Positions 1 to 64,000 of a DNA stretch of 64,000 nucleotides are shown in pieces. The notes beneath the pieces are model-generated. The model was given only the letters and a program-made list of their open reading frames with translations, was not told the origin of the DNA and ran no database searches. The stretch spans positions 62,001-126,000 of the forward strand of contig NZ_JAAAMU010000018.1 of the NCBI RefSeq assembly GCF_009909195.1, written 5' to 3'. Made by a program: the position numbers and the translations under genes. Position 1 is the first letter of the stretch, and the number at the start of each line of letters is the position of its first letter. Source of the stretch: Paenibacillus sacheonensis (GTDB lineage: Bacteria > Bacillota > Bacilli > Paenibacillales > Paenibacillaceae).

Positions 1-2575
1 CCCCCGGAAGCGCAAGCGTCCGTATGTCGCCGGGGCGCAGTACTGCAGGCTGCATGCGTTGCGGGTCCGCGGTCGGAACTGCTGCGAAGAGACCACCCTT
101 GCGGTCTGCGTGCGCGAACCGGTGCACGACGCCGCGGAAGCGGGCGGGGATGACCACGTCGACCGTTTCCGTCTGCCGCTCGCTCCCGTCGAACGCGATG
201 AAGCCGCATGCCAGCGTTTCGCGTATCGCTTCGCCCGTCTCGTTCACGGCCGTCACTTCGATCGTGCCGGCCTGCTCTCGCAGGATCAGCTTCGCGGGCG
301 AGAAAGCCCGGCGGACGCCGTAGTAGGACAGCTTGCGTTTCAAATAATAGTCGACGATCGTCCAGCCGACCTCGCCCCAGCAATCGTTGTACATCCAGAA
401 GAGCGCGCCGGAACAGAAGCTCTTGCTGCGAATCGCTTCCAGCGAATATTGGTACATCAAGCTTTGGCAAAGTCCCGCGTAATGCAGGTATTCGTCCAGG
501 CTGAGGTCGTCCTTGTCCGCGTAATGCTTCCGAATGCCTGCAACGACGGTATCCGCCTCGAACGTGTTCGTGTGCAGCCGCCACACCTTGCTCGACGTAT
601 CAATCGCCGCCCCGTCGAAATACGTCTCGATCGACGATCGCCGGCAGGGTCCGATGTAACCGTACTCCGACACGAACTTCGCCTGAACCTCGTCATAGAT
701 TTCCGGGGTAATCCGCCTCGCCATCTCCGGATTCATCGTGCCGTCATGCCAATGATGCCGATCGCCCATCGCATTGCCGTTCGGATGGATGCCTCCGTAA
801 GGCGAGCTGTTCCAATACGGAATATGCGGGCTGTTGCGGCGGATCCATTCCGGCGCGATCTCGTTGTACACGACAGCGCCGCCGTAGAAGGCCGGATGCC
901 GCGTATTGTTCCACCATTCGTCGAAGCCCCAATGATTCTCGTTGTTGCCGCACCAGAGCGCCATGGCCGGATGGTTGCGCAGCCGCCGCGTCTGGTAGTC
1001 GATTTCCCGGGACACTTCTTCCTTGAACCAGTCCAGATGGTCGGGATATTTGCCGCAGGAGAACATGAAATCATGCCAGATCAGGATGCCGCGCGCATCG
1101 CAAGCCTCGTAGAAAATATCCCGTTCGTAAATCCCCCCGCCCCAAATCCGCAGCATGTTGAAATTCGCTTCCGCTGCTTCGTCGACCAGTGCCGTATATT
1201 TCTCGTCGCTGACGCGCGCGATAATGGCGTCCGCGGGAATCCAGTTACCGCCCTTGCAGAAGACGGGGACGCCGTTCACCTCCAGCGTAAACTGGCGCTC
1301 CGGCTCGTCTCCCGTCGCCGCGACGGAATCCGTATTGATGCGCACCGTGCGGATGCCGACCTGGAACGGCGGATACGCAACGATCTCGTCGCCGCAGCTT
1401 ATGGATGCTTCGACCGTATACAGCGGCTGGGCGCCCATTCCGTTCGGCCACCACAGCTCCGCGTCCGGCACGTCGGCCTCGTACGCGAGATAGTTGAGCC
1501 CCGAACGGAGGCAGATCGGCTCGCGGATGACCGCCGCCTCGCCGCTGCCGTCCGGACGAAGCAGCCGAAGCGACAGCTCGGCTTCCCGCGTCTGGAACGG
1601 GTGCAGCTGCTCCGCTTCCACCTCGAAGGCGATGCGAGCCGTATTCGCTTGCGCAGCGGCAGGACCGCTGCCCGCGCTTCCGCTCCCTGCGCCATGCGCC
1701 GATACTGGCGCGCCACCCGCGCTTCCGCTCCCTGCGCCATGCGCCGAGACTGGCGCATCACCCGTGCTTCCGCTCCCTGCGCCATGCGCCGAGACTGGCG
1801 CGCCACCGGCGCTTCCGCTCCCTGCGCCATGCGCCGAGTCAGGCGCGCCACCGGCGCTTCCGGCCCCCGGGCTATGCGCCGAGTCGGATGTGCCGTCCGC
1901 CTGCGACGGCACGCGGACCGTCACCGCGCTGACGGCGCGGATGGCCACGGCGCGTTCCGCCTCCAGCCACACGCCGCCGACAATGCCGGTCGTGGCGATG
2001 CGCGGCCCCCAGTCCCAGCCGTAGACGAACTGCGCCTTGCGCACGTTGGCGCGGCGCTGGTCGCCGCGATAGCCGACGGCGTCGTTTTTCATTTCGGCCA
2101 GCGTGCCGTCCGTCATGGCGATATCGCTTTCCGAGACATGCTCCAGGCCGGAGGTTACCCGGACGAGCAGCTCGTTATTCCCTTCGGTCAGCATGGCGCG
2201 CACGTCGCGGCGGAACGGGTAGAAGGCGCTGCGATGATGGCCCAGATGGATGCCGTTCAGCCAAATATCCGCTTCGGCGTCCAACGCCTCCATATGCAGC
2301 ATGAGACGGTCGCTCGCAAGCAAATCCTCCGTGACCAAGAAGCCTTTGGCAAACCACCATGACCGCTTCTCCGTCCATTCGGCCGCGAAGCAGTAGTCGG
2401 CGAGTACCGGATCCTGGATCCGCCCTTGCTCGATGAGCGGCATATGAATATCGCACGGAAGCGCGGCCACGGGCAGCCAGCCGTCCGTCTTGCGCTGAAC
2501 CCGGTACGCTTCCTCCGGTCCGCAGGACAGATCCTCATCCGTTAAACGCCAGTCTTCGTTCAGTTGCAACCGCAT
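1..2575 (-). CDS. Beta-mannosidase, GH2 family (partial, 3' end outside window)
   Basis: Exo-acting cytoplasmic enzyme expected to release mannose from beta-mannosides. Start ATG at 2575 (MRLQLNEDWRLTDED), preceded by an AAAAGAGGG-type ribosome binding site. The 858 visible codons show an N-terminal jelly-roll (roughly residues 1-215, with the YGWDWGPR signature near 190), an Ig-like domain, then the TIM barrel with the acid/base Glu in WCGNNENHWG and the nucleophile Glu in FVSEYG, both typical of GH2 beta-mannosidases. A 15-residue tandem repeat (Gly/Ala/Ser/Pro-rich) is inserted in frame in the first loop of the Ig-like domain, around residues 229-300. The gene is divergent from an AraC regulator. 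The C-terminus is missing only because the window ends. Confidence 0.93.
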   Translation of the reverse strand, partial: MRLQLNEDWRLTDEDLSCGPEEAYRVQRKTDGWLPVAALPCDIHMPLIEQGRIQDPVLADYCFAAEWTEKRSWWFAKGFLVTEDLLASDRLMLHMEALDAEADIWLNGIHLGHHRSAFYPFRRDVRAMLTEGNNELLVRVTSGLEHVSESDIAMTDGTLAEMKNDAVGYRGDQRRANVRKAQFVYGWDWGPRIATTGIVGGVWLEAERAVAIRAVSAVTVRVPSQADGTSDSAHSPGAGSAGGAPDSAHGAGSGSAGGAPVSAHGAGSGSTGDAPVSAHGAGSGSAGGAPVSAHGAGSGSAGSGPAAAQANTARIAFEVEAEQLHPFQTREAELSLRLLRPDGSGEAAVIREPICLRSGLNYLAYEADVPDAELWWPNGMGAQPLYTVEASISCGDEIVAYPPFQVGIRTVRINTDSVAATGDEPERQFTLEVNGVPVFCKGGNWIPADAIIARVSDEKYTALVDEAAEANFNMLRIWGGGIYERDIFYEACDARGILIWHDFMFSCGKYPDHLDWFKEEVSREIDYQTRRLRNHPAMALWCGNNENHWGFDEWWNNTRHPAFYGGAVVYNEIAPEWIRRNSPHIPYWNSSPYGGIHPNGNAMGDRHHWHDGTMNPEMARRITPEIYDEVQAKFVSEYGYIGPCRRSSIETYFDGAAIDTSSKVWRLHTNTFEADTVVAGIRKHYADKDDLSLDEYLHYAGLCQSLMYQYSLEAIRSKSFCSGALFWMYNDCWGEVGWTIVDYYLKRKLSYYGVRRAFSPAKLILREQAGTIEVTAVNETGEAIRETLACGFIAFDGSERQTETVDVVIPARFRGVVHRFAHADRKGGLFAAVPTADPQRMQPAVLRPGDIRTLALPG
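1676..1890 (-). repeat. 45-bp in-frame tandem repeat inside the beta-mannosidase gene
   Basis: Copies start at 1676, 1721, 1766, 1811 and 1856, exactly 45 bp apart. The first four are nearly identical and the last is degenerate. On the coding strand each unit encodes GSAGGAPVSAHGAGS with small changes (D/V, T/A). Because 45 is a multiple of three the reading frame survives. The unit sits between the first two strands of the Ig-like domain, where a flexible loop can be tolerated. Confidence 0.9.
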
Positions 2576-2621
2576 GTGCAGCCCTCTTTTCTCAAAATTA
2601 CGTTATGCTGACAGCGTAGCA

Positions 2622-2636
2622 TTGTAAGCGGTTCAG
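2622..2636. promoter_or_regulatory. Candidate cre (CcpA) site upstream of beta-mannosidase
   Basis: TTGTAAGCGGTTCAG fits the catabolite-responsive element pattern WTGNAANCGNWNNCW except for the penultimate C. It lies about 50 bp upstream of the beta-mannosidase start, in the divergent promoter region shared with the AraC gene. This is inferred from pattern only. Confidence 0.4.
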
Positions 2637-2674
2637 TTCTTCATTTCTACTGACGATTCATTGCGCTGTGCTGA

Positions 2675-2680
2675 TATAAT
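2675..2680 (+). promoter_or_regulatory. Candidate -10 element for the AraC gene
   Basis: TATAAT at 2675-2680 lies 28 bp before the ATG at 2703. A weak -35 (CTGACG, 2650-2655) is present but the spacer is 19 bp, so only the -10 is convincing. Confidence 0.4.
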
Positions 2681-2702
2681 GGGGGTAAAGGAGCGTGCCG
2701 CA

Positions 2703-3575
2703 ATGCTGCATTTGAAGGCCGACGAGCTGATCGATCCCGAGCTGGAAACGATGTTCTACTATCACCGCAAGCTCAACTACTGGACGATCGTGCATGACCA
2801 TGATTTTTACGAATGTTTCCTGATTACGGACGGCCGGGTGCATCATATCGTGAACGGCGTCAGGCAGCTGCTGACGGAAGGCACGCTGCTGTTCATTCGC
2901 CCGCATGATACGCACAGCTACGAGCGAGTGGGGGAGGAAGAGGCGGAGCTGCTGAATATTAATTTTCGCTCCTCGATGATGGAGCAGGCGTTGGCGTACC
3001 TGGGCGAAGGCTTCTCGGCGGAACGGTTGACCGATGCGGAACTGCCTCCCCAATGCACGCTGTCGAGGGAGGACGCGGCTTGGCTGATTCGGCAGTACGA
3101 GCGCATTCAGACAGGAGCGGCCGAGGGGAACAGGCAGGTTCGGAGCGCAGCGCGGGGGATGCTGATCGAGCTGCTGGACCGTTTCTTCGGACCTCCCGGG
3201 GCAAGCAGCCGACCGGATGCGCCAGCGTGGCTGAACCAGCTGCTGGAGCGTATGAAGGACAAGTCCATGCTGGCGGAAGGGGTGGAGGCGTTCTACCGTC
3301 TGACGTCGTATTCCCCGGAGCATGCGTGCCGGGTGATGAAGAAGCATTACGGCGTCTCGCCGACCGATTGGATCAACGACCAGCGGCTGGCTTATGCGGC
3401 GCTGCTGCTGACGCAAGGCGAAGCGTCCATACTGGCGATCTCCCTGGAATGCGGTTACGGCAGCCTCAGCTATTTCTACAAAACGTTCGCGGACCGCTTC
3501 AAACAGACGCCGGCCCACTATCGCCGAACGCATCGCAAGACGGCTATTCCCGTACATGGACCTGCCTGGCAGTGA
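2703..3575 (+). CDS. AraC family transcriptional regulator
   Basis: 290 aa, likely activator of the divergent beta-mannosidase gene. The start is taken as ATG 2703 (MLHLKADELIDPE) because AAAGGAG lies about 10 nt upstream. An in-frame TTG at 2661 is earlier but has no ribosome binding site. The N-terminal half (about 1-150) looks like the cupin ligand-binding domain of AraC proteins, with HDHDFYECFLITDGRVHHIVNG near residues 30-50. The C-terminal 100 residues carry the two helix-turn-helix motifs (VEAFYRLTSYSPEHACRVMK and ISLECGYGSLSYFYKTFADR). The effector is probably a manno-oligosaccharide, by inference from the neighbour only. Confidence 0.9.
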   Translation: MLHLKADELIDPELETMFYYHRKLNYWTIVHDHDFYECFLITDGRVHHIVNGVRQLLTEGTLLFIRPHDTHSYERVGEEEAELLNINFRSSMMEQALAYLGEGFSAERLTDAELPPQCTLSREDAAWLIRQYERIQTGAAEGNRQVRSAARGMLIELLDRFFGPPGASSRPDAPAWLNQLLERMKDKSMLAEGVEAFYRLTSYSPEHACRVMKKHYGVSPTDWINDQRLAYAALLLTQGEASILAISLECGYGSLSYFYKTFADRFKQTPAHYRRTHRKTAIPVHGPAWQ

Positions 3576-3704
3576 CGGAAGGAAGGATGGCCAATCAAGC
3601 TTCGTGCGACCCCGTTCGCGGCCATTCGAAGACATCCCGCTTGCAGGCATGCATTAATCCGACTTATAATCATCAGACTGCGATTCATTGGGAGGCGACA
3701 AACG

Positions 3705-4235
3705 ATGATTTATTTGGAGACGGAGAGACTCCGGTTCCGCGATTGGGAGGCGGAGGATCTCGAGCCGTTTCGGCAGATGAATGCGGACGAGACCGTCATG
3801 CGGTATTTTCCCAACAGGCGGACCGCCGAGGAGACGGACGCGTTCCACCGGTCGATTCAGGTCGAGCATAAGGCCTGCGGCTTCGGACTCTATGCCGTGG
3901 AAGCGAAGGCGACGGGCGAATTTATCGGGTTCATCGGCTTCCATCGGGCGGTGTTCGAATCGGATTTCACGCCATGCATCGAGATCGGCTGGCGGCTGCG
4001 GCAGGAGGCTTGGGGGCAGGGATTCGCGACGGAGGGAGCGGCAGCCTGCCTGCGTTACGGCTTCGAGACGCTTGGCCTGACGGAGGTGTACAGCTTCACG
4101 GCCGAGGCGAACACCCCCTCGCGCAGCGTCATGATCAAAATCGGCATGCAGTACGTGAAGTCGTTCGATCACCCGAAAGTCGAACCGGGCCATCCGCTTC
4201 GGCGGCATGTGCTTTATCGCATCGCGAGACCGTAA
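3705..4235 (+). CDS. GNAT family N-acetyltransferase (RimJ/RimL type)
   Basis: 176 aa. MIYLETERLRFRDWEAEDLEPFRQ is the usual opening of RimJ/RimL-like acetyltransferases. The acetyl-CoA loop is visible as RQEAWGQGFATEGAAACLRY near residues 100-120, followed by a typical ANTPSRSVMIKIGM segment. GGGAGG lies about 9 nt before the ATG. It converges with the next gene: the two stop codons are only 3 bp apart, with no terminator between them. The substrate cannot be read from sequence. Confidence 0.88.
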   Translation: MIYLETERLRFRDWEAEDLEPFRQMNADETVMRYFPNRRTAEETDAFHRSIQVEHKACGFGLYAVEAKATGEFIGFIGFHRAVFESDFTPCIEIGWRLRQEAWGQGFATEGAAACLRYGFETLGLTEVYSFTAEANTPSRSVMIKIGMQYVKSFDHPKVEPGHPLRRHVLYRIARP

Positions 4236-4238
4236 CCT

Positions 4239-4829
4239 TCACCCAAACTCGCGAAACACCGTCCGCCGCAGCTCCGGCCATTCCTTCTTGATGATGCTGA
4301 AATACACGTCGTCCCTGCACTCGCCTTCCGCATTCTCGTAATTGCAGCGGAACAAGCCTTCCTGCTTGGCTCCGAGCTTCAGCACGGCACGCCGAGACCG
4401 CAGGTTCTCGGCATCGACGCTGAATTGCACGCGGTTGAAGCCCAGCGTCCCGAACGCATAGCGCAGCAGCTCGTACTTGACGGCGCGGTTCAGGCCGGTG
4501 CCGCGGTAAGCTTCTCCGTACCACGTCCAGCCGATTTCCAACCGTTTGGCCCCGAACTGGATATGCCCGAATCGCGTCGAGCCCGCGACTTCGCCGGTCT
4601 GCCGGTCAACGACGATAAACGGGTAATGCGTGCCTGCATCCCGGCTGGCCAACGCCTCTGCGATGTAGGCCTGCAAGTCGTCCTCGCCGCGAACGATAAT
4701 TCCGGCGAAGGCATGCAGCTCCGGGTCGGTAATAATCCGGCGAAGCCCCTCCGCGTAGTCGCTGCTGAATGGCACCAGCTTTACGCGTTCGTTCTCCAGC
4801 ACGATCTCGCCTGCATACCAATCCTTCAT
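4239..4829 (-). CDS. GNAT family N-acetyltransferase (RimJ/RimL type)
   Basis: 196 aa from ATG 4829 (MKDWYAGEIVLENERVKL). An ATG two codons earlier (4835) is only 1 nt from the AAAGGGG ribosome binding site, while 4829 has the normal 7-nt spacing, so 4829 is preferred. The acetyl-CoA region is WYGEAYRGTGLNRAVKYELL, followed by NLRSRRAVLKLGAKQEG. It is unlike the convergent GNAT in detail, so the pair is not a recent duplication. The substrate is unknown. Confidence 0.88.
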   Translation of the reverse strand: MKDWYAGEIVLENERVKLVPFSSDYAEGLRRIITDPELHAFAGIIVRGEDDLQAYIAEALASRDAGTHYPFIVVDRQTGEVAGSTRFGHIQFGAKRLEIGWTWYGEAYRGTGLNRAVKYELLRYAFGTLGFNRVQFSVDAENLRSRRAVLKLGAKQEGLFRCNYENAEGECRDDVYFSIIKKEWPELRRTVFREFG

Positions 4830-4962
4830 GCCCATTCCCCTTTCCGATCCAATCTTGGCAAACTTACGTACGGAACCTGTCGCTCATTCGCGAGCTTGCT
4901 TAAACATACAACAAATCCCCCGTTCCGAAGAATGGAGGATTTGACGAGTCATTGGCACTATT

Positions 4963-5017
4963 TGCGTAATGACGACTATTTGCGTAATGACGACTATTTG
5001 CGTAAAGGAAGACTATT
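4963..5017. repeat. 18-bp tandem repeat overlapping the end of the stalk-domain gene
   Basis: The 18-bp unit TGCGTAATGACGACTATT occurs at 4963-4980 and 4981-4998. A diverged third copy (TGCGTAAAGGAAGACTATT) at 4999-5017 includes the TAG stop of the minus-strand gene at 5013-5015. The last codons and stop of the gene are therefore part of the repeat. Confidence 0.8.
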
Positions 5018-6188
5018 GCGCGGAAGAAGGTTTGTCCGCCGGGACCGGCAGCGTATAGGTTAACGGCTTATCGTTCGTGGCCAGCGGGCTGTTGTCCTCA
5101 AAATACAGCACGTCGCCGGCGCGCTTCACGAAGTGCAGCCTGTCGCCATAATAAGGCGTGTCGTTCGTCGTGGCGTACTTGGCGCCTTCCGCATCCAGCA
5201 GCTTCTCGTACAGCTTGACGGTTCCGCCCGAGCGACGGTCGACGAGCGTAAGCAGCCCGGAGCTGTTCGGACGAATGAGGAGGAAATCATCGTCGATGCC
5301 TTCGACGAAATAGTCGTCTTCCTCGCCGCCCAGCTTGACGAGATCGATCGTTTGCTCCACGTTGCCGGTACCGTCTTCGATGATCCGCAGCGTTCGGCCG
5401 TCCGTGAGCAGCAAGTGATTGCCATAGGACTTGACGTTTTCTTCGTATCGCAGCCAATAGCCGACACTTGCCTTCCGAATGACGGCGCCGTTCTTAAGGA
5501 CGAGCGTGAACACATGATTATTGATATGCGGTTCGCCATAGTTATCGAGGATGGTCAGGTAGAGCAGGCCGCCCTTGGTAGGCTGGAATTTCATGGTTAC
5601 GCCGTCGAACAGCTGCGAGCCGAGATCGGCAAGCTTCACCGGATCGCCGTTCTTGCCGCCGCTCGCGAACAGTTCGCCCGTGCCCTTGACGATGCTGTAC
5701 GTGCGGCCGTTATACGTCTGGCTGACGCCCGCATAGGTATGCAGGTTCTTGGCGCTGAAGACATGGTTCTTCGCGTCCCAGGCAATCGAGTTTCCTTCAA
5801 GCGTCATGACCACATAGCGGGCGCTGACGTACAGCTTTCCTTGACTCATGAAAGGGGCGGGCACTCCTCTTACGGGGGCGCCGTCCAAGACGGCGGAGGT
5901 GCTTCCGATCCGCACGGCCGTGCTTCGGCCATAACCGGTAAAATCGGCGCGTTGATGCGCATTGTCCCACTGCATCCGCATGCCTGCCATTTCGAAGGCG
6001 TCGGCCGGGAGGTAGACCGTTCCGTTCTTGTTCATGGCGCTCACTGTCGAGACGCCTCCGCTATCCCAGGACAGCCGGGCATAGGCGGGCGTACTAGCGT
6101 GGGCCGCGGCAGGAGCTGCAATAACCGGAGCCGCGAGCGAGGCGGCAAGAACCGCCGCTGTCAGCCATTTGTTCCTCAATGAAACCAT
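5013..6188 (-). CDS. Secreted stalk-domain (copper amine oxidase N-domain-like) protein
   Basis: 391 aa. A clear Sec signal peptide (basic MVSLRNK, hydrophobic TAAVLAASLAAPVIAA, cleavage near AHA-ST around residue 32) shows export. Residues about 40-150 resemble the stalk domain of copper amine oxidase N-terminal type, common in Paenibacillaceae surface proteins: NGTVYLPADAFEMAGMRMQWD and GKLYVSARYVVMTLEGNSIAWD. The remaining roughly 230 residues form short repeated beta-rich units (LLLTDGRTLRIIEDG, DDFLLIRPNSSGLLTLVDR), perhaps a beta-propeller. No catalytic motif was recognised. Role in the cell envelope is inferred. Confidence 0.82.
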   Translation of the reverse strand: MVSLRNKWLTAAVLAASLAAPVIAAPAAAHASTPAYARLSWDSGGVSTVSAMNKNGTVYLPADAFEMAGMRMQWDNAHQRADFTGYGRSTAVRIGSTSAVLDGAPVRGVPAPFMSQGKLYVSARYVVMTLEGNSIAWDAKNHVFSAKNLHTYAGVSQTYNGRTYSIVKGTGELFASGGKNGDPVKLADLGSQLFDGVTMKFQPTKGGLLYLTILDNYGEPHINNHVFTLVLKNGAVIRKASVGYWLRYEENVKSYGNHLLLTDGRTLRIIEDGTGNVEQTIDLVKLGGEEDDYFVEGIDDDFLLIRPNSSGLLTLVDRRSGGTVKLYEKLLDAEGAKYATTNDTPYYGDRLHFVKRAGDVLYFEDNSPLATNDKPLTYTLPVPADKPSSAQ

Positions 6189-6595
6189 CGCCTTTCCTGC
6201 GCTTAATAGCCACTATTTCTCTAGTCGTAGACGACGCGGTTCGACAGAAAGTTGCGTACCCGCGAAGGAGGCGGCGTTGACACGGCCAGCCTTAAGTCAG
6301 GGCTGATCCGCTGCTTGAAACGCAGCGCAATCGGCGCCTCGGTTCCAACGTCTCGCGGGCTCGAAAGCCGCATCGCCTCTTCAAATTGGACGCATCCAGC
6401 GTCGAATAGTTGCACGCGCCGCGCGTAGGAGCCGCGGAGACGCACCCTAAGCTGTTCACTCAACTATACAAAAGTAAGTAACTTGTTGTATGATGAGCGT
6501 ATACTTGAAGTTCACGCTTGCGGCACTCTAGAATGCATAGCTTTTATTAATAATCGTAAATAGAACTGAACCATACAGGGGAGTTGGAACGAACA
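6189..6595. other. 407-bp gene-free stretch before the dioxygenase
   Basis: No credible gene. An 80-codon minus-strand frame (6221-6463) starts at a TTG with no ribosome binding site and matches nothing recognised. The right third is AT-rich and holds the operator-like box at 6466-6491. I see no structured RNA. Confidence 0.6.
6466..6491. promoter_or_regulatory. Operator-like inverted repeat upstream of the dioxygenase
   Basis: ATACAA (6466-6471) and TTGTAT (6486-6491) flank AAGTAAGTAACTT. From memory the layout resembles boxes bound by HxlR/DUF24 redox- or quinone-sensing repressors such as YodB, whose targets include ring-cleaving dioxygenases. No HxlR gene lies in the window, so the regulator is unknown. 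Confidence 0.45.
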
Positions 6596-7363
6596 ATGCT
6601 GCCATCGTTGTTTATATGCCACGGTTCGCCGATGATGGCCGTGGAAGAGTCGGATTATACCGAATTTCTGAAGGAGACCGGGGCAAGATTCCGGCCCAAA
6701 GCGATCGTGATTTTCAGCGCCCATTGGGAGGCGGGGGCAGTGACCGTGTCGTTCGCGGAGGGGCCCCTGCCGACGATCTACGATTTCGGCGGGTTCCCGG
6801 ACGAGCTGTACCGCATGACGTATCCGGCGCCGGGATCGCCCGAAATTGCAGCCAAGGTGGAGGAGAAGTTCCTCGCGCACGGGATCGACACGCACCGGGA
6901 CCCCGAGCGCGGCTTGGATCACGGTTCATGGGTATTTCTCCGCCACATGTATCCGAACGCCGACATCCCGGTCGTGACGATTTCCGTCAATCCGTTCCTG
7001 CCGGCAGCGCAGCAGATCGTCATCGGCGAAGCGCTGCGAGGCTTGGGAGCGGAAGGCATTCTCGTCATCGGCAGCGGCACGACGGTGCATAATTTCAACG
7101 AGATCAAATGGAAGCAGGAGCATGCCGAGCCTTGGGCGGACGAATTCGACCAGTGGATCGCGGACAAGGTCGTACACCGCGATACCGAGGCGCTCGCGAA
7201 TTACGAACGGCTCGCGCCGCATGCGAGACGCGCCGTGCCGCGGGCGGAGCATTTCGTCCCGCTGCTGCTTGCTTACGGCAGTTCTTCGGGAGAGGTCAAG
7301 CCGCGCGCGTTGTTCGAAGGGTTCCAAATGGGTACGTTCAGTCTGCTGTGCATGGAAATGTAA
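6596..7363 (+). CDS. DODA-type class III extradiol ring-cleavage dioxygenase
   Basis: 255 aa, LigB superfamily. Start ATG 6596 (MLPSLFICHGSPMMAVE) with AGGGGAG about 12 nt upstream; the in-frame TTG at 6584 is too close to that site. Metal-ligand histidines are in the expected places: FICHGSP (residue 9), FSAHWEA (about 45) and GSGTTVHNF (about 165). The family opens catechol-type rings (4,5-DOPA or related) using a metal and O2. In Firmicutes such genes are often quinone- or thiol-stress induced, which would fit the upstream box. The true substrate is unknown. Confidence 0.9.
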   Translation: MLPSLFICHGSPMMAVEESDYTEFLKETGARFRPKAIVIFSAHWEAGAVTVSFAEGPLPTIYDFGGFPDELYRMTYPAPGSPEIAAKVEEKFLAHGIDTHRDPERGLDHGSWVFLRHMYPNADIPVVTISVNPFLPAAQQIVIGEALRGLGAEGILVIGSGTTVHNFNEIKWKQEHAEPWADEFDQWIADKVVHRDTEALANYERLAPHARRAVPRAEHFVPLLLAYGSSSGEVKPRALFEGFQMGTFSLLCMEM

Positions 7364-7397
7364 CGCGGGCCATCCGCAGTTACTAGGCGTTGGTCTT

Positions 7398-7432
7398 AGC
7401 CGGTTTTCTCCATTGTCATGGAGGAGCCGGCT
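7398..7432 (+). terminator. Candidate terminator after the dioxygenase
   Basis: AGCCGG and CTCC pair with GGAG and CCGGCT around the loop ATTGTCAT. The following T-run is weak (ATTTG), so termination is uncertain. Confidence 0.45.
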
Positions 7433-7618
7433 ATTTGCGCGGAGACGAGAGCGATGGACAACGTATGCCTGCGCCGCTGTCCATCCTTTCCCTGCGTAAT
7501 TGCTCATTCTTCCGCTGCTCGGGTCGGCCAGTTATGCAGGAAAAAGATCGCGCTTCGCGAATGCTTTAACCAATCAATATCGACATAGGCCGACAATCGG
7601 CACTGGGAGGATTCGCTT

Positions 7619-8293
7619 ATGGCAGCGGCAATCGAATCATCGTATCTGAATCACATTACGGCAGCGCTCCAGCAGCATTGGCCGAGCAACCGGGCCGTGA
7701 ACATCGTATGCCACGGGCACAGCGTGCCTTCGGGTTATTTTGCGACGCCGGTCGTGGATGCCATGAACGCGTATCCGCACCTGCTGCGGGCGAAGTTGGC
7801 GGAACGGTTTCCTTTTGCTGTCATGAACGTGATCGTCACCGCGATCGGCGGGGAGCAATCGGAGCAGGGAGCGGAACGCTTCGGCAGCGAGGTGCTGACG
7901 CACAGGCCCGACGTGCTGACGATCGATTACGCGCTGAACGATCGGGGACTCGGTCTCGAACGGGCCGGCGCGGCATGGCGCTCCATGATCGAGGCGGCGC
8001 TCGCGCAGGGAACGAAAGTGATCCTGATGACGCCGACCTGGGAGAGCAGCTACGCCGATCCGCAATCCGACGCCTGGCGGCAGTTGTGCGCGCACCGGGA
8101 TCAGGTCGTCGCGCTGGCCGAGGAATACGGCGTCGGGCTAATGGACAGCTTCGGGCTGTTCGAAGACTACGCCGCGCGAGGCGGACAAGGCTCCGACCTG
8201 CTCTCTTGGGTGAATCACCCGAACCGCAAAGGGCACGAGCTGGTTGCGGAGGGCTTGCTGAGATGGTTCAATTACTTGAATTGGCGGCCATGA
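7619..8293 (+). CDS. SGNH/GDSL-type hydrolase
   Basis: 224 aa with GGGAGG about 9 nt before ATG. Block I is present as VCHGHSVPSGYF, where GHS replaces the usual GDS around the nucleophile Ser. The block V Asp-His dyad is seen in VNHPNRKGHELVAEGL (Asn-His instead of Asp-x-x-His, with the general-base His retained). There is no signal peptide, so the enzyme is cytoplasmic. Such enzymes remove acyl groups from sugars or act as esterases. It lies directly before a PhyH dioxygenase and an AraC regulator, perhaps as one carbohydrate-related unit. Confidence 0.82.
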   Translation: MAAAIESSYLNHITAALQQHWPSNRAVNIVCHGHSVPSGYFATPVVDAMNAYPHLLRAKLAERFPFAVMNVIVTAIGGEQSEQGAERFGSEVLTHRPDVLTIDYALNDRGLGLERAGAAWRSMIEAALAQGTKVILMTPTWESSYADPQSDAWRQLCAHRDQVVALAEEYGVGLMDSFGLFEDYAARGGQGSDLLSWVNHPNRKGHELVAEGLLRWFNYLNWRP

Positions 8294-8466
8294 TGCGGAT
8301 TCGAGAAAAAGGTGGAAAAAGTACAACGAACTTACGGAGATAAGCCATTGAGCGGATTCCGTGCATCGGGGAAAATGAAAGCGTGCAGCATTACCGGAAC
8401 CGTCCCATGTTTCCGCAGCTTCGCCGCTCGCGGTTCGGCATGGCAGGCGCTATCCATGGAGGAGAG

Positions 8467-9246
8467 ATGAGCATGCTTAACCTGACCGAAGAGCAGTTGA
8501 AGCAGTATGACGAACGGGGATATATCGTGTTCGACCGGTTGTTCAGCGAGGCGGAGATCGACGTTATCCGCGAGCCGATCGACCGGCTGGACGAGGAATC
8601 CGCGCGCCGCTTGGCGTCGGGCCGGGATTTCATCAGCGCGGCGAACCAGATCAACTTTACCAGCCATTTGAATTACCAGCATCCCGATATTCAGAAGTTC
8701 ATCGCGGATCAGCGGTTCGTGGACATTACGACGACGCTTCTCGGACCGGATACGCGGCTGTATTGGGATCAGTCCGTCTATAAGCGGCCCGAAGCGAACC
8801 GGGATTTCCCTTGGCATCAAGATAACGGCTACGTGCCGACGGAGCCGATTCATTATTTGACCTGCTGGCTGGCGCTCGAGGATTCGACGATCGAGAACGG
8901 CTGCATCTATGTTCAGCCCGGCTCGCATAAGCAGGGTTTTGTCGAGCACGTGTATTCGGAGATCGGCTACGTCTGCTATCAAGGCGAGGATCCGGGCACG
9001 CCGGTAGAGCTGAAGAAGGGCAGCATGGTCGCGTTCCATTCCCTATTGTTCCATCGCAGCACGCCGAATCAGAGCCAAAAGACCCGCAAAGGCTACGTGA
9101 TTCAGTACTCCGTCGTCGGTTCCTTCAACCCGGATACGGGCAAAGAGTTCTTGAACGGACCGATCATCGCGCGGGACGGCAAGAGCGCCTATACCGGCTT
9201 TGTCACGCAGGCCGAGGTCGAGCGGAGCACGGGTACGCGTGTCTAA
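8467..9246 (+). CDS. Phytanoyl-CoA dioxygenase (PhyH) family Fe(II)/2-oxoglutarate oxygenase
   Basis: 259 aa. Start placed at ATG 8467 (MSMLNLTEEQ) after GGAGGAG. The ATG at 8473 has slightly better spacing and is equally possible. The iron-binding HxD is in FPWHQDNGYVP (about residue 119) and the distal His in FHSLLFHRSTPN (about 199), with a downstream Arg in the expected 2-oxoglutarate position. The family hydroxylates small molecules. The gene is followed 48 bp later by an AraC gene on the same strand, which may control it. Confidence 0.9.
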   Translation: MSMLNLTEEQLKQYDERGYIVFDRLFSEAEIDVIREPIDRLDEESARRLASGRDFISAANQINFTSHLNYQHPDIQKFIADQRFVDITTTLLGPDTRLYWDQSVYKRPEANRDFPWHQDNGYVPTEPIHYLTCWLALEDSTIENGCIYVQPGSHKQGFVEHVYSEIGYVCYQGEDPGTPVELKKGSMVAFHSLLFHRSTPNQSQKTRKGYVIQYSVVGSFNPDTGKEFLNGPIIARDGKSAYTGFVTQAEVERSTGTRV

Positions 9247-9294
9247 AGCGATCCGCTGCTGCGCAAACAATCTCCAAACGAAAGGAGCGGCGGC

Positions 9295-10137
9295 ATGACA
9301 GGAAACTTCTTCGAGGGGGGCTGGCGCGTGCGGCCGTCGGCTGTGGCCCATGCGTATTACCCGTCGCTCGATATCCAAAATATCGTGTATCCGCATTGGG
9401 TCGTAAGCTTCGTCACGGACGGCGAGGTCGAATTGCAGGCCGGCGGCGTGACGCGGCATGCCTTCTCGGGACAAGTCATGCTGCATGCGCCGCATCTCCC
9501 CTTCTCGGAGCGATCCGACCGCGGCGGCAATCACCGCTGGTTCGTGGTCGAAGCGGCCAATGATCACGGGATGGAGCTGCTCCGGCTGTATCCCGTCGGC
9601 GAAGTGACGACGATCATGGATCCCGGAAAATATATACAAGTATTCGACCAAATGCTCGCGGCGTGGGGAGACAAGGAAGGGGCATTTCGGGAGATGGAGA
9701 TCTCCAGCCTGTGTCAACTGCTCCTCTTCTATTTGCTTCAGAGCTGGGAGCGGGGCGGCAGAACGCCGCGTTCGCTGCCGGCTTCGAAGAACGACAAGCG
9801 GTTTCAGGTGCTGATCACGCACATCAACGCCAAGCTGGACGAGAAAGTAAGCCGCGAGCAGCTGGCCGAGCTCGTGCACATGAATCCGAACTATCTCGAC
9901 CGCATCTTTGCCGAGAAGTTCCGGCTGACGCCGATGCAGCTGCTCCGCGAGCTCCGGCTGCGCAAGGCTAGGCGGCTGCTGGAGCAGACGGAACTGCCGC
10001 TCTCCCAGATCGCCGTCCAATGCGGAATGGGCGACGCGGCTTATCTCAACCGCCAGTTCGCCAAGAGCTGCAGCATCACGCCTGGCGCATACCGGGAGCG
10101 GGCGCGGCTCGCGAACCAGAATTATTATGGGGGATAG
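9295..10137 (+). CDS. AraC family transcriptional regulator
   Basis: 280 aa, AAAGGAG 9 nt before ATG. Residues 1-150 form a cupin-like sensor part (VYPHWVVSFVTDGEVELQAGG), the last 100 the double helix-turn-helix (REQLAELVHMNPNYLDRIFAEKF and LSQIAVQCGMGDAAYLNRQFAKS). It is co-directional with the PhyH gene and ends at a bidirectional terminator. It is probably a local activator of the SGNH-PhyH unit or of an unseen target. Confidence 0.9.
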   Translation: MTGNFFEGGWRVRPSAVAHAYYPSLDIQNIVYPHWVVSFVTDGEVELQAGGVTRHAFSGQVMLHAPHLPFSERSDRGGNHRWFVVEAANDHGMELLRLYPVGEVTTIMDPGKYIQVFDQMLAAWGDKEGAFREMEISSLCQLLLFYLLQSWERGGRTPRSLPASKNDKRFQVLITHINAKLDEKVSREQLAELVHMNPNYLDRIFAEKFRLTPMQLLRELRLRKARRLLEQTELPLSQIAVQCGMGDAAYLNRQFAKSCSITPGAYRERARLANQNYYGG

Positions 10138-10202
10138 GCGGGTGCAACTATAGTGAATCGTACTAGCGTGCTTCCGCTAATCCGTAAATTAACGAACAGT
10201 AA

Positions 10203-10233
10203 AAGAGCCTCGGCATACACCGCCGAGGCTCTT
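10203..10233. terminator. Bidirectional terminator between AraC and GH42
   Basis: A perfect 12-bp stem, AAGAGCCTCGGC and its complement, with a 7-nt loop, sits between two convergent genes. It has short T-rich flanks on both sides. Confidence 0.8.
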
Positions 10234-10261
10234 AATTTACTGACGTGAATGGCTCGCGTGC

Positions 10262-12328
10262 TTAATTATCGGCGAGCTTCAGAATCGCCACGCCATATGG
10301 CTCTAGTACGAGCTTACCGTCCACTGGTCCGTCGCCGAGCAGGTTGACGACTTCCTTATGGACAGCGACCGTTGCTGGGGTGCTGCCGTAATTCAGCAGG
10401 AATGCGAGCAGCTCGCCGTTCTTGTCGCGCAAGCCGAGCTCCACCTGCCGCGGCGCATCGATCCAGTCTGCCGGCGTTGCGATCGGCAGCTTCTCCAGCA
10501 CCGCGTCCGCGGCTGCATCGTTGAACGCCGCGCCGTAGTACCAAACCTCGCCTTGGCCGTAAGGCCGGCGCGTCATGGCCGGCTTGCCGGCATAGTAGTC
10601 GCCGTCGTACACGGCAACCGTCTCGACCGAAGGATCTTCCGGGCGAAGGATTTCATTAAACAGGAGCGCCGTATATTTCGCATCCTCTTGTCCGTAGCCT
10701 TCAGCGAACGCGATATCCGGCGGCGTGCCGCTGTCCGCGATGACGGTGAAATCCTCGACCGTGATGCCGCACAACGATGCGACCGGACCCGGGAACGGCA
10801 TCATTCGGCATTGGCCCGTCTCGTCCTTGAAGCCGGTGCGGCTGCCGAGTATAAGCGTGCCTCCCCCGGCGACATAAGCCTCCAGCAGCGCAGCCGTGTC
10901 ATCCGACATGATTGCGGCATGCGGGTAGACCAGCACCTTGTACTTCGCCAAGTCGGCGAGCGTCGTTTTGCGGCGCATGTAGATGATATCGACCGGGATA
11001 TGGCGGAATTGGAAGGCTTTGAACCAGGCATTGCCGCTTTGTCCGCTGAGCGGCCCCTGCCAATGGTCGAATTCGCCGTCCCACTCGTTCTCGTAATCGC
11101 GAATAATGGCCGCTTCCGCTAGGAACGACGCGCCCGTAAGCTGCTGGCCGACCGCGGCAAGCTCATGGCCGACGCGCGTTGCTTCCGCGACGCGGCGGTT
11201 ATCCTGGTTATGGTAATCGTTGATGCCGTGCCAATAAATCTCCGTGCCCATCGTCGCCGTCCGCCAGCGGAAATAGAGGATCATATCCGCGCCGTGAAGG
11301 ATCGACTGGTACGTCCAGAGGCGCATTTGACCCGGCTTCGGCGCGGGGAGCTTCATGCGGTTCACCCAGCCGCCTGGACCCGATTGCTGCTCCATGATGC
11401 AGAAGAGCGGGGAGATGGAGCGGATGGCGCTCAGGCTGGACGACCAGCGCCGATCGAGCAGCGGGTTGTCGCCTCCGTCCGGGTACGCCACCGCGAACAG
11501 CGGGTAGGAATCGTACGAGAAGAAATCAAGCAGCTCGTCCGTCAGCTGATGGCTGTCCAGGTGGCCGAACAGGCCGTTCGTCGTTACCCAGTGGTTCGGG
11601 CAAAGCTCGCGCAGTACATCGGCCTGCACCTTCGCGAACGAAATCACGCTGTCGGAAATAAAACGTTTCTCGTCGAGCGCATGATGCGGGTTCGGCGAGT
11701 CGTTGACGGTCGCGCGCGGCAGATAGACTTGGCTCCAGTTCGTATACGTCTGGCTCCAGACGACCGTGCCCCAAGCCTTGTTCAAGCGGTCCAGCGTCTC
11801 GTACTTGGCCTTCGCCCACTCGCGGAACGCGGCATGGTCGGCGTCGGAATAGAAGACGGACGTCTCGCAGTTGAACTCGTTGTCGAGCTGCCACCCGATC
11901 ACGGCCGGATGATTCGCGAAACGCTCCGCCATCTTGCGGGTAATGCGCTCGCAGAGGTCGCGGTAGATGGGACTGTTATAGTTGTAATGCCTGCGCATGC
12001 CGTGGCGGTACGTGACGCCCTTCTGCGAGACGTTCAGCACCTCGGGGTATTTCTCCGTCAGCCAAGCCGGCGGCGTTGCCGTCGGCGTGCCCATGATAAC
12101 CTGCAGTCCATGGCGATGGGCCGCGTCCAGCGCGCGTTCGAACAGGTCGAACCGGAATTCGCCTTCGACGGGCTCGAAGATCGTCCAAGCGAACTCGCCG
12201 ACGCGAATGACGGACATGTCCATCTCGCGCATCCGGCGAAAATCATCCTCCCACAGCGTTTCTTCCCAGTGCTCCGGATAATAACAGACGCCGAGCATGA
12301 ACGCGTCCGTACGGAAACTTTTGCTCAT
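10262..12328 (-). CDS. Beta-galactosidase, GH42 family
   Basis: 688 aa, full length for GH42. The barrel opens with FMLGVCYYPEHWEETLWEDDFRRM. The acid/base Glu lies in GWQLDNEFNC (about residue 145) and the nucleophile Glu is expected near FCIMEQQSGPGGWV (about 310). After that come the trimerisation domain (MSDDTAALLEAYVAGGGTLILGSRTG) and a small C-terminal beta domain. No signal peptide, so it hydrolyses imported galactosides (for example galactan-derived oligosaccharides) inside the cell. GGGAGGGAT precedes the ATG. It is divergent from a LacI regulator, and its promoter overlaps a LacI-type palindrome and a cre-like site. Confidence 0.94.
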   Translation of the reverse strand: MSKSFRTDAFMLGVCYYPEHWEETLWEDDFRRMREMDMSVIRVGEFAWTIFEPVEGEFRFDLFERALDAAHRHGLQVIMGTPTATPPAWLTEKYPEVLNVSQKGVTYRHGMRRHYNYNSPIYRDLCERITRKMAERFANHPAVIGWQLDNEFNCETSVFYSDADHAAFREWAKAKYETLDRLNKAWGTVVWSQTYTNWSQVYLPRATVNDSPNPHHALDEKRFISDSVISFAKVQADVLRELCPNHWVTTNGLFGHLDSHQLTDELLDFFSYDSYPLFAVAYPDGGDNPLLDRRWSSSLSAIRSISPLFCIMEQQSGPGGWVNRMKLPAPKPGQMRLWTYQSILHGADMILYFRWRTATMGTEIYWHGINDYHNQDNRRVAEATRVGHELAAVGQQLTGASFLAEAAIIRDYENEWDGEFDHWQGPLSGQSGNAWFKAFQFRHIPVDIIYMRRKTTLADLAKYKVLVYPHAAIMSDDTAALLEAYVAGGGTLILGSRTGFKDETGQCRMMPFPGPVASLCGITVEDFTVIADSGTPPDIAFAEGYGQEDAKYTALLFNEILRPEDPSVETVAVYDGDYYAGKPAMTRRPYGQGEVWYYGAAFNDAAADAVLEKLPIATPADWIDAPRQVELGLRDKNGELLAFLLNYGSTPATVAVHKEVVNLLGDGPVDGKLVLEPYGVAILKLADN

Positions 12329-12365
12329 GGTTGCATATCCCTCCCGATATCCTATAAAATCATTA

Positions 12366-12380
12366 CTAAACTTAGTTTAG
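12366..12380. promoter_or_regulatory. LacI-type operator palindrome
   Basis: CTAAACTTAGTTTAG has 6-bp arms around TTA and covers the -10 of the GH42 promoter. It is the obvious binding site for the LacI regulator encoded divergently 134 bp away. Confidence 0.7.
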
Positions 12381-12402
12381 AACGAAAGGGAATCGATTTC
12401 AA
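12374..12402 (-). promoter_or_regulatory. Promoter of the GH42 gene with overlapping cre
   Basis: On the minus strand the -35 TTGAAA (12402-12397) and -10 TAAACT (12379-12374) are separated by exactly 17 bp. TTGAAATCGATTCCC (12402-12388) matches the cre pattern WTGNAANCGNWNNCW at all but the last position, so CcpA could block the -35 and LacI the -10. Confidence 0.65.
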
Positions 12403-12513
12403 CCGCTAATTTTGACGTTTTCCGGCTTGAAAGGGATGCCCTTCCACATACGGGAACAGTCCATGCATTCTGATATAATGGACGAGACTAGAGCCGAAGA
12501 GGGGCATGCAAGC

Positions 12514-13506
12514 ATGAACAAGCAGACACGCAAAGCAACGATCAAGGACGTCGCGCGCCATGCCGGCGTTTCTCCGACGACGGTGTCTTTTCTATTGAAC
12601 GGCAAAGAGGATCAGATCAGCGAAGAGACCCGGGAACGCGTGCATGCGGCGATTCGGGAGCTCGATTATACGCCTAACGCGCTCATCCGCTCGCTGCAGG
12701 CGAGGGAGACGCGGACGATCGGGTATTATTTTGGCGCGAACGTGCTGGCCAATCCGTATATCAACGAGTTTTTCGTCGGCTTGCACGAGGCGGCGTCGGA
12801 CTTGGGTTACGATTTGCTCGTCTATCGCCGCCCGCGCGAGGAACTGGAGCGGACGACGTTCGCGGACGGCCGGGTCGACGGCGTCGTATGCTGGCCGAAT
12901 ACGGAGGCGGAGCTGCGGCTGTTCGCGGCGGACGGACTGCGGACGCCGGCCGTCTTGTTCGCGGACACGGATCTGGAGGAACCCTGCAGCGTCGCGGCCA
13001 ATGATGCGCAAGGCATTGCCGAGCTGATGGAGCATCTGCTGGCGAGGGGCTGTGGACGGTTCTTCTTCGTTGGGAACTATCATGCAGGATTGCATCTGAG
13101 ACGCAGGCTGAGCCGATTTCAAGAGGCGCTTGCTTGCAAAGGTCTTCGATTCGAGGAATGCCTGACGACCTTGCTCGATTGGGAGGAAGGGATGCTGCGG
13201 GCGTTCGCGCGACGGTTGAAGGCAATCGCGGAGACTTCCGAGACGCGGATTGCCGTATGCTGCAGCCACGACCTGGCGGCGGAGCAGCTGATGCCCGAGC
13301 TGCTGGCGGCCGGTCTGCGCATCCCGCAGGACATCAGCCTGACCGGTTATGAAGCGACGAATCGCGCGGGCATCACGACGGTGAAGCAGCCGGTACGGGA
13401 GCTGGGCAGAGCGGCGGCCGAGCGGGCCGTCGCCCGGATTACGGGCGGTAAGGCGGTAGGGAGCTTGCGTATGGATACGACGTTTATGGTCGGGACGACG
13501 AGTTGA
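12514..13506 (+). CDS. LacI family transcriptional regulator
   Basis: 330 aa. Start at ATG 12514 (MNKQTRKATIKDVARHAGVS), 9 nt after GAAGAGGGG. The longer frame from 12412 runs through promoter DNA (TATAAT at 12474-12479). Residues 9-60 are the canonical LacI DNA-binding domain (TIKDVARHAGVSPTTVSFLLNG, hinge RSLQARETRTIG). The rest is a periplasmic-binding-protein fold ending in the family signature LTGYEATNRAGITTVKQPVRELGRAA. It most likely represses the divergent GH42 gene, with a galactoside as inducer. Confidence 0.92.
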   Translation: MNKQTRKATIKDVARHAGVSPTTVSFLLNGKEDQISEETRERVHAAIRELDYTPNALIRSLQARETRTIGYYFGANVLANPYINEFFVGLHEAASDLGYDLLVYRRPREELERTTFADGRVDGVVCWPNTEAELRLFAADGLRTPAVLFADTDLEEPCSVAANDAQGIAELMEHLLARGCGRFFFVGNYHAGLHLRRRLSRFQEALACKGLRFEECLTTLLDWEEGMLRAFARRLKAIAETSETRIAVCCSHDLAAEQLMPELLAAGLRIPQDISLTGYEATNRAGITTVKQPVRELGRAAAERAVARITGGKAVGSLRMDTTFMVGTTS

Positions 13507-13546
13507 TTGGGGTTGTTCCTGTAACGGACTAGACGCTGACCGGCAG

Positions 13547-13673
13547 GACAATAACGGACAGGGCTATAACGGGCCGAACAATATCGGACCCAACAATACT
13601 CGACCGAACAATAACGGGCCGAACAATATTGGACCTAACAATACTTGACCGAACAATATCGGACTGAACAAGT
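13547..13673. repeat. 15-bp degenerate tandem repeats downstream of lacI-like gene
   Basis: Roughly eight units of the form CCGAACAATATCGGA, 15 bp apart, with scattered substitutions. The whole 311-bp gap (13507-13817) contains only this array and a short AT-rich segment; no gene was found. The unit length would be in frame, but the frames show only valine/isoleucine-serine runs and no start. Confidence 0.75.
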
Positions 13674-13817
13674 GATAGCGAAGTCGAGGCTGCGGAATAT
13701 TTCCGCGGCCTTTTTTTGCATATCGGGTTCGCGGAATCTGCCGGCAAGCCGCGTCGAGATGCCAAATTCGCTCGTCGTATGCCGGCAATTCGCAGCGAAG
13801 CCGCCGCCGAACACGTC

Positions 13818-14621
13818 TCAAGAAAACAACGGTGTCAGCTCCGACTGGCGGCCGCGGGCGATATATTCCGCCGGGGTCATGGCGCTGTATTTTTTGAAAA
13901 TCCGGAAGAAATAGGACGAGTCGTAATAACCCAAATATTGCGAGATGCCGGCGATGGTCATGTCGGAGTCGAGCAGCAGGTTGCAGGCCTCGAGAAGCCG
14001 AAGCTGGTGCATGTACCGGATCGGCGGCTGCCCGAAGACTTCCTTGAACAAGGCGGTCGTATAGTTCGGCGAGCGATGGATCAGCCGGGCCAGCTGCTCG
14101 ATCTCGATCGGCTCGCGGTAGTGCTCCAGCACGTAGTGCCTCACGATCTGCGCGTACTGCATCTTGATCGGCGTCATCTCCGGCTTCTCCAGCTCCCGCG
14201 AGAGAATCCCGATGAGCTCCTGCGCGATGCCGAGGCAGATGAAGGACCGGAAGCTCTCGCTGCCGCGCATCTCCTCGTAGAGGCGTTCGAACCGCCGCTG
14301 GGCGTATTGGAAGTTGGCCAGCCGGAATCGCAGGAACCGTTTTTGGTCGAGGAACGGGATACCCGTGCCGCTCCCCGGCTCGAGGGTGAACAGCGCGGTA
14401 TACTTCTGATGCGGGCACCCGGGCAGCGTCTCGCCGCAGCGAAGCGTCGATTGCGGGATGTACATAAAGTCCCCTCGCTCCGCGATGACATCTTCTCCGT
14501 TGATCCGGTAGCGCACTTTCCCTTCCGTGACGAGAACCAGGATGTTGTAAGCAATCACTTCCTGCTGCGTCCGCCAATGAGGAATGAAATTATCGAAATG
14601 TACACTCATGATCTGAATCAT
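13818..14621 (-). CDS. AraC family transcriptional regulator of the sugar ABC operon
   Basis: 267 aa. Start at ATG 14621 (MIQIMSVHFDNFIPHW), with GAGGTG 8 nt upstream. Longer frames reading back to 14858 run through the divergent promoter and are rejected. The sensor domain holds LVTEGKVRYRINGEDVIAERGDFMYIP. The C-terminal HTH pair is IEQLARLIHRSPNYTTALFKEVF and IAGISQYLGYYDSSYFFRIFKKYS. It is divergent from the ABC transporter operon. Two direct repeats immediately upstream of that operon's -35 are its probable activation site. Confidence 0.9.
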   Translation of the reverse strand: MIQIMSVHFDNFIPHWRTQQEVIAYNILVLVTEGKVRYRINGEDVIAERGDFMYIPQSTLRCGETLPGCPHQKYTALFTLEPGSGTGIPFLDQKRFLRFRLANFQYAQRRFERLYEEMRGSESFRSFICLGIAQELIGILSRELEKPEMTPIKMQYAQIVRHYVLEHYREPIEIEQLARLIHRSPNYTTALFKEVFGQPPIRYMHQLRLLEACNLLLDSDMTIAGISQYLGYYDSSYFFRIFKKYSAMTPAEYIARGRQSELTPLFS

Positions 14622-14708
14622 ACTAGCGCACCTCAAGTTCCAAAGTTGTGAAAATCCTATCATAGCATGGAGATGCGGACAATCCCTTTTATTAATTCCG
14701 TCCAAAAA

Positions 14709-14747
14709 GATAGGAATAGAAATGTACAAGATAGAATCGAAATGTAC
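14709..14747 (+). promoter_or_regulatory. AraC-type direct-repeat binding site
   Basis: Two copies of a GATAGAA(T)(C)GAAATGTAC-like sequence end at 14727 and 14747, exactly 20 bp (two helical turns) apart. The second abuts the -35 element. A third core, TCGAAATGTAC, lies at 14593-14603 inside the AraC gene. This is the classic layout for activation by an AraC dimer. Confidence 0.65.
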
Positions 14748-14777
14748 GTGACTGCCTGCAAAAGCAAAACCTATAAT
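14748..14777 (+). promoter_or_regulatory. Promoter of the sugar ABC transporter operon
   Basis: -35 GTGACT (14748-14753), 18-bp spacer, -10 TATAAT (14772-14777). The poor -35 next to AraC repeats fits an activator-dependent promoter. Confidence 0.6.
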
Positions 14778-14875
14778 ACACCTACAGCCAGTGAAGAGAT
14801 ACGCTGACATTCGTTCGAGACATACCTGACATACGGATTGCGCTAACGGATGAAACATACGGGAGGGAATCTGTT

Positions 14876-16393
14876 ATGAATAAAATGCAAAAGGGCATCG
14901 GCGGCGCGGCGGCTTTATTGCTGCTTAGCCAATTAGTCGCTTGCGGCGACACGAGCGGGAACGGGAACGGCAGCATTGACGGTGCGTCCGTCACGACAAC
15001 CGGCGAGAAGACGAACGAGGGAGCGAAAGCGGAGCAAGTGACGCTGCGGATCATGGACTGGAGCGACAGCATCAAATCGGTGCGCGAGGAATTCCACAGA
15101 AAGTTCATGGAAAAGCATCCGAATATCAAGATCGAGTACACGCAGCTCACGATCGACCAATTCAAGAACACGATCCTGACGGCGGTCAAGTCGGGCGAGG
15201 CGCCGGATCTGTTCCCCGTTCCCACGGGCATGAAGCTGTCCGCGCTCGTGAAGGACGGCTGGTTCCAGCCGCTCGATCCGTACATCGACCAAAGCTTCAA
15301 GGATCAGTTCATCGACGGCACGTTCCAGAACGGCACGACGGTCGTGGACGGTAAGATCTATTCGATTCCGGAAGCGGAAGCACTGCCGAGCAGCCTGCTG
15401 TTCTACAATAAGAAACTGTTCCGGGAAGCGGGCCTCGACCCCGAGAATCCGCCGAAGACGTATTCGGAATTCCGCGAAGCCGCGAAGAAAATCACGGAAG
15501 CCGGCAAAGGCAAGTATTATGGCATCATCGAAGGCGGCAAGCAAAATAACCGGTGGCTGACGACGGCCAAGGAATGGTCGTCCCTCGCAGGCGCCGGCCT
15601 GAACGGCAACTCGCCGATCGACCTGGCGACGGGCAAGGCGACTTACGATTCCGAAGCGGTGCAGGGCGTCTTCTCCCTGTTCGCGGGGCTGCGAGACGAC
15701 AACAGCTTCCACCCGAACACGATGAGCATTTCCGCTCCGGAGGCGCGCGCGTTGTTCGGTCAAGGACAAGCCGGATTCATCGTGCAGGGCGCTTGGTGCA
15801 TCGGGGTGTGGAACAAGGACAACCCGGATCTGGAATATGGCGTCATGGCGCCGCCGGTGCCGGACTCGGGCCGCAAGGGCTCGATCCCGATCACGAGCAG
15901 CCAGCCTTGGATCGGCTTGTCCGCCGACTCGAAGCATCCGGAGGAAGCGGCGCTGTACCTGAAGGAGTACTACGGCGGCGACTTCTTCCAGCAGGAGCGG
16001 GTCAAGTCCGGAGACGCGTTCTCCGTCGTCAAAGGCATCAACGAGAAGTATTCGACGGTCGAGCAGTTGAAGCAATATTACGCGCTGGCGCACGAGTATG
16101 GCCATTTGGTGCCTGATCCGAACATCGGCAATCCGGAGGCTTCGGCCGTTTTCGCGCAGTACAAGGACGTTCATCCGGACCTAGGCGAGCTGCTCGGCGG
16201 CACGGTGTCCGGTGCGTTTAAGGATTTCAAGACACCGCTGACCGCCTACTCCGGCCAAGTGGACAAAGCGTGGACGTCGGCGATCGACGCCGCGAAGAAG
16301 GAGGGCGCCAACGTCGATGCATCGAACTTCGTATTCGACAACTGGGATCCGATGAAGGACTTTCTGGCGGAGGACTACAAGTCGGCCAAATAA
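14876..16393 (+). CDS. Sugar ABC transporter substrate-binding lipoprotein
   Basis: 505 aa, family 1 (MalE/UgpB-like) extracellular binding protein. The signal peptide ends in a lipobox, SQLVAC, so Cys23 is the lipidated residue. An acidic/Gly-Asn linker follows, then the typical opening VTLRIMDWSDSIKSVREEFHRKFMEKHPNIKIEY. GGGAGGG precedes the ATG by 8 nt. It is the first gene of an operon with two permeases and a sulfatase and lacks an ATPase gene, so it probably borrows a shared MsmX-type ATPase. The cargo is likely a sulfated oligosaccharide, inferred from the sulfatase. Confidence 0.93.
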   Translation: MNKMQKGIGGAAALLLLSQLVACGDTSGNGNGSIDGASVTTTGEKTNEGAKAEQVTLRIMDWSDSIKSVREEFHRKFMEKHPNIKIEYTQLTIDQFKNTILTAVKSGEAPDLFPVPTGMKLSALVKDGWFQPLDPYIDQSFKDQFIDGTFQNGTTVVDGKIYSIPEAEALPSSLLFYNKKLFREAGLDPENPPKTYSEFREAAKKITEAGKGKYYGIIEGGKQNNRWLTTAKEWSSLAGAGLNGNSPIDLATGKATYDSEAVQGVFSLFAGLRDDNSFHPNTMSISAPEARALFGQGQAGFIVQGAWCIGVWNKDNPDLEYGVMAPPVPDSGRKGSIPITSSQPWIGLSADSKHPEEAALYLKEYYGGDFFQQERVKSGDAFSVVKGINEKYSTVEQLKQYYALAHEYGHLVPDPNIGNPEASAVFAQYKDVHPDLGELLGGTVSGAFKDFKTPLTAYSGQVDKAWTSAIDAAKKEGANVDASNFVFDNWDPMKDFLAEDYKSAK

Positions 16394-16401
16394 AGAGGAG
16401 C

Positions 16402-16428
16402 GGACAGCGGCGCCATGAGCCGCTGTCC
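16402..16428 (+). terminator. Intra-operon hairpin between binding protein and permease genes
   Basis: A perfect 10-bp stem, GGACAGCGGC and its complement, with loop GCCATGA, lies in the 75-bp spacer. It has no T-run, so it more likely stabilises the upstream mRNA or partly attenuates transcription, giving more binding protein than permease. Confidence 0.55.
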
Positions 16429-16468
16429 CGTCCTGTTTCCAGGATGAAGGAGGGGAAAAGAGATCGCA

Positions 16469-17446
16469 ATGAATCCATCGCATGCAAGACCGGGGAAGGC
16501 TGCTGCTTCCGTCCGAACGACGCCCGTCCGATTGAGCTTACGTTCGCGCCGAACCGCATGGTGGTGCTGGTTGTTCGTCATGCCGAACTTGGTCTTCTTC
16601 GCCTTGTTCCAAGGCTGGCCGATTCTCGCCAACTTGCATTACGCCATGCTGGATTGGTCCGGCATCAGCACGGGAGCCAAGTTCATCGGACTGGATAATT
16701 ATAAGGAACTGATGCAAGATCCGTATTTCTGGAAGGCCTACAAGCACAGCTTTCTCTTTATGTTCGAAGCCGTTCCATTGCTGCTGCTCGGCGGTCTTGT
16801 CTCAGCCGTCCTGCTGAACAATCCGCTGATGAGATTGGCGAAGACGTACCGGACGCTGCTCTTCATTCCGGTCGTTACGACCGCTTCCGTCATCGGCATC
16901 ATCATGGTGTATATCTGGGGCTCGACCGGAGCGGTGAATTATGCGCTGCTGAAGCTGCATCTGCTCGATAAGCCGGTCAATTGGCTCGGAGACCCCCATT
17001 GGGCGATGTTTACCGTCGTCATGATCTACGTATGGAAGAACCTTGGCATCAACATGATCTACTGGCTGGCGGGCCTGCAAAGCATCCCGAGGGAGCTGTA
17101 CGAAGCGGCCAAAATGGACGGCGCGGCGCCGTTCAAAACCTTCATCCATATCACCGTTCCATTAGTCGCCCCGGTCGGTCTCGTGATTCTGCTGCTTGAC
17201 GTGTCGGGAGCCCTGAAAGTGTTCGACATGATCAAAACCATGACCGACGGCGGTCCGTTCTTCGCGACGGATGTCGTCTCGACTTATATTTACCGGTACG
17301 CGTTCTCCAGCGAGATCGGACTGCCGAGGCTTGGCTATGCATCGGCGGCAGGAATCTTCTTCGCGTTTACGATCGTTCTGTTGGCCATTGCGCAAGCAGT
17401 TATCCGCGGTTCCTTCCGCTCGCTCGGAAGGAGGAGAGGCGCATGA
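16469..17446 (+). CDS. Sugar ABC transporter permease (MsmF/UgpA type)
   Basis: 325 aa inner membrane protein with about six membrane segments (first WWCWLFVMPNLVFFALFQGWPIL near residues 31-51). The EAA loop that contacts the ATPase reads IPRELYEAAKMDGAAPFKTFIHITVPL near residues 212-238. Ribosome binding site GGAGGGG lies about 12 nt before the ATG. It overlaps the next permease by 4 bp (ATGA), indicating translational coupling. Confidence 0.93.
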   Translation: MNPSHARPGKAAASVRTTPVRLSLRSRRTAWWCWLFVMPNLVFFALFQGWPILANLHYAMLDWSGISTGAKFIGLDNYKELMQDPYFWKAYKHSFLFMFEAVPLLLLGGLVSAVLLNNPLMRLAKTYRTLLFIPVVTTASVIGIIMVYIWGSTGAVNYALLKLHLLDKPVNWLGDPHWAMFTVVMIYVWKNLGINMIYWLAGLQSIPRELYEAAKMDGAAPFKTFIHITVPLVAPVGLVILLLDVSGALKVFDMIKTMTDGGPFFATDVVSTYIYRYAFSSEIGLPRLGYASAAGIFFAFTIVLLAIAQAVIRGSFRSLGRRRGA

Positions 17447-18267
17447 GAATCGCGACCCGGACCATATACCATATCGTGTTTGCGGTGCTGTCTCTCCTGT
17501 GGATTTATCCGTTTCTGTGGATGCTGGCGGCGTCCTTCAAGACGCAGAACGAATTTTTTGCCAAAGGGCTCAGCCTGGTGCCGACGAATTGGGACCTGTC
17601 GAACTTTCGGCGCGCCTGGACGAACGGCAATTTCGAGGCGTATTTTCTGAATTCCGTCATCGTGGCGGCGTCCGTTATCGTGATCGTACTGGTCATTACG
17701 TCGACCTGCGGTTACGCGCTGGGGAGATATTCGTTTCGGGGCAAAGGGGTTATTCTGGCCGTGCTCGGCGCGAGTATCTTCGTGCCGCTGGAATTTTCCA
17801 TCATTCCGGTCTTTCAGCTCATTAAGAATTTGGGGCTGATGAATTCCCGTATGGGCGTCATTCTAGCGGAATCCGGCGGCGGGCATGTACTGTTCGTGCT
17901 GCTCTTCGCGAGCTTCTTCCGGCAGGTACCCAAGGAGCTGGAGGAAGCGGCAACGATGGATGGCTGCGGCTTCCTTCGTACTTACCTGAGCGTCGTCCTG
18001 CCGCTCTCGAAGCCGATCATCGGCAGCGTCGTTATCATGCAGTTTATCTGGACGTGGAACTCGTTCCTGCTGCCGCTGGTACTGACCCTCAGCAGTCCGA
18101 ATCTGCGAACGTTAGCCGTCGGACTCTACGCGCTGCGCGGGGAGAATGTCGTGGACTGGACGGGAATCGCGGCCGGAGGCACGATCGCGCTGGCGCCGAT
18201 CATCGTGATCTTCCTGCTGCTGCAGCGGTATTTCGTCGACGGCATCGCGGGAGCCGTGAAGGGTTAA
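17443..18267 (+). CDS. Sugar ABC transporter permease (MsmG/UgpE type)
   Basis: 274 aa partner permease. It has an N-terminal membrane segment (IVFAVLSLLWIYPFLWMLAASF) and the EAA loop VPKELEEAATMDGCGFLRTYLSVVLPLSKP at about residues 165-195. It begins inside the stop of the preceding permease (4-bp overlap). With that protein it forms the channel of a carbohydrate importer. Confidence 0.93.
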   Translation: MRIATRTIYHIVFAVLSLLWIYPFLWMLAASFKTQNEFFAKGLSLVPTNWDLSNFRRAWTNGNFEAYFLNSVIVAASVIVIVLVITSTCGYALGRYSFRGKGVILAVLGASIFVPLEFSIIPVFQLIKNLGLMNSRMGVILAESGGGHVLFVLLFASFFRQVPKELEEAATMDGCGFLRTYLSVVLPLSKPIIGSVVIMQFIWTWNSFLLPLVLTLSSPNLRTLAVGLYALRGENVVDWTGIAAGGTIALAPIIVIFLLLQRYFVDGIAGAVKG

Positions 18268-18404
18268 AGGCCGGCGTTCGTAAATGCGCCTATTCTAGTG
18301 TCCGAGGGCGTTTTAATGGATTCTGAACACAGGAAAGCAACCAGAAGCATGCGAAATTAATCAGGAACGTTCTAATTTGTGAACGCCAAAGGAGCGGATG
18401 ACGA

Positions 18405-19877
18405 ATGAGAGTATTATTGTTGGATTTGGATTCGACGCGGCCCGATCATTTGGGCTGCTACGGCTATGGACGGAACACGTCACCGAACATCGACCGGATC
18501 GCCGCCGAGGGCGTACGCTTCGACAACTACTACACGTCGGATGCACCATGTTTTCCATCCCGGACGGCGTTGATGACGGGCCGTTTCGGCATCCATAATG
18601 GCGTCGTCGGCCATGGAGGCACGGCTGCGGACGTTCGGCACGAAGGGGAGGAGCGGCAGTTCCGTTCCCGTTTGGCATCGGAGAGCTTCCCTTCGCTCTT
18701 CCGGCAGGCCGGCATGAAGACGGCGCTCGTCAGTCCGTTCGGAGAGCGGCACTCGGCGTGGACATTCTATGCGGGCTTCAACGAAATCCATAACACGGGA
18801 CAAAGCGGCCAAGAATCGGCGGAGACGGTCACGCCCGTCGTGCTGGACTGGATCGAGCGCAACGCGGACCAGGACGATTGGATGCTTTACGTCAACTATT
18901 GGGATCCGCATACGCCATATCGGGCACCGGCTTCCTTCGGCAATCCGTTCGAGAACGAACCGCTGCCGGCTTGGATTACCGAGGACGTATTGGAAGGACA
19001 TATGCGCAAGGTCGGGCCGCACAGCGCGAGCGAGATCAACATGTACAACAGCGAGACGTCGCCCGCCTTTCCGCGGCATCCCGGAGAAATACGTTCGATG
19101 GACGGCCTGCGCACGATGATTGACGGGTATGATTGCGGTATTCGTTACATGGACGAGAACATCGGCGCGATCTTTGACCTGCTGGAACGCAAAGGCGTGA
19201 TGGAGGAGTTAATCGTCATCATTACGGCGGATCATGGCGAGAACATGGGCGAGCTCGGCATCTACGGCGAGCATGCAACGGCGGATCAAGGGACCTGCCG
19301 TATTCCGATGATCATTCGCTGGCCGGGACTGCAGCAGGGAACCGTCGACCGCAGCCTCCATTATCATCTCGATCTTCCGCCGACGATCGCCGAGCTTCTC
19401 GGCCGAGCGCCGGCGCCGATCTGGGATGGAAGCAGCTACGCCGGCGTCCTGAAGACGGGCGAGGAGAACGGACGTGATTATCTTGTCGTCTCGCAATGCG
19501 CCCACGTTTGCCAGCGCAGCGTGCGTTTCGGAGATTGGCTGTATATCCGAACCTATCACGACGGCTATCACTTGTTCGATAAGGAAATGCTATACAACCT
19601 GGCAGAGGATCCGCATGAGCAGCATAACGCGGCGAAGGATCGGCCGGATTTGTGCCGGGAGGCGGTCTATCTGCTGAACGAGTGGCATGACGATATGATG
19701 TCCACGATGCCGCATGACGTCGATCCGCTGTGGACGGTGATTAAGGAAGGCGGGCCGTATCATGCCAAGGGCTTCCTGCCTCAGTACGCCGAGCGTCTCC
19801 GTCAAACCGGGCGCGGGGATGCGGTGGAGGAATTGATTCGGCGGCATCCGCGGGAGATGGAGCAGGCGCGATCGTAG
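18405..19877 (+). CDS. Sulfatase (Cys-type, formylglycine-dependent)
   Basis: 490 aa, alkaline-phosphatase-like superfamily. The N-terminal metal site reads MRVLLLDLDSTRPDHLGCYGYGR. The modification motif is C-F-P-S-R within SDAPCFPSRTALMTGR (Cys about residue 48), matching CxPSR whose Cys is oxidised to formylglycine. Further metal ligands are in ITADHGENMGELGIYGEHATADQG (about 278-300). No signal peptide, so it desulfates imported sugars in the cytoplasm. It follows the ABC permeases by 137 bp on the same strand. No formylglycine-generating enzyme lies in the window. Confidence 0.93.
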   Translation: MRVLLLDLDSTRPDHLGCYGYGRNTSPNIDRIAAEGVRFDNYYTSDAPCFPSRTALMTGRFGIHNGVVGHGGTAADVRHEGEERQFRSRLASESFPSLFRQAGMKTALVSPFGERHSAWTFYAGFNEIHNTGQSGQESAETVTPVVLDWIERNADQDDWMLYVNYWDPHTPYRAPASFGNPFENEPLPAWITEDVLEGHMRKVGPHSASEINMYNSETSPAFPRHPGEIRSMDGLRTMIDGYDCGIRYMDENIGAIFDLLERKGVMEELIVIITADHGENMGELGIYGEHATADQGTCRIPMIIRWPGLQQGTVDRSLHYHLDLPPTIAELLGRAPAPIWDGSSYAGVLKTGEENGRDYLVVSQCAHVCQRSVRFGDWLYIRTYHDGYHLFDKEMLYNLAEDPHEQHNAAKDRPDLCREAVYLLNEWHDDMMSTMPHDVDPLWTVIKEGGPYHAKGFLPQYAERLRQTGRGDAVEELIRRHPREMEQARS

Positions 19878-19908
19878 CGTGAAGTGGAGATGTGTATAGG
19901 GCGTAACA

Positions 19909-20330
19909 TGTGGATAGTTGGAAAGCAGTAGGGGTGCCCGTAGGGCATCTCTTTTTGCTATTCACAGTTTGGGAGGCTGTGAATAAATGTTCATCGCGGG
20001 AAGCAGTCGAGGCGGCACGGACGCTGATACTTTGACCAGGGCCATTGACGCCTATTCGGATTGGGACCTTGTTCACATAGTGAAGCCCGTTCAGGGGATT
20101 TAACCTTATGCGACTCGCTGAACGTCATCTTGCTCTTCGGGTGGGAGCCCGTCCGCACAAGAGCCCGTACTACGGCGCATGCTGGCAGCCTGAATCGAGA
20201 CGGCTCCGGGGCACGCAAAACTAATCCACAGTTGTCCACAGACTTATCCCCATCATACACAGGGTCCAAAGTGCTTAATGGCATAAGTATTTAGAGCTAA
20301 TAAACATATCCACAGATCGAGTTATCCACA
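19909..20330. other. Cluster of DnaA boxes in a gene-free region
   Basis: Nine sites match TTATNCACA with at most one mismatch. Minus strand: 19909-19917 (CTATCCACA) and 19978-19986 (TTATTCACA, perfect). Plus strand: 19958-19966 (CTATTCACA), 20222-20230 (TAATCCACA), 20232-20240 (TTGTCCACA), 20244-20252 (TTATCCCCA), 20253-20261 (TCATACACA), 20306-20314 (ATATCCACA) and 20322-20330 (TTATCCACA, perfect). Four lie head to tail at 9-12 bp spacing. There is no dnaA, dnaN or replication gene nearby, so it is more likely a DnaA-titrating or regulatory cluster than oriC. Confidence 0.7.
19931..19956 (+). terminator. Terminator after the sulfatase gene
   Basis: GGTGCCC and GGGCATC pair around GTA (one G-T pair), followed by TCTTTTT. 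This closes the AraC-controlled operon. Confidence 0.65.
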
Positions 20331-20366
20331 ATAGGATAGCGAAATGGAACGAGATGAGTGCGGTGC

Positions 20367-20690
20367 TGCGCCTAGCAAATTTCGGCTTTGTGAAATCCGT
20401 CCTCGCCGCTGTCTGAAGTTCGTAGCTCGTCGCTGAACGCGTCTGCGCCTAGCAAATTTTGGCTTTGTGAAATCCGTCCTCGCCGCTACCTGCAGTTCGT
20501 CGCTCATTGCTGAACGCGTCTGCGCCGAGCAAGTTTCGTCTTTGTGAAGTCCATCGCTCCCCGCTGTCTGCACTTCGTCGCTCGTCGTTGATCCGCGTCT
20601 GCGCCGAATACATTTCGGCTTTGCGAAAACCATCGCTCGCCGCTATCAGAAGTTCGTCGCTCGTCGATATCGGCGTCTCCACCGAAACAG
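20367..20690. repeat. 77-79-bp tandem repeats
   Basis: Units begin at 20367, 20444, 20521, 20600 and (partial) 20678. Each holds TGCGCC(T/G)AGCAA, GGCTTTGTGAAATCC, CGCCGCT and GTTCGTCGCTCGTCG-like blocks. The first two copies are the most alike. The length is not a multiple of three and the open frames inside it are short, so it is treated as non-coding. Confidence 0.75.
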
Positions 20691-20771
20691 TCCACGCCTG
20701 AACGAGCGTTTAAGCACCGCATCGCCTAACCGACTCGCTTGCCCGACCGGCTTTCCTTCACCGACTTCAAG

Positions 20772-20960
20772 GAAATAAGTGCAGATCTGCACTTATTTCG
20801 ACTATTTAACGAGGCTGAAGAGGAATAAGTGCAATAATGCACTTATTTCCTCAGTTTCGCGTTCGAAATAACTAACATCGGCTAAATAGTTGCATATATG
20901 CACCTATTTCCGTTTTTGGCGCCCAATGAGCAAAAATAGTTGCAGATCTGCACTTATTTT
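20772..20960. repeat. Array of four palindromes about 50-60 bp apart
   Basis: Palindromes at 20772-20799 (perfect, 14-bp arms, left arm GAAATAAGTGCAGA), about 20822-20850, 20884-20909 and 20933-20960. All share AAATA(A/G)(G/T)TGCA on the left and TGCACTTATTT on the right, with variable spacers between. No gene is near, and no leader or cas genes. Confidence 0.8.
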
Positions 20961-21039
20961 GATCCTGACTTATTAAATTACCGTTGAATCCACTAGCCAC
21001 GCATTTACCTGTTGCCCCATACAAGCATTCTGCCGGCTA

Positions 21040-21200
21040 TTCTACAGCTCTGCACCAAGCGATCCGCCGATCTGCCGGCTATTCTACAGCTCTGCACCAA
21101 GCGATCCGCCGATCTGCCGACCAGCCTACAGCTCTGCACCAAAGCGATCCGCCGACCAACCTGCAGCTTCGCACCAAGCGAAGCGCCAGCCAACACCAGT
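21040..21200. repeat. 42-bp tandem repeats
   Basis: The core GCTCTGCACCAAGCGATCC occurs at 21047, 21089 and 21131 (42 bp apart) and in a diverged, shorter copy at about 21166. The first two copies are almost identical over the whole 42 bp. The flank to 21358 holds further degenerate CACCAAGCGA-like pieces. No gene was recognised between 19878 and 21358. Confidence 0.75.
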
Positions 21201-21358
21201 CGCCACATCAAACGATCTGCCACCCGATTACCGCCCCGCACCAAGCGATCCAACGACCACTCTATGATCTCTGAACCAAGCGACCCGCCATCCAATACAA
21301 GTCACCTCACCGAATGATCCGCCTTTCTACCTACTCCTCTACCTACTTTTCTATCTGC

Positions 21359-22027
21359 CTACAACAGTTTGCCCGCATTGGGCTGCAGCTCGTATCGAAC
21401 GACGCGTTTGCCGTCCGTCCCCGCAACGGGCGCGAGCATCCCATGGTCGCATAGTAACGCCAGCGAGCGCACCACGGTTCGATAGTTCAGCCGGAGATGC
21501 CTCTTGACGTCGATCGTGCGCAGCGGTCTAGCGAGCGTGTAGGCTAGGCGGATGATCTCCTTCTCGTGTACGCCGGCAGAGGCGACCGGCAGCGCCTGCG
21601 TCTGGTAACGTCCGAGCAGCATCCGAAGCAGCGTTATGCAAAGTTCGGGTCGGTGCGCAACGTCGTCGTAGGCGAAGGAAACGACCTGATACCCCATCGC
21701 GGCCAGAAACGTCTCCCGGTTCAGCTCGTTGCAGTATTTTTGCCGGTCCATGTCCCGCACGTGAGGTACGAAGCCCTTGATCTCAATAATGAGTTTCACC
21801 GCCGGAGCGAGCCACGCAAAATCGCAGAAATACGCCAGCCCGCGCCAATCCAGCACCTCGAAATCCGGATGCAAATCATCGAATTGACCGAACATCGGCC
21901 ACCATACTTGGCGGCAAAACAGTTTCTCCGCCTCCCGGTGTCCGCGTTCCAGCCTGCCTCTGCGTTCGCCGTCGCGCCGCTCCAAATGAAGTTCCAAAAA
22001 TGCGCCGTGCGCCTGTTCGAATGTCAT
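21359..22027 (-). CDS. Predicted PD-(D/E)XK nuclease-fold protein with C-terminal winged helix
   Basis: 222 aa, not a family I can name with certainty. Residues about 65-135 show the DUF559/Vsr-like pattern: CDFAW, then LIIEIKGF (candidate D...E-x-K), an RDMDRQKYCNELNRE basic helix, and AAMGYQVVSFAYDDV. Residues 150-215 look like a winged helix (EKEIIRLAYTLARPLRTIDVKRHLRLNYRTVVRSL, then a VVRYEL wing). A nuclease-like fold fused to a DNA-binding domain suggests DNA binding or cleavage, but no partner genes are present. AGGAAGCG precedes the ATG. The minus-strand terminator at 22043-22087 separates it from the upstream ArsR gene. Confidence 0.65.
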   Translation of the reverse strand: MTFEQAHGAFLELHLERRDGERRGRLERGHREAEKLFCRQVWWPMFGQFDDLHPDFEVLDWRGLAYFCDFAWLAPAVKLIIEIKGFVPHVRDMDRQKYCNELNRETFLAAMGYQVVSFAYDDVAHRPELCITLLRMLLGRYQTQALPVASAGVHEKEIIRLAYTLARPLRTIDVKRHLRLNYRTVVRSLALLCDHGMLAPVAGTDGKRVVRYELQPNAGKLL

Positions 22028-22042
22028 CTACGCTTCCTCCCC

Positions 22043-22087
22043 AAAATAAAAAAACGCCCCGGCCCCATGCGCGGCATGGAGCGGGAC
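22043..22087 (-). terminator. Minus-strand terminator after the ArsR gene
   Basis: Reading the minus strand, CGTCCCGCTCCATGC pairs with GCATGGGGCCGGGGCG and is followed by a run of seven T. The 229 bp from here to 22315 show nothing else. Confidence 0.75.
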
Positions 22088-22315
22088 GTGCTTCGTCTCG
22101 TTGACGTAAGTATAGCGCAAGAAAGGGGAGGCGGCTAGCCTAACTTATTATGCGGCTCGCAACGAACGAAGTAGGAGCGGCATACGAACACGCTTGTAGG
22201 CAGGCGCCGACGATAGCGGCACTGGCTAGCTTTTAGCTTAGACAACTAGGTCGGATAAGCGGGGGGCGCTCGGCGGATGCTGAGAGCGGCCCGCCTGCTT
22301 ACAGACCCCCCGCAT

Positions 22316-23245
22316 CTAATCCGCGTACCTAATAAACGACAGCACCAAATCCTGCCGGTAATCCCCGAAATCCGCGCCGAACAGATTCAAGCCGCGGCAG
22401 TTTTCCGCATCCTCGCTCACTTCCAGCCGAACGCGGATCGGTTGGTTGTACTGCAGTCCGAGCGAGGCGATCGTTGCTTGCGTGGACGCTTCCCCGTTGA
22501 CGAGGCTTCCGTCCTTCGTGACGCGCCATTCCGTCAGCTGGCCGTATTCCGTGCCGCTGCGCCATTTGTCCGGCGTCAGCTTGCCCTTGCGGTCGCCAAG
22601 ATCGCCCGGGCTCGTAAAGGTGCCGATCTTCACGTCGTTGATATAGAGCGCGATGTCGGAGGGCCAGTCCATCTGGAAGGAGGACGCCTCGGCGCACAGC
22701 TCCGCGCTGAAGCCGAGCTCGTCGATCGTGACGCCGGGCGGCATCGGATTGGCAAAATAATATTCCACGTACCCCGCGCCCGAAAACCAAAGCAGCGAGG
22801 CTTCGAACCGCTCGGGCATGTAGAAGGAGCGCGGGTCGTCGACGGAGCCGACATGCGCGCATTCCTTGGTCACGATGCCGCAGGTCGGCTGGACGGAACA
22901 GTGAGAAAACATCCCGATCGGCATGTGCAGCTGTTCCGTACGGTGAAGTCCCTCCCCGGGCTTCGCCGGCAGGTCGAGCTGGATGGAACGGCAGGTGGCC
23001 GAACAAATTTTCTCCCGGTTGGTCCCGAGCGTCGAGGAGACCAGCTCCACGCCCTCGAGAATCTGCACGTTAATCGAGACGGTAGGCTGGGCCACGCCAA
23101 GCGCTTCGGCCAGCTGGCTGATGCTCATCGGTTTCTCGCCGAGCGCCTCCAGAATCCGTACGCGAACGTCGCCGGATAACGCTTTGGCCACGTCGACGAT
23201 GCGGGAAGAGGGGTAACGCATCAGATCTTGTTTCGGTTCGCTCAT
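22316..23245 (-). CDS. ArsR family regulator with large C-terminal sensor-like domain
   Basis: 309 aa, longer than classic ArsR (about 100 aa). Residues 18-95 are the winged helix (VDVAKALSGDVRVRILEALGEKPMSISQLAEALGVAQPTVSINVQIL). The remaining 210 residues contain Cys-rich parts (FSHCSVQPTCGIVTKECAHVGS) and a beta-rich, carbohydrate-binding-looking region (YVEYYFANPMPPGVTIDELGFSAEL). It is divergent from a GH2 gene and so a likely local repressor. The Cys cluster could be a metal or structural site, by inference only. Confidence 0.85.
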   Translation of the reverse strand: MSEPKQDLMRYPSSRIVDVAKALSGDVRVRILEALGEKPMSISQLAEALGVAQPTVSINVQILEGVELVSSTLGTNREKICSATCRSIQLDLPAKPGEGLHRTEQLHMPIGMFSHCSVQPTCGIVTKECAHVGSVDDPRSFYMPERFEASLLWFSGAGYVEYYFANPMPPGVTIDELGFSAELCAEASSFQMDWPSDIALYINDVKIGTFTSPGDLGDRKGKLTPDKWRSGTEYGQLTEWRVTKDGSLVNGEASTQATIASLGLQYNQPIRVRLEVSEDAENCRGLNLFGADFGDYRQDLVLSFIRYAD

Positions 23246-23397
23246 TGCTCGTAATCAGCCCTTCGTCGGTCGTTATCGTTACAAGTAGTGTACAAGAAAA
23301 TAAGTATATTGTAAAAGTATAATACATATTGATTTAAATATATACCGGTGCTAGAATGAGGGAAAATCCACCCCACCCGAAAGGTTGTGCACAACTC

Positions 23398-26154
23398 ATG
23401 GCAGCACAAGCATTGCAAACGGCGGCAGCGACATTGCCGCGCCCCGAATATCCGCGCCCGGACTGGCAGCGTCAGGATTGGCTGAATCTTAACGGCGCTT
23501 GGTCGTTCCGTCTTGAAACGGAAACGAATGACAGCGGTTCCACCCAGTCGGCAGCCGACTTCAACAGCGAAATCATCGTTCCTTTTTCTTGGGCAAGCCC
23601 GCTGTCCGGCATCGGCCGCAGCGAAAGCGGAATCGGCTGGTACAAACGCGAGGTCACATGGTCCCCCGAGACGAGCGGCTCGCTCGTATTCCTGCGCTTC
23701 GGCGCGGTGGACTACCGCTGCGACGTATGGGTCAACGGCACGCATGCCGGTTCCCACAGCGGCGGTTATGGCACGTTCGAATTCGATGTCACGTCAGTAT
23801 GGAAGCTGGGCGAGGCCAACCTGATCGTGGTGCGGGCGGAGGATTTCGACGCGAAATCGCAGACGCGCGGCAAGCAGGGCTATGGCGAAATCCGCGGCAT
23901 TTGGCAGCCGGTATGGCTGGAATCGCGTCCGCAGGCGCACGTGCAGTCGGCCAAATTCATCACGAAGATCGACGGCAGCATTCAAGTGGAAGCGGCCGTG
24001 GCGGCAAGCGCGCCCGGAGAGGCGGAGCTGCGCTTTGATTTCAATGGCGGAACCGTGTCGCATACGGAGCGCGTCGCATTGGCGCCGGGCGTGAACGTCG
24101 TCAGCGCATCGTTCCGGGTCGAGGATCCGCAGCTGTGGAGTCCGGAGACGCCTTTCCTGTACGAAGGCGAGATCACGCTGGCGAGCGGCGAAAGCACCGA
24201 CCGCATCGCGACGTATTTCGGAATCCGCGAGATCGGCACCGCGCTGTTCGGCGACCGCAAGTATCGCTGGATCACCTTGAACGGCAAGCCGGTGTACCTG
24301 AACGGAACGCTGGACCAGGCTTTCCACGAAACGGGCTTCTTCACGTATCCGACGGACGAGGAAATGCGGGACGAGATTTATTTGGCCAAACGCCTCGGTT
24401 TGAACTTCATCCGCATTCATATTAAGCCGGAAGAGCCGCGCAAGCTGTACTGGGCGGATAAGCTCGGCATGATGGTCATGGAAGACATGCCTTGCTTCTG
24501 GGGCAACCCCGACGAGGTTGCCCGTCCCGCGTACGAGCGCGAAGCGAAAGAAATCATCGACCGGGACTTCAACCATCCGTCGATCTTCTCGTGGATCATG
24601 TTCAATGAGACTTGGGGTCTGCGGACGGATGCAGAGACGATCAGCTTGACGAGCGGCAACGCCGATGCCGAGGCGACGTATTTGCCGGAAACGCAGGAAT
24701 GGGTGCGCTCCGTGTACCGCTGGGCGAAGAGCGTCGATCCGACGCGGATCGTCGAAGAGAACTCGCCATGCAACTGGGATAAGGTCGAGTCGGACATCAA
24801 CACGTGGCATTTCTACATTAATGGCTACGAAGAAGTTCGCGCCCACGTGACGGAGGTCGTCGAGAATACGTATCCGGGCTCGTCCTTCAACTGCATCGGG
24901 GGCAACGTCCAATCCGACGCGCCGCTGATGAACAGCGAATGCGGCAACGTCTGGGGCTTCAAGAACGGCGCCGGCGACAGCGATCTCGCTTGGCATTACC
25001 GGTACATGATGAACGAATTCCGCCGCCATGACAAAATGTGCGGGTTCGTCTTCACCGAGCTGCGCGACGTGACCAACGAGTTCAACGGCTACTACCGCCT
25101 GGACGGCCGCGAGAAATTCTTCGGCTACGAAGGCTTCGTGCCCGGCATGTCGCTTGCCGACCTGCATTCGGCGGACTTTATCGTCATCGATGCGCCGCCG
25201 TGCCAAACGGTTCAAGCGGGCGCAGAGGTCTCGATCCCGCTGCTGGCGTCGAGCTATTCCGACCGTTACCACGGGCAGCAGCTGCAGCTGGGCTGGGAGC
25301 TGTGGCATGACAACCTCGGGACCCGCGTGACGGGCGACCGCGGCACGGTAGCCCTGGATTGGAACGGCTACGGCGTGACGCCGATCGGCGAGCCGCTGAC
25401 GTTCAGTCTGCCGAAGCAGGATGCGGTCGCGGTGCTGGCGCTGACGCTTCGCGCGGCGGACGGCACGGTCGTGACGCGCAATTTCATCACCTTCGACGTG
25501 CGCGGTGCCAGCGCGGACGGCGCGCCGGTCTATGATGCGGAAGGCCGATTCATTGCCGTGCCGGTCACGGATTTCGCGGAGCAAACCTTTGCGCATCAAT
25601 GGAACGCCATCCAAGAAGGCAAGACGAACGGCGGCAAGTCGGGTCATTTCGTTTATGACGTCGCTTTGCCGGATGCAGGCGAGCAAGCGCTGATCCAGCA
25701 TGTCGTGCTGGCGTTCGAAGCGAGTTCCAAACGGCTCCTGGCCCGCAATGTGGAAGGAGCGCGCGACCGCAACCATACGATCAGCATGATGCATGGCGCG
25801 GACGCGGCGGTGGAGTACAACTCCAACACGTACTATATGACCGATAACGAGCAGCATGAGTCGTTGATCCATGTTCTCGTGGACGGGGAGAAGGTCGCGT
25901 CGTTCCTGCTGCCGGACAATCCGGCGGACAGCCAAGGCGTGCTGTCGTACCAGTACCAGGAAGTCCAAAATAAGCTGGACGAGGCAGGCTCCTACGGTTA
26001 CCTGTGCAAAGTGACGCTGCCGAGCAGCATCACGGCGAAGCTCGACCGCAGCCGCGGCTTCAAGCTGACGCTGGAAGCGGGCGAAGGCGGACTGGCGCTG
26101 TACGGGCGGAATGCGGGACGTTATCCGATCGATCTGCTCGTTCAAGTGAAATAA
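23398..26154 (+). CDS. Glycoside hydrolase family 2 (beta-galactosidase/beta-glucuronidase-like)
   Basis: 918 aa from ATG 23398 (MAAQALQTAAATLPRPEYPRPDW). ATG 23356 is an alternative, and neither has a strong ribosome binding site. Order of domains: jelly-roll (WLNLNGAWSFRLE to about 190), Ig-like domain, TIM barrel (LNGKPVYLNGTLDQAFHETGFFTYPTDEEMRDE), then C-terminal beta domains. The acid/base Glu is in WIMFNETWG and the probable nucleophile in MNSECGNVWG. No signal peptide. A -10-like TATAAT lies at 23318-23323. It is divergent from the ArsR regulator. Confidence 0.92.
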   Translation: MAAQALQTAAATLPRPEYPRPDWQRQDWLNLNGAWSFRLETETNDSGSTQSAADFNSEIIVPFSWASPLSGIGRSESGIGWYKREVTWSPETSGSLVFLRFGAVDYRCDVWVNGTHAGSHSGGYGTFEFDVTSVWKLGEANLIVVRAEDFDAKSQTRGKQGYGEIRGIWQPVWLESRPQAHVQSAKFITKIDGSIQVEAAVAASAPGEAELRFDFNGGTVSHTERVALAPGVNVVSASFRVEDPQLWSPETPFLYEGEITLASGESTDRIATYFGIREIGTALFGDRKYRWITLNGKPVYLNGTLDQAFHETGFFTYPTDEEMRDEIYLAKRLGLNFIRIHIKPEEPRKLYWADKLGMMVMEDMPCFWGNPDEVARPAYEREAKEIIDRDFNHPSIFSWIMFNETWGLRTDAETISLTSGNADAEATYLPETQEWVRSVYRWAKSVDPTRIVEENSPCNWDKVESDINTWHFYINGYEEVRAHVTEVVENTYPGSSFNCIGGNVQSDAPLMNSECGNVWGFKNGAGDSDLAWHYRYMMNEFRRHDKMCGFVFTELRDVTNEFNGYYRLDGREKFFGYEGFVPGMSLADLHSADFIVIDAPPCQTVQAGAEVSIPLLASSYSDRYHGQQLQLGWELWHDNLGTRVTGDRGTVALDWNGYGVTPIGEPLTFSLPKQDAVAVLALTLRAADGTVVTRNFITFDVRGASADGAPVYDAEGRFIAVPVTDFAEQTFAHQWNAIQEGKTNGGKSGHFVYDVALPDAGEQALIQHVVLAFEASSKRLLARNVEGARDRNHTISMMHGADAAVEYNSNTYYMTDNEQHESLIHVLVDGEKVASFLLPDNPADSQGVLSYQYQEVQNKLDEAGSYGYLCKVTLPSSITAKLDRSRGFKLTLEAGEGGLALYGRNAGRYPIDLLVQVK

Positions 26155-26504
26155 ATTCGTGCGCCAAGACCGCGCAGCATAGAAGCGGCAGTTGCGGATG
26201 CGGCAGTTGCCAGTGCGGCAGCTGCCAATGCAGCTGTTGAACGAAATAGAGAAACCCACGTCACGGACGTCGGGTTTCTTTTTTTATGCAACCCCAGCTG
26301 CCGCAGTTCCGTGGAACCGCCTAATAATTTCATGCGGCATTCCCGCTTGAAATTAGGTTGACCGCGGGTAAACAGGATTAACAACTTAGGGGCCGCGCAA
26401 GAACGCGGCAAGCCGTCTTGCATTCGCGGCTAACGCAGGAGAGCAAAGTCGCTGCATAACCGGCGACGAGATTAATCATTGTCAGGTGACAGAGGGGTGC
26501 AAGC
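26155..26504. other. 350-bp gap after the GH2 gene
   Basis: Holds a few GCGGCAGTTGCC-like repeats at 26180-26235, the terminator at 26250-26285, and then unremarkable sequence up to the next ribosome binding site. No gene was seen. Confidence 0.6.
26250..26285 (+). terminator. Terminator after the GH2 gene
   Basis: AGAAACCC pairs with GGGTTTCT with an inner CGTC/GACG stem, followed by a run of seven T. Confidence 0.85.
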
Positions 26505-27986
26505 ATGGAACGGAATCAACCAACACCACCAGCAGGATCCGCTTCCTTCGAATCCGCCTCCACGGTGGCGGACAAACCGATACGCGAAGCGCTGTTTCAG
26601 CTGCTTTTTCCTTTCTCGCTCAACGCGGATTGCCATCAGCCGATGAAAGAAACGCTTCTGCAGGCAGAATTCTTGCCGTTCCGGCTGGACGACAAGGATG
26701 CGGAGACCGCCTACTACGGTCCGCGGCACCGCGTCTCGCACCGGGATATGGAACGTTACTATTTGCCGTTTACGAATCATGTGCTGTTTCCGGCAGAAGA
26801 CAACGGCGAGAGCTTCCAGCGCTTCAGCAAACGGATGGATCTGCGGGCGGCGCTGCATACGCGTTTCTTCGACGCGCCTTTCGTCATTCATTCCGTCGAC
26901 GTCATTCTCTGCCCGTTCGATACGGGCTTCATCACCCTGCGGGTGGAGATGATCAAGCCGGACGCCACGTTCACCGAGGCGATCGAATTCGTGGAACGGC
27001 TGCGCGCGCTTCAGGATGCCCATGCGGAGGATCGCGCTTCCTGGGTGGAGCATGAGGGCGACCGCTATGAGGAAGTGCAGGATTTTATCTTCCAGGCCAT
27101 CGTGCCGCACACGGTGAACTATCTGGACCGGTCGCCGATGGATGGCGCGTATTTCGAGGAGCTGCCCTATCTGATCGACGAGCGGATGTATGTCATTGCG
27201 TTCTACGCGTTTCCCGAGCACGAAGAGATTACGTTGTTCGACCGTTACCGGGCCGCAAGGCTCGACGGCTTCGGAGAGAACGGCAAGCCGTGCATCAGCG
27301 CGACCCATTTGCCCTATATCGAATCGTACTGCCGGCATACCGGGTTGGACCGCTGGGCGCCGTATGCGTATTATTTTACGGACGAAACCTGCTTCTGCAA
27401 TTTGAACCGTCTGAATTCGGCGCGCGCGGACGGCATTGCCAACAAGCTGTACGGCGAGTATTATTACGGCCTGCTGCTGAACCTATTCCACCGCATCGTG
27501 CTTCTGAAGCTGTCGAATGCATACTCCCGCGTGCAGCTGGAGCGTTCCCCCGAGCAGACCGAGGTGCTCATTCGCGACATCACCGCCTTTTCGGCCAAAT
27601 ACGACTTCCTGGAGGTCGTGTCCCAGTCGCAGGGGAGGGAGATCTTCATCCAGATCCGGCGCGTGTACGGCAACGACGAGCTGTTCCAAGACGTGAAGCA
27701 GACGCTGAACGACCTGTACAAATACCAAGAGAATTCCACCTCGAAGCGCTCCAGCTACTTGCTGACGGTTCTGACGATCTACACCGTCATCAGCGGCATC
27801 TACGGCATGAATCAGGTCATCGAGGACCTCAAGGGGCCGATCAAGTGGGGCAAAATGAACGGATATTCGCCGTTCGAGTGGCTCGCGCTCGCCGTGACGG
27901 TGACGGGGCTGATCGTCGCGTTCCTGCTGTCGGGCAACGTGCTGTGGAAGTGGGGACGCGATCTCGTGAAGCGGCTGTCGCGATGA
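26505..27986 (+). CDS. Divergent CorA-like membrane protein with GMN motif
   Basis: 493 aa with GAGGGG before the ATG. The first 410 residues are soluble, mixed alpha/beta and rich in acidic and aromatic residues, with no motif I recognise. The last 80 resemble the CorA magnesium-channel core. They start with a long helix (EVLIRDITAFSAKYDFLEVVS...LNDLYKYQENSTSKRSSYL), then a membrane segment LLTVLTIYTVISGIYGMN ending in the CorA signature YGMN. A short loop and a second segment WLALAVTVTGLIVAFLLSG follow, with a basic tail. The N-terminal domain is much larger than in standard CorA (about 320 aa in total). A divalent-cation channel or sensor role is inferred. Confidence 0.75.
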   Translation: MERNQPTPPAGSASFESASTVADKPIREALFQLLFPFSLNADCHQPMKETLLQAEFLPFRLDDKDAETAYYGPRHRVSHRDMERYYLPFTNHVLFPAEDNGESFQRFSKRMDLRAALHTRFFDAPFVIHSVDVILCPFDTGFITLRVEMIKPDATFTEAIEFVERLRALQDAHAEDRASWVEHEGDRYEEVQDFIFQAIVPHTVNYLDRSPMDGAYFEELPYLIDERMYVIAFYAFPEHEEITLFDRYRAARLDGFGENGKPCISATHLPYIESYCRHTGLDRWAPYAYYFTDETCFCNLNRLNSARADGIANKLYGEYYYGLLLNLFHRIVLLKLSNAYSRVQLERSPEQTEVLIRDITAFSAKYDFLEVVSQSQGREIFIQIRRVYGNDELFQDVKQTLNDLYKYQENSTSKRSSYLLTVLTIYTVISGIYGMNQVIEDLKGPIKWGKMNGYSPFEWLALAVTVTGLIVAFLLSGNVLWKWGRDLVKRLSR

Positions 27987-28114
27987 GTGCCCGGCATAGG
28001 CTGTCCGACCTCGAATTTGACGCTTGGACGGCTTATCCGGTTTAACCCGCTATCGTCCATGGCCATGCTGATCATACCGGCTGTTGGCGACAGGGATAGC
28101 CGTCCCGAAACGAG

Positions 28115-29035
28115 GTGAAAGCTCGCGTGCTGTTCACGCCGATCAAACCGATGATCGTCTCCATGGGGAAGGAGGCGTTCGATGACGAGCATTATTTATT
28201 CGAGCCCAAATGGGACGGATGGCGCCTCTTGCTGCACAAACAAGGCGGCCGTCTTGAGGCCTATACGCGGAATGGAAACCGCGTCACGGAGAAGTTCCCG
28301 GAACTGCGGGAAGCCGTATCCGCCATCCGGGTGCCGGAAGCGATTTTGGACGGAGAGGGCGTCTGCCTGCGCGGGGACAGGACGGTGTTCGACGACTTCG
28401 CTTACCGCGGGCGGCTAAGCGACTCGCGGCGCATCGCGGCCGCCGTGCGCACGCATCCGGCGACGTTCATCCTGTTCGACGTGCTGCAGACGAACCAGTC
28501 GCATATGCAGGAACCGCTGACGACGAGGAAAGCGCGATTGCAGGAAGCCGTTGCCTCTACGGACGTGCTGGCGCTCACGGCTTATGTCGAAGGACAAGGC
28601 AGGGCGCTGCAGAACTGGACCATCGCACGCGAACTGGAGGGGACCGTAGCCAAGCGGCGGAATTCCGTCTATCGCCCGGGGGTCGTTTCGAAGGATTGGA
28701 TCAAAATCAAAAATGTCCAGACGATCGATGTCATCATTCTCGGCTACCGGTCGAAGCCGCGCTTCGGTCTCGTCGTGGGGCTGCATTTCAGGACGGTTCG
28801 CTATAAGCCTGTCGGACTCGTCGAGTTCGGCTTCGCCGCCAGGGACAAGCAGGCTTTCCTCGACATCGCGCAGGGACTGCGGACGACGAACGACGGGAAA
28901 ACGCAGTGGATCGAGCCGAGGCTCTGCTGCCGCATTCAATACCTCGAACGAAACGACCGCCATCAGCTGCGGACGACGGTGTTCCGGGGGTTTCTCTTCG
29001 ACAAACGGCCGGAGGACTGTTATTGGACGTATTAG
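28115..29035 (+). CDS. ATP-dependent DNA ligase (LigD-like ligase domain)
   Basis: 306 aa from GTG 28115; GTG 28127 is also possible. The nucleotidyl-transfer Lys lies in the K-x-D-G motif of LFEPKWDGWR (about residue 32). Later motifs include LDGEGVC, FILFDVL, LEGTVAKRRNSVY and WIKIKN, in the order of the adenylation domain. A short OB-fold follows. It has only the ligase part: no polymerase or phosphoesterase domain and no ku gene in the window. Role is probably DNA break or nick repair, perhaps in spores as for Bacillus LigD. It is preceded by about 130 bp of featureless sequence. Confidence 0.85.
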   Translation: MKARVLFTPIKPMIVSMGKEAFDDEHYLFEPKWDGWRLLLHKQGGRLEAYTRNGNRVTEKFPELREAVSAIRVPEAILDGEGVCLRGDRTVFDDFAYRGRLSDSRRIAAAVRTHPATFILFDVLQTNQSHMQEPLTTRKARLQEAVASTDVLALTAYVEGQGRALQNWTIARELEGTVAKRRNSVYRPGVVSKDWIKIKNVQTIDVIILGYRSKPRFGLVVGLHFRTVRYKPVGLVEFGFAARDKQAFLDIAQGLRTTNDGKTQWIEPRLCCRIQYLERNDRHQLRTTVFRGFLFDKRPEDCYWTY

Positions 29036-29201
29036 CGAGCAGCGCGCTATGAAGAATGGGCTGCAGCAAGACATCTTCTTCTGGCATGCTAATCGTGCTT
29101 ATATGGGATGTTCTTCAAATAAAGGTCATTTCTTGATGAGTCTCGAATACAGAGACGATGTTGTATGGGGATCGATACTTGCTGCAGAAGGAGTGAACCG
29201 C

Positions 29202-30323
29202 TTGACGCATTCACGACTCATACTCTTTGAGGGCATTCCAGGATCGGGAAAGTCGACGACGGCACGATCGGTTTCGATTCAATTGGAGAGAGCAGGTATG
29301 GCGAATCGTTATTACCATGAATTAGCGAGTGACCATCCCATTAACTTTTTCAATGAAATCTACTTAACTCCGGAAGAGTACGCCGGCATCGGTGCCAGGT
29401 TTGACTCGCTTCCCCCTGTGACCGCGAAATGGGACAACCTGTATCGGGTCAATATCCTGCAGCTTAGACGAAGCCACGCCATTACGGATCTCGCTGAAAC
29501 GATGAAGGCGCTGTTCCCGTATTTCTGGATCCATGACCCTGCCCGCTATCTCCCCGTTGCTAGATTGAAGATGCGATCCTTCGTGCAAAACGTCGCTGCC
29601 GGGCAGCAGCTTGAGATTTTAGATGGCGGCCTCGTTCAGTTTTTTACGGACGGCTTGTTGTTGAACGGCTTCTCCAAGTCGTTTATCGTTGGCGAACTGC
29701 AAGCTTTGCTAGGCGAGCTCCAGGACCTGCATCCCTTCCTCATCTATTTCTCGCCTTCGGATATCGAAGGCTCCATCCGGCAAACGTTCGCCGCGCGAGG
29801 GGAGGTCTACAAAGTCGGACGGCATTTCCCATATGCGCAGGGCAAAGAGAAGGATGACTTGCAATTATATGTGGATTTTTTGACGGACTATCATGATATT
29901 GCGCGGGAATTCGTAACGCAGACCAACGGCCGCAAGCTGGCTGTCGATAATTCCAATCGGGAATGGACGGATTACGAGCGGGACATTCTCCGCCAATTTG
30001 GCGTGGAGCCTGTCGATGCTGCCGTTGATCCTATTCCATTCGCCAGCCTCACGGGCGAATACGGTTGGCAGGATAAGACCTTTACGATCACCTGGGAGCA
30101 GGGGACGCTATATGCCAGCTACAACACGTACAAGAAGCGACTGATCCCGAAAAGCGAGACGGAATGGTATATTAGCGACAATTCGGTGGAATTGCATTTC
30201 GTCCGTTCATCGGATGCCGATGCGTCTGCGGATTCTTTCACCATTGGCGGGAGCGACATCTCTCAGGACTGGAGCAGGACGGGTACGCAGTTCGTTCGCA
30301 ACAGGACGGGCGGGGCGGGTTGA
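29202..30323 (+). CDS. P-loop kinase-like protein with C-terminal beta domain
   Basis: 373 aa. Start chosen at TTG 29202 because AAGGAG lies 8 nt upstream; ATG 29137 is possible but has no such site. The Walker A motif is FEGIPGSGKSTTARS at residues 8-22. The middle resembles small-molecule or nucleoside kinases (HDPARYLPVARLKMRSF, VYKVGRHFPYAQGKEKDDLQLY). The last 110 residues form a separate beta domain (TGEYGWQDKTFTITWEQGTLYASYNT). The substrate is unknown. Its TGA overlaps the ATG of a broken GNAT fragment. Confidence 0.75.
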   Translation: MTHSRLILFEGIPGSGKSTTARSVSIQLERAGMANRYYHELASDHPINFFNEIYLTPEEYAGIGARFDSLPPVTAKWDNLYRVNILQLRRSHAITDLAETMKALFPYFWIHDPARYLPVARLKMRSFVQNVAAGQQLEILDGGLVQFFTDGLLLNGFSKSFIVGELQALLGELQDLHPFLIYFSPSDIEGSIRQTFAARGEVYKVGRHFPYAQGKEKDDLQLYVDFLTDYHDIAREFVTQTNGRKLAVDNSNREWTDYERDILRQFGVEPVDAAVDPIPFASLTGEYGWQDKTFTITWEQGTLYASYNTYKKRLIPKSETEWYISDNSVELHFVRSSDADASADSFTIGGSDISQDWSRTGTQFVRNRTGGAG

Positions 30324-30403
30324 TGGCGTATATGATTCGACGGGCGAGATTCGAGGATACTGAAGCGGTTGAAACGTCGAGCAGAGAACTGACTGAGCGA
30401 TAG
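30323..30403 (+). pseudogene. N-terminal GNAT acetyltransferase remnant
   Basis: ATG 30323 overlaps the TGA of the kinase gene and opens a 26-codon frame beginning MAYMIRRARFEDTEAV, the usual start of a GNAT protein. It stops at TAG 30401-30403 with no acetyl-CoA motif. It is either a deletion remnant or a chance short frame; the sequence similarity favours a remnant. A complete GNAT gene begins 43 bp later. Confidence 0.5.
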
Positions 30404-30445
30404 CGTCGGCGAGAGGGAAATTCGATTGGAGAAGGTGATATACCC

Positions 30446-30958
30446 ATGAACACACGCATTCATATTCGGCCAATGACCGGCGCGGATGTCGAGTCCGTCT
30501 ATCGATCGTTGGATCAATTCGAGATCGGGAAGCCGCTCGATTATATCGCGCGGTGCTGGGAGGAGAACGTATCCGGCAGGCGGGTTACGCTGATCGCGGA
30601 GGGCGAGAATCGGTTTGCCGGTTGGCTGCATCTGGTGTTCCGGTCGGACTATGCGTATTTCGCGGAGCGAAATATTCCCGAGATTAATAATTTGGACGTC
30701 CTTCCGCCCATGCGCCGTCTGGGAATTGCCAATGCATTAATGGAAACCGTCGAACGAATCGCGTTCGACCGGTTCGGCATCGTCGGCGTGGGGGTGGGTC
30801 TCTATTCGGATTATGGCAGCGCACAGCGGCTCTACGCGAAGCGCGGTTATGTCCCGGACGGAAGAGGCTTGATGTATCTGGGGGAACCGGCAAAGCCCGG
30901 CGATTATGTGCAAGTCGGCCACGACTTGGCCTTGTATCTGATTAAAGAGCGAGCATGA
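30446..30958 (+). CDS. GNAT family N-acetyltransferase
   Basis: 170 aa with GAGAAGG about 10 nt before ATG. Acetyl-CoA region: INNLDVLPPMRRLGIANALMETVERIAF (R-R-x-G-I-A), then YGSAQRLYAKRGYVPDGRGLMYLG, the typical C-terminal beta strand and hydrophobic end. Substrate unknown. Same direction as the upstream kinase and fragment. Confidence 0.87.
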   Translation: MNTRIHIRPMTGADVESVYRSLDQFEIGKPLDYIARCWEENVSGRRVTLIAEGENRFAGWLHLVFRSDYAYFAERNIPEINNLDVLPPMRRLGIANALMETVERIAFDRFGIVGVGVGLYSDYGSAQRLYAKRGYVPDGRGLMYLGEPAKPGDYVQVGHDLALYLIKERA

Positions 30959-31337
30959 CTCGTTCCGGTCGTTCGCGCAAGCGGGATAGACGAGAAGCAA
31001 GAGGCGGCGGGGTCCCGATCCCGGCTGCCTTGTTTTGTGTACGGCTGCCCCAATCGATCTTCTGCCGGTAAGAGGAATTGCGCGGCCAATCGCGAAAAGG
31101 TAACTTTAGCAGGGAAGAGCGGGTAGAAGCCAGTTACCGCCGCGAGCTTGTGAAGTGAAGCACGTTATGTTCAGCGTTGTCGTAAGCGCTCTCTTGCCTG
31201 CGGATGCGCATGGCGGACGAGCCGGATAACCCGCATTCTCGGCTGCCCGATCTTTAACCATATGAACCATTCGGCGCCCTGCCTGCATGCGGGGGCCGTC
31301 ATTCCGAACCAACATTAACGGGAAGAGGTGCTTGCAG
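30959..31337. other. 379-bp gap with one weak terminator
   Basis: A GC-rich hairpin at about 31002-31033 (AGGCGGCGGGG with CCCGGCTGCCT, two mismatches) is followed by TGTTTTG and could end the GNAT transcript. The rest shows no gene; the frame reading into the next gene from 31287 lacks a ribosome binding site. Confidence 0.5.
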
Positions 31338-32561
31338 ATGGCGAAAATAACGGGTATCAGATGCATTCGCACGCGGAAGAACGGAACATGGACCATCGTG
31401 AAGGTGATGACGGATCAAGACGGCCTGTATGGGATCGGCTCGGCGAACGACTATTACAATCCGGAGGCGGTCGTGCAGGTCATCGAGCAGCTGCTCGCGC
31501 CGCAGCTGATCGGCCGGGAGACCGGCAACATCGAGGATATGTGGCAGACGATGCAGCTGAGTTCATACTGGCGCAACGGATCGATCCTGCAGACGGCGAT
31601 CGGCGGCATCGATGTAGCGCTGTGGGACATCAAGGGCAAGGAAGCGGGCCTGCCGATCTACCAATTGCTCGGCGGAGCTTGCCGGGCGGCGGTTCCATGC
31701 TACGGGCATGCCGGCGGCCGCGACGTGCAGGAGCTGATCGAGGACGTCCATCGCTATAAGGAGCAGGGCTACACGGTCATCCGCGCGCAGCTCGGCGGTT
31801 ATGGCGGCGGAGGCTTCATTCCGCGCGGTCAAGCGAACGTGCCCGTGAATTCGTGGGCAAAGGAAGCCGTCTTCGACGAGCAGGCGTACGTGCAGGCGAT
31901 TCCCGCCATGTTCGAGCAGCTGCGCCTGGCATTCGGCGCGGGGACGCAGTTCACGCATGACGTTCACGAGCATCTCTCGCCGATCAATGCGGTCAAGCTG
32001 GCGAAGCGGCTCGAGCCGTACGACTTGTTCTTCCTCGAGGATGCGCTGCCGCCGGAGCAGCTGGGCTGGTACCGCCAGCTGCGGCAGCAGAGCGCGACGC
32101 CGCAAGCCGTCGGCGAGCTGTTCACGAACCCGCAGGAGTGGACGCCGCTCATCACGGAGCGTCTGATCGATTTTATCCGCGTGCGCGTATCCAAGGCCGG
32201 CGGCATCAGCGCCTGCCGCAAGCTCGCCGCGCTCGCGGAGGCGTTCGGCGTCCGCACCGCTTGGCAGGAGGGCGGGGAGAACGATCCGGTCAATCAGGCG
32301 GCGGCCGTTCATTTGGACATGGCCGTATGGAATTTCGGCATTCAGGAGATCAATCATTTCAGCGCCGAAGAAAAGGAAGTATTCCCGGGGCTCGTGGAAC
32401 GGAAGGGCGGTTACCTGTACGTGTCCGGCAAGCCGGGGCTTGGCCTCGACTTCGACGAGGAGAAGGCCGTGCTGCTCGCGGGCGAGGATTGGGACAGCCG
32501 AAGCTACCATCAGCCGTATAAGCTGGATCGCAAGGCGGACGGCACGCTGGTGAGACCGTAA
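31338..32561 (+). CDS. Enolase-superfamily sugar-acid dehydratase (RspA/mannonate dehydratase-like)
   Basis: 407 aa from ATG 31338 (MAKITGIRCIRTRKNGTWTIVKV) after GAAGAGGTG. The capping domain includes NDYYNPEAVVQVIEQLLAPQLIGRETGNIEDMWQ. The barrel shows the metal-binding series THDVHEHLSP, FFLEDALPPE and AVGELFTNPQEW, and ends with AWQEGGENDPVNQAAAVHLDMA. These are hallmarks of the ManD/RspA branch, which dehydrates acids such as D-mannonate or D-gluconate, or has lost much of that activity. The neighbouring epimerase supports sugar-acid metabolism. Confidence 0.87.
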   Translation: MAKITGIRCIRTRKNGTWTIVKVMTDQDGLYGIGSANDYYNPEAVVQVIEQLLAPQLIGRETGNIEDMWQTMQLSSYWRNGSILQTAIGGIDVALWDIKGKEAGLPIYQLLGGACRAAVPCYGHAGGRDVQELIEDVHRYKEQGYTVIRAQLGGYGGGGFIPRGQANVPVNSWAKEAVFDEQAYVQAIPAMFEQLRLAFGAGTQFTHDVHEHLSPINAVKLAKRLEPYDLFFLEDALPPEQLGWYRQLRQQSATPQAVGELFTNPQEWTPLITERLIDFIRVRVSKAGGISACRKLAALAEAFGVRTAWQEGGENDPVNQAAAVHLDMAVWNFGIQEINHFSAEEKEVFPGLVERKGGYLYVSGKPGLGLDFDEEKAVLLAGEDWDSRSYHQPYKLDRKADGTLVRP

Positions 32562-32655
32562 CGTCTGGAACCATCGGAACCAACGGAATGACTGGAACGA
32601 ACGGAATAACTTGAACCAAACAACGACAGGTTCACCACAAGGGAGGAAGAACAGC

Positions 32656-33501
32656 ATGCAAACGATCGCCGTAACCGGAGGAGCCGGCAAGCTCGGGAAG
32701 TATGTCGTGCAAGAGCTCATTCGCCAAAATTATCGCGTCATCTCGCTCGACCAGAAGCGCGCCGCCGACCTGCGCTGCAAGCAAATCATCGTGGATATGA
32801 ACGATCTGGGCCAGGTGGCGAGCGCGCTGCAGGACGTTGACGCCGTCATTCATCTCGCGGCCATTCCGTCGCCGACGGGTTTTCCGATTCCGCTCATCTT
32901 CGCCAACAACGTCATGGGCAGCTACAACGTGCTGGAAGCGGCGTCCATGCTCCGCATGAAGCGGGTCGTCATGGGCTCCAGCACTTCCTGTTACGGCTTC
33001 GCTTGGGCGGCGAAGCCGTTCTCGCCGCAGTACTTGCCGATCGACGAGGCGCATCCGCAGCTGTCGCAGGAAGGGTACGGTTTCTCCAAGACGGTCGGCG
33101 AGCTGACGGCGGAGATGTTTCACCGCCGGAACGGCCTGAACGTCGTCAACCTGCGATTCTCGTTGATCGCGGCGCCCGAGGAATACGAACATATGCGCAA
33201 GAGCATCGACAACCCGGTTGACGGCGCGAAGATTCTATGGAGCTACATCGATATCCGGGATGCCGCCAAGGCATGTGTCGCTTCGCTGCACCCGAAGACG
33301 GACGGCGCGATCGCATTGAATATTACCGGCGACGACACGTTCTCTTCCGTCGACACGTTGGAGCTGCTGCGCGAATGCTGCCCGGACGTGACGGATCTGC
33401 GCAGCGAATTCGCGGGCAGAGAGCCGTTGTTCAGCAACCGCTTGGCGAAGGAAACGCTGGACTGGCAGCCGGAGCATTGCTGGAGCGACGCGCTGTCCTA
33501 G
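32656..33501 (+). CDS. NAD-dependent epimerase/dehydratase (extended SDR)
   Basis: 281 aa from ATG 32656 (MQTIAVTGGAGKLGKYVV) with GGGAGG about 10 nt upstream. Rossmann motif TGGAGKLG, then VIHLAAIPSP, the Ser region GSSTSCYG and the catalytic YGFSKTVGE (Y-x-x-x-K). This fits UDP-sugar or uronate dehydrogenase-like enzymes. It lies 94 bp after the enolase-superfamily gene, probably in the same transcript, and ends at a strong terminator. Confidence 0.88.
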   Translation: MQTIAVTGGAGKLGKYVVQELIRQNYRVISLDQKRAADLRCKQIIVDMNDLGQVASALQDVDAVIHLAAIPSPTGFPIPLIFANNVMGSYNVLEAASMLRMKRVVMGSSTSCYGFAWAAKPFSPQYLPIDEAHPQLSQEGYGFSKTVGELTAEMFHRRNGLNVVNLRFSLIAAPEEYEHMRKSIDNPVDGAKILWSYIDIRDAAKACVASLHPKTDGAIALNITGDDTFSSVDTLELLRECCPDVTDLRSEFAGREPLFSNRLAKETLDWQPEHCWSDALS

Positions 33502-33533
33502 CGTTGCCTGTTTAAAGAAGTGGACTTCACAAT

Positions 33534-33573
33534 AAAAATCACCTGCTCCGCATAGCTGGAGAAGGTGATTTTT
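33534..33573. terminator. Bidirectional terminator
   Basis: AAAAATCACCT-CTCC pairs with GGAG-AGGTGATTTTT across an 8-nt loop. It separates the epimerase gene from the convergent phosphotransferase gene. Confidence 0.85.
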
Positions 33574-33654
33574 GCATGGGCAGAACCGGAATGGCCGGCG
33601 GCAATCGCGCTGGCCTCTCGCTGCCGGATTAATTGACCGCAGCAGGCCTCCGGT

Positions 33655-34566
33655 TTAAATATAGGTCAACAACTGATCGGCGTTCCGCCTCATATCCTCG
33701 GTGCGCTCCCTAAAGGCGCAGTAGGCAATATGATCCAGCCCGATATGGATGAGACAGCAGAGAAGGCGCTCCTGCATCTGCTCGGGAGGGCCGCCGTGGC
33801 TGTCCCAATGCCGGTCCAGTATTTCCTGCAGATCGATCCCCTGCCACTGCGGATACCAGGACCACCAATACAGAAACCAAGCATGATCATAGAGCGGGTC
33901 GCCATAAAACGCATTCCCCCAATCGAACACGCCCGTGAGCTTCCCTTCGTCCACCAGCACGTTCCGGTTCAAGAGATCGTTATGGACGATCCCCCAGCAT
34001 TCCGGAAGCCGGGGAACGAGTAAACGAAGTTTCTCTATTCCGGCATCGAAGATCCCCGCCTCCCTTGGCGAGGCGTCAAGCCGTTCGCGCCAGCCGGCAA
34101 GCCTGTCTCTAGGCTCGCTCACTGATAATAGCTCGGCTCCCCAGCTCCGTCCCGTCCCTGCAGGACGCCAAATGCCCACTTCCTGCGTATCCCGGAGATC
34201 GAGCTTCTGGAGCTCGTAGAGCGCGTCGAGCAATTGCGGGAGGACTGTCTTTATACCCTTCTCGTCAAGCTCGTCGAGGTGCGCGGTTCCTTGAACGCGC
34301 TCGGATACGGCGTAGAAGCCGCTCTCCGTCTCGCCGACCTCGATGACTTTCGGAATCGGCAGGGCCGGCATGGAATGAGCTCCCATCGCGCGATCCTTCT
34401 CGAAATCACCTCGGTAAGCGCCGAAACGAATGACCCTATCGCGTCCGTCCAGCGTGAACGAATATGCGCTCGACCAATCGCCGGATGCGAGCGGCGCTAG
34501 GTTCTTAGCGCGGTCGCCGAAGCGCTCCTTCACGAAACGGTCCGCGGTTTGACCCAAGTCTTTCAT
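33655..34566 (-). CDS. Phosphotransferase of the aminoglycoside phosphotransferase (APH) fold
   Basis: 303 aa with GGAGGGA before the ATG. The catalytic loop reads WGIVHNDLLNRNVLV (about residue 190) and the metal-binding Asp lies in TGVFDWGNAFYGDPLYD, as in hygromycin- and fructosamine-type kinases. The N-lobe with LASGDWSSAYSFTLDGRDRVIRFG resembles Hph-like proteins. The substrate cannot be told: antibiotic, sugar or choline are all possible. Cytoplasmic; single-gene transcript. Confidence 0.87.
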   Translation of the reverse strand: MKDLGQTADRFVKERFGDRAKNLAPLASGDWSSAYSFTLDGRDRVIRFGAYRGDFEKDRAMGAHSMPALPIPKVIEVGETESGFYAVSERVQGTAHLDELDEKGIKTVLPQLLDALYELQKLDLRDTQEVGIWRPAGTGRSWGAELLSVSEPRDRLAGWRERLDASPREAGIFDAGIEKLRLLVPRLPECWGIVHNDLLNRNVLVDEGKLTGVFDWGNAFYGDPLYDHAWFLYWWSWYPQWQGIDLQEILDRHWDSHGGPPEQMQERLLCCLIHIGLDHIAYCAFRERTEDMRRNADQLLTYI

Positions 34567-34666
34567 GGCAATCCCTCCTGGTCGGTAGACTTTATCCCGT
34601 TAAGGTGATTTTAATGCTTCGGTGATAAGATAACGACAGGAAGTTGATGAAGAAGGTGATGTTTTT

Positions 34667-35302
34667 TTGAAAAGGCTGCTCCGACAAGCTCCGCTCCTGT
34701 GGATGCTGACCATCCCGTTGATCGGCACGCTGTACGCCATGCAGGACCATGCCAGGTCGAGCATGCATATCCTAGCGACTGAAGTGGACCGCATCACGCC
34801 GTTTATACCGGTCTTTTCGCTGTTTTACATGGTGTGGTACCCGTTCTTATTCGTGACGCTCGTTTTGCTTTTCCGCAAACGCCGCGTGGCGTATTACCGG
34901 ACGCTCGCTGCCGTATGCCTCGGGATTTTGACAGCCAATATGGCTTTCCTGCTGTTCCCCACCTACGTGCCTCGTCCTCCGCTCGGCACGGGCTGGAACT
35001 TTCTCGTGCCGCTTACCTACAGGCTGGATGAACCGTATAACGGATTTCCGAGCATTCACGTGCTGACATGCTATCTGATGCTGCGCGGTTCGGAGGTTTT
35101 GCCGAGGTGGACGCGCCGGGTGGTCATCGCGATGGCGGTATTGATCATTATGTCTACGCTGTTCATCAAGCAGCATGTCCTTGCGGACGCCGCCGGCGGT
35201 ATCGCGGTAGGCGAGGCCGTATTCCGAATCGCGGGGCGACTGTTCAAACCCAAGCCTCTTGCTATGCCGCATGGCGATCCCGCCGCGACGGAATCCGTAT
35301 AA
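34667..35302 (+). CDS. PAP2 family membrane phosphatase
   Basis: 211 aa from TTG 34667 (MKRLLRQAPLLWMLTIPLIG), with AGAAGGTGAT about 8 nt upstream. Six predicted membrane segments. The PAP2 motifs are degenerate but recognisable: PRPP(LG), then GFPSIHVLTCYLML (PSxH at about residue 125) and IKQHVLADAAGGIAVGE in place of SRxxxxxHxxxD. The conserved His residues remain. Likely acts on lipid phosphates such as undecaprenyl pyrophosphate or phosphatidate at the outer face of the membrane. Confidence 0.85.
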   Translation: MKRLLRQAPLLWMLTIPLIGTLYAMQDHARSSMHILATEVDRITPFIPVFSLFYMVWYPFLFVTLVLLFRKRRVAYYRTLAAVCLGILTANMAFLLFPTYVPRPPLGTGWNFLVPLTYRLDEPYNGFPSIHVLTCYLMLRGSEVLPRWTRRVVIAMAVLIIMSTLFIKQHVLADAAGGIAVGEAVFRIAGRLFKPKPLAMPHGDPAATESV

Positions 35303-35412
35303 GAAGCTGCCGCATGCCAAGCGGCGGCTTTATTCATTTCCCCGAGAGGATTGCGCGGGCTTCTCCCGAATATCCAATAACAGGGATTTCATAGAAATAG
35401 GAGGCGCGGAAT

Positions 35413-36303
35413 ATGGAGAAATCGGCGTCCAGGGGAACGGCTATCGGTGCCGTGAATTGGATCGAGAAGAAGGCAGCGCTGGATGAATTGCTTATGCAAG
35501 CGGACAAGTTGTCCGTTCAACCTATGGATCAAGGCTTCGAAGCCGAAGTGAGGATGATCCGCGCGGATATCGGAAGTTTCGTCCTGAAAGTCTGGAACAG
35601 AAGCTCCAAGCCGGATATCCGGTTTCAATACCGGTTGCTGGATACCCTGTCCGAACGCGGCTTGTCCGTCTCCTCTCCGGTGGGCTGGGGAATCGACGAG
35701 AACGGCAATCAGGTGCTGCTGACATCCTTTGACGGTACGCCGATCCGCAAGGTGAATGAACGGAAACTGGCAGATCTGGCCGGCATTCTGTCGAGCATTC
35801 ATCGCATTCGCGTGGAAGAGCTGGAGGACCGCGGCCTGCAGCTTCCGAAGTACGAGATGATTCATTACTTTTTCCCTGGAATTGACGATCATCCGGACCT
35901 AGCCCGGTTAGCAATGACGCTCGTGCAGCGGATGCCAATAAGGCAGGATCGCATCATTCATGGCGATTTTCATTTGGCCAATCTGCTGGAGGATAACGGC
36001 CGATATACCGTTATCGATTGGACGAACGGTCAACTCGGGGATGCCCGTTATGATTTTGCCTGGGCGCTGACTTTGTTGCGCATCTACGCCTCGGATCGCA
36101 ATGCGGCACGGTTCCGTGCCGCGTATTTGTTGGACAACGAGATTTCGCGCGAGGAACTCGAGGCGTTCGGCGCGCTGGCCTGTCTCCGATGGCTGCTGCT
36201 GCATAGAGGCAGCGGCGTGCCTGCCGGGCCAACGACGATGAAACGCGTGAAAAGCCTCATCGCCGGCAATCCGTTCTTGGCGGGGATGGCTGCTGGGATT
36301 TGA
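35413..36303 (+). CDS. APH-fold phosphotransferase
   Basis: 296 aa, AGGAGGCG 9 nt before ATG. The catalytic loop reads RIIHGDFHLANLL (about residue 180), then YTVIDWTNGQLGDARYDFAWAL. This combination resembles homoserine-kinase/choline-kinase-like and macrolide-kinase-like members of the APH family. Not closely related to the phosphotransferase at 33655-34566. Substrate unknown. It is followed by a strong hairpin shared with the convergent MFS gene. Confidence 0.87.
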   Translation: MEKSASRGTAIGAVNWIEKKAALDELLMQADKLSVQPMDQGFEAEVRMIRADIGSFVLKVWNRSSKPDIRFQYRLLDTLSERGLSVSSPVGWGIDENGNQVLLTSFDGTPIRKVNERKLADLAGILSSIHRIRVEELEDRGLQLPKYEMIHYFFPGIDDHPDLARLAMTLVQRMPIRQDRIIHGDFHLANLLEDNGRYTVIDWTNGQLGDARYDFAWALTLLRIYASDRNAARFRAAYLLDNEISREELEAFGALACLRWLLLHRGSGVPAGPTTMKRVKSLIAGNPFLAGMAAGI

Positions 36304-36386
36304 CCGAGGCGGCTGGATTGGCGTGGAATGGAGAGGGTAGGCGGGAAAATACGGCTTCGGCTTGCAATTGCCTCCCGCATGCATAA

Positions 36387-36419
36387 ACAGCCCCGGCTTC
36401 AGTGCGAAGCCGGGGCTGT
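36387..36419. terminator. Bidirectional terminator-like hairpin
   Basis: A 14-bp perfect stem, ACAGCCCCGGCTTC and its complement, loops through AGTGC between two convergent genes. The T-runs on both sides are short. Confidence 0.75.
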
Positions 36420-36491
36420 GCGGTTTAATTAGACCGCCGTAGCAGCGAAGTGGTAAGCTTTTAAGACGATCCGTGCATGAAGAGCAACCCG

Positions 36492-37697
36492 CTACGACTT
36501 GGCAGCGTATTTCCGGTCCAGCAGGACGCAAATCATAGTGAGCAGGAGCGCTCCTCCGACGAGCGCGGCGCCGACCGGAGGGAGGTCTTTCAAGGACAGA
36601 TGCGTAATGACGGTCCCGCCGATGAACGCGCCTACCGCATTGCCAAGGTTGCCGGCGGAATGGCTCGTCGTGGAGGCGAGCGCGGGCGCAGACTTGGCCA
36701 GGCTCATGATGCGCACCTGCATGCCCGGGAAGACGGCGAAGGTAGCGGTGCCCCACAGGAAGACCGTTGCAACGGCGGCGATCTGGTTGTGAACGGTGAA
36801 GGTGAACACGGCCAGGATGATGCAGATCGCGGCGTATAATCCGAGAACCGTAGGCATCAGTTTCCAATCCGCGAGCTTGCCGCCGAAGATGTTGCCGATC
36901 GTGACGCCGAAGCCGAAGAGCACGAGAATCCAAGTTACGCTATGTTCGGCAAACCCGGAGATCTCCACCATGAGCGGAGTAATGTAGGTGAAAATCGTGA
37001 ACAGGCCGGCGTTGCCGAGTACGGCAATGAGCAGGAACAATAGCAGCCGGGGATTCGCCAGGGCGGTTACCTGCTTCGAGATGCTGACCGGCGTTTCCTT
37101 CTTCAGTTTCGGAATCAAGAGGACGATGGCGATAAGCGTAATGACGCCCATGAGCGCGATCGCCGCGAACGAGGCGCGCCAACCCATGTGCTGGCCGATG
37201 AAGGTTCCGAGAGGCACGCCGATAATGTTGGAGATCGTGACGCCGGCCATCATCATGGACACGGCCCCGGCCCGCTTGTCGGGCGCGACAAGGCTGGACG
37301 CAATGACGGCCCCGACGCCGAAGAACGTGCCGTGCGTGAGCGCGGTCAGCAGCCGGGCGCCCATAAGAACGGCATAGCTCGGCGCGAACACGGAGATGGC
37401 GTTGCCCAGGATGAAGAGCCCCATGAGGAAGCATAACAGCTGCTTCTGGGGGATTTTGTGCGTCAGCACCGTCAGGATCGGCGCACCGACCGCAACGCCC
37501 AGCGCATACATCGTAATGAGTTGTCCGGCAGCGGAGATACTGACGTGCAAGTCATCGGCAACGTTCGGAAGAATGCCCATGATGACGAATTCCGTCATGC
37601 CGATCGCGAAAGCGCCGAGGGTCAGGGAGAGCAGCGGCAGGGAGGAGGATTGTTTCTTGACGGTTGCCTTGCCAGGGGCGACATGCGATAATTCCAT
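36492..37697 (-). CDS. MFS transporter, DHA1 (AraJ/YdhP-like) family
   Basis: 401 aa from ATG 37697 (MELSHVAPGKATVKK), 8-12 nt after AAAGGTGAT. The upstream extension to 37808 lacks a ribosome binding site. Twelve membrane segments. The family opening is LPLLSLTLGAFAIGMTEFVIMGILPNVADDLHVSISAAGQLITMYALGVAVGAPI. A typical drug or sugar efflux pump of the arabinose/nucleoside exporter group. Divergent from a ywnA-like Rrf2 regulator, so it might be co-regulated, although the operator lies closer to the regulator. Confidence 0.9.
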   Translation of the reverse strand: MELSHVAPGKATVKKQSSSLPLLSLTLGAFAIGMTEFVIMGILPNVADDLHVSISAAGQLITMYALGVAVGAPILTVLTHKIPQKQLLCFLMGLFILGNAISVFAPSYAVLMGARLLTALTHGTFFGVGAVIASSLVAPDKRAGAVSMMMAGVTISNIIGVPLGTFIGQHMGWRASFAAIALMGVITLIAIVLLIPKLKKETPVSISKQVTALANPRLLLFLLIAVLGNAGLFTIFTYITPLMVEISGFAEHSVTWILVLFGFGVTIGNIFGGKLADWKLMPTVLGLYAAICIILAVFTFTVHNQIAAVATVFLWGTATFAVFPGMQVRIMSLAKSAPALASTTSHSAGNLGNAVGAFIGGTVITHLSLKDLPPVGAALVGGALLLTMICVLLDRKYAAKS

Positions 37698-37881
37698 GAT
37701 GTTAAAAATCACCTTTCGCTTTGTGTCATGAAGCCTATGCGGGGTTGTTGCATAACCTTTTGCGGGGAGCTTTCTTCCTATTGTGTGGGGTCCCGGGCGG
37801 GGAAGCAATACCTTTCAATGAAATGACAATATTTTATGCGAATTAAGTTGGATGGCCAGAAAAAATGGCGGGCAGCCGAGG

Positions 37882-37911
37882 TTGACTTTCAAATCATGTT
37901 GTAACTATAAT
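37882..37911 (+). promoter_or_regulatory. Promoter of the Rrf2 regulator gene
   Basis: -35 TTGACT (37882-37887), 18-bp spacer, -10 TATAAT (37906-37911). The -10 lies at the centre of the operator palindrome 37898-37920, the arrangement of a repressed, autoregulated promoter. Confidence 0.75.
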
Positions 37912-37920
37912 GGTTACAAC
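37898..37920. promoter_or_regulatory. Rrf2 operator, copy 1
   Basis: GTTGTAAC, seven bases TATAATG, then GTTACAAC: an 8-bp perfect inverted repeat. The same arms recur at 38402-38424, upstream of the next gene. Confidence 0.85.
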
Positions 37921-37935
37921 GAAAGGGTGTTGGGC

Positions 37936-38379
37936 ATGCAAATCAGCAGCAGGTTTTCCATCGGCGTACACATCTTGTCCTTGCTGGCCGTGAACTCGGG
38001 CGCGCATCTCACATCGGAATGGATCGCCGGCAGCGTCGGAACGAATCCGGTCGTCATTCGCCGCGTGACGGGACAGCTGAAGAAGGCCGGGCTTGTAGAG
38101 GTGCGTGCAGGCAGCGGCGGAGCCACGCTGGCGCGGGGATTGGAATCGATCACCTTGCTGGACGTGTACCGTGCCGTCGACGCCGTGGAAGAAGGCAAGC
38201 TGTTCCATATGCACGAGCAGCCGAATCCGAACTGCGAGGTCGGCGCCAATATCGAGCATGTGCTGCGACTGCTGATGCTGAAGGCGCAGGACGCGATGGA
38301 AGGCGTGCTTGGAGCGGTGACGATGCGGGAGCTCGTCGACGTGCTGGCCGTCGAGATCAAGAGAAGCGCGGTGAAGTGA
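37936..38379 (+). CDS. Rrf2 family transcriptional repressor (YwnA-like)
   Basis: 147 aa from ATG 37936 (MQISSRFSIGVHILSLLAVN) after AAAGGGTG. The winged helix contains LTSEWIAGSVGTNPVVIRRVTGQLKKAGLVEVRAGSGGATLAR. Unlike IscR or NsrR it has no three-Cys iron-sulfur cluster; the only Cys is in PNPNCEVG near residue 98, in the position of the conserved Cys in YwnA/CymR-type proteins. It is flanked by two identical-arm operators and followed by a YwnB-like gene, the arrangement known from Bacillus subtilis ywnA-ywnB. Probably a redox- or electrophile-sensing repressor. Confidence 0.9.
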   Translation: MQISSRFSIGVHILSLLAVNSGAHLTSEWIAGSVGTNPVVIRRVTGQLKKAGLVEVRAGSGGATLARGLESITLLDVYRAVDAVEEGKLFHMHEQPNPNCEVGANIEHVLRLLMLKAQDAMEGVLGAVTMRELVDVLAVEIKRSAVK

Positions 38380-38401
38380 GGGCGCTTTTCTTTTTGGAAG
38401 C

Positions 38402-38424
38402 GTTGTAACTGTTATGGTTACAAC
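38402..38424. promoter_or_regulatory. Rrf2 operator, copy 2
   Basis: GTTGTAAC, TGTTATG, GTTACAAC: the same 8-bp arms and 7-bp spacer as at 37898-37920, here between the Rrf2 and the NAD(P)-binding gene. Only the central heptamer differs. Confidence 0.85.
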
Positions 38425-38516
38425 GGTGAGCGAGAGACAAGCAGAACAGCTGCCGCATACCGCCCCTTTCGAAGGCAGACGTCATTATAAACCAAATTCA
38501 CAGGAGGTTATCGATT

Positions 38517-39167
38517 ATGAAGATCGCAATTATCGGTGCAAGCGGCAAGGCAGGGAGCCTCGTCGCGAAGGAAGCGGCGGCAAGAGGACATGAGGTAACG
38601 GCCATCGTCCGCAGCGCGGCCAAAGCGGCAGCAGCGGGATTGAACGGCTTCGCCGTGCTGGAAAAGGATATCTTCGACCTGAACGCGCAGGATCTCGGCG
38701 CCTTCGACGTCGTCGTGAACGCGTTCGGCGCCTCTCCGGGGCAGGAACGCCAGCACGTGGACGCGGGCCGCTCGCTGATCGGCGCGCTGCAAGGCGCGCC
38801 CGGAACGCGCATGATCGTCATCGGCGGAGCGGGCAGCCTCTACGTGGACGAAGCGAAGACGGTTCGTCTCGTCGACACGCCGGAGTTTCCGGAGATGTAC
38901 AAAGCGACGGCGCTGGCTGCGGCGGACCACTTGGAGGATCTGCGGGCAGCTTCCGGTATCCGCTGGACGTTCATGAGCCCTGCCGCATTCTTCGACGCGG
39001 CAGGCAAACGCACGGGTACGTACCGCGCCGGTACCGACTGGCTGCTGGTCAACGCGAAGGGCGACAGCTACCTCAGCTATGAAGACGGCGCGCTCGCGCT
39101 CGTCGACGAGATCGAGCGGCCGCAGCACGAGAACGCGCGCTTTACGGTCGTATCGGAAGCCGATTAA
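38517..39167 (+). CDS. NAD(P)-binding NmrA/YwnB-like oxidoreductase
   Basis: 216 aa, AGGAGG 8 nt before ATG. MKIAIIGASGKAGSLVAKEAAARGHEVTAIVRS is the Rossmann start of NmrA/YwnB atypical SDRs. DVVVNAFGASPGQE, MIVIGGAGSLYVDE and RWTFMSPAAFFDAAGKRTG follow as in YwnB. It probably reduces a small reactive compound or senses NAD(P). Own operator at 38402-38424, so co-regulated with the repressor gene but able to be transcribed alone. Confidence 0.9.
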   Translation: MKIAIIGASGKAGSLVAKEAAARGHEVTAIVRSAAKAAAAGLNGFAVLEKDIFDLNAQDLGAFDVVVNAFGASPGQERQHVDAGRSLIGALQGAPGTRMIVIGGAGSLYVDEAKTVRLVDTPEFPEMYKATALAAADHLEDLRAASGIRWTFMSPAAFFDAAGKRTGTYRAGTDWLLVNAKGDSYLSYEDGALALVDEIERPQHENARFTVVSEAD

Positions 39168-39414
39168 CGGACTGCGGCGATGTGAGTATCGGTCGCGAGG
39201 CGGGTGTGCATGGCAGTGCGTGTAAGGCGCGGTAAGCTAGTGCGGTGCGTGTAAGCGCGGTAAGCCAGTGCGGTGCACCAAAACAGTATGCCCATGCGGT
39301 GCGTACCAAAGCAGCGCGCCGAAATTGTGCGCAATAGCCGTGCGCCAACATAGTGTGCAATAGCCGTGCGTCAAACAGGACCCCGTGCGGTGCCCCACAG
39401 CCGGTATTTAAAGC

Positions 39415-39500
39415 AGTGCCCCAAAGTGGTGCCCCAAGCAATACTCTAAAGCGGTGCCCCAAAGTGGTGCCCCAAGCAATACTCTAAAGCGGTGCCCCAA
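39415..39500. repeat. 38-bp tandem repeat of GTGCCCCAAAG units
   Basis: AAGCAATACTCTAAAG starts at 39436 and again at 39474, 38 bp apart, each followed by CGGTGCCCCAAAG. Shorter relatives of the same unit extend on both sides. Confidence 0.75.
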
Positions 39501-39527
39501 AGCGGCGCTCCAAGCAGTGCCCCAAAG

Positions 39528-39569
39528 CAGTGTTCCAAAGCCAATGGCTTTGGGGCACTGTTTTTTGTT
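39528..39569 (+). terminator. Strong terminator built from the repeat unit
   Basis: CAGTG-TT-CCAAAGCC pairs with GGCTTTGG-GG-CACTG around AAT (two mismatched positions), followed by TTTTTTGTTTT. The arms are the GTGCCCCAAAG unit of the preceding repeats and its complement. Confidence 0.85.
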
Positions 39570-39588
39570 TTGTATGCAGGATGGACCC

Positions 39589-39691
39589 GACGGCTGGAAG
39601 TCTGGTGAAGAGCTGTACGGAGTGCAATTCATCGGTCTCGCCGGCTGGAAATCCGGCGAAGAGGTGCATCAGGTGCACTATAAATTGAAAG
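39589..39691. repeat. 52-bp units with GTGCA/TGCAC inverted arms
   Basis: GCTGGAAGTCTGGTGAAGAG starts at about 39593 and a related copy at about 39645. A third copy is at 40164-40227, where GAAGAGGTGCACCAGGTGCACTA matches 39659-39681 at all but one base. The encoded peptides repeat every 17 codons, but no start or ribosome binding site supports a gene. Confidence 0.65.
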
Positions 39692-39834
39692 AAACCGGCG
39701 TTTTTTAAACGGAGGTTTTTCTCTTTTGTTTTCAAGGTTCCAAATTAGGGCTACGTATACGACGGTGGCGGATACATCAGCAAGCGGGGGAAGTTGCCGA
39801 TCGTGTAACGTACGTAAGCTTGTGCTGATTCCCA

Positions 39835-40061
39835 ACTTCTAACGATTGCCAGCGGTGCTATTCCCCCAAAAACACGGCTAAATAAACCCTAACGGTTGTG
39901 ACAGACGTTATCGGGCGCATTGAAGCTGATTTGCACAGAAAGTCTTGGAATAAGCCTCCTGACACGCGTTAGCGATATAAAGTAGACATTTTAAGCCAAA
40001 TAAGCATCTATACAAGCGTTAGCTGCAAGGTGCTTTAGCTCTAGGTTGATTTTCGCAAGCA
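39835..40061. repeat. Intergenic element A (paralogue of element B at 47165-47383)
   Basis: Contains four CTAACG/CGTTAG-centred blocks starting near 39839, 39888, 39958 and 40010, and ends in GGTTGATTTTCGCAAGCA (40044-40061). The same four blocks with nearly the same spacing (about 50, 70, 50) and the same final 18-mer occur at 47165-47383. AAGCCTCCTGACA and CGTTAGCGAT are shared. Confidence 0.75.
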
Positions 40062-40305
40062 GGGCTACAATGGCTTGCATCTGCGATCTGCAATCCTATA
40101 AGTTCCGGGATTTTTGATTTTCTCGACATTCTGAGGTACACCACGTCTACCACAAGAGTCTCGCCGGCAGGAAATCATTGCGAAGAGGTGCACCAGGTGC
40201 ACTACATCGGTCTTGCCGATAGAACCCTCTTCGAAAGAAGGTTCAATTGGCAACCCGTACACGATATCAAGCCTGCCGGCCAGCCCGTCGGCCAATTAGG
40301 CGTCC

Positions 40306-41628
40306 CTATTTCCCCGCGCTCAATGGCAGCTGCACGAGGAACGTCGTCGACTCCCGCGGCACGCTTCTCGCGCTGATCCGCCCTTTATGCTGCTCCACGA
40401 TCGACTTGGCGATCGCGAGTCCGAGGCCGTAGCCGCCTTTCTTGCGGGAGCGGGACGCATCGATGCGGTAGAAGCGGTCGAAGATCCGCTCCAGATGCTC
40501 CGCCGCGATGCCTTCGCCGGTGTTGGTGACGGCGAGTTGAACGTCGTGATGGCGCCTGCTCATCTTGAGCGCGATGGAGCCCTCCGCATTAGCGTATTTG
40601 ACGGCATTGTCCAAGAGAATCATGACGACCTGCTTGATTTGCTCGCTGCTGCCGCGGACGGTAAGGCCCGGTTCGATCTCGTAGCTGAGCGAGATCTGCT
40701 TCTCGAAGATGACGGCTTCCATCGTCAGAATGACGCTTTCGACCGCTTCGCTGGCATCGAACGGGGCGTAGATCATGCGCTCCCGCGAGTCGTCCATCTC
40801 GGTCAAGTACAACAGGTCGCCGGTCAGCGTCTTCATGCGCTCCGTCTCGGACTTGATATGATGCAGCCATTTGGCCTGCTCGCGGATCGGATCGTCGCTG
40901 TTGGCGAGCAGCACGTCCGCATGGGTATTGATGACGGCCAGCGGCGTCTTCAATTCATGCGAAGCGTCGGCGATGAACCGTTTCTGCTTGTCGAAGGCAT
41001 CCTTGACGGGCGCGATCGACCGATTCGCGAAGTACCGGCTCGTGAAGAAAATAACGATGAGCATCGCCAGCCCCACGGCCAGGAACGTATAGACGAGATT
41101 TCGCAAAATCGTCTGCTGTGCCGTCACGTCCAGATAGACGATGTCGTGGCCGGATCCGTTGTTCAGCACCAAGTACGCCCAGCGATTGCCTTCGAGGGTG
41201 AAGCGTCCGATGTCCGACCTGCCGGCGGCGGCTTTCTTCGCGGCCAGCGCATAGAAGTCCGCGTCCATGTCGAACCGCGAGATCGTTGCCTTGATCGTCC
41301 AATCGCCGTCCGTCTGCAGCAAGAACGATACGGATCGATCCGGCAGCGGGCTGCCGCTGCCGGATCCGTTCATGGGAGGGGGACTCCCGTCGCCGCCGGG
41401 ACTCGGCATGCCGCCCCGGCCGCCACCCCCGCCGCCCTTGTGGTTGTCGCCGGGACCGCCGCCGCCCTGTTTGTGGTAGAACTCCGCGACGCCGTGCAGC
41501 TCCATGTCGGTATCGCTGCGCACGTTCTGATAGGTGATCGTGTAGATGGCCGCGAACGCCACGAGCATCATGCAGGAGATGATGACCATGTTCAAGATCA
41601 TGAAGCGGTTCCGAAGCCTGCTGAACAT
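40306..41628 (-). CDS. Sensor histidine kinase
   Basis: 440 aa. Membrane segments at about 9-31 (MVIISCMMLVAFAAIYTITY) and 187-209 (VYTFLAVGLAMLIVIFFTSRYF) enclose an extracellular domain. That domain holds an unusual Gly/Pro stretch (about residues 52-97: GGGGPGDNHKGGGGGGRGG, then PSPGGDGSPPPMNGSGSGSP). The H-box is FIADASHELKTPLAVINTH; the N, G1 and G2 boxes are LLDNAVKYAN, VTNTGEGI and KKGGYGLGLAIAKS. No clear HAMP domain. Its ATG overlaps the response regulator stop by 1 nt. Divergent from the VTC operon, which it probably controls. Confidence 0.93.
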   Translation of the reverse strand: MFSRLRNRFMILNMVIISCMMLVAFAAIYTITYQNVRSDTDMELHGVAEFYHKQGGGGPGDNHKGGGGGGRGGMPSPGGDGSPPPMNGSGSGSPLPDRSVSFLLQTDGDWTIKATISRFDMDADFYALAAKKAAAGRSDIGRFTLEGNRWAYLVLNNGSGHDIVYLDVTAQQTILRNLVYTFLAVGLAMLIVIFFTSRYFANRSIAPVKDAFDKQKRFIADASHELKTPLAVINTHADVLLANSDDPIREQAKWLHHIKSETERMKTLTGDLLYLTEMDDSRERMIYAPFDASEAVESVILTMEAVIFEKQISLSYEIEPGLTVRGSSEQIKQVVMILLDNAVKYANAEGSIALKMSRRHHDVQLAVTNTGEGIAAEHLERIFDRFYRIDASRSRKKGGYGLGLAIAKSIVEQHKGRISARSVPRESTTFLVQLPLSAGK

Positions 41629-42305
41629 CAGTCGGTCGCCTCCAATACATAGCCGACGCCGCGAATCGTATTGATACGGACGGAGGCGTGCAGGAACGTC
41701 AGCTTTTTCCGCAAGAACGAAATATACACTTCCACGTTATTATGCTCCACTTCCGTATCGAATCCCCACAGCTTCTCGATGATTTGTTCCTTCGACGTCA
41801 CCGCGCTTTTACGGGTCATCATCAGCTCCAGCAGCTCGCTTTCTTTGAGGATCAGCTTGAGCTCCTTGCCGCCGCAGGCCAGCTTCAGCGTCGACGTATT
41901 CAGTTCGATATCCCCGAACTTCAGCGTGTCGTCAGGCATCACTTCCCCTTTGCGTCTCAGGGCCGCCCGAATTCTCGCGAGCAGCTCGCCCGTCGAGAAC
42001 GGCTTGGCGACATAGTCGTCCGCGCCATGGTCGAGCCCCGTGATTTTGTCGTCGGTTTCTCCTTTGGCGGTCAGCAGAATCACCGGCGTCGCGACGCCTT
42101 GCGCCCGCAGCGCCTTCAAGACGGAGATTCCGTCCAGCTCGGGCAGCATGATGTCGAGCAGCAGCAAATCATAGATGCCGCTTAGTGCGTAATCGAGACC
42201 GGATTGGCCGTCATGCGCGACGTCGACCGAGTAATGATGTTTCTTTAGGATTTGGGTCAGCGCTTCCGCCAAATGCACCTCGTCCTCTACGATTAACAGT
42301 CTCAT
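41628..42305 (-). CDS. OmpR/PhoB family response regulator
   Basis: 225 aa. Receiver residues: acidic pair in VEDEVHL, phosphorylated Asp in LLLLDIMLPELDG (about 51), Thr in ILLTAKG, Lys in YVAKPF. The C-terminal winged helix ends with RVNTIRGVGYVLEATD-type sequence. First gene of the pair. Direct repeats of GAACCTTTAA in the divergent promoter region are its likely target. Confidence 0.95.
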   Translation of the reverse strand: MRLLIVEDEVHLAEALTQILKKHHYSVDVAHDGQSGLDYALSGIYDLLLLDIMLPELDGISVLKALRAQGVATPVILLTAKGETDDKITGLDHGADDYVAKPFSTGELLARIRAALRRKGEVMPDDTLKFGDIELNTSTLKLACGGKELKLILKESELLELMMTRKSAVTSKEQIIEKLWGFDTEVEHNNVEVYISFLRKKLTFLHASVRINTIRGVGYVLEATD

Positions 42306-42366
42306 GCGCCTGTTCCCCTTTGCGTCCTATATCGTGTAGCGGATTACACGCTTCATTATAGGCACC

Positions 42367-42467
42367 GAACCTTTAACGAACCTTTAATTCAATTTAATCG
42401 CTGCCGGGCCGGGGCGCAAATAATAATTCGGACGCCTTTACAAACATTTAAGATTCGTTAAAGGTTC
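42367..42467. promoter_or_regulatory. Response-regulator direct repeats between the two divergent operons
   Basis: GAACCTTTAA at 42367-42376 and 42378-42387 (11 bp apart, typical for OmpR-class tandem binding), plus an inverted copy TTAAAGGTTC at 42458-42467, nearer the VTC gene. The layout fits control of both operons by the response regulator. Confidence 0.65.
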
Positions 42468-42529
42468 GGGTTCTAAGATACAGTCATGGAACGGCGGGCG
42501 GCGCCGGCACGAAAGGAGCGAAAGCCTGC

Positions 42530-43300
42530 ATGGCGATCGAAGTATTCAATCGTTACGAGAATAAATACCTGATGGACACGAACGCCTTTCATCATATTTA
42601 TAACCGGCTGCTGGCCAGCATGGTGCCTGACGAGTACAACAGGGACGACGAATTTTATGCCATTAGCAATCTCTATTATGATACGGAGCATGATTCCTTG
42701 ATCCGCGCCAGCCTGGCCAAGCCGAAGTATCGGGAGAAGCTGCGCATTCGGGCGTACGGTATCCCGGAGCATGACGCGAAAGTGTACCTGGAGCTGAAGA
42801 AGAAGGTATTCGGCCTGGTGAACAAGCGAAGAACGGCGCTCAAGCTGCACGAAGCGTATGATTTTGTCGGGTCGGGCATCGCGCCGGAATTCAGAACGGG
42901 CATGAACAAGCAGGTCATCCAAGAACTCGGCTATTTCCTATCGCGTTACGAGCTGAAGCCGAAGCTCTATCTGGCATATGACCGAATCGCGCTCTTCAGT
43001 AAGGAGAACCGGGATCTGCGCATCACGTTCGATACGAATATCCGGTCGAGGCGGTACGAGGTCAAGCTCGAGAACGGCGATTACGGGGAGCAGCTGATGG
43101 AGCCGGGGCAATGGCTGATGGAAGTAAAGGCCGAGAAAACCGTCCCGGTCTGGCTGTCCCGGCTGCTGTCGGAGCTCGGCATGTTTCGGACGAGCTTCTC
43201 CAAGTACGGCAACGAATACAAACGATTGAAGCGGAACGAAAGGAACGGCATCCTCGCTGCCGGGACTGAAAACAGCGAAAGGGAGAGCGTACTTATATGA
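42530..43300 (+). CDS. VTC-domain polyphosphate polymerase-like protein
   Basis: 256 aa, AAAGGAG upstream of the ATG. The tunnel-forming VTC fold is recognisable from FNRYENKYLMD, YAISNLYYDTEHDSLIRASL, KYREKLRIRAYG, VYLELKKKVFGLVNKRR and, near the end, WLMEVKAEKTVPVWLSRLLSELGM. These supply the basic residues that bind polyphosphate or nucleotide. In this genomic setting VTC proteins are usually followed by DUF4956, as here. It probably makes polyphosphate or another phosphate polymer at the membrane. Confidence 0.9.
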   Translation: MAIEVFNRYENKYLMDTNAFHHIYNRLLASMVPDEYNRDDEFYAISNLYYDTEHDSLIRASLAKPKYREKLRIRAYGIPEHDAKVYLELKKKVFGLVNKRRTALKLHEAYDFVGSGIAPEFRTGMNKQVIQELGYFLSRYELKPKLYLAYDRIALFSKENRDLRITFDTNIRSRRYEVKLENGDYGEQLMEPGQWLMEVKAEKTVPVWLSRLLSELGMFRTSFSKYGNEYKRLKRNERNGILAAGTENSERESVLI

Positions 43301-43977
43301 TCGATTCTATCCTGACGACGGCGGCGGAGGGCCAGGCGCTCACGTTCACCGATGCTTTATTGACCATTGTCGTATCCATTGCGCTGGGAGCGCTGATCAG
43401 CTGGACGTACATGCGGACGCAGGCGACCTATACGCAAAATTTCGCGCTCACGATGATCGTGCTGCCCGCGATCGTCGCCATCATCATTCTGCTGATCGGC
43501 AGCAACATCGCGAGAGCGTTCAGCTTGGCAGGGGCCTTCTCCATCATCCGGTTCCGCAGCGCGCCGGGCGACCCGAAGGATATCGCGTTCGTCCTGTTCA
43601 CGATGGCGGCCGGTCTGGCCTGCGGCGTCGGCTCGCTCGACTACGGCATTTTGTTCACGATCGTGCTCTGCGGGCTGATGTTCGTGCTGCGCGCCATGAA
43701 TTTCGGGGGTAAGCGGGCAGCGCAGAAGCTGCTCAAGGTGACGATCCCGGAGAATCTGGGCTATGAAGAAGCGTTTGACGAGGTGTTCAACCAATTCGGC
43801 ATCGCCTACGAGCTTCGCAAGGTGAGAACGACGGAGCTAGGCAGCCTGTACGAAGTGGTCTATGCGGTAACGATCGACGAACGCACGAACCAGAAGGATT
43901 TTCTCGACGCCATCCGCTGCAGGAACGGCAATTTGGATATTACTTTAACGATGAGTCCCGCGACGGCTGAGTATTAA
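43297..43977 (+). CDS. DUF4956 membrane protein
   Basis: 226 aa, overlapping the VTC gene by 4 bp (ATGA). Four membrane segments in the first 135 residues (ALLTIVVSIALGALISWTYM, FALTMIVLPAIVAIIILLIG, DIAFVLFTMAAGLACGVGSL, ILFTIVLCGLMFVLRAMNF). Between them is the conserved FSLAGAFSIIRFRSAPGDPKD. A cytoplasmic ACT-like end follows. Family function unknown; it is always seen with VTC proteins, so a partner or channel role is inferred. Confidence 0.92.
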   Translation: MIDSILTTAAEGQALTFTDALLTIVVSIALGALISWTYMRTQATYTQNFALTMIVLPAIVAIIILLIGSNIARAFSLAGAFSIIRFRSAPGDPKDIAFVLFTMAAGLACGVGSLDYGILFTIVLCGLMFVLRAMNFGGKRAAQKLLKVTIPENLGYEEAFDEVFNQFGIAYELRKVRTTELGSLYEVVYAVTIDERTNQKDFLDAIRCRNGNLDITLTMSPATAEY

Positions 43978-44172
43978 CTGACATACTTGTGCGTGTTTAG
44001 GGTGGTATGTATTTAATCGTTTGAGTTTTTTATATGGTTAAGCAAAGACGGCCCAGCGCAGCACCGGCAATTGCAGGCGAGAGTGACTTTGGCGCAAAGC
44101 ACCGCGGGAACGATCGCCGAGATAGGCGGTACGAAGCGGGGAGCTTATTTAACAATCCGAGAGGAATGATGA

Positions 44173-46254
44173 ATGATGAACCATTCGCATACGGCGAAGA
44201 AATTAAGCGCTCTTCTATTATGCGCCGTTCTATTATCCGCATGCAGCGATAACGGCACTCCGACGACCGATGCCAATTCGGGGACGGCCAATGCGGCCGC
44301 CGAGACCGCGCAGTCCGGCACGGCTGCATCGACGCCCGTGACGCTGGCGAGCCTCAATCTAGCGGAGGTAGTCGAGTATAAAGATAACGACGCGTATGCG
44401 GACTGGACGACGGGAGAATCGACGAAAATTCAGTTGAACGGCTCCGGGGCGGTTATCGGCGGTTCCGGGGCGGCTGCGAAGGACGGCACGATCGCGATAA
44501 CGGCGGCCGGTACCTACGTGGTGAGCGGAACGCTGGATAACGGCCAGATTGCCGTCGACGTGAAGGACAAAGGCACGGTGCGCCTCGTGCTGAACGGGGC
44601 GGAGATTCATAGCAGCACGACATCCGCGATATACGTTGCCGAAGCGGGCAAGTTGGTCCTCTCCCTGCAGGAGGGAACCGAGAACGCGGTGTCGGACGGC
44701 ACCGAATACGTCTATCCGGATACGTCTACGGACGAGCCGAATGCGGCGATCTTCAGCAAGGACGATCTGACGGTCAACGGCAGCGGGAAGCTGGTCGTTC
44801 AAGGCAATTACAATAACGGCATCGCGAGCAAGGATAAGCTGAAAATCACGGGCGGCCAGCTGGAGGTTCATGCCGTGGACGATGCCGTCATGGGACGCGA
44901 TCTGGTTGCCGTGCAAGCAGGCGAATTCAAGATCGAAGCCGGCGGACACGGCATCAAATCGACGAACGACGCCGAGGGAGAAGAAGGCGTGATCGCCATC
45001 GGAGGCGGAGACTTCAACATCACGTCGGGTGAAGACGCCCTGCATAGCAGCGGCGGTCTTCTCATCAGCGGCGGGAATGTCCAGATCAACGCTGGGGATG
45101 ACGGCGTACATGCGGAGATCGGGCTTGCGATAACGGGCGGCACGGTCAATGTCGCGGAGAGCAATGAGGGACTCGAAGCCCCTTCCATCCTCATCGCGGA
45201 CGGCACGATCAGCGTCGTTGGCAGCGACGACGGCGTGAATGCCGCCTCGGGCAGCAGCGAGACGGCAGGCGAGGACGGTCCTGGCGGAGGCGGCGGAGGC
45301 GGATTCGGAAGCGGAGGATTCGACGGCAATCTGCCGGATGGCATGGCGCAAGACGGCGACACGGCGGACGCCTCGAAAGGCTCGGCGTTCGGCGGTAAAT
45401 CGACCGGGAGCGCGCTGAATGATGCATCCGGGAGCGGAGCTGCCGACGGAGCGGACAACGGAGCTGCGCCAGACGGGACTGACGCCGGAATCCCGCCCGG
45501 CGGTTTCGAAGGCGGCACGCCTCCTGACGGCGAACCGCCGGGCGCGCCTCCGGAAGGCGGGGCCCCGGGCGGCATGCCGGGCAGCGGCGGCAGCAGCATG
45601 CTGACGATCGCCGGCGGAACGTTGACCGTCAATGCGCAAGGCGACGGGCTTGACGCGAACGGTTCGATCTCGATGTCCGGCGGTACCGTCATCGTTAATG
45701 GGCCGACGATGAACGGCAACGGCGCGTTGGATTACGACGGCAGCTTCGTGATGACGGGCGGCATCCTCGTCGCCGCCGGAAGCTCCGGCATGGTGCAGGC
45801 CACGTCCGATCAATCGACCCAATCGGGCATTCTGATGACGTACTCGAAGGCGCAGCAAGCAGGTAAGCTCGTTCATTTGCAGGACAGCGCGGGCAGCGAC
45901 ATGCTTACCTTCGCGCCGCTCAAGGATTACCAGGCTGTATTCGTCAGCTCGCCGAAGCTGAAGACCAACGCCTCGTATCTCCTCTATTCGGGAGGCAAGT
46001 CGAGCGGTACCGCGGCGAACGGCCTCTATGAGGGCGGGGTCTACGAAGGCGGGACGAAGGTCGTGGCGTTCAAAGCAGCCGCGCTCGTCACGTGGGTGAA
46101 CGAATCGGGCGTTACCGAAGCGCGGAGCGGCACGGGCGGTCCAGGCGGAGGCGGCGGATTCGGCGGACGTGGCGGAGGCGGCGGAGGCGGTGTAAGAGGT
46201 CAACGGCAAGGCGGTAGCGGGACAACGACCCCGACCGACGGGGGAACGTCGTAA
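44173..46254 (+). CDS. Carbohydrate-binding domain lipoprotein (Cthe_2159-like)
   Basis: 693 aa from ATG 44173 with AGAGG 8 nt upstream. Lipoprotein signal with lipobox LLSAC near residue 20. Then repeated beta-helix turns, each with the ITGG, ISGG or IAGG-type pattern (LTVNGSGKLVVQG, ISGGNVQINAGDDGVHAE, LAITGGTVNVAESNEGLEA), interrupted by a Gly/Ser/Pro-rich segment at about residues 360-475. C-terminus is Gly-rich. Members of this family bind pectin- or cellulose-like polymers, or ice-like surfaces. It follows the VTC and DUF4956 genes, an arrangement known from other Firmicutes. Confidence 0.87.
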   Translation: MMNHSHTAKKLSALLLCAVLLSACSDNGTPTTDANSGTANAAAETAQSGTAASTPVTLASLNLAEVVEYKDNDAYADWTTGESTKIQLNGSGAVIGGSGAAAKDGTIAITAAGTYVVSGTLDNGQIAVDVKDKGTVRLVLNGAEIHSSTTSAIYVAEAGKLVLSLQEGTENAVSDGTEYVYPDTSTDEPNAAIFSKDDLTVNGSGKLVVQGNYNNGIASKDKLKITGGQLEVHAVDDAVMGRDLVAVQAGEFKIEAGGHGIKSTNDAEGEEGVIAIGGGDFNITSGEDALHSSGGLLISGGNVQINAGDDGVHAEIGLAITGGTVNVAESNEGLEAPSILIADGTISVVGSDDGVNAASGSSETAGEDGPGGGGGGGFGSGGFDGNLPDGMAQDGDTADASKGSAFGGKSTGSALNDASGSGAADGADNGAAPDGTDAGIPPGGFEGGTPPDGEPPGAPPEGGAPGGMPGSGGSSMLTIAGGTLTVNAQGDGLDANGSISMSGGTVIVNGPTMNGNGALDYDGSFVMTGGILVAAGSSGMVQATSDQSTQSGILMTYSKAQQAGKLVHLQDSAGSDMLTFAPLKDYQAVFVSSPKLKTNASYLLYSGGKSSGTAANGLYEGGVYEGGTKVVAFKAAALVTWVNESGVTEARSGTGGPGGGGGFGGRGGGGGGGVRGQRQGGSGTTTPTDGGTS

Positions 46255-46269
46255 GAGAAGGATTCAACT

Positions 46270-46318
46270 AAGAAACCGGCAGCAGGGCGTCAAGCACCTG
46301 CTGCCGGTTTCTTTATTT
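46270..46318 (+). terminator. Terminator of the VTC operon
   Basis: A perfect 17-bp stem (left arm AAGAAACCGGCAGCAGG) around a 10-nt loop, followed by TATTT. Confidence 0.88.
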
Positions 46319-46393
46319 AATAGGCGGGTGTCACGGTCCGCGAGGCGGGAATAGGATATCACAGGTGACATCTTGGTAACGGAGGAACAGCTT

Positions 46394-47077
46394 ATGAACG
46401 ATGCTAGGCAAGTGCCCGTAACATATGGGCAGCAGCGCGGCTTTCCGGGCGCCGGCGCCTTGGGCGGCATGCTCGGGGGAACCGCTCTGGGCAGCTTGAT
46501 GGGAGGCGGCGGCTACCCCAAAGGCGGTCTCATGGGCAGCATGCTGGGTGGCGGATCCAAAGGAGGCTTGCTCGGCACCATGCTCGGCGGCGGGGACGCG
46601 AAGGGCGGATTAATAGGCAGTATGTTAAAAGGCGGCTTTCCGGGAGGAGGCTTCTCCGGTAAAAAATTCCCCGGAGGAGGCTTCCCAGGTGGAGGTTTCC
46701 ACGGAGGCGGCTTTTCGGGAGGCGGTTTCCCAGGAGGGGGCTTCCCCGGAGGCGGCTTTCCTGGAGGAGGATTTCCGGGTGGAGGTTTTCCTGGAGGAGG
46801 CTTCCCCGGAGGGGGCTTTCCCGGAGGAGGTTTCCCGGGAGGAGGCTTCCCGGGAGGAGGCTTCCCAGGAGGGGGCTTCCCGGGAGGAGGCTTCCCCGGA
46901 GGTGGCTTCCCTGGTGGTGGCTTCCCCGGAGGCGGCTTTCCTGGAAGCGGCTTTCCTGGAGGAGGCTTCCCCGGAGGCGGCTTTCCAGGAGGAGGCTTCC
47001 CCGGAGGAGGCTTCCCCGGAGGAGGTTTCCCAGGTAGCTTTCTCCCCGGAAGAGCCTCCCAAGAAGCAGCAGGCTGA
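46394..47077 (+). CDS. FPGGG pentapeptide-repeat protein
   Basis: 227 aa from ATG 46394 (MNDARQVPVTYGQQRGFPGAG), with GGAGG 8 nt upstream. Three parts: a short polar start; about 65 residues of glycine-rich hydrophobic repeats (GGLMGSMLGGGSKGG, GGLLGTMLGGGDAKGG, GGLIGSMLKGG); then some 25 copies of F-P-G-G-G at residues 80-220, ending SFLPGRASQEAAG. No signal peptide. Not recognised as a known family. Composition recalls spore-coat or adhesive Gly-rich proteins. Coding potential is supported by the ribosome binding site and by synonymous variation among repeats. Confidence 0.75.
   Translation: MNDARQVPVTYGQQRGFPGAGALGGMLGGTALGSLMGGGGYPKGGLMGSMLGGGSKGGLLGTMLGGGDAKGGLIGSMLKGGFPGGGFSGKKFPGGGFPGGGFHGGGFSGGGFPGGGFPGGGFPGGGFPGGGFPGGGFPGGGFPGGGFPGGGFPGGGFPGGGFPGGGFPGGGFPGGGFPGGGFPGSGFPGGGFPGGGFPGGGFPGGGFPGGGFPGSFLPGRASQEAAG
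46625..47040. repeat. 15-bp tandem repeats encoding FPGGG
   Basis: About 25 units of GGAGGAGGCTTCCC-like sequence with third-position changes (TTC/TTT, GGA/GGC/GGG), which keep the peptide constant. This is the longest low-complexity tract in the window. Confidence 0.92.
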
Positions 47078-47107
47078 GCGTATGCAGCGAGTGAATATCG
47101 ACAACAA

Positions 47108-47137
47108 AAGGTCCGCCATATGCATATGGCGGACCTT
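47108..47137. terminator. Perfect 30-bp palindrome after the FPGGG gene
   Basis: Left half AAGGTCCGCCATATG and its exact complement, so 15-bp arms with no loop. As RNA it forms a strong hairpin but has no T-run. It shares the GCCATAT...ATATGGC core with 47495-47530. Confidence 0.65.
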
Positions 47138-47164
47138 CCGGCTTATCCAAAAATTCTGGCTCAC

Positions 47165-47383
47165 GCCTAACGGTCGTCAGCGTCGTTATTCCTCGAAAAA
47201 TACAGCTGCATAACCGCTAACGGTTATGGGTAGCGTTATTTGGCGCATAGAGGCCGCTTAACACGGAGAAGTCTCTCCGTAAGCCTCCTGACAACCGTTA
47301 GCGATTTAAAATGGCCATTTTGAACGGAATAGCGCTCCGTATAATCGTTAGGAAAAATGTCACTCGGTTGATTTTCGCAAGCA
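47165..47383. repeat. Intergenic element B (paralogue of element A)
   Basis: TAACG-containing blocks start near 47168, 47218, 47290 and 47339. The first two have AACG...CGTT inverted arms; the last two are in the opposite orientation. It ends with GGTTGATTTTCGCAAGCA (47366-47383), identical to 40044-40061. Confidence 0.75.
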
Positions 47384-47494
47384 TGACGAAAATGGGCGGC
47401 ACTGGAAATCAGCAGGCCAATAAACGTTCGGAAACTTCCGCCGCAAGCTGAACTCTCGTAACATGCAGCTGTTTCGCTGCAGCCCGAAAAGTCC

Positions 47495-47530
47495 AAAGGT
47501 CGAAGCCATATCCATATGGCTTCGACCTTT
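47495..47530. terminator. Hairpin downstream of pepT
   Basis: 17-bp perfect arms (AAAGGTCGAAGCCATAT and complement) with a 2-nt loop CC. It could end pepT transcription on the minus strand (TTTGGACTTTT follows). Confidence 0.6.
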
Positions 47531-47664
47531 CATGGGGAATTTATGCATCTCGAAAGCAACTTTTCTAGTCCATCTGACCTCTAGTCTAGAGCGCCGCAAG
47601 TATGCCTTCCGAGCAGCTTTCAGTTGACCCGGCCTCCAGGTAGCGGAAGTGGTGCTAACTGCGG

Positions 47665-48915
47665 CTAGGACAACTCCCGCTGCTCGAACAACCGCGCGAT
47701 CTCGATGATGACCTCTGTCGCTTTCCGCATCGTATCGAGGGAGACGTACTCGAATTTGCCGTGGAAATTCTCGCCGCCGGCGAAGATGTTCGGCGTCGGC
47801 AAACCCATGTAAGACAGCTGGGAACCGTCCGTGCCGCCGCGGATGGGCGCTACGATCGGCGCGATGCCGAGATTCGTCATCGCTTCGTGCGCGATATCGA
47901 CGATGTATTTGACCGGCTCGATCTTCTCGCCCATGTTGTAATACTGGTCCTTCAGCTCGAGCACGATGCGATCTTCCCCATACGTTTGGCGGAACTCTTC
48001 CACGATTGCCGTGATGGTCGCCTTGCGGTGCGCGAAGATCTCCCGGTCATGGTCGCGGATGATGTAGACGAGCTTCGTCTGCTCCGTGTTCCCCTGGATG
48101 GAGATCAGATGATAGAATCCCTCGTATTCCTCGGTAAACTCCGGCGCTTCGCCTGCGGGCAGGCGGTGATGCAGCGCCATGGCGATTTTGGAGGAATGGA
48201 TCATTTTGTTCTTGGCGGTGCCGGGATGAACGTTCACGCCCTTCACCGTCACGACCGCCTGGGCGGCGTTGAAGCTCTCGTACTGCAGCTCGCCGAGCGG
48301 TCCGCCGTCCATCGTGTAGGCGTAGTCCGCGCCGAAGGCCGGGACGTCGAACTTATGCGCGCCGCGGCCGATTTCCTCGTCCGGCGTGAATGCGACGCGG
48401 ATGCGCCCGTGCTTGATCTCGGGATGTTTCACGAGATAGGCCATGGCGGTCACGATCTCCGTGATGCCCGCTTTGTCGTCGGCGCCGAGCAGCGTCGTGC
48501 CGTCCGTCGTAACGAGCGTATGTCCCTTGTAGCCGGACAGCTCCGGAAACTTGCGGGGCGAGAGCACGATGCCGAGCTCGCGGTTCAGCTCGATATCTCC
48601 GCCGTCGTAGTTCTCGACGACCTGGCGCTTGACGCCGTCCCCGGTGAAATCCGTCGCGGTATCCATATGCGAGATGAAGCCGATCGTCGGCACGCGATCA
48701 CGCTCCGTGTTGGCGGGCAGCGTCGCCATGACGTAACCGTTCTCGTCCAAGGTGACCTCCGTCAGGCCGATCTCGCGCAGCTCGCGCTCCAGCAGGCGGG
48801 CCAAGGTCCATTGTCCTTCCGTGGAAGGGCAGGTATCGCTTTCGTCGTCCGATTGCGTGTTGATCTCTATGTAGGAGGTAAATCGCTTCAGCAATTCTTC
48901 TTTCATCGGGTCCAT
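47665..48915 (-). CDS. pepT: Peptidase T (tripeptide aminopeptidase)
   Basis: 416 aa, M20B dizinc aminopeptidase that removes the N-terminal residue of tripeptides in the cytoplasm. Zinc site: [13 protein letters not shown] (His/Asp), [12 protein letters not shown] (bridging Asp), [14 protein letters not shown] (Glu pair), MDGG, and [14 protein letters not shown] with the last ligand His in [12 protein letters not shown]. The ATG at 48915 has AAGGAG 10 nt upstream; a second ATG three codons later is less well placed. Confidence 0.96.
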
Positions 48916-49109
48916 CGGGGCACGCTCCTTCGCGCTATAATTTCCAACTATTCATTCCTATCGTACCACAAGTTATAATGGGATGTATAAGAGCGGCGCA
49001 GGGGCGTTTTTCCAGGAGGGGGCCTGGAGAATATGGCATGACACCCTACAGCGGCCGCTCGTGACGCGCCATCGTACCGACTATTCTATCTGGCAAGGGA
49101 GTCCTGTAA

Positions 49110-50840
49110 TTGAATTACTTGAGGCCTTATTTTCGCCGCTTCGGCAAACCCTTCTTGGCGGCGATCCTGTTCCTGACGCTTGAAGCGATGTGCGATCTTC
49201 TCCAGCCGACGCTGATGTCGCGCATCATCGACGTGGGGGTCCAGAACAAGGACTTGGACTACGTCGTCCGCTTCGGCGGGTACATGCTGCTCGTTACGGC
49301 ATTCGGCGCCGCCGCGGCAACCGCGCGCAATATCATCTCGAGCCATGTGTCGCTTAACTTCGGCACGAGGCTGCGCTCGGATTTGTTTCGCCAGATCCAG
49401 ACGCTGGGCGCCAGCAGCATCGACAAGTTCGACCGTGCTTCGCTCGTTACCCGTCTCACGAACGACGTGACGCAGATGCAGAACTTCACGAACGGACTCA
49501 TGCGTATTTTCGTCAAATCGCCGCTCGTCTGCATCGGCAGCCTGATCATGGCCGTTCGGCTCAATCCGCCGCTGTCCCTGGTGCTGGCCGTCGTCGTGCC
49601 GATGGTAGCCGTGCTGATCGTCGTCAACATGCGCGTCGGCTTCCCGCTCTTCGGCAGGGTGCAGAAGGCGCTCGACCGCTTGAACGGCGTATCGCGGGAA
49701 TACCTCTCGGGGGTTCGCGTCGTCAAGGCCTTCAATCGTTTCCCGTACGAGTCCGGCAAATTCGCCGGCGTGAACGATTCCTACCAAGAGATATCGTCGC
49801 GCGCCATGCGGATGATGTCGATCTTCGGCCCCGGCATCATGCTGACGGTCAACTTCGGCATCGCGGCCGTCATTTGGATCGGCGGGCAGCGGGTCGATAG
49901 CGGCCATATGCAGGTCGGGCATATTATCGCATTCATCAATTATATGACGCAGATTCTGTTCTCGCTGCTCATGATTTCCAACGTCTTCACCATGTTCGTT
50001 CGGGCCAAGGCTTCTTCGGATCGCATCGGCGAAGTGTTCGCCGAGCACGATGCCATGACATGGAGCGAGAGGGAGCCGGAGGTGCCGGAGGTGCCGGGGA
50101 GCATTGCGTTCAACAACGTATCGTTCGCCTACAACGGGACGGAATCCGTGCTGCGCGGCATCACGCTCGAATGCCGGCCTGGCGAGACGATCGGCATCAT
50201 CGGATCCACGGGCTCGGGCAAAAGCACGCTCGTCAGCCTGATCCCGCGGTTCTACGACTCGGACTCGGGCAGCGTGACCGTAGACGGCACGGATGTCCGG
50301 GAAGTCGATCCGAAGCGGCTGCGGGAGCGGATTGCGATCGTGCCGCAGCAAACGGTGCTGTTCACCGGAACGATTCGGGACAATCTCCTCTGGGGCAAGG
50401 AAGACGCCACCGAGGAAGAGATGCGGCATGCGGCCAAGATGGCGCAGGCCGAGGATTTCATCGAAGCCTGTCCGGAAGGCTACGAGACGAAGCTCGGGCA
50501 GGGCGGCGTGAATCTGTCGGGCGGCCAGAAGCAGCGGCTCTCGATCGCGCGGGCACTCGTGCGGCAGCCATCGATCTTGATCCTGGACGACTGCACGAGC
50601 GCGGTCGATGCCGCGACGGAGTCGCGCATCAAGGCGGCGCTGCGCGAGTATGCCGAAGGGCTGACCTGCCTGCTGATCGCCCAGCGCATCACGTCCGTGA
50701 TGGACGCCGAGCGGATCGTCGTGCTCGATAACGGCGAGATCGTCGGGTCGGGGACCCATGACGAGCTGCTGCGGGACTGCCGCGCGTATCAGGAAATCTA
50801 CCGGTCGCAGACCGGCAAGGAGGCGAAGGCCAATGTCTGA
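49110..50840 (+). CDS. Heterodimeric ABC exporter, subunit with degenerate ATP site
   Basis: 576 aa from TTG 49110, with GGGAG 8 nt before. Six-segment membrane domain, then a nucleotide-binding domain with Walker A GSTGSGKST and signature LSGGQKQ. Walker B reads ILILDDCTSAVD, with Asp in place of the catalytic Glu. The H-loop is LLIAQRITS, with Gln instead of His. These changes mark the subunit contributing the non-catalytic site in BmrCD/LmrCD-like multidrug exporters. It overlaps the partner gene by 8 bp. Confidence 0.95.
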   Translation: MNYLRPYFRRFGKPFLAAILFLTLEAMCDLLQPTLMSRIIDVGVQNKDLDYVVRFGGYMLLVTAFGAAAATARNIISSHVSLNFGTRLRSDLFRQIQTLGASSIDKFDRASLVTRLTNDVTQMQNFTNGLMRIFVKSPLVCIGSLIMAVRLNPPLSLVLAVVVPMVAVLIVVNMRVGFPLFGRVQKALDRLNGVSREYLSGVRVVKAFNRFPYESGKFAGVNDSYQEISSRAMRMMSIFGPGIMLTVNFGIAAVIWIGGQRVDSGHMQVGHIIAFINYMTQILFSLLMISNVFTMFVRAKASSDRIGEVFAEHDAMTWSEREPEVPEVPGSIAFNNVSFAYNGTESVLRGITLECRPGETIGIIGSTGSGKSTLVSLIPRFYDSDSGSVTVDGTDVREVDPKRLRERIAIVPQQTVLFTGTIRDNLLWGKEDATEEEMRHAAKMAQAEDFIEACPEGYETKLGQGGVNLSGGQKQRLSIARALVRQPSILILDDCTSAVDAATESRIKAALREYAEGLTCLLIAQRITSVMDAERIVVLDNGEIVGSGTHDELLRDCRAYQEIYRSQTGKEAKANV

Positions 50841-52722
50841 GCGCGACGCGAATGCAGCGAATAAGGCAGGGCGTTCATCCGCCGGAGCGGCGGATGCGCC
50901 CGCGCCGCCGCCGATGAACATGCCGGGCCGGGGCGGGCCCATGGGACGCGGCGGGCCTGCAGCCAAGCCGAAGAATTTGAAGGCTACGCTCCTGCGGCTA
51001 TGGTCGTATTTCGGCGGCGAGCGCAAGCTGCTGACGTTCATCTTCCTCATCGTGCTGGTCGATTCGATCATCATGCTCGCAGCGCCTTACCTGATCGGCG
51101 TGTCGATCGACGCCATGACGAAGGATGGCGGCAGCGTCGATTTCGGCTCGCTTCAGATCGCCTTGATCGCGCTCGTCGTTTCCTATATTGCCGACGGCGG
51201 CTTGACGTTCATGCAGGGCTGGCTGATGGCGGGAACGTCGCAGCGTATCGTCGGCCGGCTGCGGGCGGCGCTGTTCGAGAAGCTGCATCGGCTGCCGGTC
51301 CGCTTCTTCGACTCGCGGACGCACGGCGACCTCATGAGCCGGATGTCCAACGACATCGATAACGTAAGCAACACGGTCGCGCAGTCGGCGGCGCAAGTGA
51401 TGACGGGTTCGATCTCGATCGTGGGCGCGCTCGTGATGATGCTGATTCTCAGCCCGGTGTTGACCTTGGCGAGCCTGATTACGGTACCAGCCGTCTACTG
51501 GCTTGCCCGGGCGATCGCGCGCTCGACGGCCCCGCTCTTCAAACAGCAGCAGAGCAAGCTCGGCAAGCTGAACGGCCACGTCGAAGAAACCATCTCCGGC
51601 ATTCAGATCGTCAAAGCGTTCAACCGCGAGGAGAAAGCGATCGCCGAATTCGACGCCGTCAACGCCGAGCTGTGCGAGGTCGGCATCAAGGCGCAGATCC
51701 GTTCCGGGTTCCTGATGCCGATCATGAACGTCATTAACAACCTCGGCTTCGCGGCCGTAGCCATCGTCGGCGGTCTGCTGGCGGTTAACGGCCATATTAC
51801 GGTCGGCGTCATCGCGAGCTTCCTCAGTTATTCCCGGCAGTTCGTAAGGCCGCTCATCGACCTGGCGAATCTGTTCAACGTGCTGCAATCCGGCGTGGCC
51901 GGCGCGGAGCGGGTGTTCGAGGTGCTCGACGAGCAGGAAGAACCGGACGATCCGCCGGGCGCGGCGTCGCTTGTCAATCCGCGCGGCCGCGTCGTCTTCG
52001 ATCACGTGTCGTTCGGTTATCGGGCGGATGTACCGATACTGAGCGACGTCAGCTTCGATTCGGCGGAAGGCACGATGACGGCCTTGATCGGCCCCACCGG
52101 AGCGGGCAAGACGACGATCGTCAACCTGCTGACGCGGTTCTACGACGTGACGGCCGGTTCGATTACGATCGATGGCCGCGATATCCGAAGCTACACGAAG
52201 GACAGCCTGCGCCAGGCGTTCGGCATCGTGCTGCAGGATACCTATCTGTTCGCCGGCACGATCCGCGACAACATCAAGTACGGCAAGCCGGACGCCACGG
52301 ACGAGGAAGTGGAGCGCGCGGCCGCGCTCGCGAACGCCGCTTCCTTCATCCGGCGGCTGCCGCTGCGGTACGATACCGCGCTTGCCGAGAACGGCAGCAA
52401 CCTGAGCCAGGGGCAGCGGCAGCTGCTCGCCATCGCGCGGGTGATCCTGGCCGATCCGTCCATTCTCATCCTCGACGAGGCGACGAGCAGCATCGATACC
52501 CGGACCGAGCTCCATATCCAGGACGCGCTGAAGGGCGTGCTTCGCGGCCGCACGAGCTTCGTCATCGCCCATCGCCTGAATACGATCCGGGATGCCGACA
52601 CGATCATGGTGATCGACAAGGGCAGCATCGTGGAGCGCGGCTCGCATGAAGAGCTGATGGCCCGCAGGGGCGTGTACTACGAGATGTTTACGAACCAATT
52701 CGGAGCGGTGCTGAGCGGATAA
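50833..52722 (+). CDS. Heterodimeric ABC exporter, catalytically complete subunit
   Basis: 629 aa from ATG 50833 (MSERDANAANKAG), AAGGAGG 8 nt upstream, inside the end of the partner gene. A polar, Pro/Gly-rich leader of about 50 residues (APAPPPMNMPGRGGPMGRGG) precedes the membrane domain. Walker A GPTGAGKTT, signature LSQGQRQ, Walker B ILILDEATSSID with the catalytic Glu, H-loop FVIAHRLNT. Together with the previous protein it forms one asymmetric exporter for lipophilic drugs or peptides. Confidence 0.95.
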   Translation: MSERDANAANKAGRSSAGAADAPAPPPMNMPGRGGPMGRGGPAAKPKNLKATLLRLWSYFGGERKLLTFIFLIVLVDSIIMLAAPYLIGVSIDAMTKDGGSVDFGSLQIALIALVVSYIADGGLTFMQGWLMAGTSQRIVGRLRAALFEKLHRLPVRFFDSRTHGDLMSRMSNDIDNVSNTVAQSAAQVMTGSISIVGALVMMLILSPVLTLASLITVPAVYWLARAIARSTAPLFKQQQSKLGKLNGHVEETISGIQIVKAFNREEKAIAEFDAVNAELCEVGIKAQIRSGFLMPIMNVINNLGFAAVAIVGGLLAVNGHITVGVIASFLSYSRQFVRPLIDLANLFNVLQSGVAGAERVFEVLDEQEEPDDPPGAASLVNPRGRVVFDHVSFGYRADVPILSDVSFDSAEGTMTALIGPTGAGKTTIVNLLTRFYDVTAGSITIDGRDIRSYTKDSLRQAFGIVLQDTYLFAGTIRDNIKYGKPDATDEEVERAAALANAASFIRRLPLRYDTALAENGSNLSQGQRQLLAIARVILADPSILILDEATSSIDTRTELHIQDALKGVLRGRTSFVIAHRLNTIRDADTIMVIDKGSIVERGSHEELMARRGVYYEMFTNQFGAVLSG

Positions 52723-52797
52723 CGCAGCGAGAATCGTAGGTGGAGCAGGCACGGCAGTGCTGCGAGGAAGATTTTCGGCAGAGCGGGAGTGACGAGG

Positions 52798-53271
52798 ATG
52801 GGCGTTGAATTAAAGCCGGTGACGATCGACAACTGGTATGCCTGCACGCAGCTTCAAGCCAAGGAAGAGCAGCAGTCCGTCTTTCCGGCACCGGTCGTCT
52901 ATTGGATCGCGGAATCGAAGTACTCGGCCGATTTTGAATTGCGCGCGGTGTACGCGGACGATCGCGAAGCGGAACGATTAGTCGGCTTTATCGTATTCTG
53001 CCCGAAGCCGGACAAGGACGGGAACTGCTGGATTCCTGCTTTGTTGATCGACGGCCGTCATCAGGGCAAGGGTTACGGGCGAGCGGCGATGGAGCGGCTG
53101 ATTGCCTGCATGACCGAGATGAACTGCGCCAGGCTCATGATCGGCCATCGGCCGAATAATGCCATCGCCGGCCGTCTGTATGAGTCGCTGGGCTTCAAGA
53201 AAGTCAACGACGACGAGATCGACGGCGAGATCGTGCGGTTGCTGGTTACTGGCGGAGCCTTGCCGGAGTGA
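52798..53271 (+). CDS. GNAT family N-acetyltransferase
   Basis: 157 aa from ATG 52798 (MGVELKPVTIDNWYACTQL), GGGAG 9 nt upstream; GTG 52789 is less likely. Resembles the diamine (spermine/spermidine) acetyltransferase group: VYWIAESKYSADFELRAVY, then the acetyl-CoA motif IDGRHQGKGYGRAAMERLI and NAIAGRLYESLGFKKVNDDEIDGEIV. The substrate is therefore perhaps a polyamine. Confidence 0.87.
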   Translation: MGVELKPVTIDNWYACTQLQAKEEQQSVFPAPVVYWIAESKYSADFELRAVYADDREAERLVGFIVFCPKPDKDGNCWIPALLIDGRHQGKGYGRAAMERLIACMTEMNCARLMIGHRPNNAIAGRLYESLGFKKVNDDEIDGEIVRLLVTGGALPE

Positions 53272-53562
53272 GGCGCTCGCTTAACATCTTGCATCCGCGA
53301 GCTGTTGGAGCAGCACGGGATGCTTGAGTAACCAGCGGTGCGACTTGCGAATACGGCGTGAGGATGCGCGTTTGCGCCGCTTATTACGAAGCTTACGAAG
53401 CGGGACGAGGGCAGGGTGCCTTGTCCCGTTTCGATTTTCGAAGACCGATCGGCTGATTAAAGAGATTCGCGAAATAGGGTTAATGAAAAGTCTTGCGTGA
53501 AGGTCGGGCAGGAAATAAATCCAAACCTATCCAATATGATGGGTTTTAGGGAGGGATCTTGC
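53272..53562. other. Gap of 290 bp with a terminator-like hairpin
   Basis: AGCGGGAC and GTCCCGTTT pair at about 53399-53432, with an inner AGGG...CCTT stem, followed by CGATTTTCG. No gene was seen. Confidence 0.5.
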
Positions 53563-53961
53563 ATGAAGCATCATCCGTATTCAAGCAGGCCTGGAAGAAT
53601 GAGAGGGTTCTGCCTTTTGGCAGTCGCCAAGCTGAACAATGCCAATGACTGTTACGCCGCCTCCTCGTATGCCTCCCAAGGCTTCGGTTATAGCAACGAT
53701 ACCCTGTATGTTCCCCTGACCTATAAAAACGTCAGCGTCGTCCTTGTCTATCGTCATCCATCCACCGCCTCCGGCACCCTCAAATCCGATGCTGATTTAT
53801 CGTTCCGCATCACGTCCGCGGCATACGCCGACCTCTTCGAGATCGAGGGCGTCGGCATCGGCAGCGGGGGCAAGCTTTGGTTCAGCACCAATCGAAGAAC
53901 GAAAGCGGGCGATACCGCTCATGACGGCGTGCATTATTTCAACGGCTTCAAGGCCGCCTGA
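53563..53961 (+). CDS. Small protein resembling the C-terminal part of helveticin/TagC-like proteins
   Basis: 132 aa from ATG 53563 (MKHHPYSSRPGRMRGF), GGGAGGG 9 nt upstream. From about residue 25 the sequence reads NANDCYAASSYASQGFGYSNDTLYVPLTYKNVSVVLVYR and ends ADLFEIEGVGIGSGGKLWFSTNRR. To my eye this fits the last two blades of a beta-propeller domain of secreted helveticin J/TagC-like proteins. There is no signal peptide or N-terminal propeller part, so it is probably a truncated or internally deleted copy. Function uncertain. Confidence 0.5.
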   Translation: MKHHPYSSRPGRMRGFCLLAVAKLNNANDCYAASSYASQGFGYSNDTLYVPLTYKNVSVVLVYRHPSTASGTLKSDADLSFRITSAAYADLFEIEGVGIGSGGKLWFSTNRRTKAGDTAHDGVHYFNGFKAA

Positions 53962-54082
53962 ATCATTAGCTGGCTCGGCATTCGCCGAGGCAGCTTTTTG
54001 TTAGGTACTTCGCCGATCTGATTTGCCGGAACGCCCCCGGTGTAATACTAAGGACACGCTTTAACGAAAGGTGGAATACCGA

Positions 54083-54571
54083 ATGAAGCCAAACAACGAA
54101 CACCAAGAAGCGGTCGAGAAGGTACGGGAATTGATCAAAGACATCAAAACGGCGATGCTTACCACGGTTTCGGAAGAAGGCTTGGTGTCGCGTCCCATGA
54201 AAACCCAGGATGTCGAGTTCGACGGCGACCTGTGGTTTCTGACGAAGAAGGATACGAGCAAATTCCATGAGCTGCTTCACAACCGTCAGGTCAACGTCGC
54301 TTATGCGGGCGATTCGTTCGTCTCGATCCGAGGCGAAGCGGAGCTCGTGCAAAGTCCCGAGAAGGTGAAGGAATTTTGGAGTCCGCTGTACGAGAAACTG
54401 CTCGAAACGACCTATGACGATCCGAACCTCGTTCTCATCAAGGTCAACGCCGATACGGCCGAGTACTGGGATGCCGGGAACAAATTCAAGATGGTGAAGT
54501 ATCTGTTCCGCCGGCTGGCGGGGAAGGAAACGGAAGGCACGGAAATGAACCATGTGGTGGAATTGAAGTAA
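54083..54571 (+). CDS. Pyridoxamine 5'-phosphate oxidase-like protein (general stress protein 26 type)
   Basis: 162 aa from ATG 54083 (MKPNNEHQEAVEKVRELIKD), AAAGGTGG 9 nt upstream; the GTG at 54071 is part of that site. Split-barrel FMN-binding fold: TAMLTTVSEEGLVSRPMKTQDVEFDGDLWFLTKKDTSKFHELLHNRQVNVAYAG, then SIRGEAELVQSPEKVKEFWSP. This is the GS26/YdaG type rather than PdxH. Role is probably stress-related flavin binding; the reaction is unknown. Confidence 0.92.
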   Translation: MKPNNEHQEAVEKVRELIKDIKTAMLTTVSEEGLVSRPMKTQDVEFDGDLWFLTKKDTSKFHELLHNRQVNVAYAGDSFVSIRGEAELVQSPEKVKEFWSPLYEKLLETTYDDPNLVLIKVNADTAEYWDAGNKFKMVKYLFRRLAGKETEGTEMNHVVELK

Positions 54572-54583
54572 CTGTCCAGAGAG

Positions 54584-54627
54584 AAGAGCAACCCGCCGTT
54601 TTGAAAACGGAAGTTGCTCTTTCTTTG
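54584..54627 (+). terminator. Terminator after the PPOX gene
   Basis: AAGAGCAAC pairs with GTTGCTCTT, with an inner CCGTTTT/GAAAACGG stem; TCTTTG follows. Confidence 0.75.
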
Positions 54628-54730
54628 CTGCTGTACCGCAGATCTTCATGGCACTTCACCAGTTTCAAGCTCGAATAATTGCGTTAGTGGTGCAGCTTTC
54701 AGTCCTGAATTTAGCCGGAGGAGGAAAAGC

Positions 54731-54903
54731 TGCCGAGCTGCAGCTTTCCAACGAACTTCGCCCACTCCGACTTCAAAAAGCTGCTGTATTGCATTTTTCA
54801 CCCCTATTTTCCGGCGAGAGACGGAGAAAAAGCTGCTGAGGTGCAGCTTTTCAAGGTGTTTTTCCCATTTTGAACTCAAAAAGCTGCCGTACGGCAGCTT
54901 TTT
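54731..54903. repeat. Array of four AAAAGCTGC palindromes about 50 bp apart
   Basis: Near 54733 (GAAAAGCTGCCGAGCTGCAGC), 54776 (AAAAAGCTGCTGTATTGCA), 54828 (AAAAAGCTGCTGAGGTGCAGC) and 54877 (AAAAAGCTGCCGTACGGCAGC). Each closes with CTTTT or a similar run. Spacers between them differ. The last is a perfect hairpin and the second has a decayed right arm. Confidence 0.78.
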
Positions 54904-54963
54904 GTCCTCATCATTCCTATAAGCAGCGAAGAAGATGCCACGAGACAGCTTTCCCGACCATAC

Positions 54964-54994
54964 AAAAAAGTCCGCGCATTGCGCGGACTTTTTT
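54964..54994. terminator. Bidirectional terminator after DUF378 gene
   Basis: AAAAAAGTCCGCGC, loop ATT, and the exact complement give a 14-bp stem with A/T tails on both sides. Confidence 0.9.
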
Positions 54995-55017
54995 GCCTGA
55001 TACGGCCATTATTCGCG

Positions 55018-55230
55018 TTACGATCTTGTCCGGACGTCATCGACCGAATAGTACCGAATGCAATACAAACCGCTGAGTCCAACCAAAATGTACACGATGC
55101 GGCTGACCCAGGAGGATTCCCGGTGAACATCGCCCCCGAGAATCGCAGTGACCAGATCCCATTCGAACAAACCGACAAGCAGCCAATTCAATGCTCCGAT
55201 AATCACGAGCGTGAGCGCAACCTTGCCCAT
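55018..55230 (-). CDS. DUF378 small membrane protein
   Basis: 70 aa. Two membrane segments, VALTLVIIGALNWLLVGLFEWDLV and IVYILVGLSGLYCIRYY, with the family hallmark IGALNWLLVGLF and a short GGDVHRESSWVSR loop. Common in Bacillales; function unknown. Single gene between its terminator and an exporter gene on the same strand. Confidence 0.9.
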   Translation of the reverse strand: MGKVALTLVIIGALNWLLVGLFEWDLVTAILGGDVHRESSWVSRIVYILVGLSGLYCIRYYSVDDVRTRS

Positions 55231-55415
55231 ATTTTATCATCCTTCGGCGTTCAAAGTGCTTACATCTGAAATATGCGTTATTTACGCGAAATTCATACGT
55301 CCGGAAGATAAGATTTAGGGATGGACGGCTGCGCATGGGTTCTTTTCGGCTCCTTTCATGGGCGGCCCCGCTTCTGCGCAGGCTGAGCGGCCCCGGCCCT
55401 TGCCGCTTACGCCGC

Positions 55416-56822
55416 TTACGCCACTTCGTTCGCCGCCCGCGGCCTGCGAACGGCCGCCCTTCGCCGAATGACGATGACGCTGAGCAGGCTGAGCCCGATC
55501 ATCGCCGCGCCGGCGAATAATGCCGGCACGATATGATCGCCGAAGTCGGCGGGCGATTGAACAACGGCTCCGGATTGAAACACCAAGCCGCCGATGGCGA
55601 TGCCGAAGACGCCTCCGAGCTCCCGCATCGCATTGCTCATGCCGCTCGCTTCGCCTGCTGCGGATTCCGGCACGGAGGAGAGCAGGCCGTGGGAGATCGG
55701 CGTGAAGCTGAGTCCCATGCCCGCCCCGGCCATCATCATGAGCGGCATCATGTAACCGAAGGAGAAGTCGACGCCCATCGAGAGGATCTCGAAGGAGAAG
55801 CCGAGCAAGGCGCCGCCTTGCAGCAGCAGCCCGGTCGTGAGGACGGCACGGGTGCCGAACTTGCCGACCGCAAGACCCGCGAGAGGAGCGGCGATCATGG
55901 TGCAGCCGGTCCAAGCCATCTCGCGTACGCCGGCTTCAAGCGCGGAGTAGCCCTGTGCTTGCTGCAGGAACAGCGTGAGGAGGAAGATGGCGCAGAAGAT
56001 GCCGGCGTTCATCCAAAATCCGGCGAGCACCAAGCTGGTATAGTTCGATTTGCGGAAGAGTTCGAAGCGGATGAACGGCTGCTTTCGGCGGCGTTCCCAG
56101 AGATAGAACAGCACGAGCAGCGCCGCGCCGCCGGCCAGCAGGCTGATGACGGCCGCGGAGCCCCATCCGTCCGAGTTGCCGCGTTCCAAGCCGAATACGA
56201 TACCGAACAGCCCGGCTCCGAGAAGTAGAATGCCCAGGGGATCGATCGGTTTGCGCTCGCCGCGCGCTTCATGGAGCCATTTCATGCCGAGGAAGAAGGC
56301 GAGGATGCCCACGGGTACGTTAACCCAGAAGATGAGCTGCCACGGTGCGCCGTTCACGATCAAGCCGCCGACAAGGGGGCCGATGGACAAGCCGAGTCCG
56401 GAGATGCCGGACCAAATGCCGAGTGCCGCTGCCCGCTTATCCGGGGGAAACGCGGAGTTGACGAGCGTCAAGCTGATCGGAACGATCGCCGCGCCGCCGA
56501 CGCCCTGCAGGGCCCGGGATAAGATGAGCTGAATGGAGCTTTCACTGATGCCCGAGAGGGCGGAGCCGATCGTGAAAATCACGATGCCGGCGAGGAACAT
56601 GCGCTTGCGGCCGAACCGTTCCCCGAGTACGCTGAACGGGATAAGCAGCACGGCGAACGCGAGCGTGTAGGCGTTCATGAACCATTCCAGATCGGACATG
56701 CTGGCGTGAAAGGATTCCTGAATGGACGGAAGCGCGACGCCGATGACGAGATTGTCGAGCATGGCCATGAAGAGCGCGGCGCACGTGACGACGAGCAGTT
56801 TGACGCGGGATGCAGTAAACAT
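55416..56822 (-). CDS. MFS multidrug exporter, DHA2 (EmrB/QacA) family
   Basis: 468 aa from ATG 56822 (MFTASRVKLLVVTCAALFMAMLDN), AAAGGAG 8 nt upstream; the extension to 56888 crosses the promoter. DHA2 motifs: MAMLDNLVIGVALPSIQESF in the first membrane segment, GERFGRKRMF in the first cytoplasmic loop, and RALQGVGGAAIVPISLTLV. About 14 membrane segments. Proton-driven efflux of drugs. Its promoter region has two palindromes matching those of the tetR-like gene upstream, so it is very likely repressed by that protein. Confidence 0.94.
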   Translation of the reverse strand: MFTASRVKLLVVTCAALFMAMLDNLVIGVALPSIQESFHASMSDLEWFMNAYTLAFAVLLIPFSVLGERFGRKRMFLAGIVIFTIGSALSGISESSIQLILSRALQGVGGAAIVPISLTLVNSAFPPDKRAAALGIWSGISGLGLSIGPLVGGLIVNGAPWQLIFWVNVPVGILAFFLGMKWLHEARGERKPIDPLGILLLGAGLFGIVFGLERGNSDGWGSAAVISLLAGGAALLVLFYLWERRRKQPFIRFELFRKSNYTSLVLAGFWMNAGIFCAIFLLTLFLQQAQGYSALEAGVREMAWTGCTMIAAPLAGLAVGKFGTRAVLTTGLLLQGGALLGFSFEILSMGVDFSFGYMMPLMMMAGAGMGLSFTPISHGLLSSVPESAAGEASGMSNAMRELGGVFGIAIGGLVFQSGAVVQSPADFGDHIVPALFAGAAMIGLSLLSVIVIRRRAAVRRPRAANEVA

Positions 56823-56890
56823 GTGAACACTCCTTTGATTAGGATATTTAGTAAAGAATAAATAATCATCCGTACATGAACAGATCATTG

Positions 56891-56906
56891 TTTATCGATA
56901 AATAAA
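56891..56906. promoter_or_regulatory. TetR operator, copy 1 (exporter promoter)
   Basis: TTTATCGATAAATAAA, 6-bp arms (one mismatch) around GATA, about 70 bp upstream of the exporter start. Confidence 0.65.
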
Positions 56907-57095
56907 TGAAAGTGCGAAAAAAAGCGATGATTTTATTCGATTGCGGATAGGGCTGCTAGTCATGGGAGAAGGCAGGTGCAGCTGGTTCATGCAAATGGAA
57001 CTGGCTCAGGTTGGAGAGAAATTGGCGGCGGTATCTATGGATGACTGAAGGCGGGGCGCCTGATGCGTGTCGGTTTCTGATCGTTTCAATAATGA

Positions 57096-57111
57096 TTTAT
57101 TGATAAATAAA
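57096..57111. promoter_or_regulatory. TetR operator, copy 2
   Basis: TTTATTGATAAATAAA, perfect 6-bp arms around GATA; differs from copy 1 at one base. Confidence 0.65.
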
Positions 57112-57207
57112 TGGATGGGCCGATAAAAAGCAACGGGACCGTCGTCCGGCGCTGCCTTATCGTTGAATGGTTGGTAGCTGCAAGGATTACCCCTTATCCT
57201 GACGTGA

Positions 57208-57747
57208 TCAGAATTTCGTTGAAGGTTTATCCCGCCAGCGGCACAGATGCGGAAGGTCCAGCGTCTCCGACATCGCGATCAGCAGGCCATGGCCGATGAA
57301 GACGCTGGCCTTGTCGGCGGCGTCCGGCAGACCGGCTTGCTCGAACCGCAGCTTGACGCGTTCGTAGATGATATCGAACTCTTGCCGCGTACGCGCCCTG
57401 ACCGCCGGCTCCGGGGTCGTATAAGACATCATGACGAGCAGGATCTCGTCGCGATGGCTCAGCAGGAGCTCCACGAATGCTTTGCCCATGCGCTCCGCAA
57501 GCTGTTCGGGAGGTGCGTTGACCGTGGTGAAGGCATCCAGAATGCGCAGATGCGCGCGCTCCAATACGGCGAGGTAGAGCGATTCCTTGGATGTAAAGAA
57601 ATGGAACACGTAAGGCTGGGTTACGCCCACGCTGCGCGCTACTTCGGCGGTCGTCGTCTTGTAGTAGCCTTTCTCCGCGAACAGCGCGGCGGCGGCATCG
57701 AGAATCTGTTCTTTGCGACTAAGGGATGCGTCGTCTTTGGATGTCAT
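57208..57747 (-). CDS. TetR family repressor of the DHA2 exporter
   Basis: 179 aa. N-terminal HTH: RKEQILDAAAALFAEKGYYKTTTAEVARSVGVTQPYVFHFFTSKESLYLAVL (residues 11-62). The C-terminal part is a helical ligand domain (LSHRDEILLVMMSYTTPEPAVRARTRQEFD). AAGGAG precedes the ATG. It lies upstream of the exporter on the same strand. Three related palindromes, one in its own promoter, indicate autorepression and control of the exporter. Confidence 0.93.
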   Translation of the reverse strand: MTSKDDASLSRKEQILDAAAALFAEKGYYKTTTAEVARSVGVTQPYVFHFFTSKESLYLAVLERAHLRILDAFTTVNAPPEQLAERMGKAFVELLLSHRDEILLVMMSYTTPEPAVRARTRQEFDIIYERVKLRFEQAGLPDAADKASVFIGHGLLIAMSETLDLPHLCRWRDKPSTKF

Positions 57748-57767
57748 AAGATGCTGCTCCTTACGCG

Positions 57768-57789
57768 TTATTTATTGACTAATAAATAA
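57768..57789. promoter_or_regulatory. TetR operator, copy 3 (autoregulation)
   Basis: TTATTTATT, GACT, AATAAATAA: a perfect 9-bp inverted repeat about 20 bp upstream of the tetR-like gene start. Confidence 0.75.
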
Positions 57790-57928
57790 ATACCATAGCA
57801 GCCAAGCGATTGTCAATCCTTTCTTTTTGTCGGCACGCAAATTGGGCTGCCCGCCATTTGGCGTTTGAAGGCTGCATGCGCTACACTGGTTCTATGGGCA
57901 ACCTTATCGACAAGGAGGATTTTTACAT

Positions 57929-59428
57929 ATGAGTAACTGGCAAGGCAAGGCGTATACGGGCGATTCCAAGGTGCTGCAGCTGTTCGAGGAGCTGTCGCGG
58001 ATCCCGCGGGGATCGAGCAACGAGAAGGCCGTCAGCGATTTCGTGGCGGATTTCGCGCGGCAGCGCGGCTGTACGGTGCTGCAGGACGACAAGCTCAACC
58101 TGATCATCCGCAAGCCGGCGGCATCCGGTTACGAGCAGGCGCCGATCGTTATTTTCCAAGGCCACTTGGACATGGTGTGCGAGAAGAACAAAACGACGGT
58201 GCATGATTTCACCAAGGACCCGATTCGTTTCCGGATCGAGGGCGACATGATCTACGCGGAAGGCACGACGCTCGGCGCGGACAACGGCATTGCCGTGGCG
58301 ACGGCGATGGCGATCATCGATTCGCCGGATATGGCGCATCCCGAGCTGGAAATTCTGCTGACGACGGAAGAAGAAACGAGCATGGGCGGCGCGTTCTATC
58401 TGGACGCTGCTCCGCTGAAGGGCCGCATGATGATCAATTTCGACTCGGACCGCGAAGGCATCCTGTTCGTGAGCAGCGCCGGCGGAATCAATGCGTACCA
58501 CTCGGTGCCGCTTGCCTGGAAGGAAGCAGGATCGGCGGCAGGCGAGCCGTATACGATCAGCGTGCAAGGCTTGATGGGCGGCCATTCCGGCGACGACATC
58601 ATTCACGAGCGCGGCAACGCCAACAAGCTGCTGGGCCGGGTGCTGGACGATCTGCGCCGCCATGCGGCATTCGATCTCGCCGGCGTCAGCGGCGGCATGA
58701 AGGTTAACGCCATCCCGCGCGAAGCGGAGGCTGCGGTCTACCTGAGCGGAGAAAGCAAGGCGGCGGCCGAAGCCCGAATCGCGGAGCTGAACCGCATCCT
58801 GAAGGACGAGTTCCAAGCGAGCGACAAGGGCGTCGCCGTCGTGCTGCAACCCGGATTCGACGAGAAAGGCGGAGCGGGGGCCGCGGCAGCGGCTGCATCC
58901 GGCAAGGCGTTCACGGATGAAGTGAAAAACCTTGTGATTCGCCTCCTGACGCTCATCCCGAACGGGGTGCTCAGCATGGACAAGGCGATCGGCAACCTCG
59001 TGCGCACGTCGTCCAATCTCGGCGTCGTCTCGGTAAACGACACGCATGTCGTCATGCAAAGCCTGTCGCGCAGCTCGGTCCGATCGCAAACCGATGAAGT
59101 CGTGCGCGTGATGGAGACGCTGGGAGAGACCGCGGGCTGCGAGTTCCGGACCGATCATTATTTCCCGGGCTGGCCGTATCGCGCGGATTCCAAGCTGCGG
59201 CCGGTCGTCGAGGCGGCGTACGAGAAGCGATTCGGCAAGCCGATCGAGATCAAGGCGATCCATGCCGGCCTGGAGTGCGGCGTGCTGATCGAGAAGATGC
59301 CGGACCTCGATGCGGTCTCGTTCGGACCGAACATGTACGAGATCCATACTCCGGACGAACATCTATCGATCTCGTCGGTGGAACGGACATGGCCGTTTAT
59401 CGAAGACGTGCTGCGGTCGCTGAAGTAG
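57929..59428 (+). CDS. pepD: Aminoacyl-histidine dipeptidase (Xaa-His dipeptidase, M20C)
   Basis: 499 aa, AAGGAGG before the ATG. Hydrolyses Xaa-His dipeptides such as carnosine, and some other dipeptides. Metal site: FQGHLDMVCEK, TTLGADNGIAVA, LTTEEETSMGGA, INFDSD and a final His in CGVLIEKMPD...HTPDEHLSI. The lid domain holds VQGLMGGHSGDDIIHERGNA (about residues 210-230). Standalone gene preceded by a spacer with a TTGACA-poor promoter. Confidence 0.95.
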   Translation: MSNWQGKAYTGDSKVLQLFEELSRIPRGSSNEKAVSDFVADFARQRGCTVLQDDKLNLIIRKPAASGYEQAPIVIFQGHLDMVCEKNKTTVHDFTKDPIRFRIEGDMIYAEGTTLGADNGIAVATAMAIIDSPDMAHPELEILLTTEEETSMGGAFYLDAAPLKGRMMINFDSDREGILFVSSAGGINAYHSVPLAWKEAGSAAGEPYTISVQGLMGGHSGDDIIHERGNANKLLGRVLDDLRRHAAFDLAGVSGGMKVNAIPREAEAAVYLSGESKAAAEARIAELNRILKDEFQASDKGVAVVLQPGFDEKGGAGAAAAAASGKAFTDEVKNLVIRLLTLIPNGVLSMDKAIGNLVRTSSNLGVVSVNDTHVVMQSLSRSSVRSQTDEVVRVMETLGETAGCEFRTDHYFPGWPYRADSKLRPVVEAAYEKRFGKPIEIKAIHAGLECGVLIEKMPDLDAVSFGPNMYEIHTPDEHLSISSVERTWPFIEDVLRSLK

Positions 59429-59585
59429 GCGAACCAGGGCTGCTTGCGGGCGGCAGGCAGCTTTCGCTGCGCTGCGCTGGTGTGGCGAGCAACTCGCGTT
59501 ACTGGTCCGGGAGAAGCAGTTTGCGTGGTGCGGTCTGGTGTCGCGGGCAACTCGCGTTGCGGGTCGGGGAAGCAGTGTGCGTCGT

Positions 59586-59785
59586 GCTGCTTGGTTTGGT
59601 GGCGTGGTCCTGGCAGCGACTTGCGTTGCTCTATCCGGTGTGGCGAGCAACTCGCCCTTGTGGGGTCCGGGCAGCAGTGCGTCGCGCTGCTTGGTTTGGT
59701 GGCGTGGTCCTGGCAGCGACTTGCGTTGCTCTATCCGGTGTGGCGAGCAACTCGCCCTTGTGGGGTCCGGGCAGCAGATGGCACT
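59586..59785. repeat. 100-bp tandem duplication
   Basis: GCTGCTTGGTTTGGTGGCG begins at 59586 and again at 59686. The following roughly 92 bp are identical, ending GGGTCCGGGCAGCAG. The period is not a multiple of three. Partial older copies (GCGAGCAACTCGC, GGGTCGGGGAAGCAG) lie just upstream. Confidence 0.88.
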
Positions 59786-59840
59786 GCTTGGTCGTCAGCG
59801 ATCCGTCCGAATGGCTCGCCCAATCCTGCGTACCGTTCAT

Positions 59841-60027
59841 TCATGCATAAAATGCAATATTACTGCTCCAGTTAAGACCTCAAAACGCAAATTTATGCAC
59901 AAACTGCAAAAATTAAAGGCAAAAAGGTAGATATGGCGTTAATGAAGAGGGGAAAGTTGTATTTCCTGCAACTTTTGGCTCGTACATGCTGCTTTGGAGC
60001 GCGAAATGTTGCATTTCATACAAAAAA
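59841..60027. repeat. Array of four TGCA-centred inverted repeats about 50 bp apart
   Basis: TGCATAAAATGCA near 59843, TATGCACAAACTGCAAA near 59891, TTGTATTTCCTGCAA near 59954 and GTTGCATTTCATACAA near 60006. The first two and last two are related by inversion. Confidence 0.6.
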
Positions 60028-60060
60028 CAGCCAGGCCCTTTGTGGGCTTGGCTGTTTTTT
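60022..60060. terminator. Bidirectional terminator
   Basis: AAAAAACAGCCAGGCCC pairs with GGGCTTGGCTGTTTTTT (one G-T pair) around TTTGT, near the end of the MarR gene. Confidence 0.85.
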
Positions 60061-60115
60061 GTGCATCTTAACTCTTGTGCATCTTAACTCGAGGGAAGCA
60101 GCTGTGAATGCGAAC

Positions 60116-61042
60116 TCAGCTGCTATCCTTCCCTGCGAATGGCCCCGCGCCTACAATCTTGCTAGCAAGGACAGCGAGCTGCGAGCGTTCCGGCTCCGTA
60201 AGAACTTCGACGGCGGCATGCAGCTGACGCTCGATCTCGGCGCCGCCCGCTTGGACCAGCTGCAGTCCGGCGGAAGTGATGCGCACGTTGAATCCGCGCT
60301 TATCGCTCGTAGATGCGATACGTTCGACGAGTCCGCGGCGTTCGGCGCGATCGACCAGGCCGGTAATGCTCGACTTGTCGAGTTTCAGATGCTGGGCCAG
60401 CTGCAGCATGCTTGGCTCTCTGTCGCGCACGATGCCGAGCAGGCGGGTTTGGATAATGGAAAGATCATGTTCGCCTCCGACCCGGCCGAGTATGGATTGG
60501 ACGAGGAACGACAGCTGGACTAAGCCATCCACGATCGACAGTTCGTTTGGATGACGGGCGGAGCCCATGTTCATCTCGGAGGTCTTATTTATGCTTTTAT
60601 CTATGTTCTGATCTGGCCTGCTATCTATGTTCTTATCTGAGCTATTATCTAAGTTCTGATCTATGCTCTTGTTTACATTTCGTTCAACGCTCTTGTCAAC
60701 GTTTTGTTCTGCGTTTTGTTCTATATTCTGTTCTGCGTTCTTGTCTATGTTTTGTTCTGCGTCCTGTTCCACGCTCTTGTCTACGTTCTGATCTACGCTC
60801 TTGTCTATGTTCTGATCTACGCTCTTGTCTGTGATCTGATCTATGCCGTCTATAGTATCGACTACGTTCTTATTCTTGTTCTTGATCCTGTCCTTGTCCT
60901 TGATTTTGTTTTTCTTGATCTTGTCCTTGTCCTTGTTCTTGACCTTACTTTTGACTTTGGACTTCTCTTTGCCCTGGTTCTTTTCCTGGTCCTTTTCCTG
61001 GTCCTTTTCCTGATCTTTCTCCTTGCCTTTGTCTTTATCCAT
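60116..61042 (-). CDS. MarR family regulator with long repetitive N-terminal extension
   Basis: 308 aa from ATG 61042 (MDKDKGKEKDQEKDQ), with GGGGGTGA 6 nt upstream; GTG 61051 is too close to that site. Residues 1-60 are almost only K, D, E, Q and N. Residues about 60-150 are degenerate 4-8 residue repeats (NVDKSVEQ, NIDKNAEQ, NIEQNAEQ). From about 157 a normal MarR domain follows: LSIVDGLVQLSFLVQSILGRV, SMLQLAQHLKLDKSSITGLVDRAERRGLVERIASTSDKRGFNVRIT. The internal ATG at 60574 lacks a ribosome binding site. The extension DNA is visibly poorer in GC than its surroundings. Divergent from the MDR oxidoreductase gene. Confidence 0.85.
   Translation of the reverse strand: MDKDKGKEKDQEKDQEKDQEKNQGKEKSKVKSKVKNKDKDKIKKNKIKDKDRIKNKNKNVVDTIDGIDQITDKSVDQNIDKSVDQNVDKSVEQDAEQNIDKNAEQNIEQNAEQNVDKSVERNVNKSIDQNLDNSSDKNIDSRPDQNIDKSINKTSEMNMGSARHPNELSIVDGLVQLSFLVQSILGRVGGEHDLSIIQTRLLGIVRDREPSMLQLAQHLKLDKSSITGLVDRAERRGLVERIASTSDKRGFNVRITSAGLQLVQAGGAEIERQLHAAVEVLTEPERSQLAVLASKIVGAGPFAGKDSS
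60574..61042 (-). repeat. Low-complexity coding repeats in the MarR extension
   Basis: On the minus strand the tract runs from a purine-rich KDKD/KDQE block (about 61042-60870) to irregular units of GAACAAAACGT-GACAAGAGCG (about 60830-60600). Units vary in length in multiples of three, so the frame is kept. Confidence 0.8.
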
Positions 61043-61258
61043 TACTCTCACCCCCAGGTTTGATGTATTTCAAAGCCTATAGCCCATGGGCACGCTAAGC
61101 AGCAAATTACCTTCACTTTAAACGAATATCCTATTTCACCTCGAACTTTTCCTTTAAGCAAACTTCGCCTTCAAACCGAGCTTCTCCTTCAAGCCGAACT
61201 TTTCATCCAAGAAACTTCCCGTTCGGGCCCTGCATTCCCGCCCATTATAACATAACCG

Positions 61259-61287
61259 TTGACTTTGTACGTATAGCAAACTATATT
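61259..61287 (+). promoter_or_regulatory. Promoter of the MDR oxidoreductase gene
   Basis: -35 TTGACT (61259-61264), 17-bp spacer, -10 TATATT (61282-61287), immediately followed by the MarR-type palindrome. Confidence 0.75.
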
Positions 61288-61303
61288 TGTTTGTGTAACA
61301 AAC
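61277..61303. promoter_or_regulatory. MarR-type operators overlapping the promoter
   Basis: Two overlapping inverted repeats: CAAAC-N7-GTTTG (61277-61293) and GTTTGT-GTA-ACAAAC (61289-61303). They cover and follow the -10, consistent with repression by the divergent MarR protein. Confidence 0.7.
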
Positions 61304-61333
61304 TAAATTATCATGATTGGAGGCCCTTTCCCG

Positions 61334-62308
61334 ATGATGCATGCTGCCGTTGTACATTCGTTCGATGCGGCTCCGAAATTCGAAAAGTTCGATATGCCCA
61401 ATCCCGTCAACAAGCATGACGTCCTTGTCGACGTCCTTGCGGCGGGATTGCATCCTCGCGTGCGTTCGCAAGCAAACGGCTCGCACTACGCGAGCACAGG
61501 CGAACTGCCTTTGATACCCGGCATTGACGGCGTTGGGCGGCTGCAGGATGGCGGGCTGGTCTACTTCGTTGCCCCCGATACTGCGCTGGGAACGTTCGCG
61601 GACAAAGCGGTCATCGACGTGCGCCGAAGCGTTCCTTTGCCCGAAGGGGCTGATCCGGTTCGAATCGCCGCGGCCATGAACCCGGCCATGTCGGCCTGGG
61701 TCGCGCTGCGCCGCCGGGCGGAGTGGCAGCCAGGGTACAAGGTGCTCGTTCATGGCGCAACCGGAAATTCCGGGCATATGGCCGTTCAGATCGCCAAGCT
61801 GCTAGGTGCCGGTCAGGTCATCGGAGCCGGTCGCGATCAACAGCGTCTCGACGCTCTTCCGGCGCTCGGCGCATATCGGGTCGTATCGCTGGCGGGCGAT
61901 CCTGAGGCTGCTTCCGAACGTCTTGGCGAGGCCGCCTGCGAAGTGGACATCGTCATCGACTACCTATGGGGCAAGCCTGCCGAGCTGGCGATGACGGCTA
62001 TGCTGACACGACGATCCGATCGGAGTCGGGCGTTGACCTGGATCCAAATCGGTTCCGTCGCCGGTCCAACGGCTGCCGTGCCTTCCGCCGCGCTGCGATC
62101 GGCTAATTTCAAGCTGCTCGGCAGCGGCCAAGGGTCCGTTACGCCGGCGGGCTATTTGGCTGAATTCCCGGCGTTGATCGACGCGATTGCAAGCGGCAGC
62201 CTTCGCGTGAATGCGGCAGCTTATCCGCTTGCCCGCGTGGAGGAAATTTGGGCGGCGCCTGCGGCTGCCGGAGAGCGGGTTGTTTTCGTCCCGGCGATGC
62301 ACACGTGA
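61334..62308 (+). CDS. MDR-superfamily oxidoreductase (quinone oxidoreductase-like)
   Basis: 324 aa from ATG 61334 (MMHAAVVHSFDAAPKFEKF), GGAGG about 10 nt upstream. GroES-like N-domain (PVNKHDVLVDVLAAGLHPRVRSQANGSHY), then the Rossmann domain with LVHGATGNSGHMAVQIAKLLGAGQVIGAGR. No zinc-binding Cys cluster, so it belongs to the zinc-free quinone/enal reductase group. Controlled by the overlapping MarR sites, a common arrangement for electrophile- or quinone-induced genes. Confidence 0.9.
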   Translation: MMHAAVVHSFDAAPKFEKFDMPNPVNKHDVLVDVLAAGLHPRVRSQANGSHYASTGELPLIPGIDGVGRLQDGGLVYFVAPDTALGTFADKAVIDVRRSVPLPEGADPVRIAAAMNPAMSAWVALRRRAEWQPGYKVLVHGATGNSGHMAVQIAKLLGAGQVIGAGRDQQRLDALPALGAYRVVSLAGDPEAASERLGEAACEVDIVIDYLWGKPAELAMTAMLTRRSDRSRALTWIQIGSVAGPTAAVPSAALRSANFKLLGSGQGSVTPAGYLAEFPALIDAIASGSLRVNAAAYPLARVEEIWAAPAAAGERVVFVPAMHT

Positions 62309-62395
62309 GGGGCTGTGTATAGACAGGTACGCTCTTAACAGCAAGCGTCGAGCGGCTTGTAAGTTTTGAGCGGCCAGCGTAAATCATTTTGGCTC

Positions 62396-62425
62396 TTGCA
62401 TAATTCACAATTTTCAGACTATAAT
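62396..62425 (+). promoter_or_regulatory. Promoter of the riboswitch-controlled gene
   Basis: -35 TTGCAT (62396-62401), 18-bp spacer, -10 TATAAT (62420-62425). Transcription would start close to the first base of the riboswitch. Confidence 0.75.
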
Positions 62426-62435
62426 CTAGGTAAAT

Positions 62436-62508
62436 TCTGGTATGTGTGACTGGCGTAACGTGGGGGCCCACGGGGGAGCACATATTCATAGCGCCGTACG
62501 CCTGGGCA
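62436..62508 (+). ncRNA. ZTP (pfl) riboswitch
   Basis: All conserved parts of the ZTP/ZMP aptamer are present in order: GTGTGACTGGCG, CGTGG-GGG-CCACG stem, GGGGAGC, a short variable linker and the pseudoknot-forming GCGCCGTACGCCTGGGCA. These elements are characteristic of the pfl RNA. A terminator-like hairpin follows directly, so ligand probably prevents termination. Confidence 0.93.
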
Positions 62509-62536
62509 GAGGTAAGGGGGAGTTTCCCCTTGCCTC
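62509..62536 (+). terminator. Expression-platform terminator of the ZTP riboswitch
   Basis: GAGGTAAGGGG pairs with CCCCTTGCCTC (11 bp, one G-T) around GAGTTT; the tail TTCGTGCTTTT is only partly T-rich. It abuts the aptamer's last helix. Confidence 0.75.
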
Positions 62537-62616
62537 TTCGTGCTTTTAAGAGCGTCTTGCTTTTAAGCGTTCATGCTTCTAAGAGGTTCGGACAAGATTT
62601 AAGAGGAGGCGTTGGA

Positions 62617-63198
62617 ATGAGAATCGCGTTTATTTTGTTTCATGGGGTTACGTTCTTGGACTTCGTAGGGTTTTACGACGTCATTAATCGGCTGAAGTAT
62701 TTCGAAGCGACCAAGGATACGACCTGGGACATTTGCGCCATGAGCGAAACCGTCGCCGACGAGCTGGGGATGACGATCAACGCGAATCGAGTAAAGCCGG
62801 ATTTATCCGAATACGATATGATTTTCGTGCCTGGGGGCATGGGGACGAGACCACTGCGGTATGACGAAGCATTCGTATCCTGGCTAAGAGGAGCGGCGAA
62901 CGCGCGTTACATCGTCTCGGTGTGCACGGGAGCTTTATTGCTTGGGGCGGCAGGGTATCTGCGGCAATCGAAGGCCACGACGCACCCTTACGCCTACGAG
63001 CTGCTGGAACCGTACGCTAGCGAAGTTATCCAAACCCGAATTGTCCATGACGGGAACGTGATTACGGCCGGAGGCGTCGCGACGTCCATCGACTTGGGCT
63101 TGTACGTGGCGGGGCTCTTCTTGACCGCGGACGAAGTCGAGCGCATCAAGAAGCAGATGGATTATCCTTATACGCCGGAAGGAATTCTAATCGTATAA
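62617..63198 (+). CDS. DJ-1/PfpI family protein under ZTP control
   Basis: 193 aa from ATG 62617 (MRIAFILFHGVTFLDFVGFYDV), GAGGAGG 9 nt upstream; the longer frame from 62446 lies inside the riboswitch. Glutamine-amidotransferase-like fold with the nucleophile elbow ARYIVSVCTGALLLGAAG (Cys about 106), preceded by MIFVPGGMGTRPLRYD and followed by ATTHPYAYELL. Related proteins include isonitrile hydratase and cyclohexyl-isocyanide hydratase types. Control by a one-carbon-stress riboswitch suggests a role linked to purine or folate metabolism, by inference. Confidence 0.9.
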   Translation: MRIAFILFHGVTFLDFVGFYDVINRLKYFEATKDTTWDICAMSETVADELGMTINANRVKPDLSEYDMIFVPGGMGTRPLRYDEAFVSWLRGAANARYIVSVCTGALLLGAAGYLRQSKATTHPYAYELLEPYASEVIQTRIVHDGNVITAGGVATSIDLGLYVAGLFLTADEVERIKKQMDYPYTPEGILIV

Positions 63199-63245
63199 CC
63201 ATTCGGGGAGATCTTAGGAACATTTCGCAGGATGGAGTGAGAGGT

Positions 63246-63596
63246 TTGAAGAAGGCAGCGCTAGGCATCGTGACATTCCTACTATTCGTCGTCTTGAATG
63301 GCTGTCGGATCTCGCCAGAGGCCGGAACAGGAGACTACATCATTGCGAAGGACGAACAACGAATCTTAGTAGCCAAAAACATTTCCCGGGCCGATGCGGC
63401 AAACCAGACGCTGGCCGATCTCAGAGAGAAGCATGTGGAAGTGATCGCATATATCCTGGAAGATGCCGGGCTCTACGACGAGCTCGAGGTTGGCAATCGA
63501 GTAAAAGTGACTCCCAAAACGACCGACAAAGGCGAGTACATCGTGATGCAATCCGACCCGCCCCAAATCGTTGCAGGCAAAGTCGTAAGACAGTAG
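63246..63596 (+). CDS. DUF3221-type small lipoprotein
   Basis: 116 aa from TTG 63246 (MKKAALGIVTFLLFVV), GGAG 8 nt upstream; GTG 63237 overlaps that site. The lipobox LNGC places the lipidated Cys near residue 20. The mature part (GDYIIAKDEQRILVAKNIS, then VGNRVKVTPKTTDKGEYIVMQSDPPQIVAGKVV) matches the DUF3221/YobA pattern of a small OB-like beta barrel. Surface-attached; function unknown. Confidence 0.82.
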   Translation: MKKAALGIVTFLLFVVLNGCRISPEAGTGDYIIAKDEQRILVAKNISRADAANQTLADLREKHVEVIAYILEDAGLYDELEVGNRVKVTPKTTDKGEYIVMQSDPPQIVAGKVVRQ

Positions 63597-63694
63597 ATGG
63601 ACCAAGTAGGAGACGTTAACATTGCAGGTCGTAAAATACTTCGTCTTAGCTTGCAGCGCCAAGCCGTTCTAATTCCATAAGCTTCGCTGCAGGT

Positions 63695-63730
63695 AAAAGC
63701 CGCATCAGATCCTTTCTGGGGCGGCTTTTT
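63695..63730 (+). terminator. Terminator after the DUF3221 gene
   Basis: AAAAGCCGC pairs with GCGGCTTTT around a 17-nt loop and is followed by TTAGG. Confidence 0.7.
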
Positions 63731-63854
63731 AGGTAGAGAACGCTACTTAAGCAATTGCTGCCTATAATGGCGCTGTTCCGATTGTTACAATAACGCTTAG
63801 CATCAGGCTGCCTATGCTCAGACGACAATCGAAAAGAGAAAGAGAGGAATTCGT

Positions 63855-64000
63855 ATGACCGTAACCAAACAAAGCTATACGATCTGGTTCTCCCAACGAA
63901 CCGGAAGCACGCTGCTGAATCGAGCGCTGGCCTCCACCGGCGTGGCAGGCGATCCCAGCGAATGGCTGCATATGGACCATGCCGACCCGGCGGCGTTCAC
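63855..64000 (+). CDS. Stf0-like sulfotransferase (partial, 3' end outside window)
   Basis: The 48 visible codons begin MTVTKQSYTIWFSQRTGSTLLNRALASTGVAGDPSEW. The SQRTGSTLL segment is the PAPS 5'-phosphate-binding loop, and the spacing to GVAGDPSEW matches Stf0-type (trehalose 2-sulfotransferase-like) proteins. AGAGAGGAA lies about 9 nt before the ATG. The acceptor is unknown and the rest of the gene is outside the window. Confidence 0.8.
   Translation, partial: MTVTKQSYTIWFSQRTGSTLLNRALASTGVAGDPSEWLHMDHADPAAF

What the first reader, a model, noticed from the sequence alone, without database searches (positions are those of the whole stretch)
60116..61042. MarR regulator with a roughly 155-residue low-complexity K/D/E/Q/N extension
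A normal MarR domain begins near residue 157. Everything before it is charged repeats: a lysine/aspartate block and then NVDKSVEQ-like units. The frame is kept through all length changes, the first ATG has a good ribosome binding site, and the only internal ATG near the domain border has none. MarR proteins are usually 140-160 aa. The extension may be a disordered tether, a nucleic-acid or metal interacting tail, or an expanding repeat that tunes repression. It sits opposite a gene with clear MarR operators.
Basis: partly seen in the sequence, partly recalled or inferred. Interest (0 to 1): 0.75.

Follow-up and report, generated by a model that had tools for sequence, protein, structure and literature searches.

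The report
Repressor with new disordered repeat tail
A soil bacterium's otherwise ordinary gene repressor appears to carry a long, floppy, highly charged tail that no examined relative has, apparently made by turning repeat-filled DNA in front of the gene into protein; it is unusual, but nothing yet shows that the tail does anything.

Summary
ORF 60116-61042(-) encodes 308 aa: 156 residues of K/D/E/Q/N/S repeats, then a MarR repressor. The repressor is the conserved divergent partner of a PIG3-like dehydrogenase gene in a Paenibacillus-like genome, with operator-like and promoter DNA intact.

The tail is lineage-specific. All 48 orthologue loci read (some duplicates) lack it. No other genome with the gene has a long enough repeat frame (32 in the family sample, 33 in the order sample).

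It is probably translated. ATG 61042 has an exceptional Shine-Dalgarno site (-14.3 kcal/mol); ATG 60574, at the orthologues' start, has none (-0.4). Synonymous change between repeat copies is favoured in this frame in 4 of 5 tests. Absence of stops alone is weak evidence.

Best reading: repeats expanded between promoter and old start codon, displaced the ribosome site, and became a disordered tail (+11, then -13). An effect on DNA binding is a guess; a passenger is nearly as likely. Metal binding (no His/Cys) and fast length switching (units about 36% diverged) lack support.

The parts
60116..61042 (-). MarR-family repressor ORF, 308 aa, with 156-residue N-terminal extension
60575..61042 (-). 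Low-complexity extension, codons 1-156; absent from every orthologue examined
60869..61042 (-). K-rich block, codons 1-58 (net charge +11)
60824..60868 (-). Joint segment, codons 59-73 (net charge -3)
60584..60823 (-). 20 tetrapeptide units, consensus NVDQ (12 bp each, contiguous), codons 74-153, net charge -9
60119..60574 (-). MarR part, from Met157, which aligns with the start of most orthologues; no SD at this ATG
61048..61055 (-). Shine-Dalgarno GGGGGTGA, 5 nt before ATG 61042
   Evidence: -14.3 kcal/mol with the anti-SD; sequence
61161..61211 (-). Leader repeat (18-bp imperfect units), possibly degenerate copies of the ancestral SD region
   Evidence: TRF; suggestive: best-match P 0.01-0.05 with three probes, 0.73 with the 8-base SD core
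61244..61249 (-). -10 box TATAAT of the marR promoter (assigned by eye; conserved in the leader alignment)
61261..61309 (.). Conserved operator-like inverted repeats between the divergent genes
   Evidence: no binding tested
61334..62308 (+). Divergent zinc-type/MDR dehydrogenase, PIG3-quinone-oxidoreductase-like (start at 61334 chosen by comparison with orthologues)

Best explanation
An ordinary MarR repressor of a divergent quinone-oxidoreductase-type gene has gained a 156-residue translated, disordered tail. Tandem-repeat expansion between the marR promoter and the old start codon separated the start from its ribosome-binding site. Translation now begins 468 nt upstream, at an ATG behind a very strong SD, so former leader DNA became coding sequence. 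SHOWN by computation: the ORF, its absence from examined relatives, where the tail sits relative to the orthologues' start, the SD energies, the conserved operator-like DNA and gene pair. INFERRED: translation, the order of events, disorder, that this MarR represses the neighbour. GUESSED: function of the tail. Because a K-rich segment (+11) precedes an acidic/polar one (-13) on a DNA-binding protein, the most likely effect, if any, is a modest change in non-specific DNA affinity, self-shielding or turnover; a tolerated passenger is nearly as likely.
For: Strong SD at 61042 (-14.3) against -0.4 at 60574; 32 distinct orthologue leaders have a median best SD of -9.4, range -13.2 to -5.6 (caveats in Tried and rejected). 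In the 23-protein alignment most orthologues start at Met157. pN/pS between repeat copies is lowest in the ORF frame in 4 of 5 lag tests: K block (codons 3-42) lag 6 0.56 vs 0.82/1.52, lag 12 0.26 vs 1.32/1.19; tetra block lag 24 0.46 vs 0.59/1.22, lag 48 0.55 vs 0.60/0.92. 0 TAR against 14 CAR codons although 21 of 70 third-position pyrimidines are T (P about 0.007 if independent). Promoter and operator-like DNA conserved in 7 of 7 aligned leaders, chosen by me; divergent dehydrogenase found in 35 of 44 loci. Domain pLDDT high, tail low.
Against: Stop-freeness is not significant under repeat-aware nulls. Third-position excess is absent against a consensus-based null (24 observed, 23.6 expected). 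Tetra-block pN/pS at lag 12 does not single out the ORF frame (0.61 vs 0.69 and 0.56). The genome holds many diverged tandem arrays, including a 12-bp array whose translation reads SAEQSVDQ-like in a place that looks noncoding to me. No expression data. Units share ancestry, so the codon tests are not independent.
Confidence: 0.68

Rival explanations
1. The array is a noncoding minisatellite in an expanded 5' leader. The MarR starts at the ancestral ATG 60574 (or 60568), and the open frame is luck.
For: Tandem arrays are common in this genome (30 of score >=80 in 464 kb, two of them the tail itself; the coding status of most others was not determined); a leader array sits just upstream; stop-freeness is only P about 0.2-0.45 under repeat-aware nulls.
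Against: No SD at 60574 (-0.4), near background at 60568 (-4.6), against -14.3 at 61042; orthologue starts have SDs; frame-specific synonymous bias, clearest in the K block.
Confidence: 0.2
2. The tail is a functional tuning device (a sub-case of the best explanation, not exclusive of it): the basic block scans or tethers DNA while the acidic block shields the winged helix, so the tail sets repression strength.
For: Charge-block layout (+11 then -13; pI 9.9 and 4.1). Lysine-rich low-complexity regions are enriched in bacterial DNA-binding proteins (PMC6821194, passages). The HigA2 disordered region regulates transcription through contacts with operator DNA (PMC11006873, abstract).
Against: No orthologue examined has it, although the aligned leaders carry near-identical operator-like DNA; conservation of the tail cannot be measured; no binding data.
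Confidence: 0.2
3. The array is a contingency locus whose unit number switches or grades repression between cells.
For: A tandem array with 12-bp units in a regulator gene.
Against: Units about 36% diverged, longest exact repeat 22 bp; 12-bp steps keep the frame, so on/off switching is not expected.
Confidence: 0.04
4. Assembly or sequencing error created or reshaped the repeats.
For: Draft genome of 46 contigs; raw reads not available.
Against: No exact repeat longer than 22 bp; diverged units; continuous frame into the domain.
Confidence: 0.03

Closest known systems
Short MarR orthologues beside the same dehydrogenase in Paenibacillaceae and actinobacteria
   Same: Domain (49-70% identity), divergent gene pair in 35 of 44 loci, operator-like and promoter DNA (actinobacterial leaders compared only by eye)
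   Different: About 130-171 aa in the alignment, with no low-complexity tail
MarR structures by fold: S. aureus MepR, Sulfolobus ST1710, E. coli MarR
   Same: MarR fold (target-normalised TM-score up to 0.79 in the listed rows)
   Different: Chains of 124-191 residues in the lists seen, too short for such a tail
HigA2 antitoxin-repressor (PMC11006873, abstract and outline seen)
   Same: A bacterial repressor whose disordered segment modulates operator binding
   Different: A toxin-antitoxin helix-turn-helix protein whose tail also neutralises a toxin and is sensitive to scrambling; here no function is shown
Lysine-rich low-complexity regions of bacterial nucleic-acid-binding proteins (PMC6821194, passages seen)
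   Same: Lysine-rich low-complexity segment on a DNA-binding protein
   Different: That paper's title calls such regions highly conserved; this one is lineage-specific and mixed-charge

Membership tests
MarR family | MarR winged helix-turn-helix domain | tested here: met
   Pfam MarR_2 41.3 bits and MarR 34.2 bits, over cut-offs 27 and 24.6; fold matches
MarR family | Compact protein of about 140-160 aa (typical, not required; recalled) | tested here: not met
   308-aa ORF; the part from Met157 alone is 152 aa
MarR family | Inverted-repeat operator in a divergent intergenic region | tested here: met
   Conserved operator-like repeats by sequence; binding itself not tested
MarR family | Homodimer with ligand- or oxidation-responsive DNA release | not testable with these tools
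   Monomer model only
A named MarR equivalog (HpaR, OhrR, SlyA, MprA and others) | Score above the curated NCBIfam cut-off | tested here: not met
   Best of 8 hits HpaR, 38.6 bits against cut-off 121.2
HucR/PecS/MftR (UrtR) type MarR with N-terminal extension | Short structured N-terminal helix (recalled) | tested here: inconclusive
   Helices 42-64 and 99-121 predicted only at pLDDT about 50-60; tail far longer
Simple-sequence contingency locus | Near-identical short repeats prone to slippage (recalled) | tested here: not met
   Mean unit divergence 0.361, longest exact repeat 22 bp

The most novel reading that the evidence does not exclude
A bacterial repressor acquired a large disordered domain de novo. 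Tandem duplications of its own leader, possibly including its ribosome-binding site, displaced the start codon, and the resulting charge-block tail (basic, then acidic) now acts in cis as a DNA-search arm plus DNA-mimic brake that resets repression of the neighbouring gene.
Probability: 0.15. Interest if true: 0.7.

Novelty: new variant of a known kind. Interest (0 to 1): 0.42.

Why it matters
If translated, this is a clean natural experiment. The same domain, operator-like DNA and neighbouring gene exist with and without a 156-residue disordered tail, and the tail's origin from leader DNA can be placed to the codon. That would make two open questions testable: how bacterial proteins gain disordered regions, and whether such tails change repressor behaviour at birth or only later.

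Tried and rejected
Metal-binding tail: rejected, no His or Cys. Structured leader or known RNA element: no Rfam match at gathering threshold in 59400-61400; the leader plus start folds no better than shuffles (z +1.23). Contingency locus: rejected on repeat purity. The extension as a shared module: apart from itself, the own-genome search gave three weak hits at E up to 1, two in one C23 open frame with VERQ-like repeats and one in C46; a degenerate 24-base pattern matched twice, both inside this gene. A second extended orthologue: G458 has a 245-aa stop-to-stop frame, but it runs through the promoter and the start behind CGGAGTGA gives 149 aa; L007, L025, L053, L062 and L074 have 181-206 aa stop-to-stop frames for the same reason. 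Stop-depletion as proof of coding: tried and found weak. Array period as evidence: 13 of 30 arrays of score >=80, the tail's own two included, have a period divisible by 3 (my count), so it says little. Long MarR_2 frames in congeners (253-373 aa among the listed, capped rows) were not read; I did not determine whether they are fusions or tails. Literature: listings were seen (2-20 papers listed each) and searches returned none; I saw no report of such a MarR in those listings, which is not proof of absence.

Rows and choices to know. Loci read: 21, L020 only, 22, 4, together 48; at least five repeat another genome or an identical protein (L020/L007, L021/L008, L054/L009, L058/L010, L064/L011). 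Orthologues without a fetched locus (G379, G457, G470, G497, G504, G506, G511) were judged only by open-frame length, all 166 aa or less; L074 and G506 carry an in-frame stop inside the match. In some searches only 9 candidates per genome were scored. A1 holds 22 orthologues and A2 six relatives, chosen by me; their start codons are my choice from ORF and SD, and L012 starts later than Met157. One search takes, per orthologue, the best of several candidate starts; for seven of 32 rows (L011, L063, L065-L069) the pick is an internal codon, not the GGAGTGA start. The same choice near the window's domain border gives only -4.6. Actinobacterial loci were not.

Full report
WHAT IS THERE. The minus-strand ORF 60116-61042 encodes 308 aa. 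Pfam finds MarR_2 at 192-249 and MarR at 211-249, both over the curated cut-offs. Codons 1-156 are low complexity: K 33, D 26, N 20, Q 14, I 13, E, S and V 11 each among the first 154. Codons 1-58 are largely xK dipeptides (net +11), 59-73 a joint (net -3), 74-153 twenty 12-bp tetrapeptide units with consensus NVDQ (net -9). Among 4730 stop-to-stop stretches from 1.264 Mb (about 17%) of this genome, this one has the highest K+D+E+Q+N content in any 80-residue window.

CONTEXT. The window lies in a 7.44-Mb, 46-contig genome. Of the 12 named orthologue loci, the five closest are Paenibacillus and seven are actinobacteria. The divergent neighbour 61334-62308 is a medium-chain dehydrogenase; its best NCBIfam hit is PIG3-type quinone oxidoreductase, below cut-off (72 against 297 bits). 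A relative of it lies divergent to the MarR in 35 of 44 orthologue loci (duplicates included), among them 6 of the 7 actinobacterial ones; the other 9 show none in the fetched DNA. A seven-sequence leader alignment, window included, shows conserved operator-like repeats and -10 region. The regulatory circuit therefore looks intact; that this MarR represses the neighbour is inferred.

LINEAGE RESTRICTION. In the genus, 8 of 21 other genomes have the gene (E <= 1e-20). In the family sample of 394 genomes there are 32 besides the window's own, in the order sample of 392 there are 33 besides it; the samples overlap, and my union is 43 genomes. Open frames are at most 245 aa against 317 here, and the 245 is promoter read-through. 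All 48 loci whose upstream DNA I read lack the tail. In the alignment of 23 proteins, window Met157-Asn158 falls on the start of most orthologues (L012 starts later). So the tail is added upstream of the old start, not inserted in the domain.

IS IT TRANSLATED? For: pairing with the anti-SD is -14.3 kcal/mol at ATG 61042; 0.29% of the window's 1044 minus-strand ATGs do as well; the mean is -3.8. ATG 60574 has -0.4 and ATG 60568 -4.6. The median best value in 32 distinct orthologue leaders is -9.4, range -13.2 to -5.6 (caveats in Tried and rejected). Comparing repeat copies, pN/pS is lowest in the ORF frame in four of five lag tests, clearest in the K block (codons 3-42) at lag 12 (0.26 against 1.32 and 1.19); the exception is the tetra block at lag 12 (0.61 against 0.69 and 0.56). 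There are 14 CAR and no TAR codons, whereas 21 of 70 third-position pyrimidines are T. Against or neutral: for the tetra block a consensus-based null gives P = 0.23 for no stop and no third-position excess (24 against 23.6); a duplication-and-mutation null gives P of 0.45 and 0.28 at unit divergences 0.31 and 0.40, around the observed 0.36. The dinucleotide-shuffle value (0.0008) ignores the repeats and overstates the case. My weight rests on the start sites.

ORIGIN. Tandem arrays are common in this genome (30 of score >=80 in 464 kb, the tail's two included). The leader at 61161-61211 has its own 18-bp array. Its units resemble the SD neighbourhood of L053, the closest orthologue in the family sample (11 of 14 matches at three places; P of the best match 0.01-0.05 with three probes; the 8-base SD core alone is not significant, P 0.73). 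So copying of the old ribosome-site region is suggested, not shown. About 200 nt of leader and 468 nt of tail now lie between the -10 box and the old start, where the six aligned relatives have about 35-75 nt by my reading (L026, not aligned, has more).

HOW IT MAY WORK. AlphaFold2 gives 10-residue mean pLDDT of 80-97 over residues 171-300 and 50-60 in the tail, with low-confidence helices at 42-64 and 99-121. The model matches solved MarR structures. The tail carries +11 in residues 1-60 and -13 in 61-156. A basic segment could add non-specific DNA contacts and the acidic segment could compete with DNA; this is inference. Lysine-rich low-complexity regions are enriched in bacterial DNA-binding proteins (PMC6821194, passages), and a disordered region modulates operator binding in HigA2 (PMC11006873, abstract and outline). 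A passenger tail of little effect is nearly as likely. No His or Cys argues against metal binding. Impure repeats argue against rapid length variation.

VERDICT. Observation confirmed; interpretation partly supported. It is a MarR repressor by domain, with a lineage-specific, probably translated, probably leader-derived disordered tail: a new variant of a known kind, unusual but functionally unproven.

Noticed in passing
window 46373-47077 (+): 234-aa ORF with about 27 copies of a 15-bp GGFPG-type repeat; a glycine-rich low-complexity protein.
   Followed up: no
window 59537-59777, 20366-20666, 21029-21289, 39409-39541: Tandem arrays, mostly of 35-100 bp period, that look noncoding to me; the genome seems rich in diverged minisatellites.
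   Followed up: partly
L030/L031 (G000:C23 77924-78553): 1327-aa open frame with VERQVERQVEEQ repeats, next to genes that look like phage-tail or contractile-injection structural proteins (by eye).
   Followed up: no
L032 (G000:C46 77424-77522): A separate 12-bp array translating as SAEQSAEQSVDQSADQ, similar in style to the MarR tail but in a place that looks noncoding to me.
   Followed up: partly
L012-L018: Six of seven actinobacterial loci (Kribbella and others) carry the same divergent MarR-dehydrogenase pair, with similar operator-like DNA by eye, suggesting transfer across phyla.
   Followed up: no
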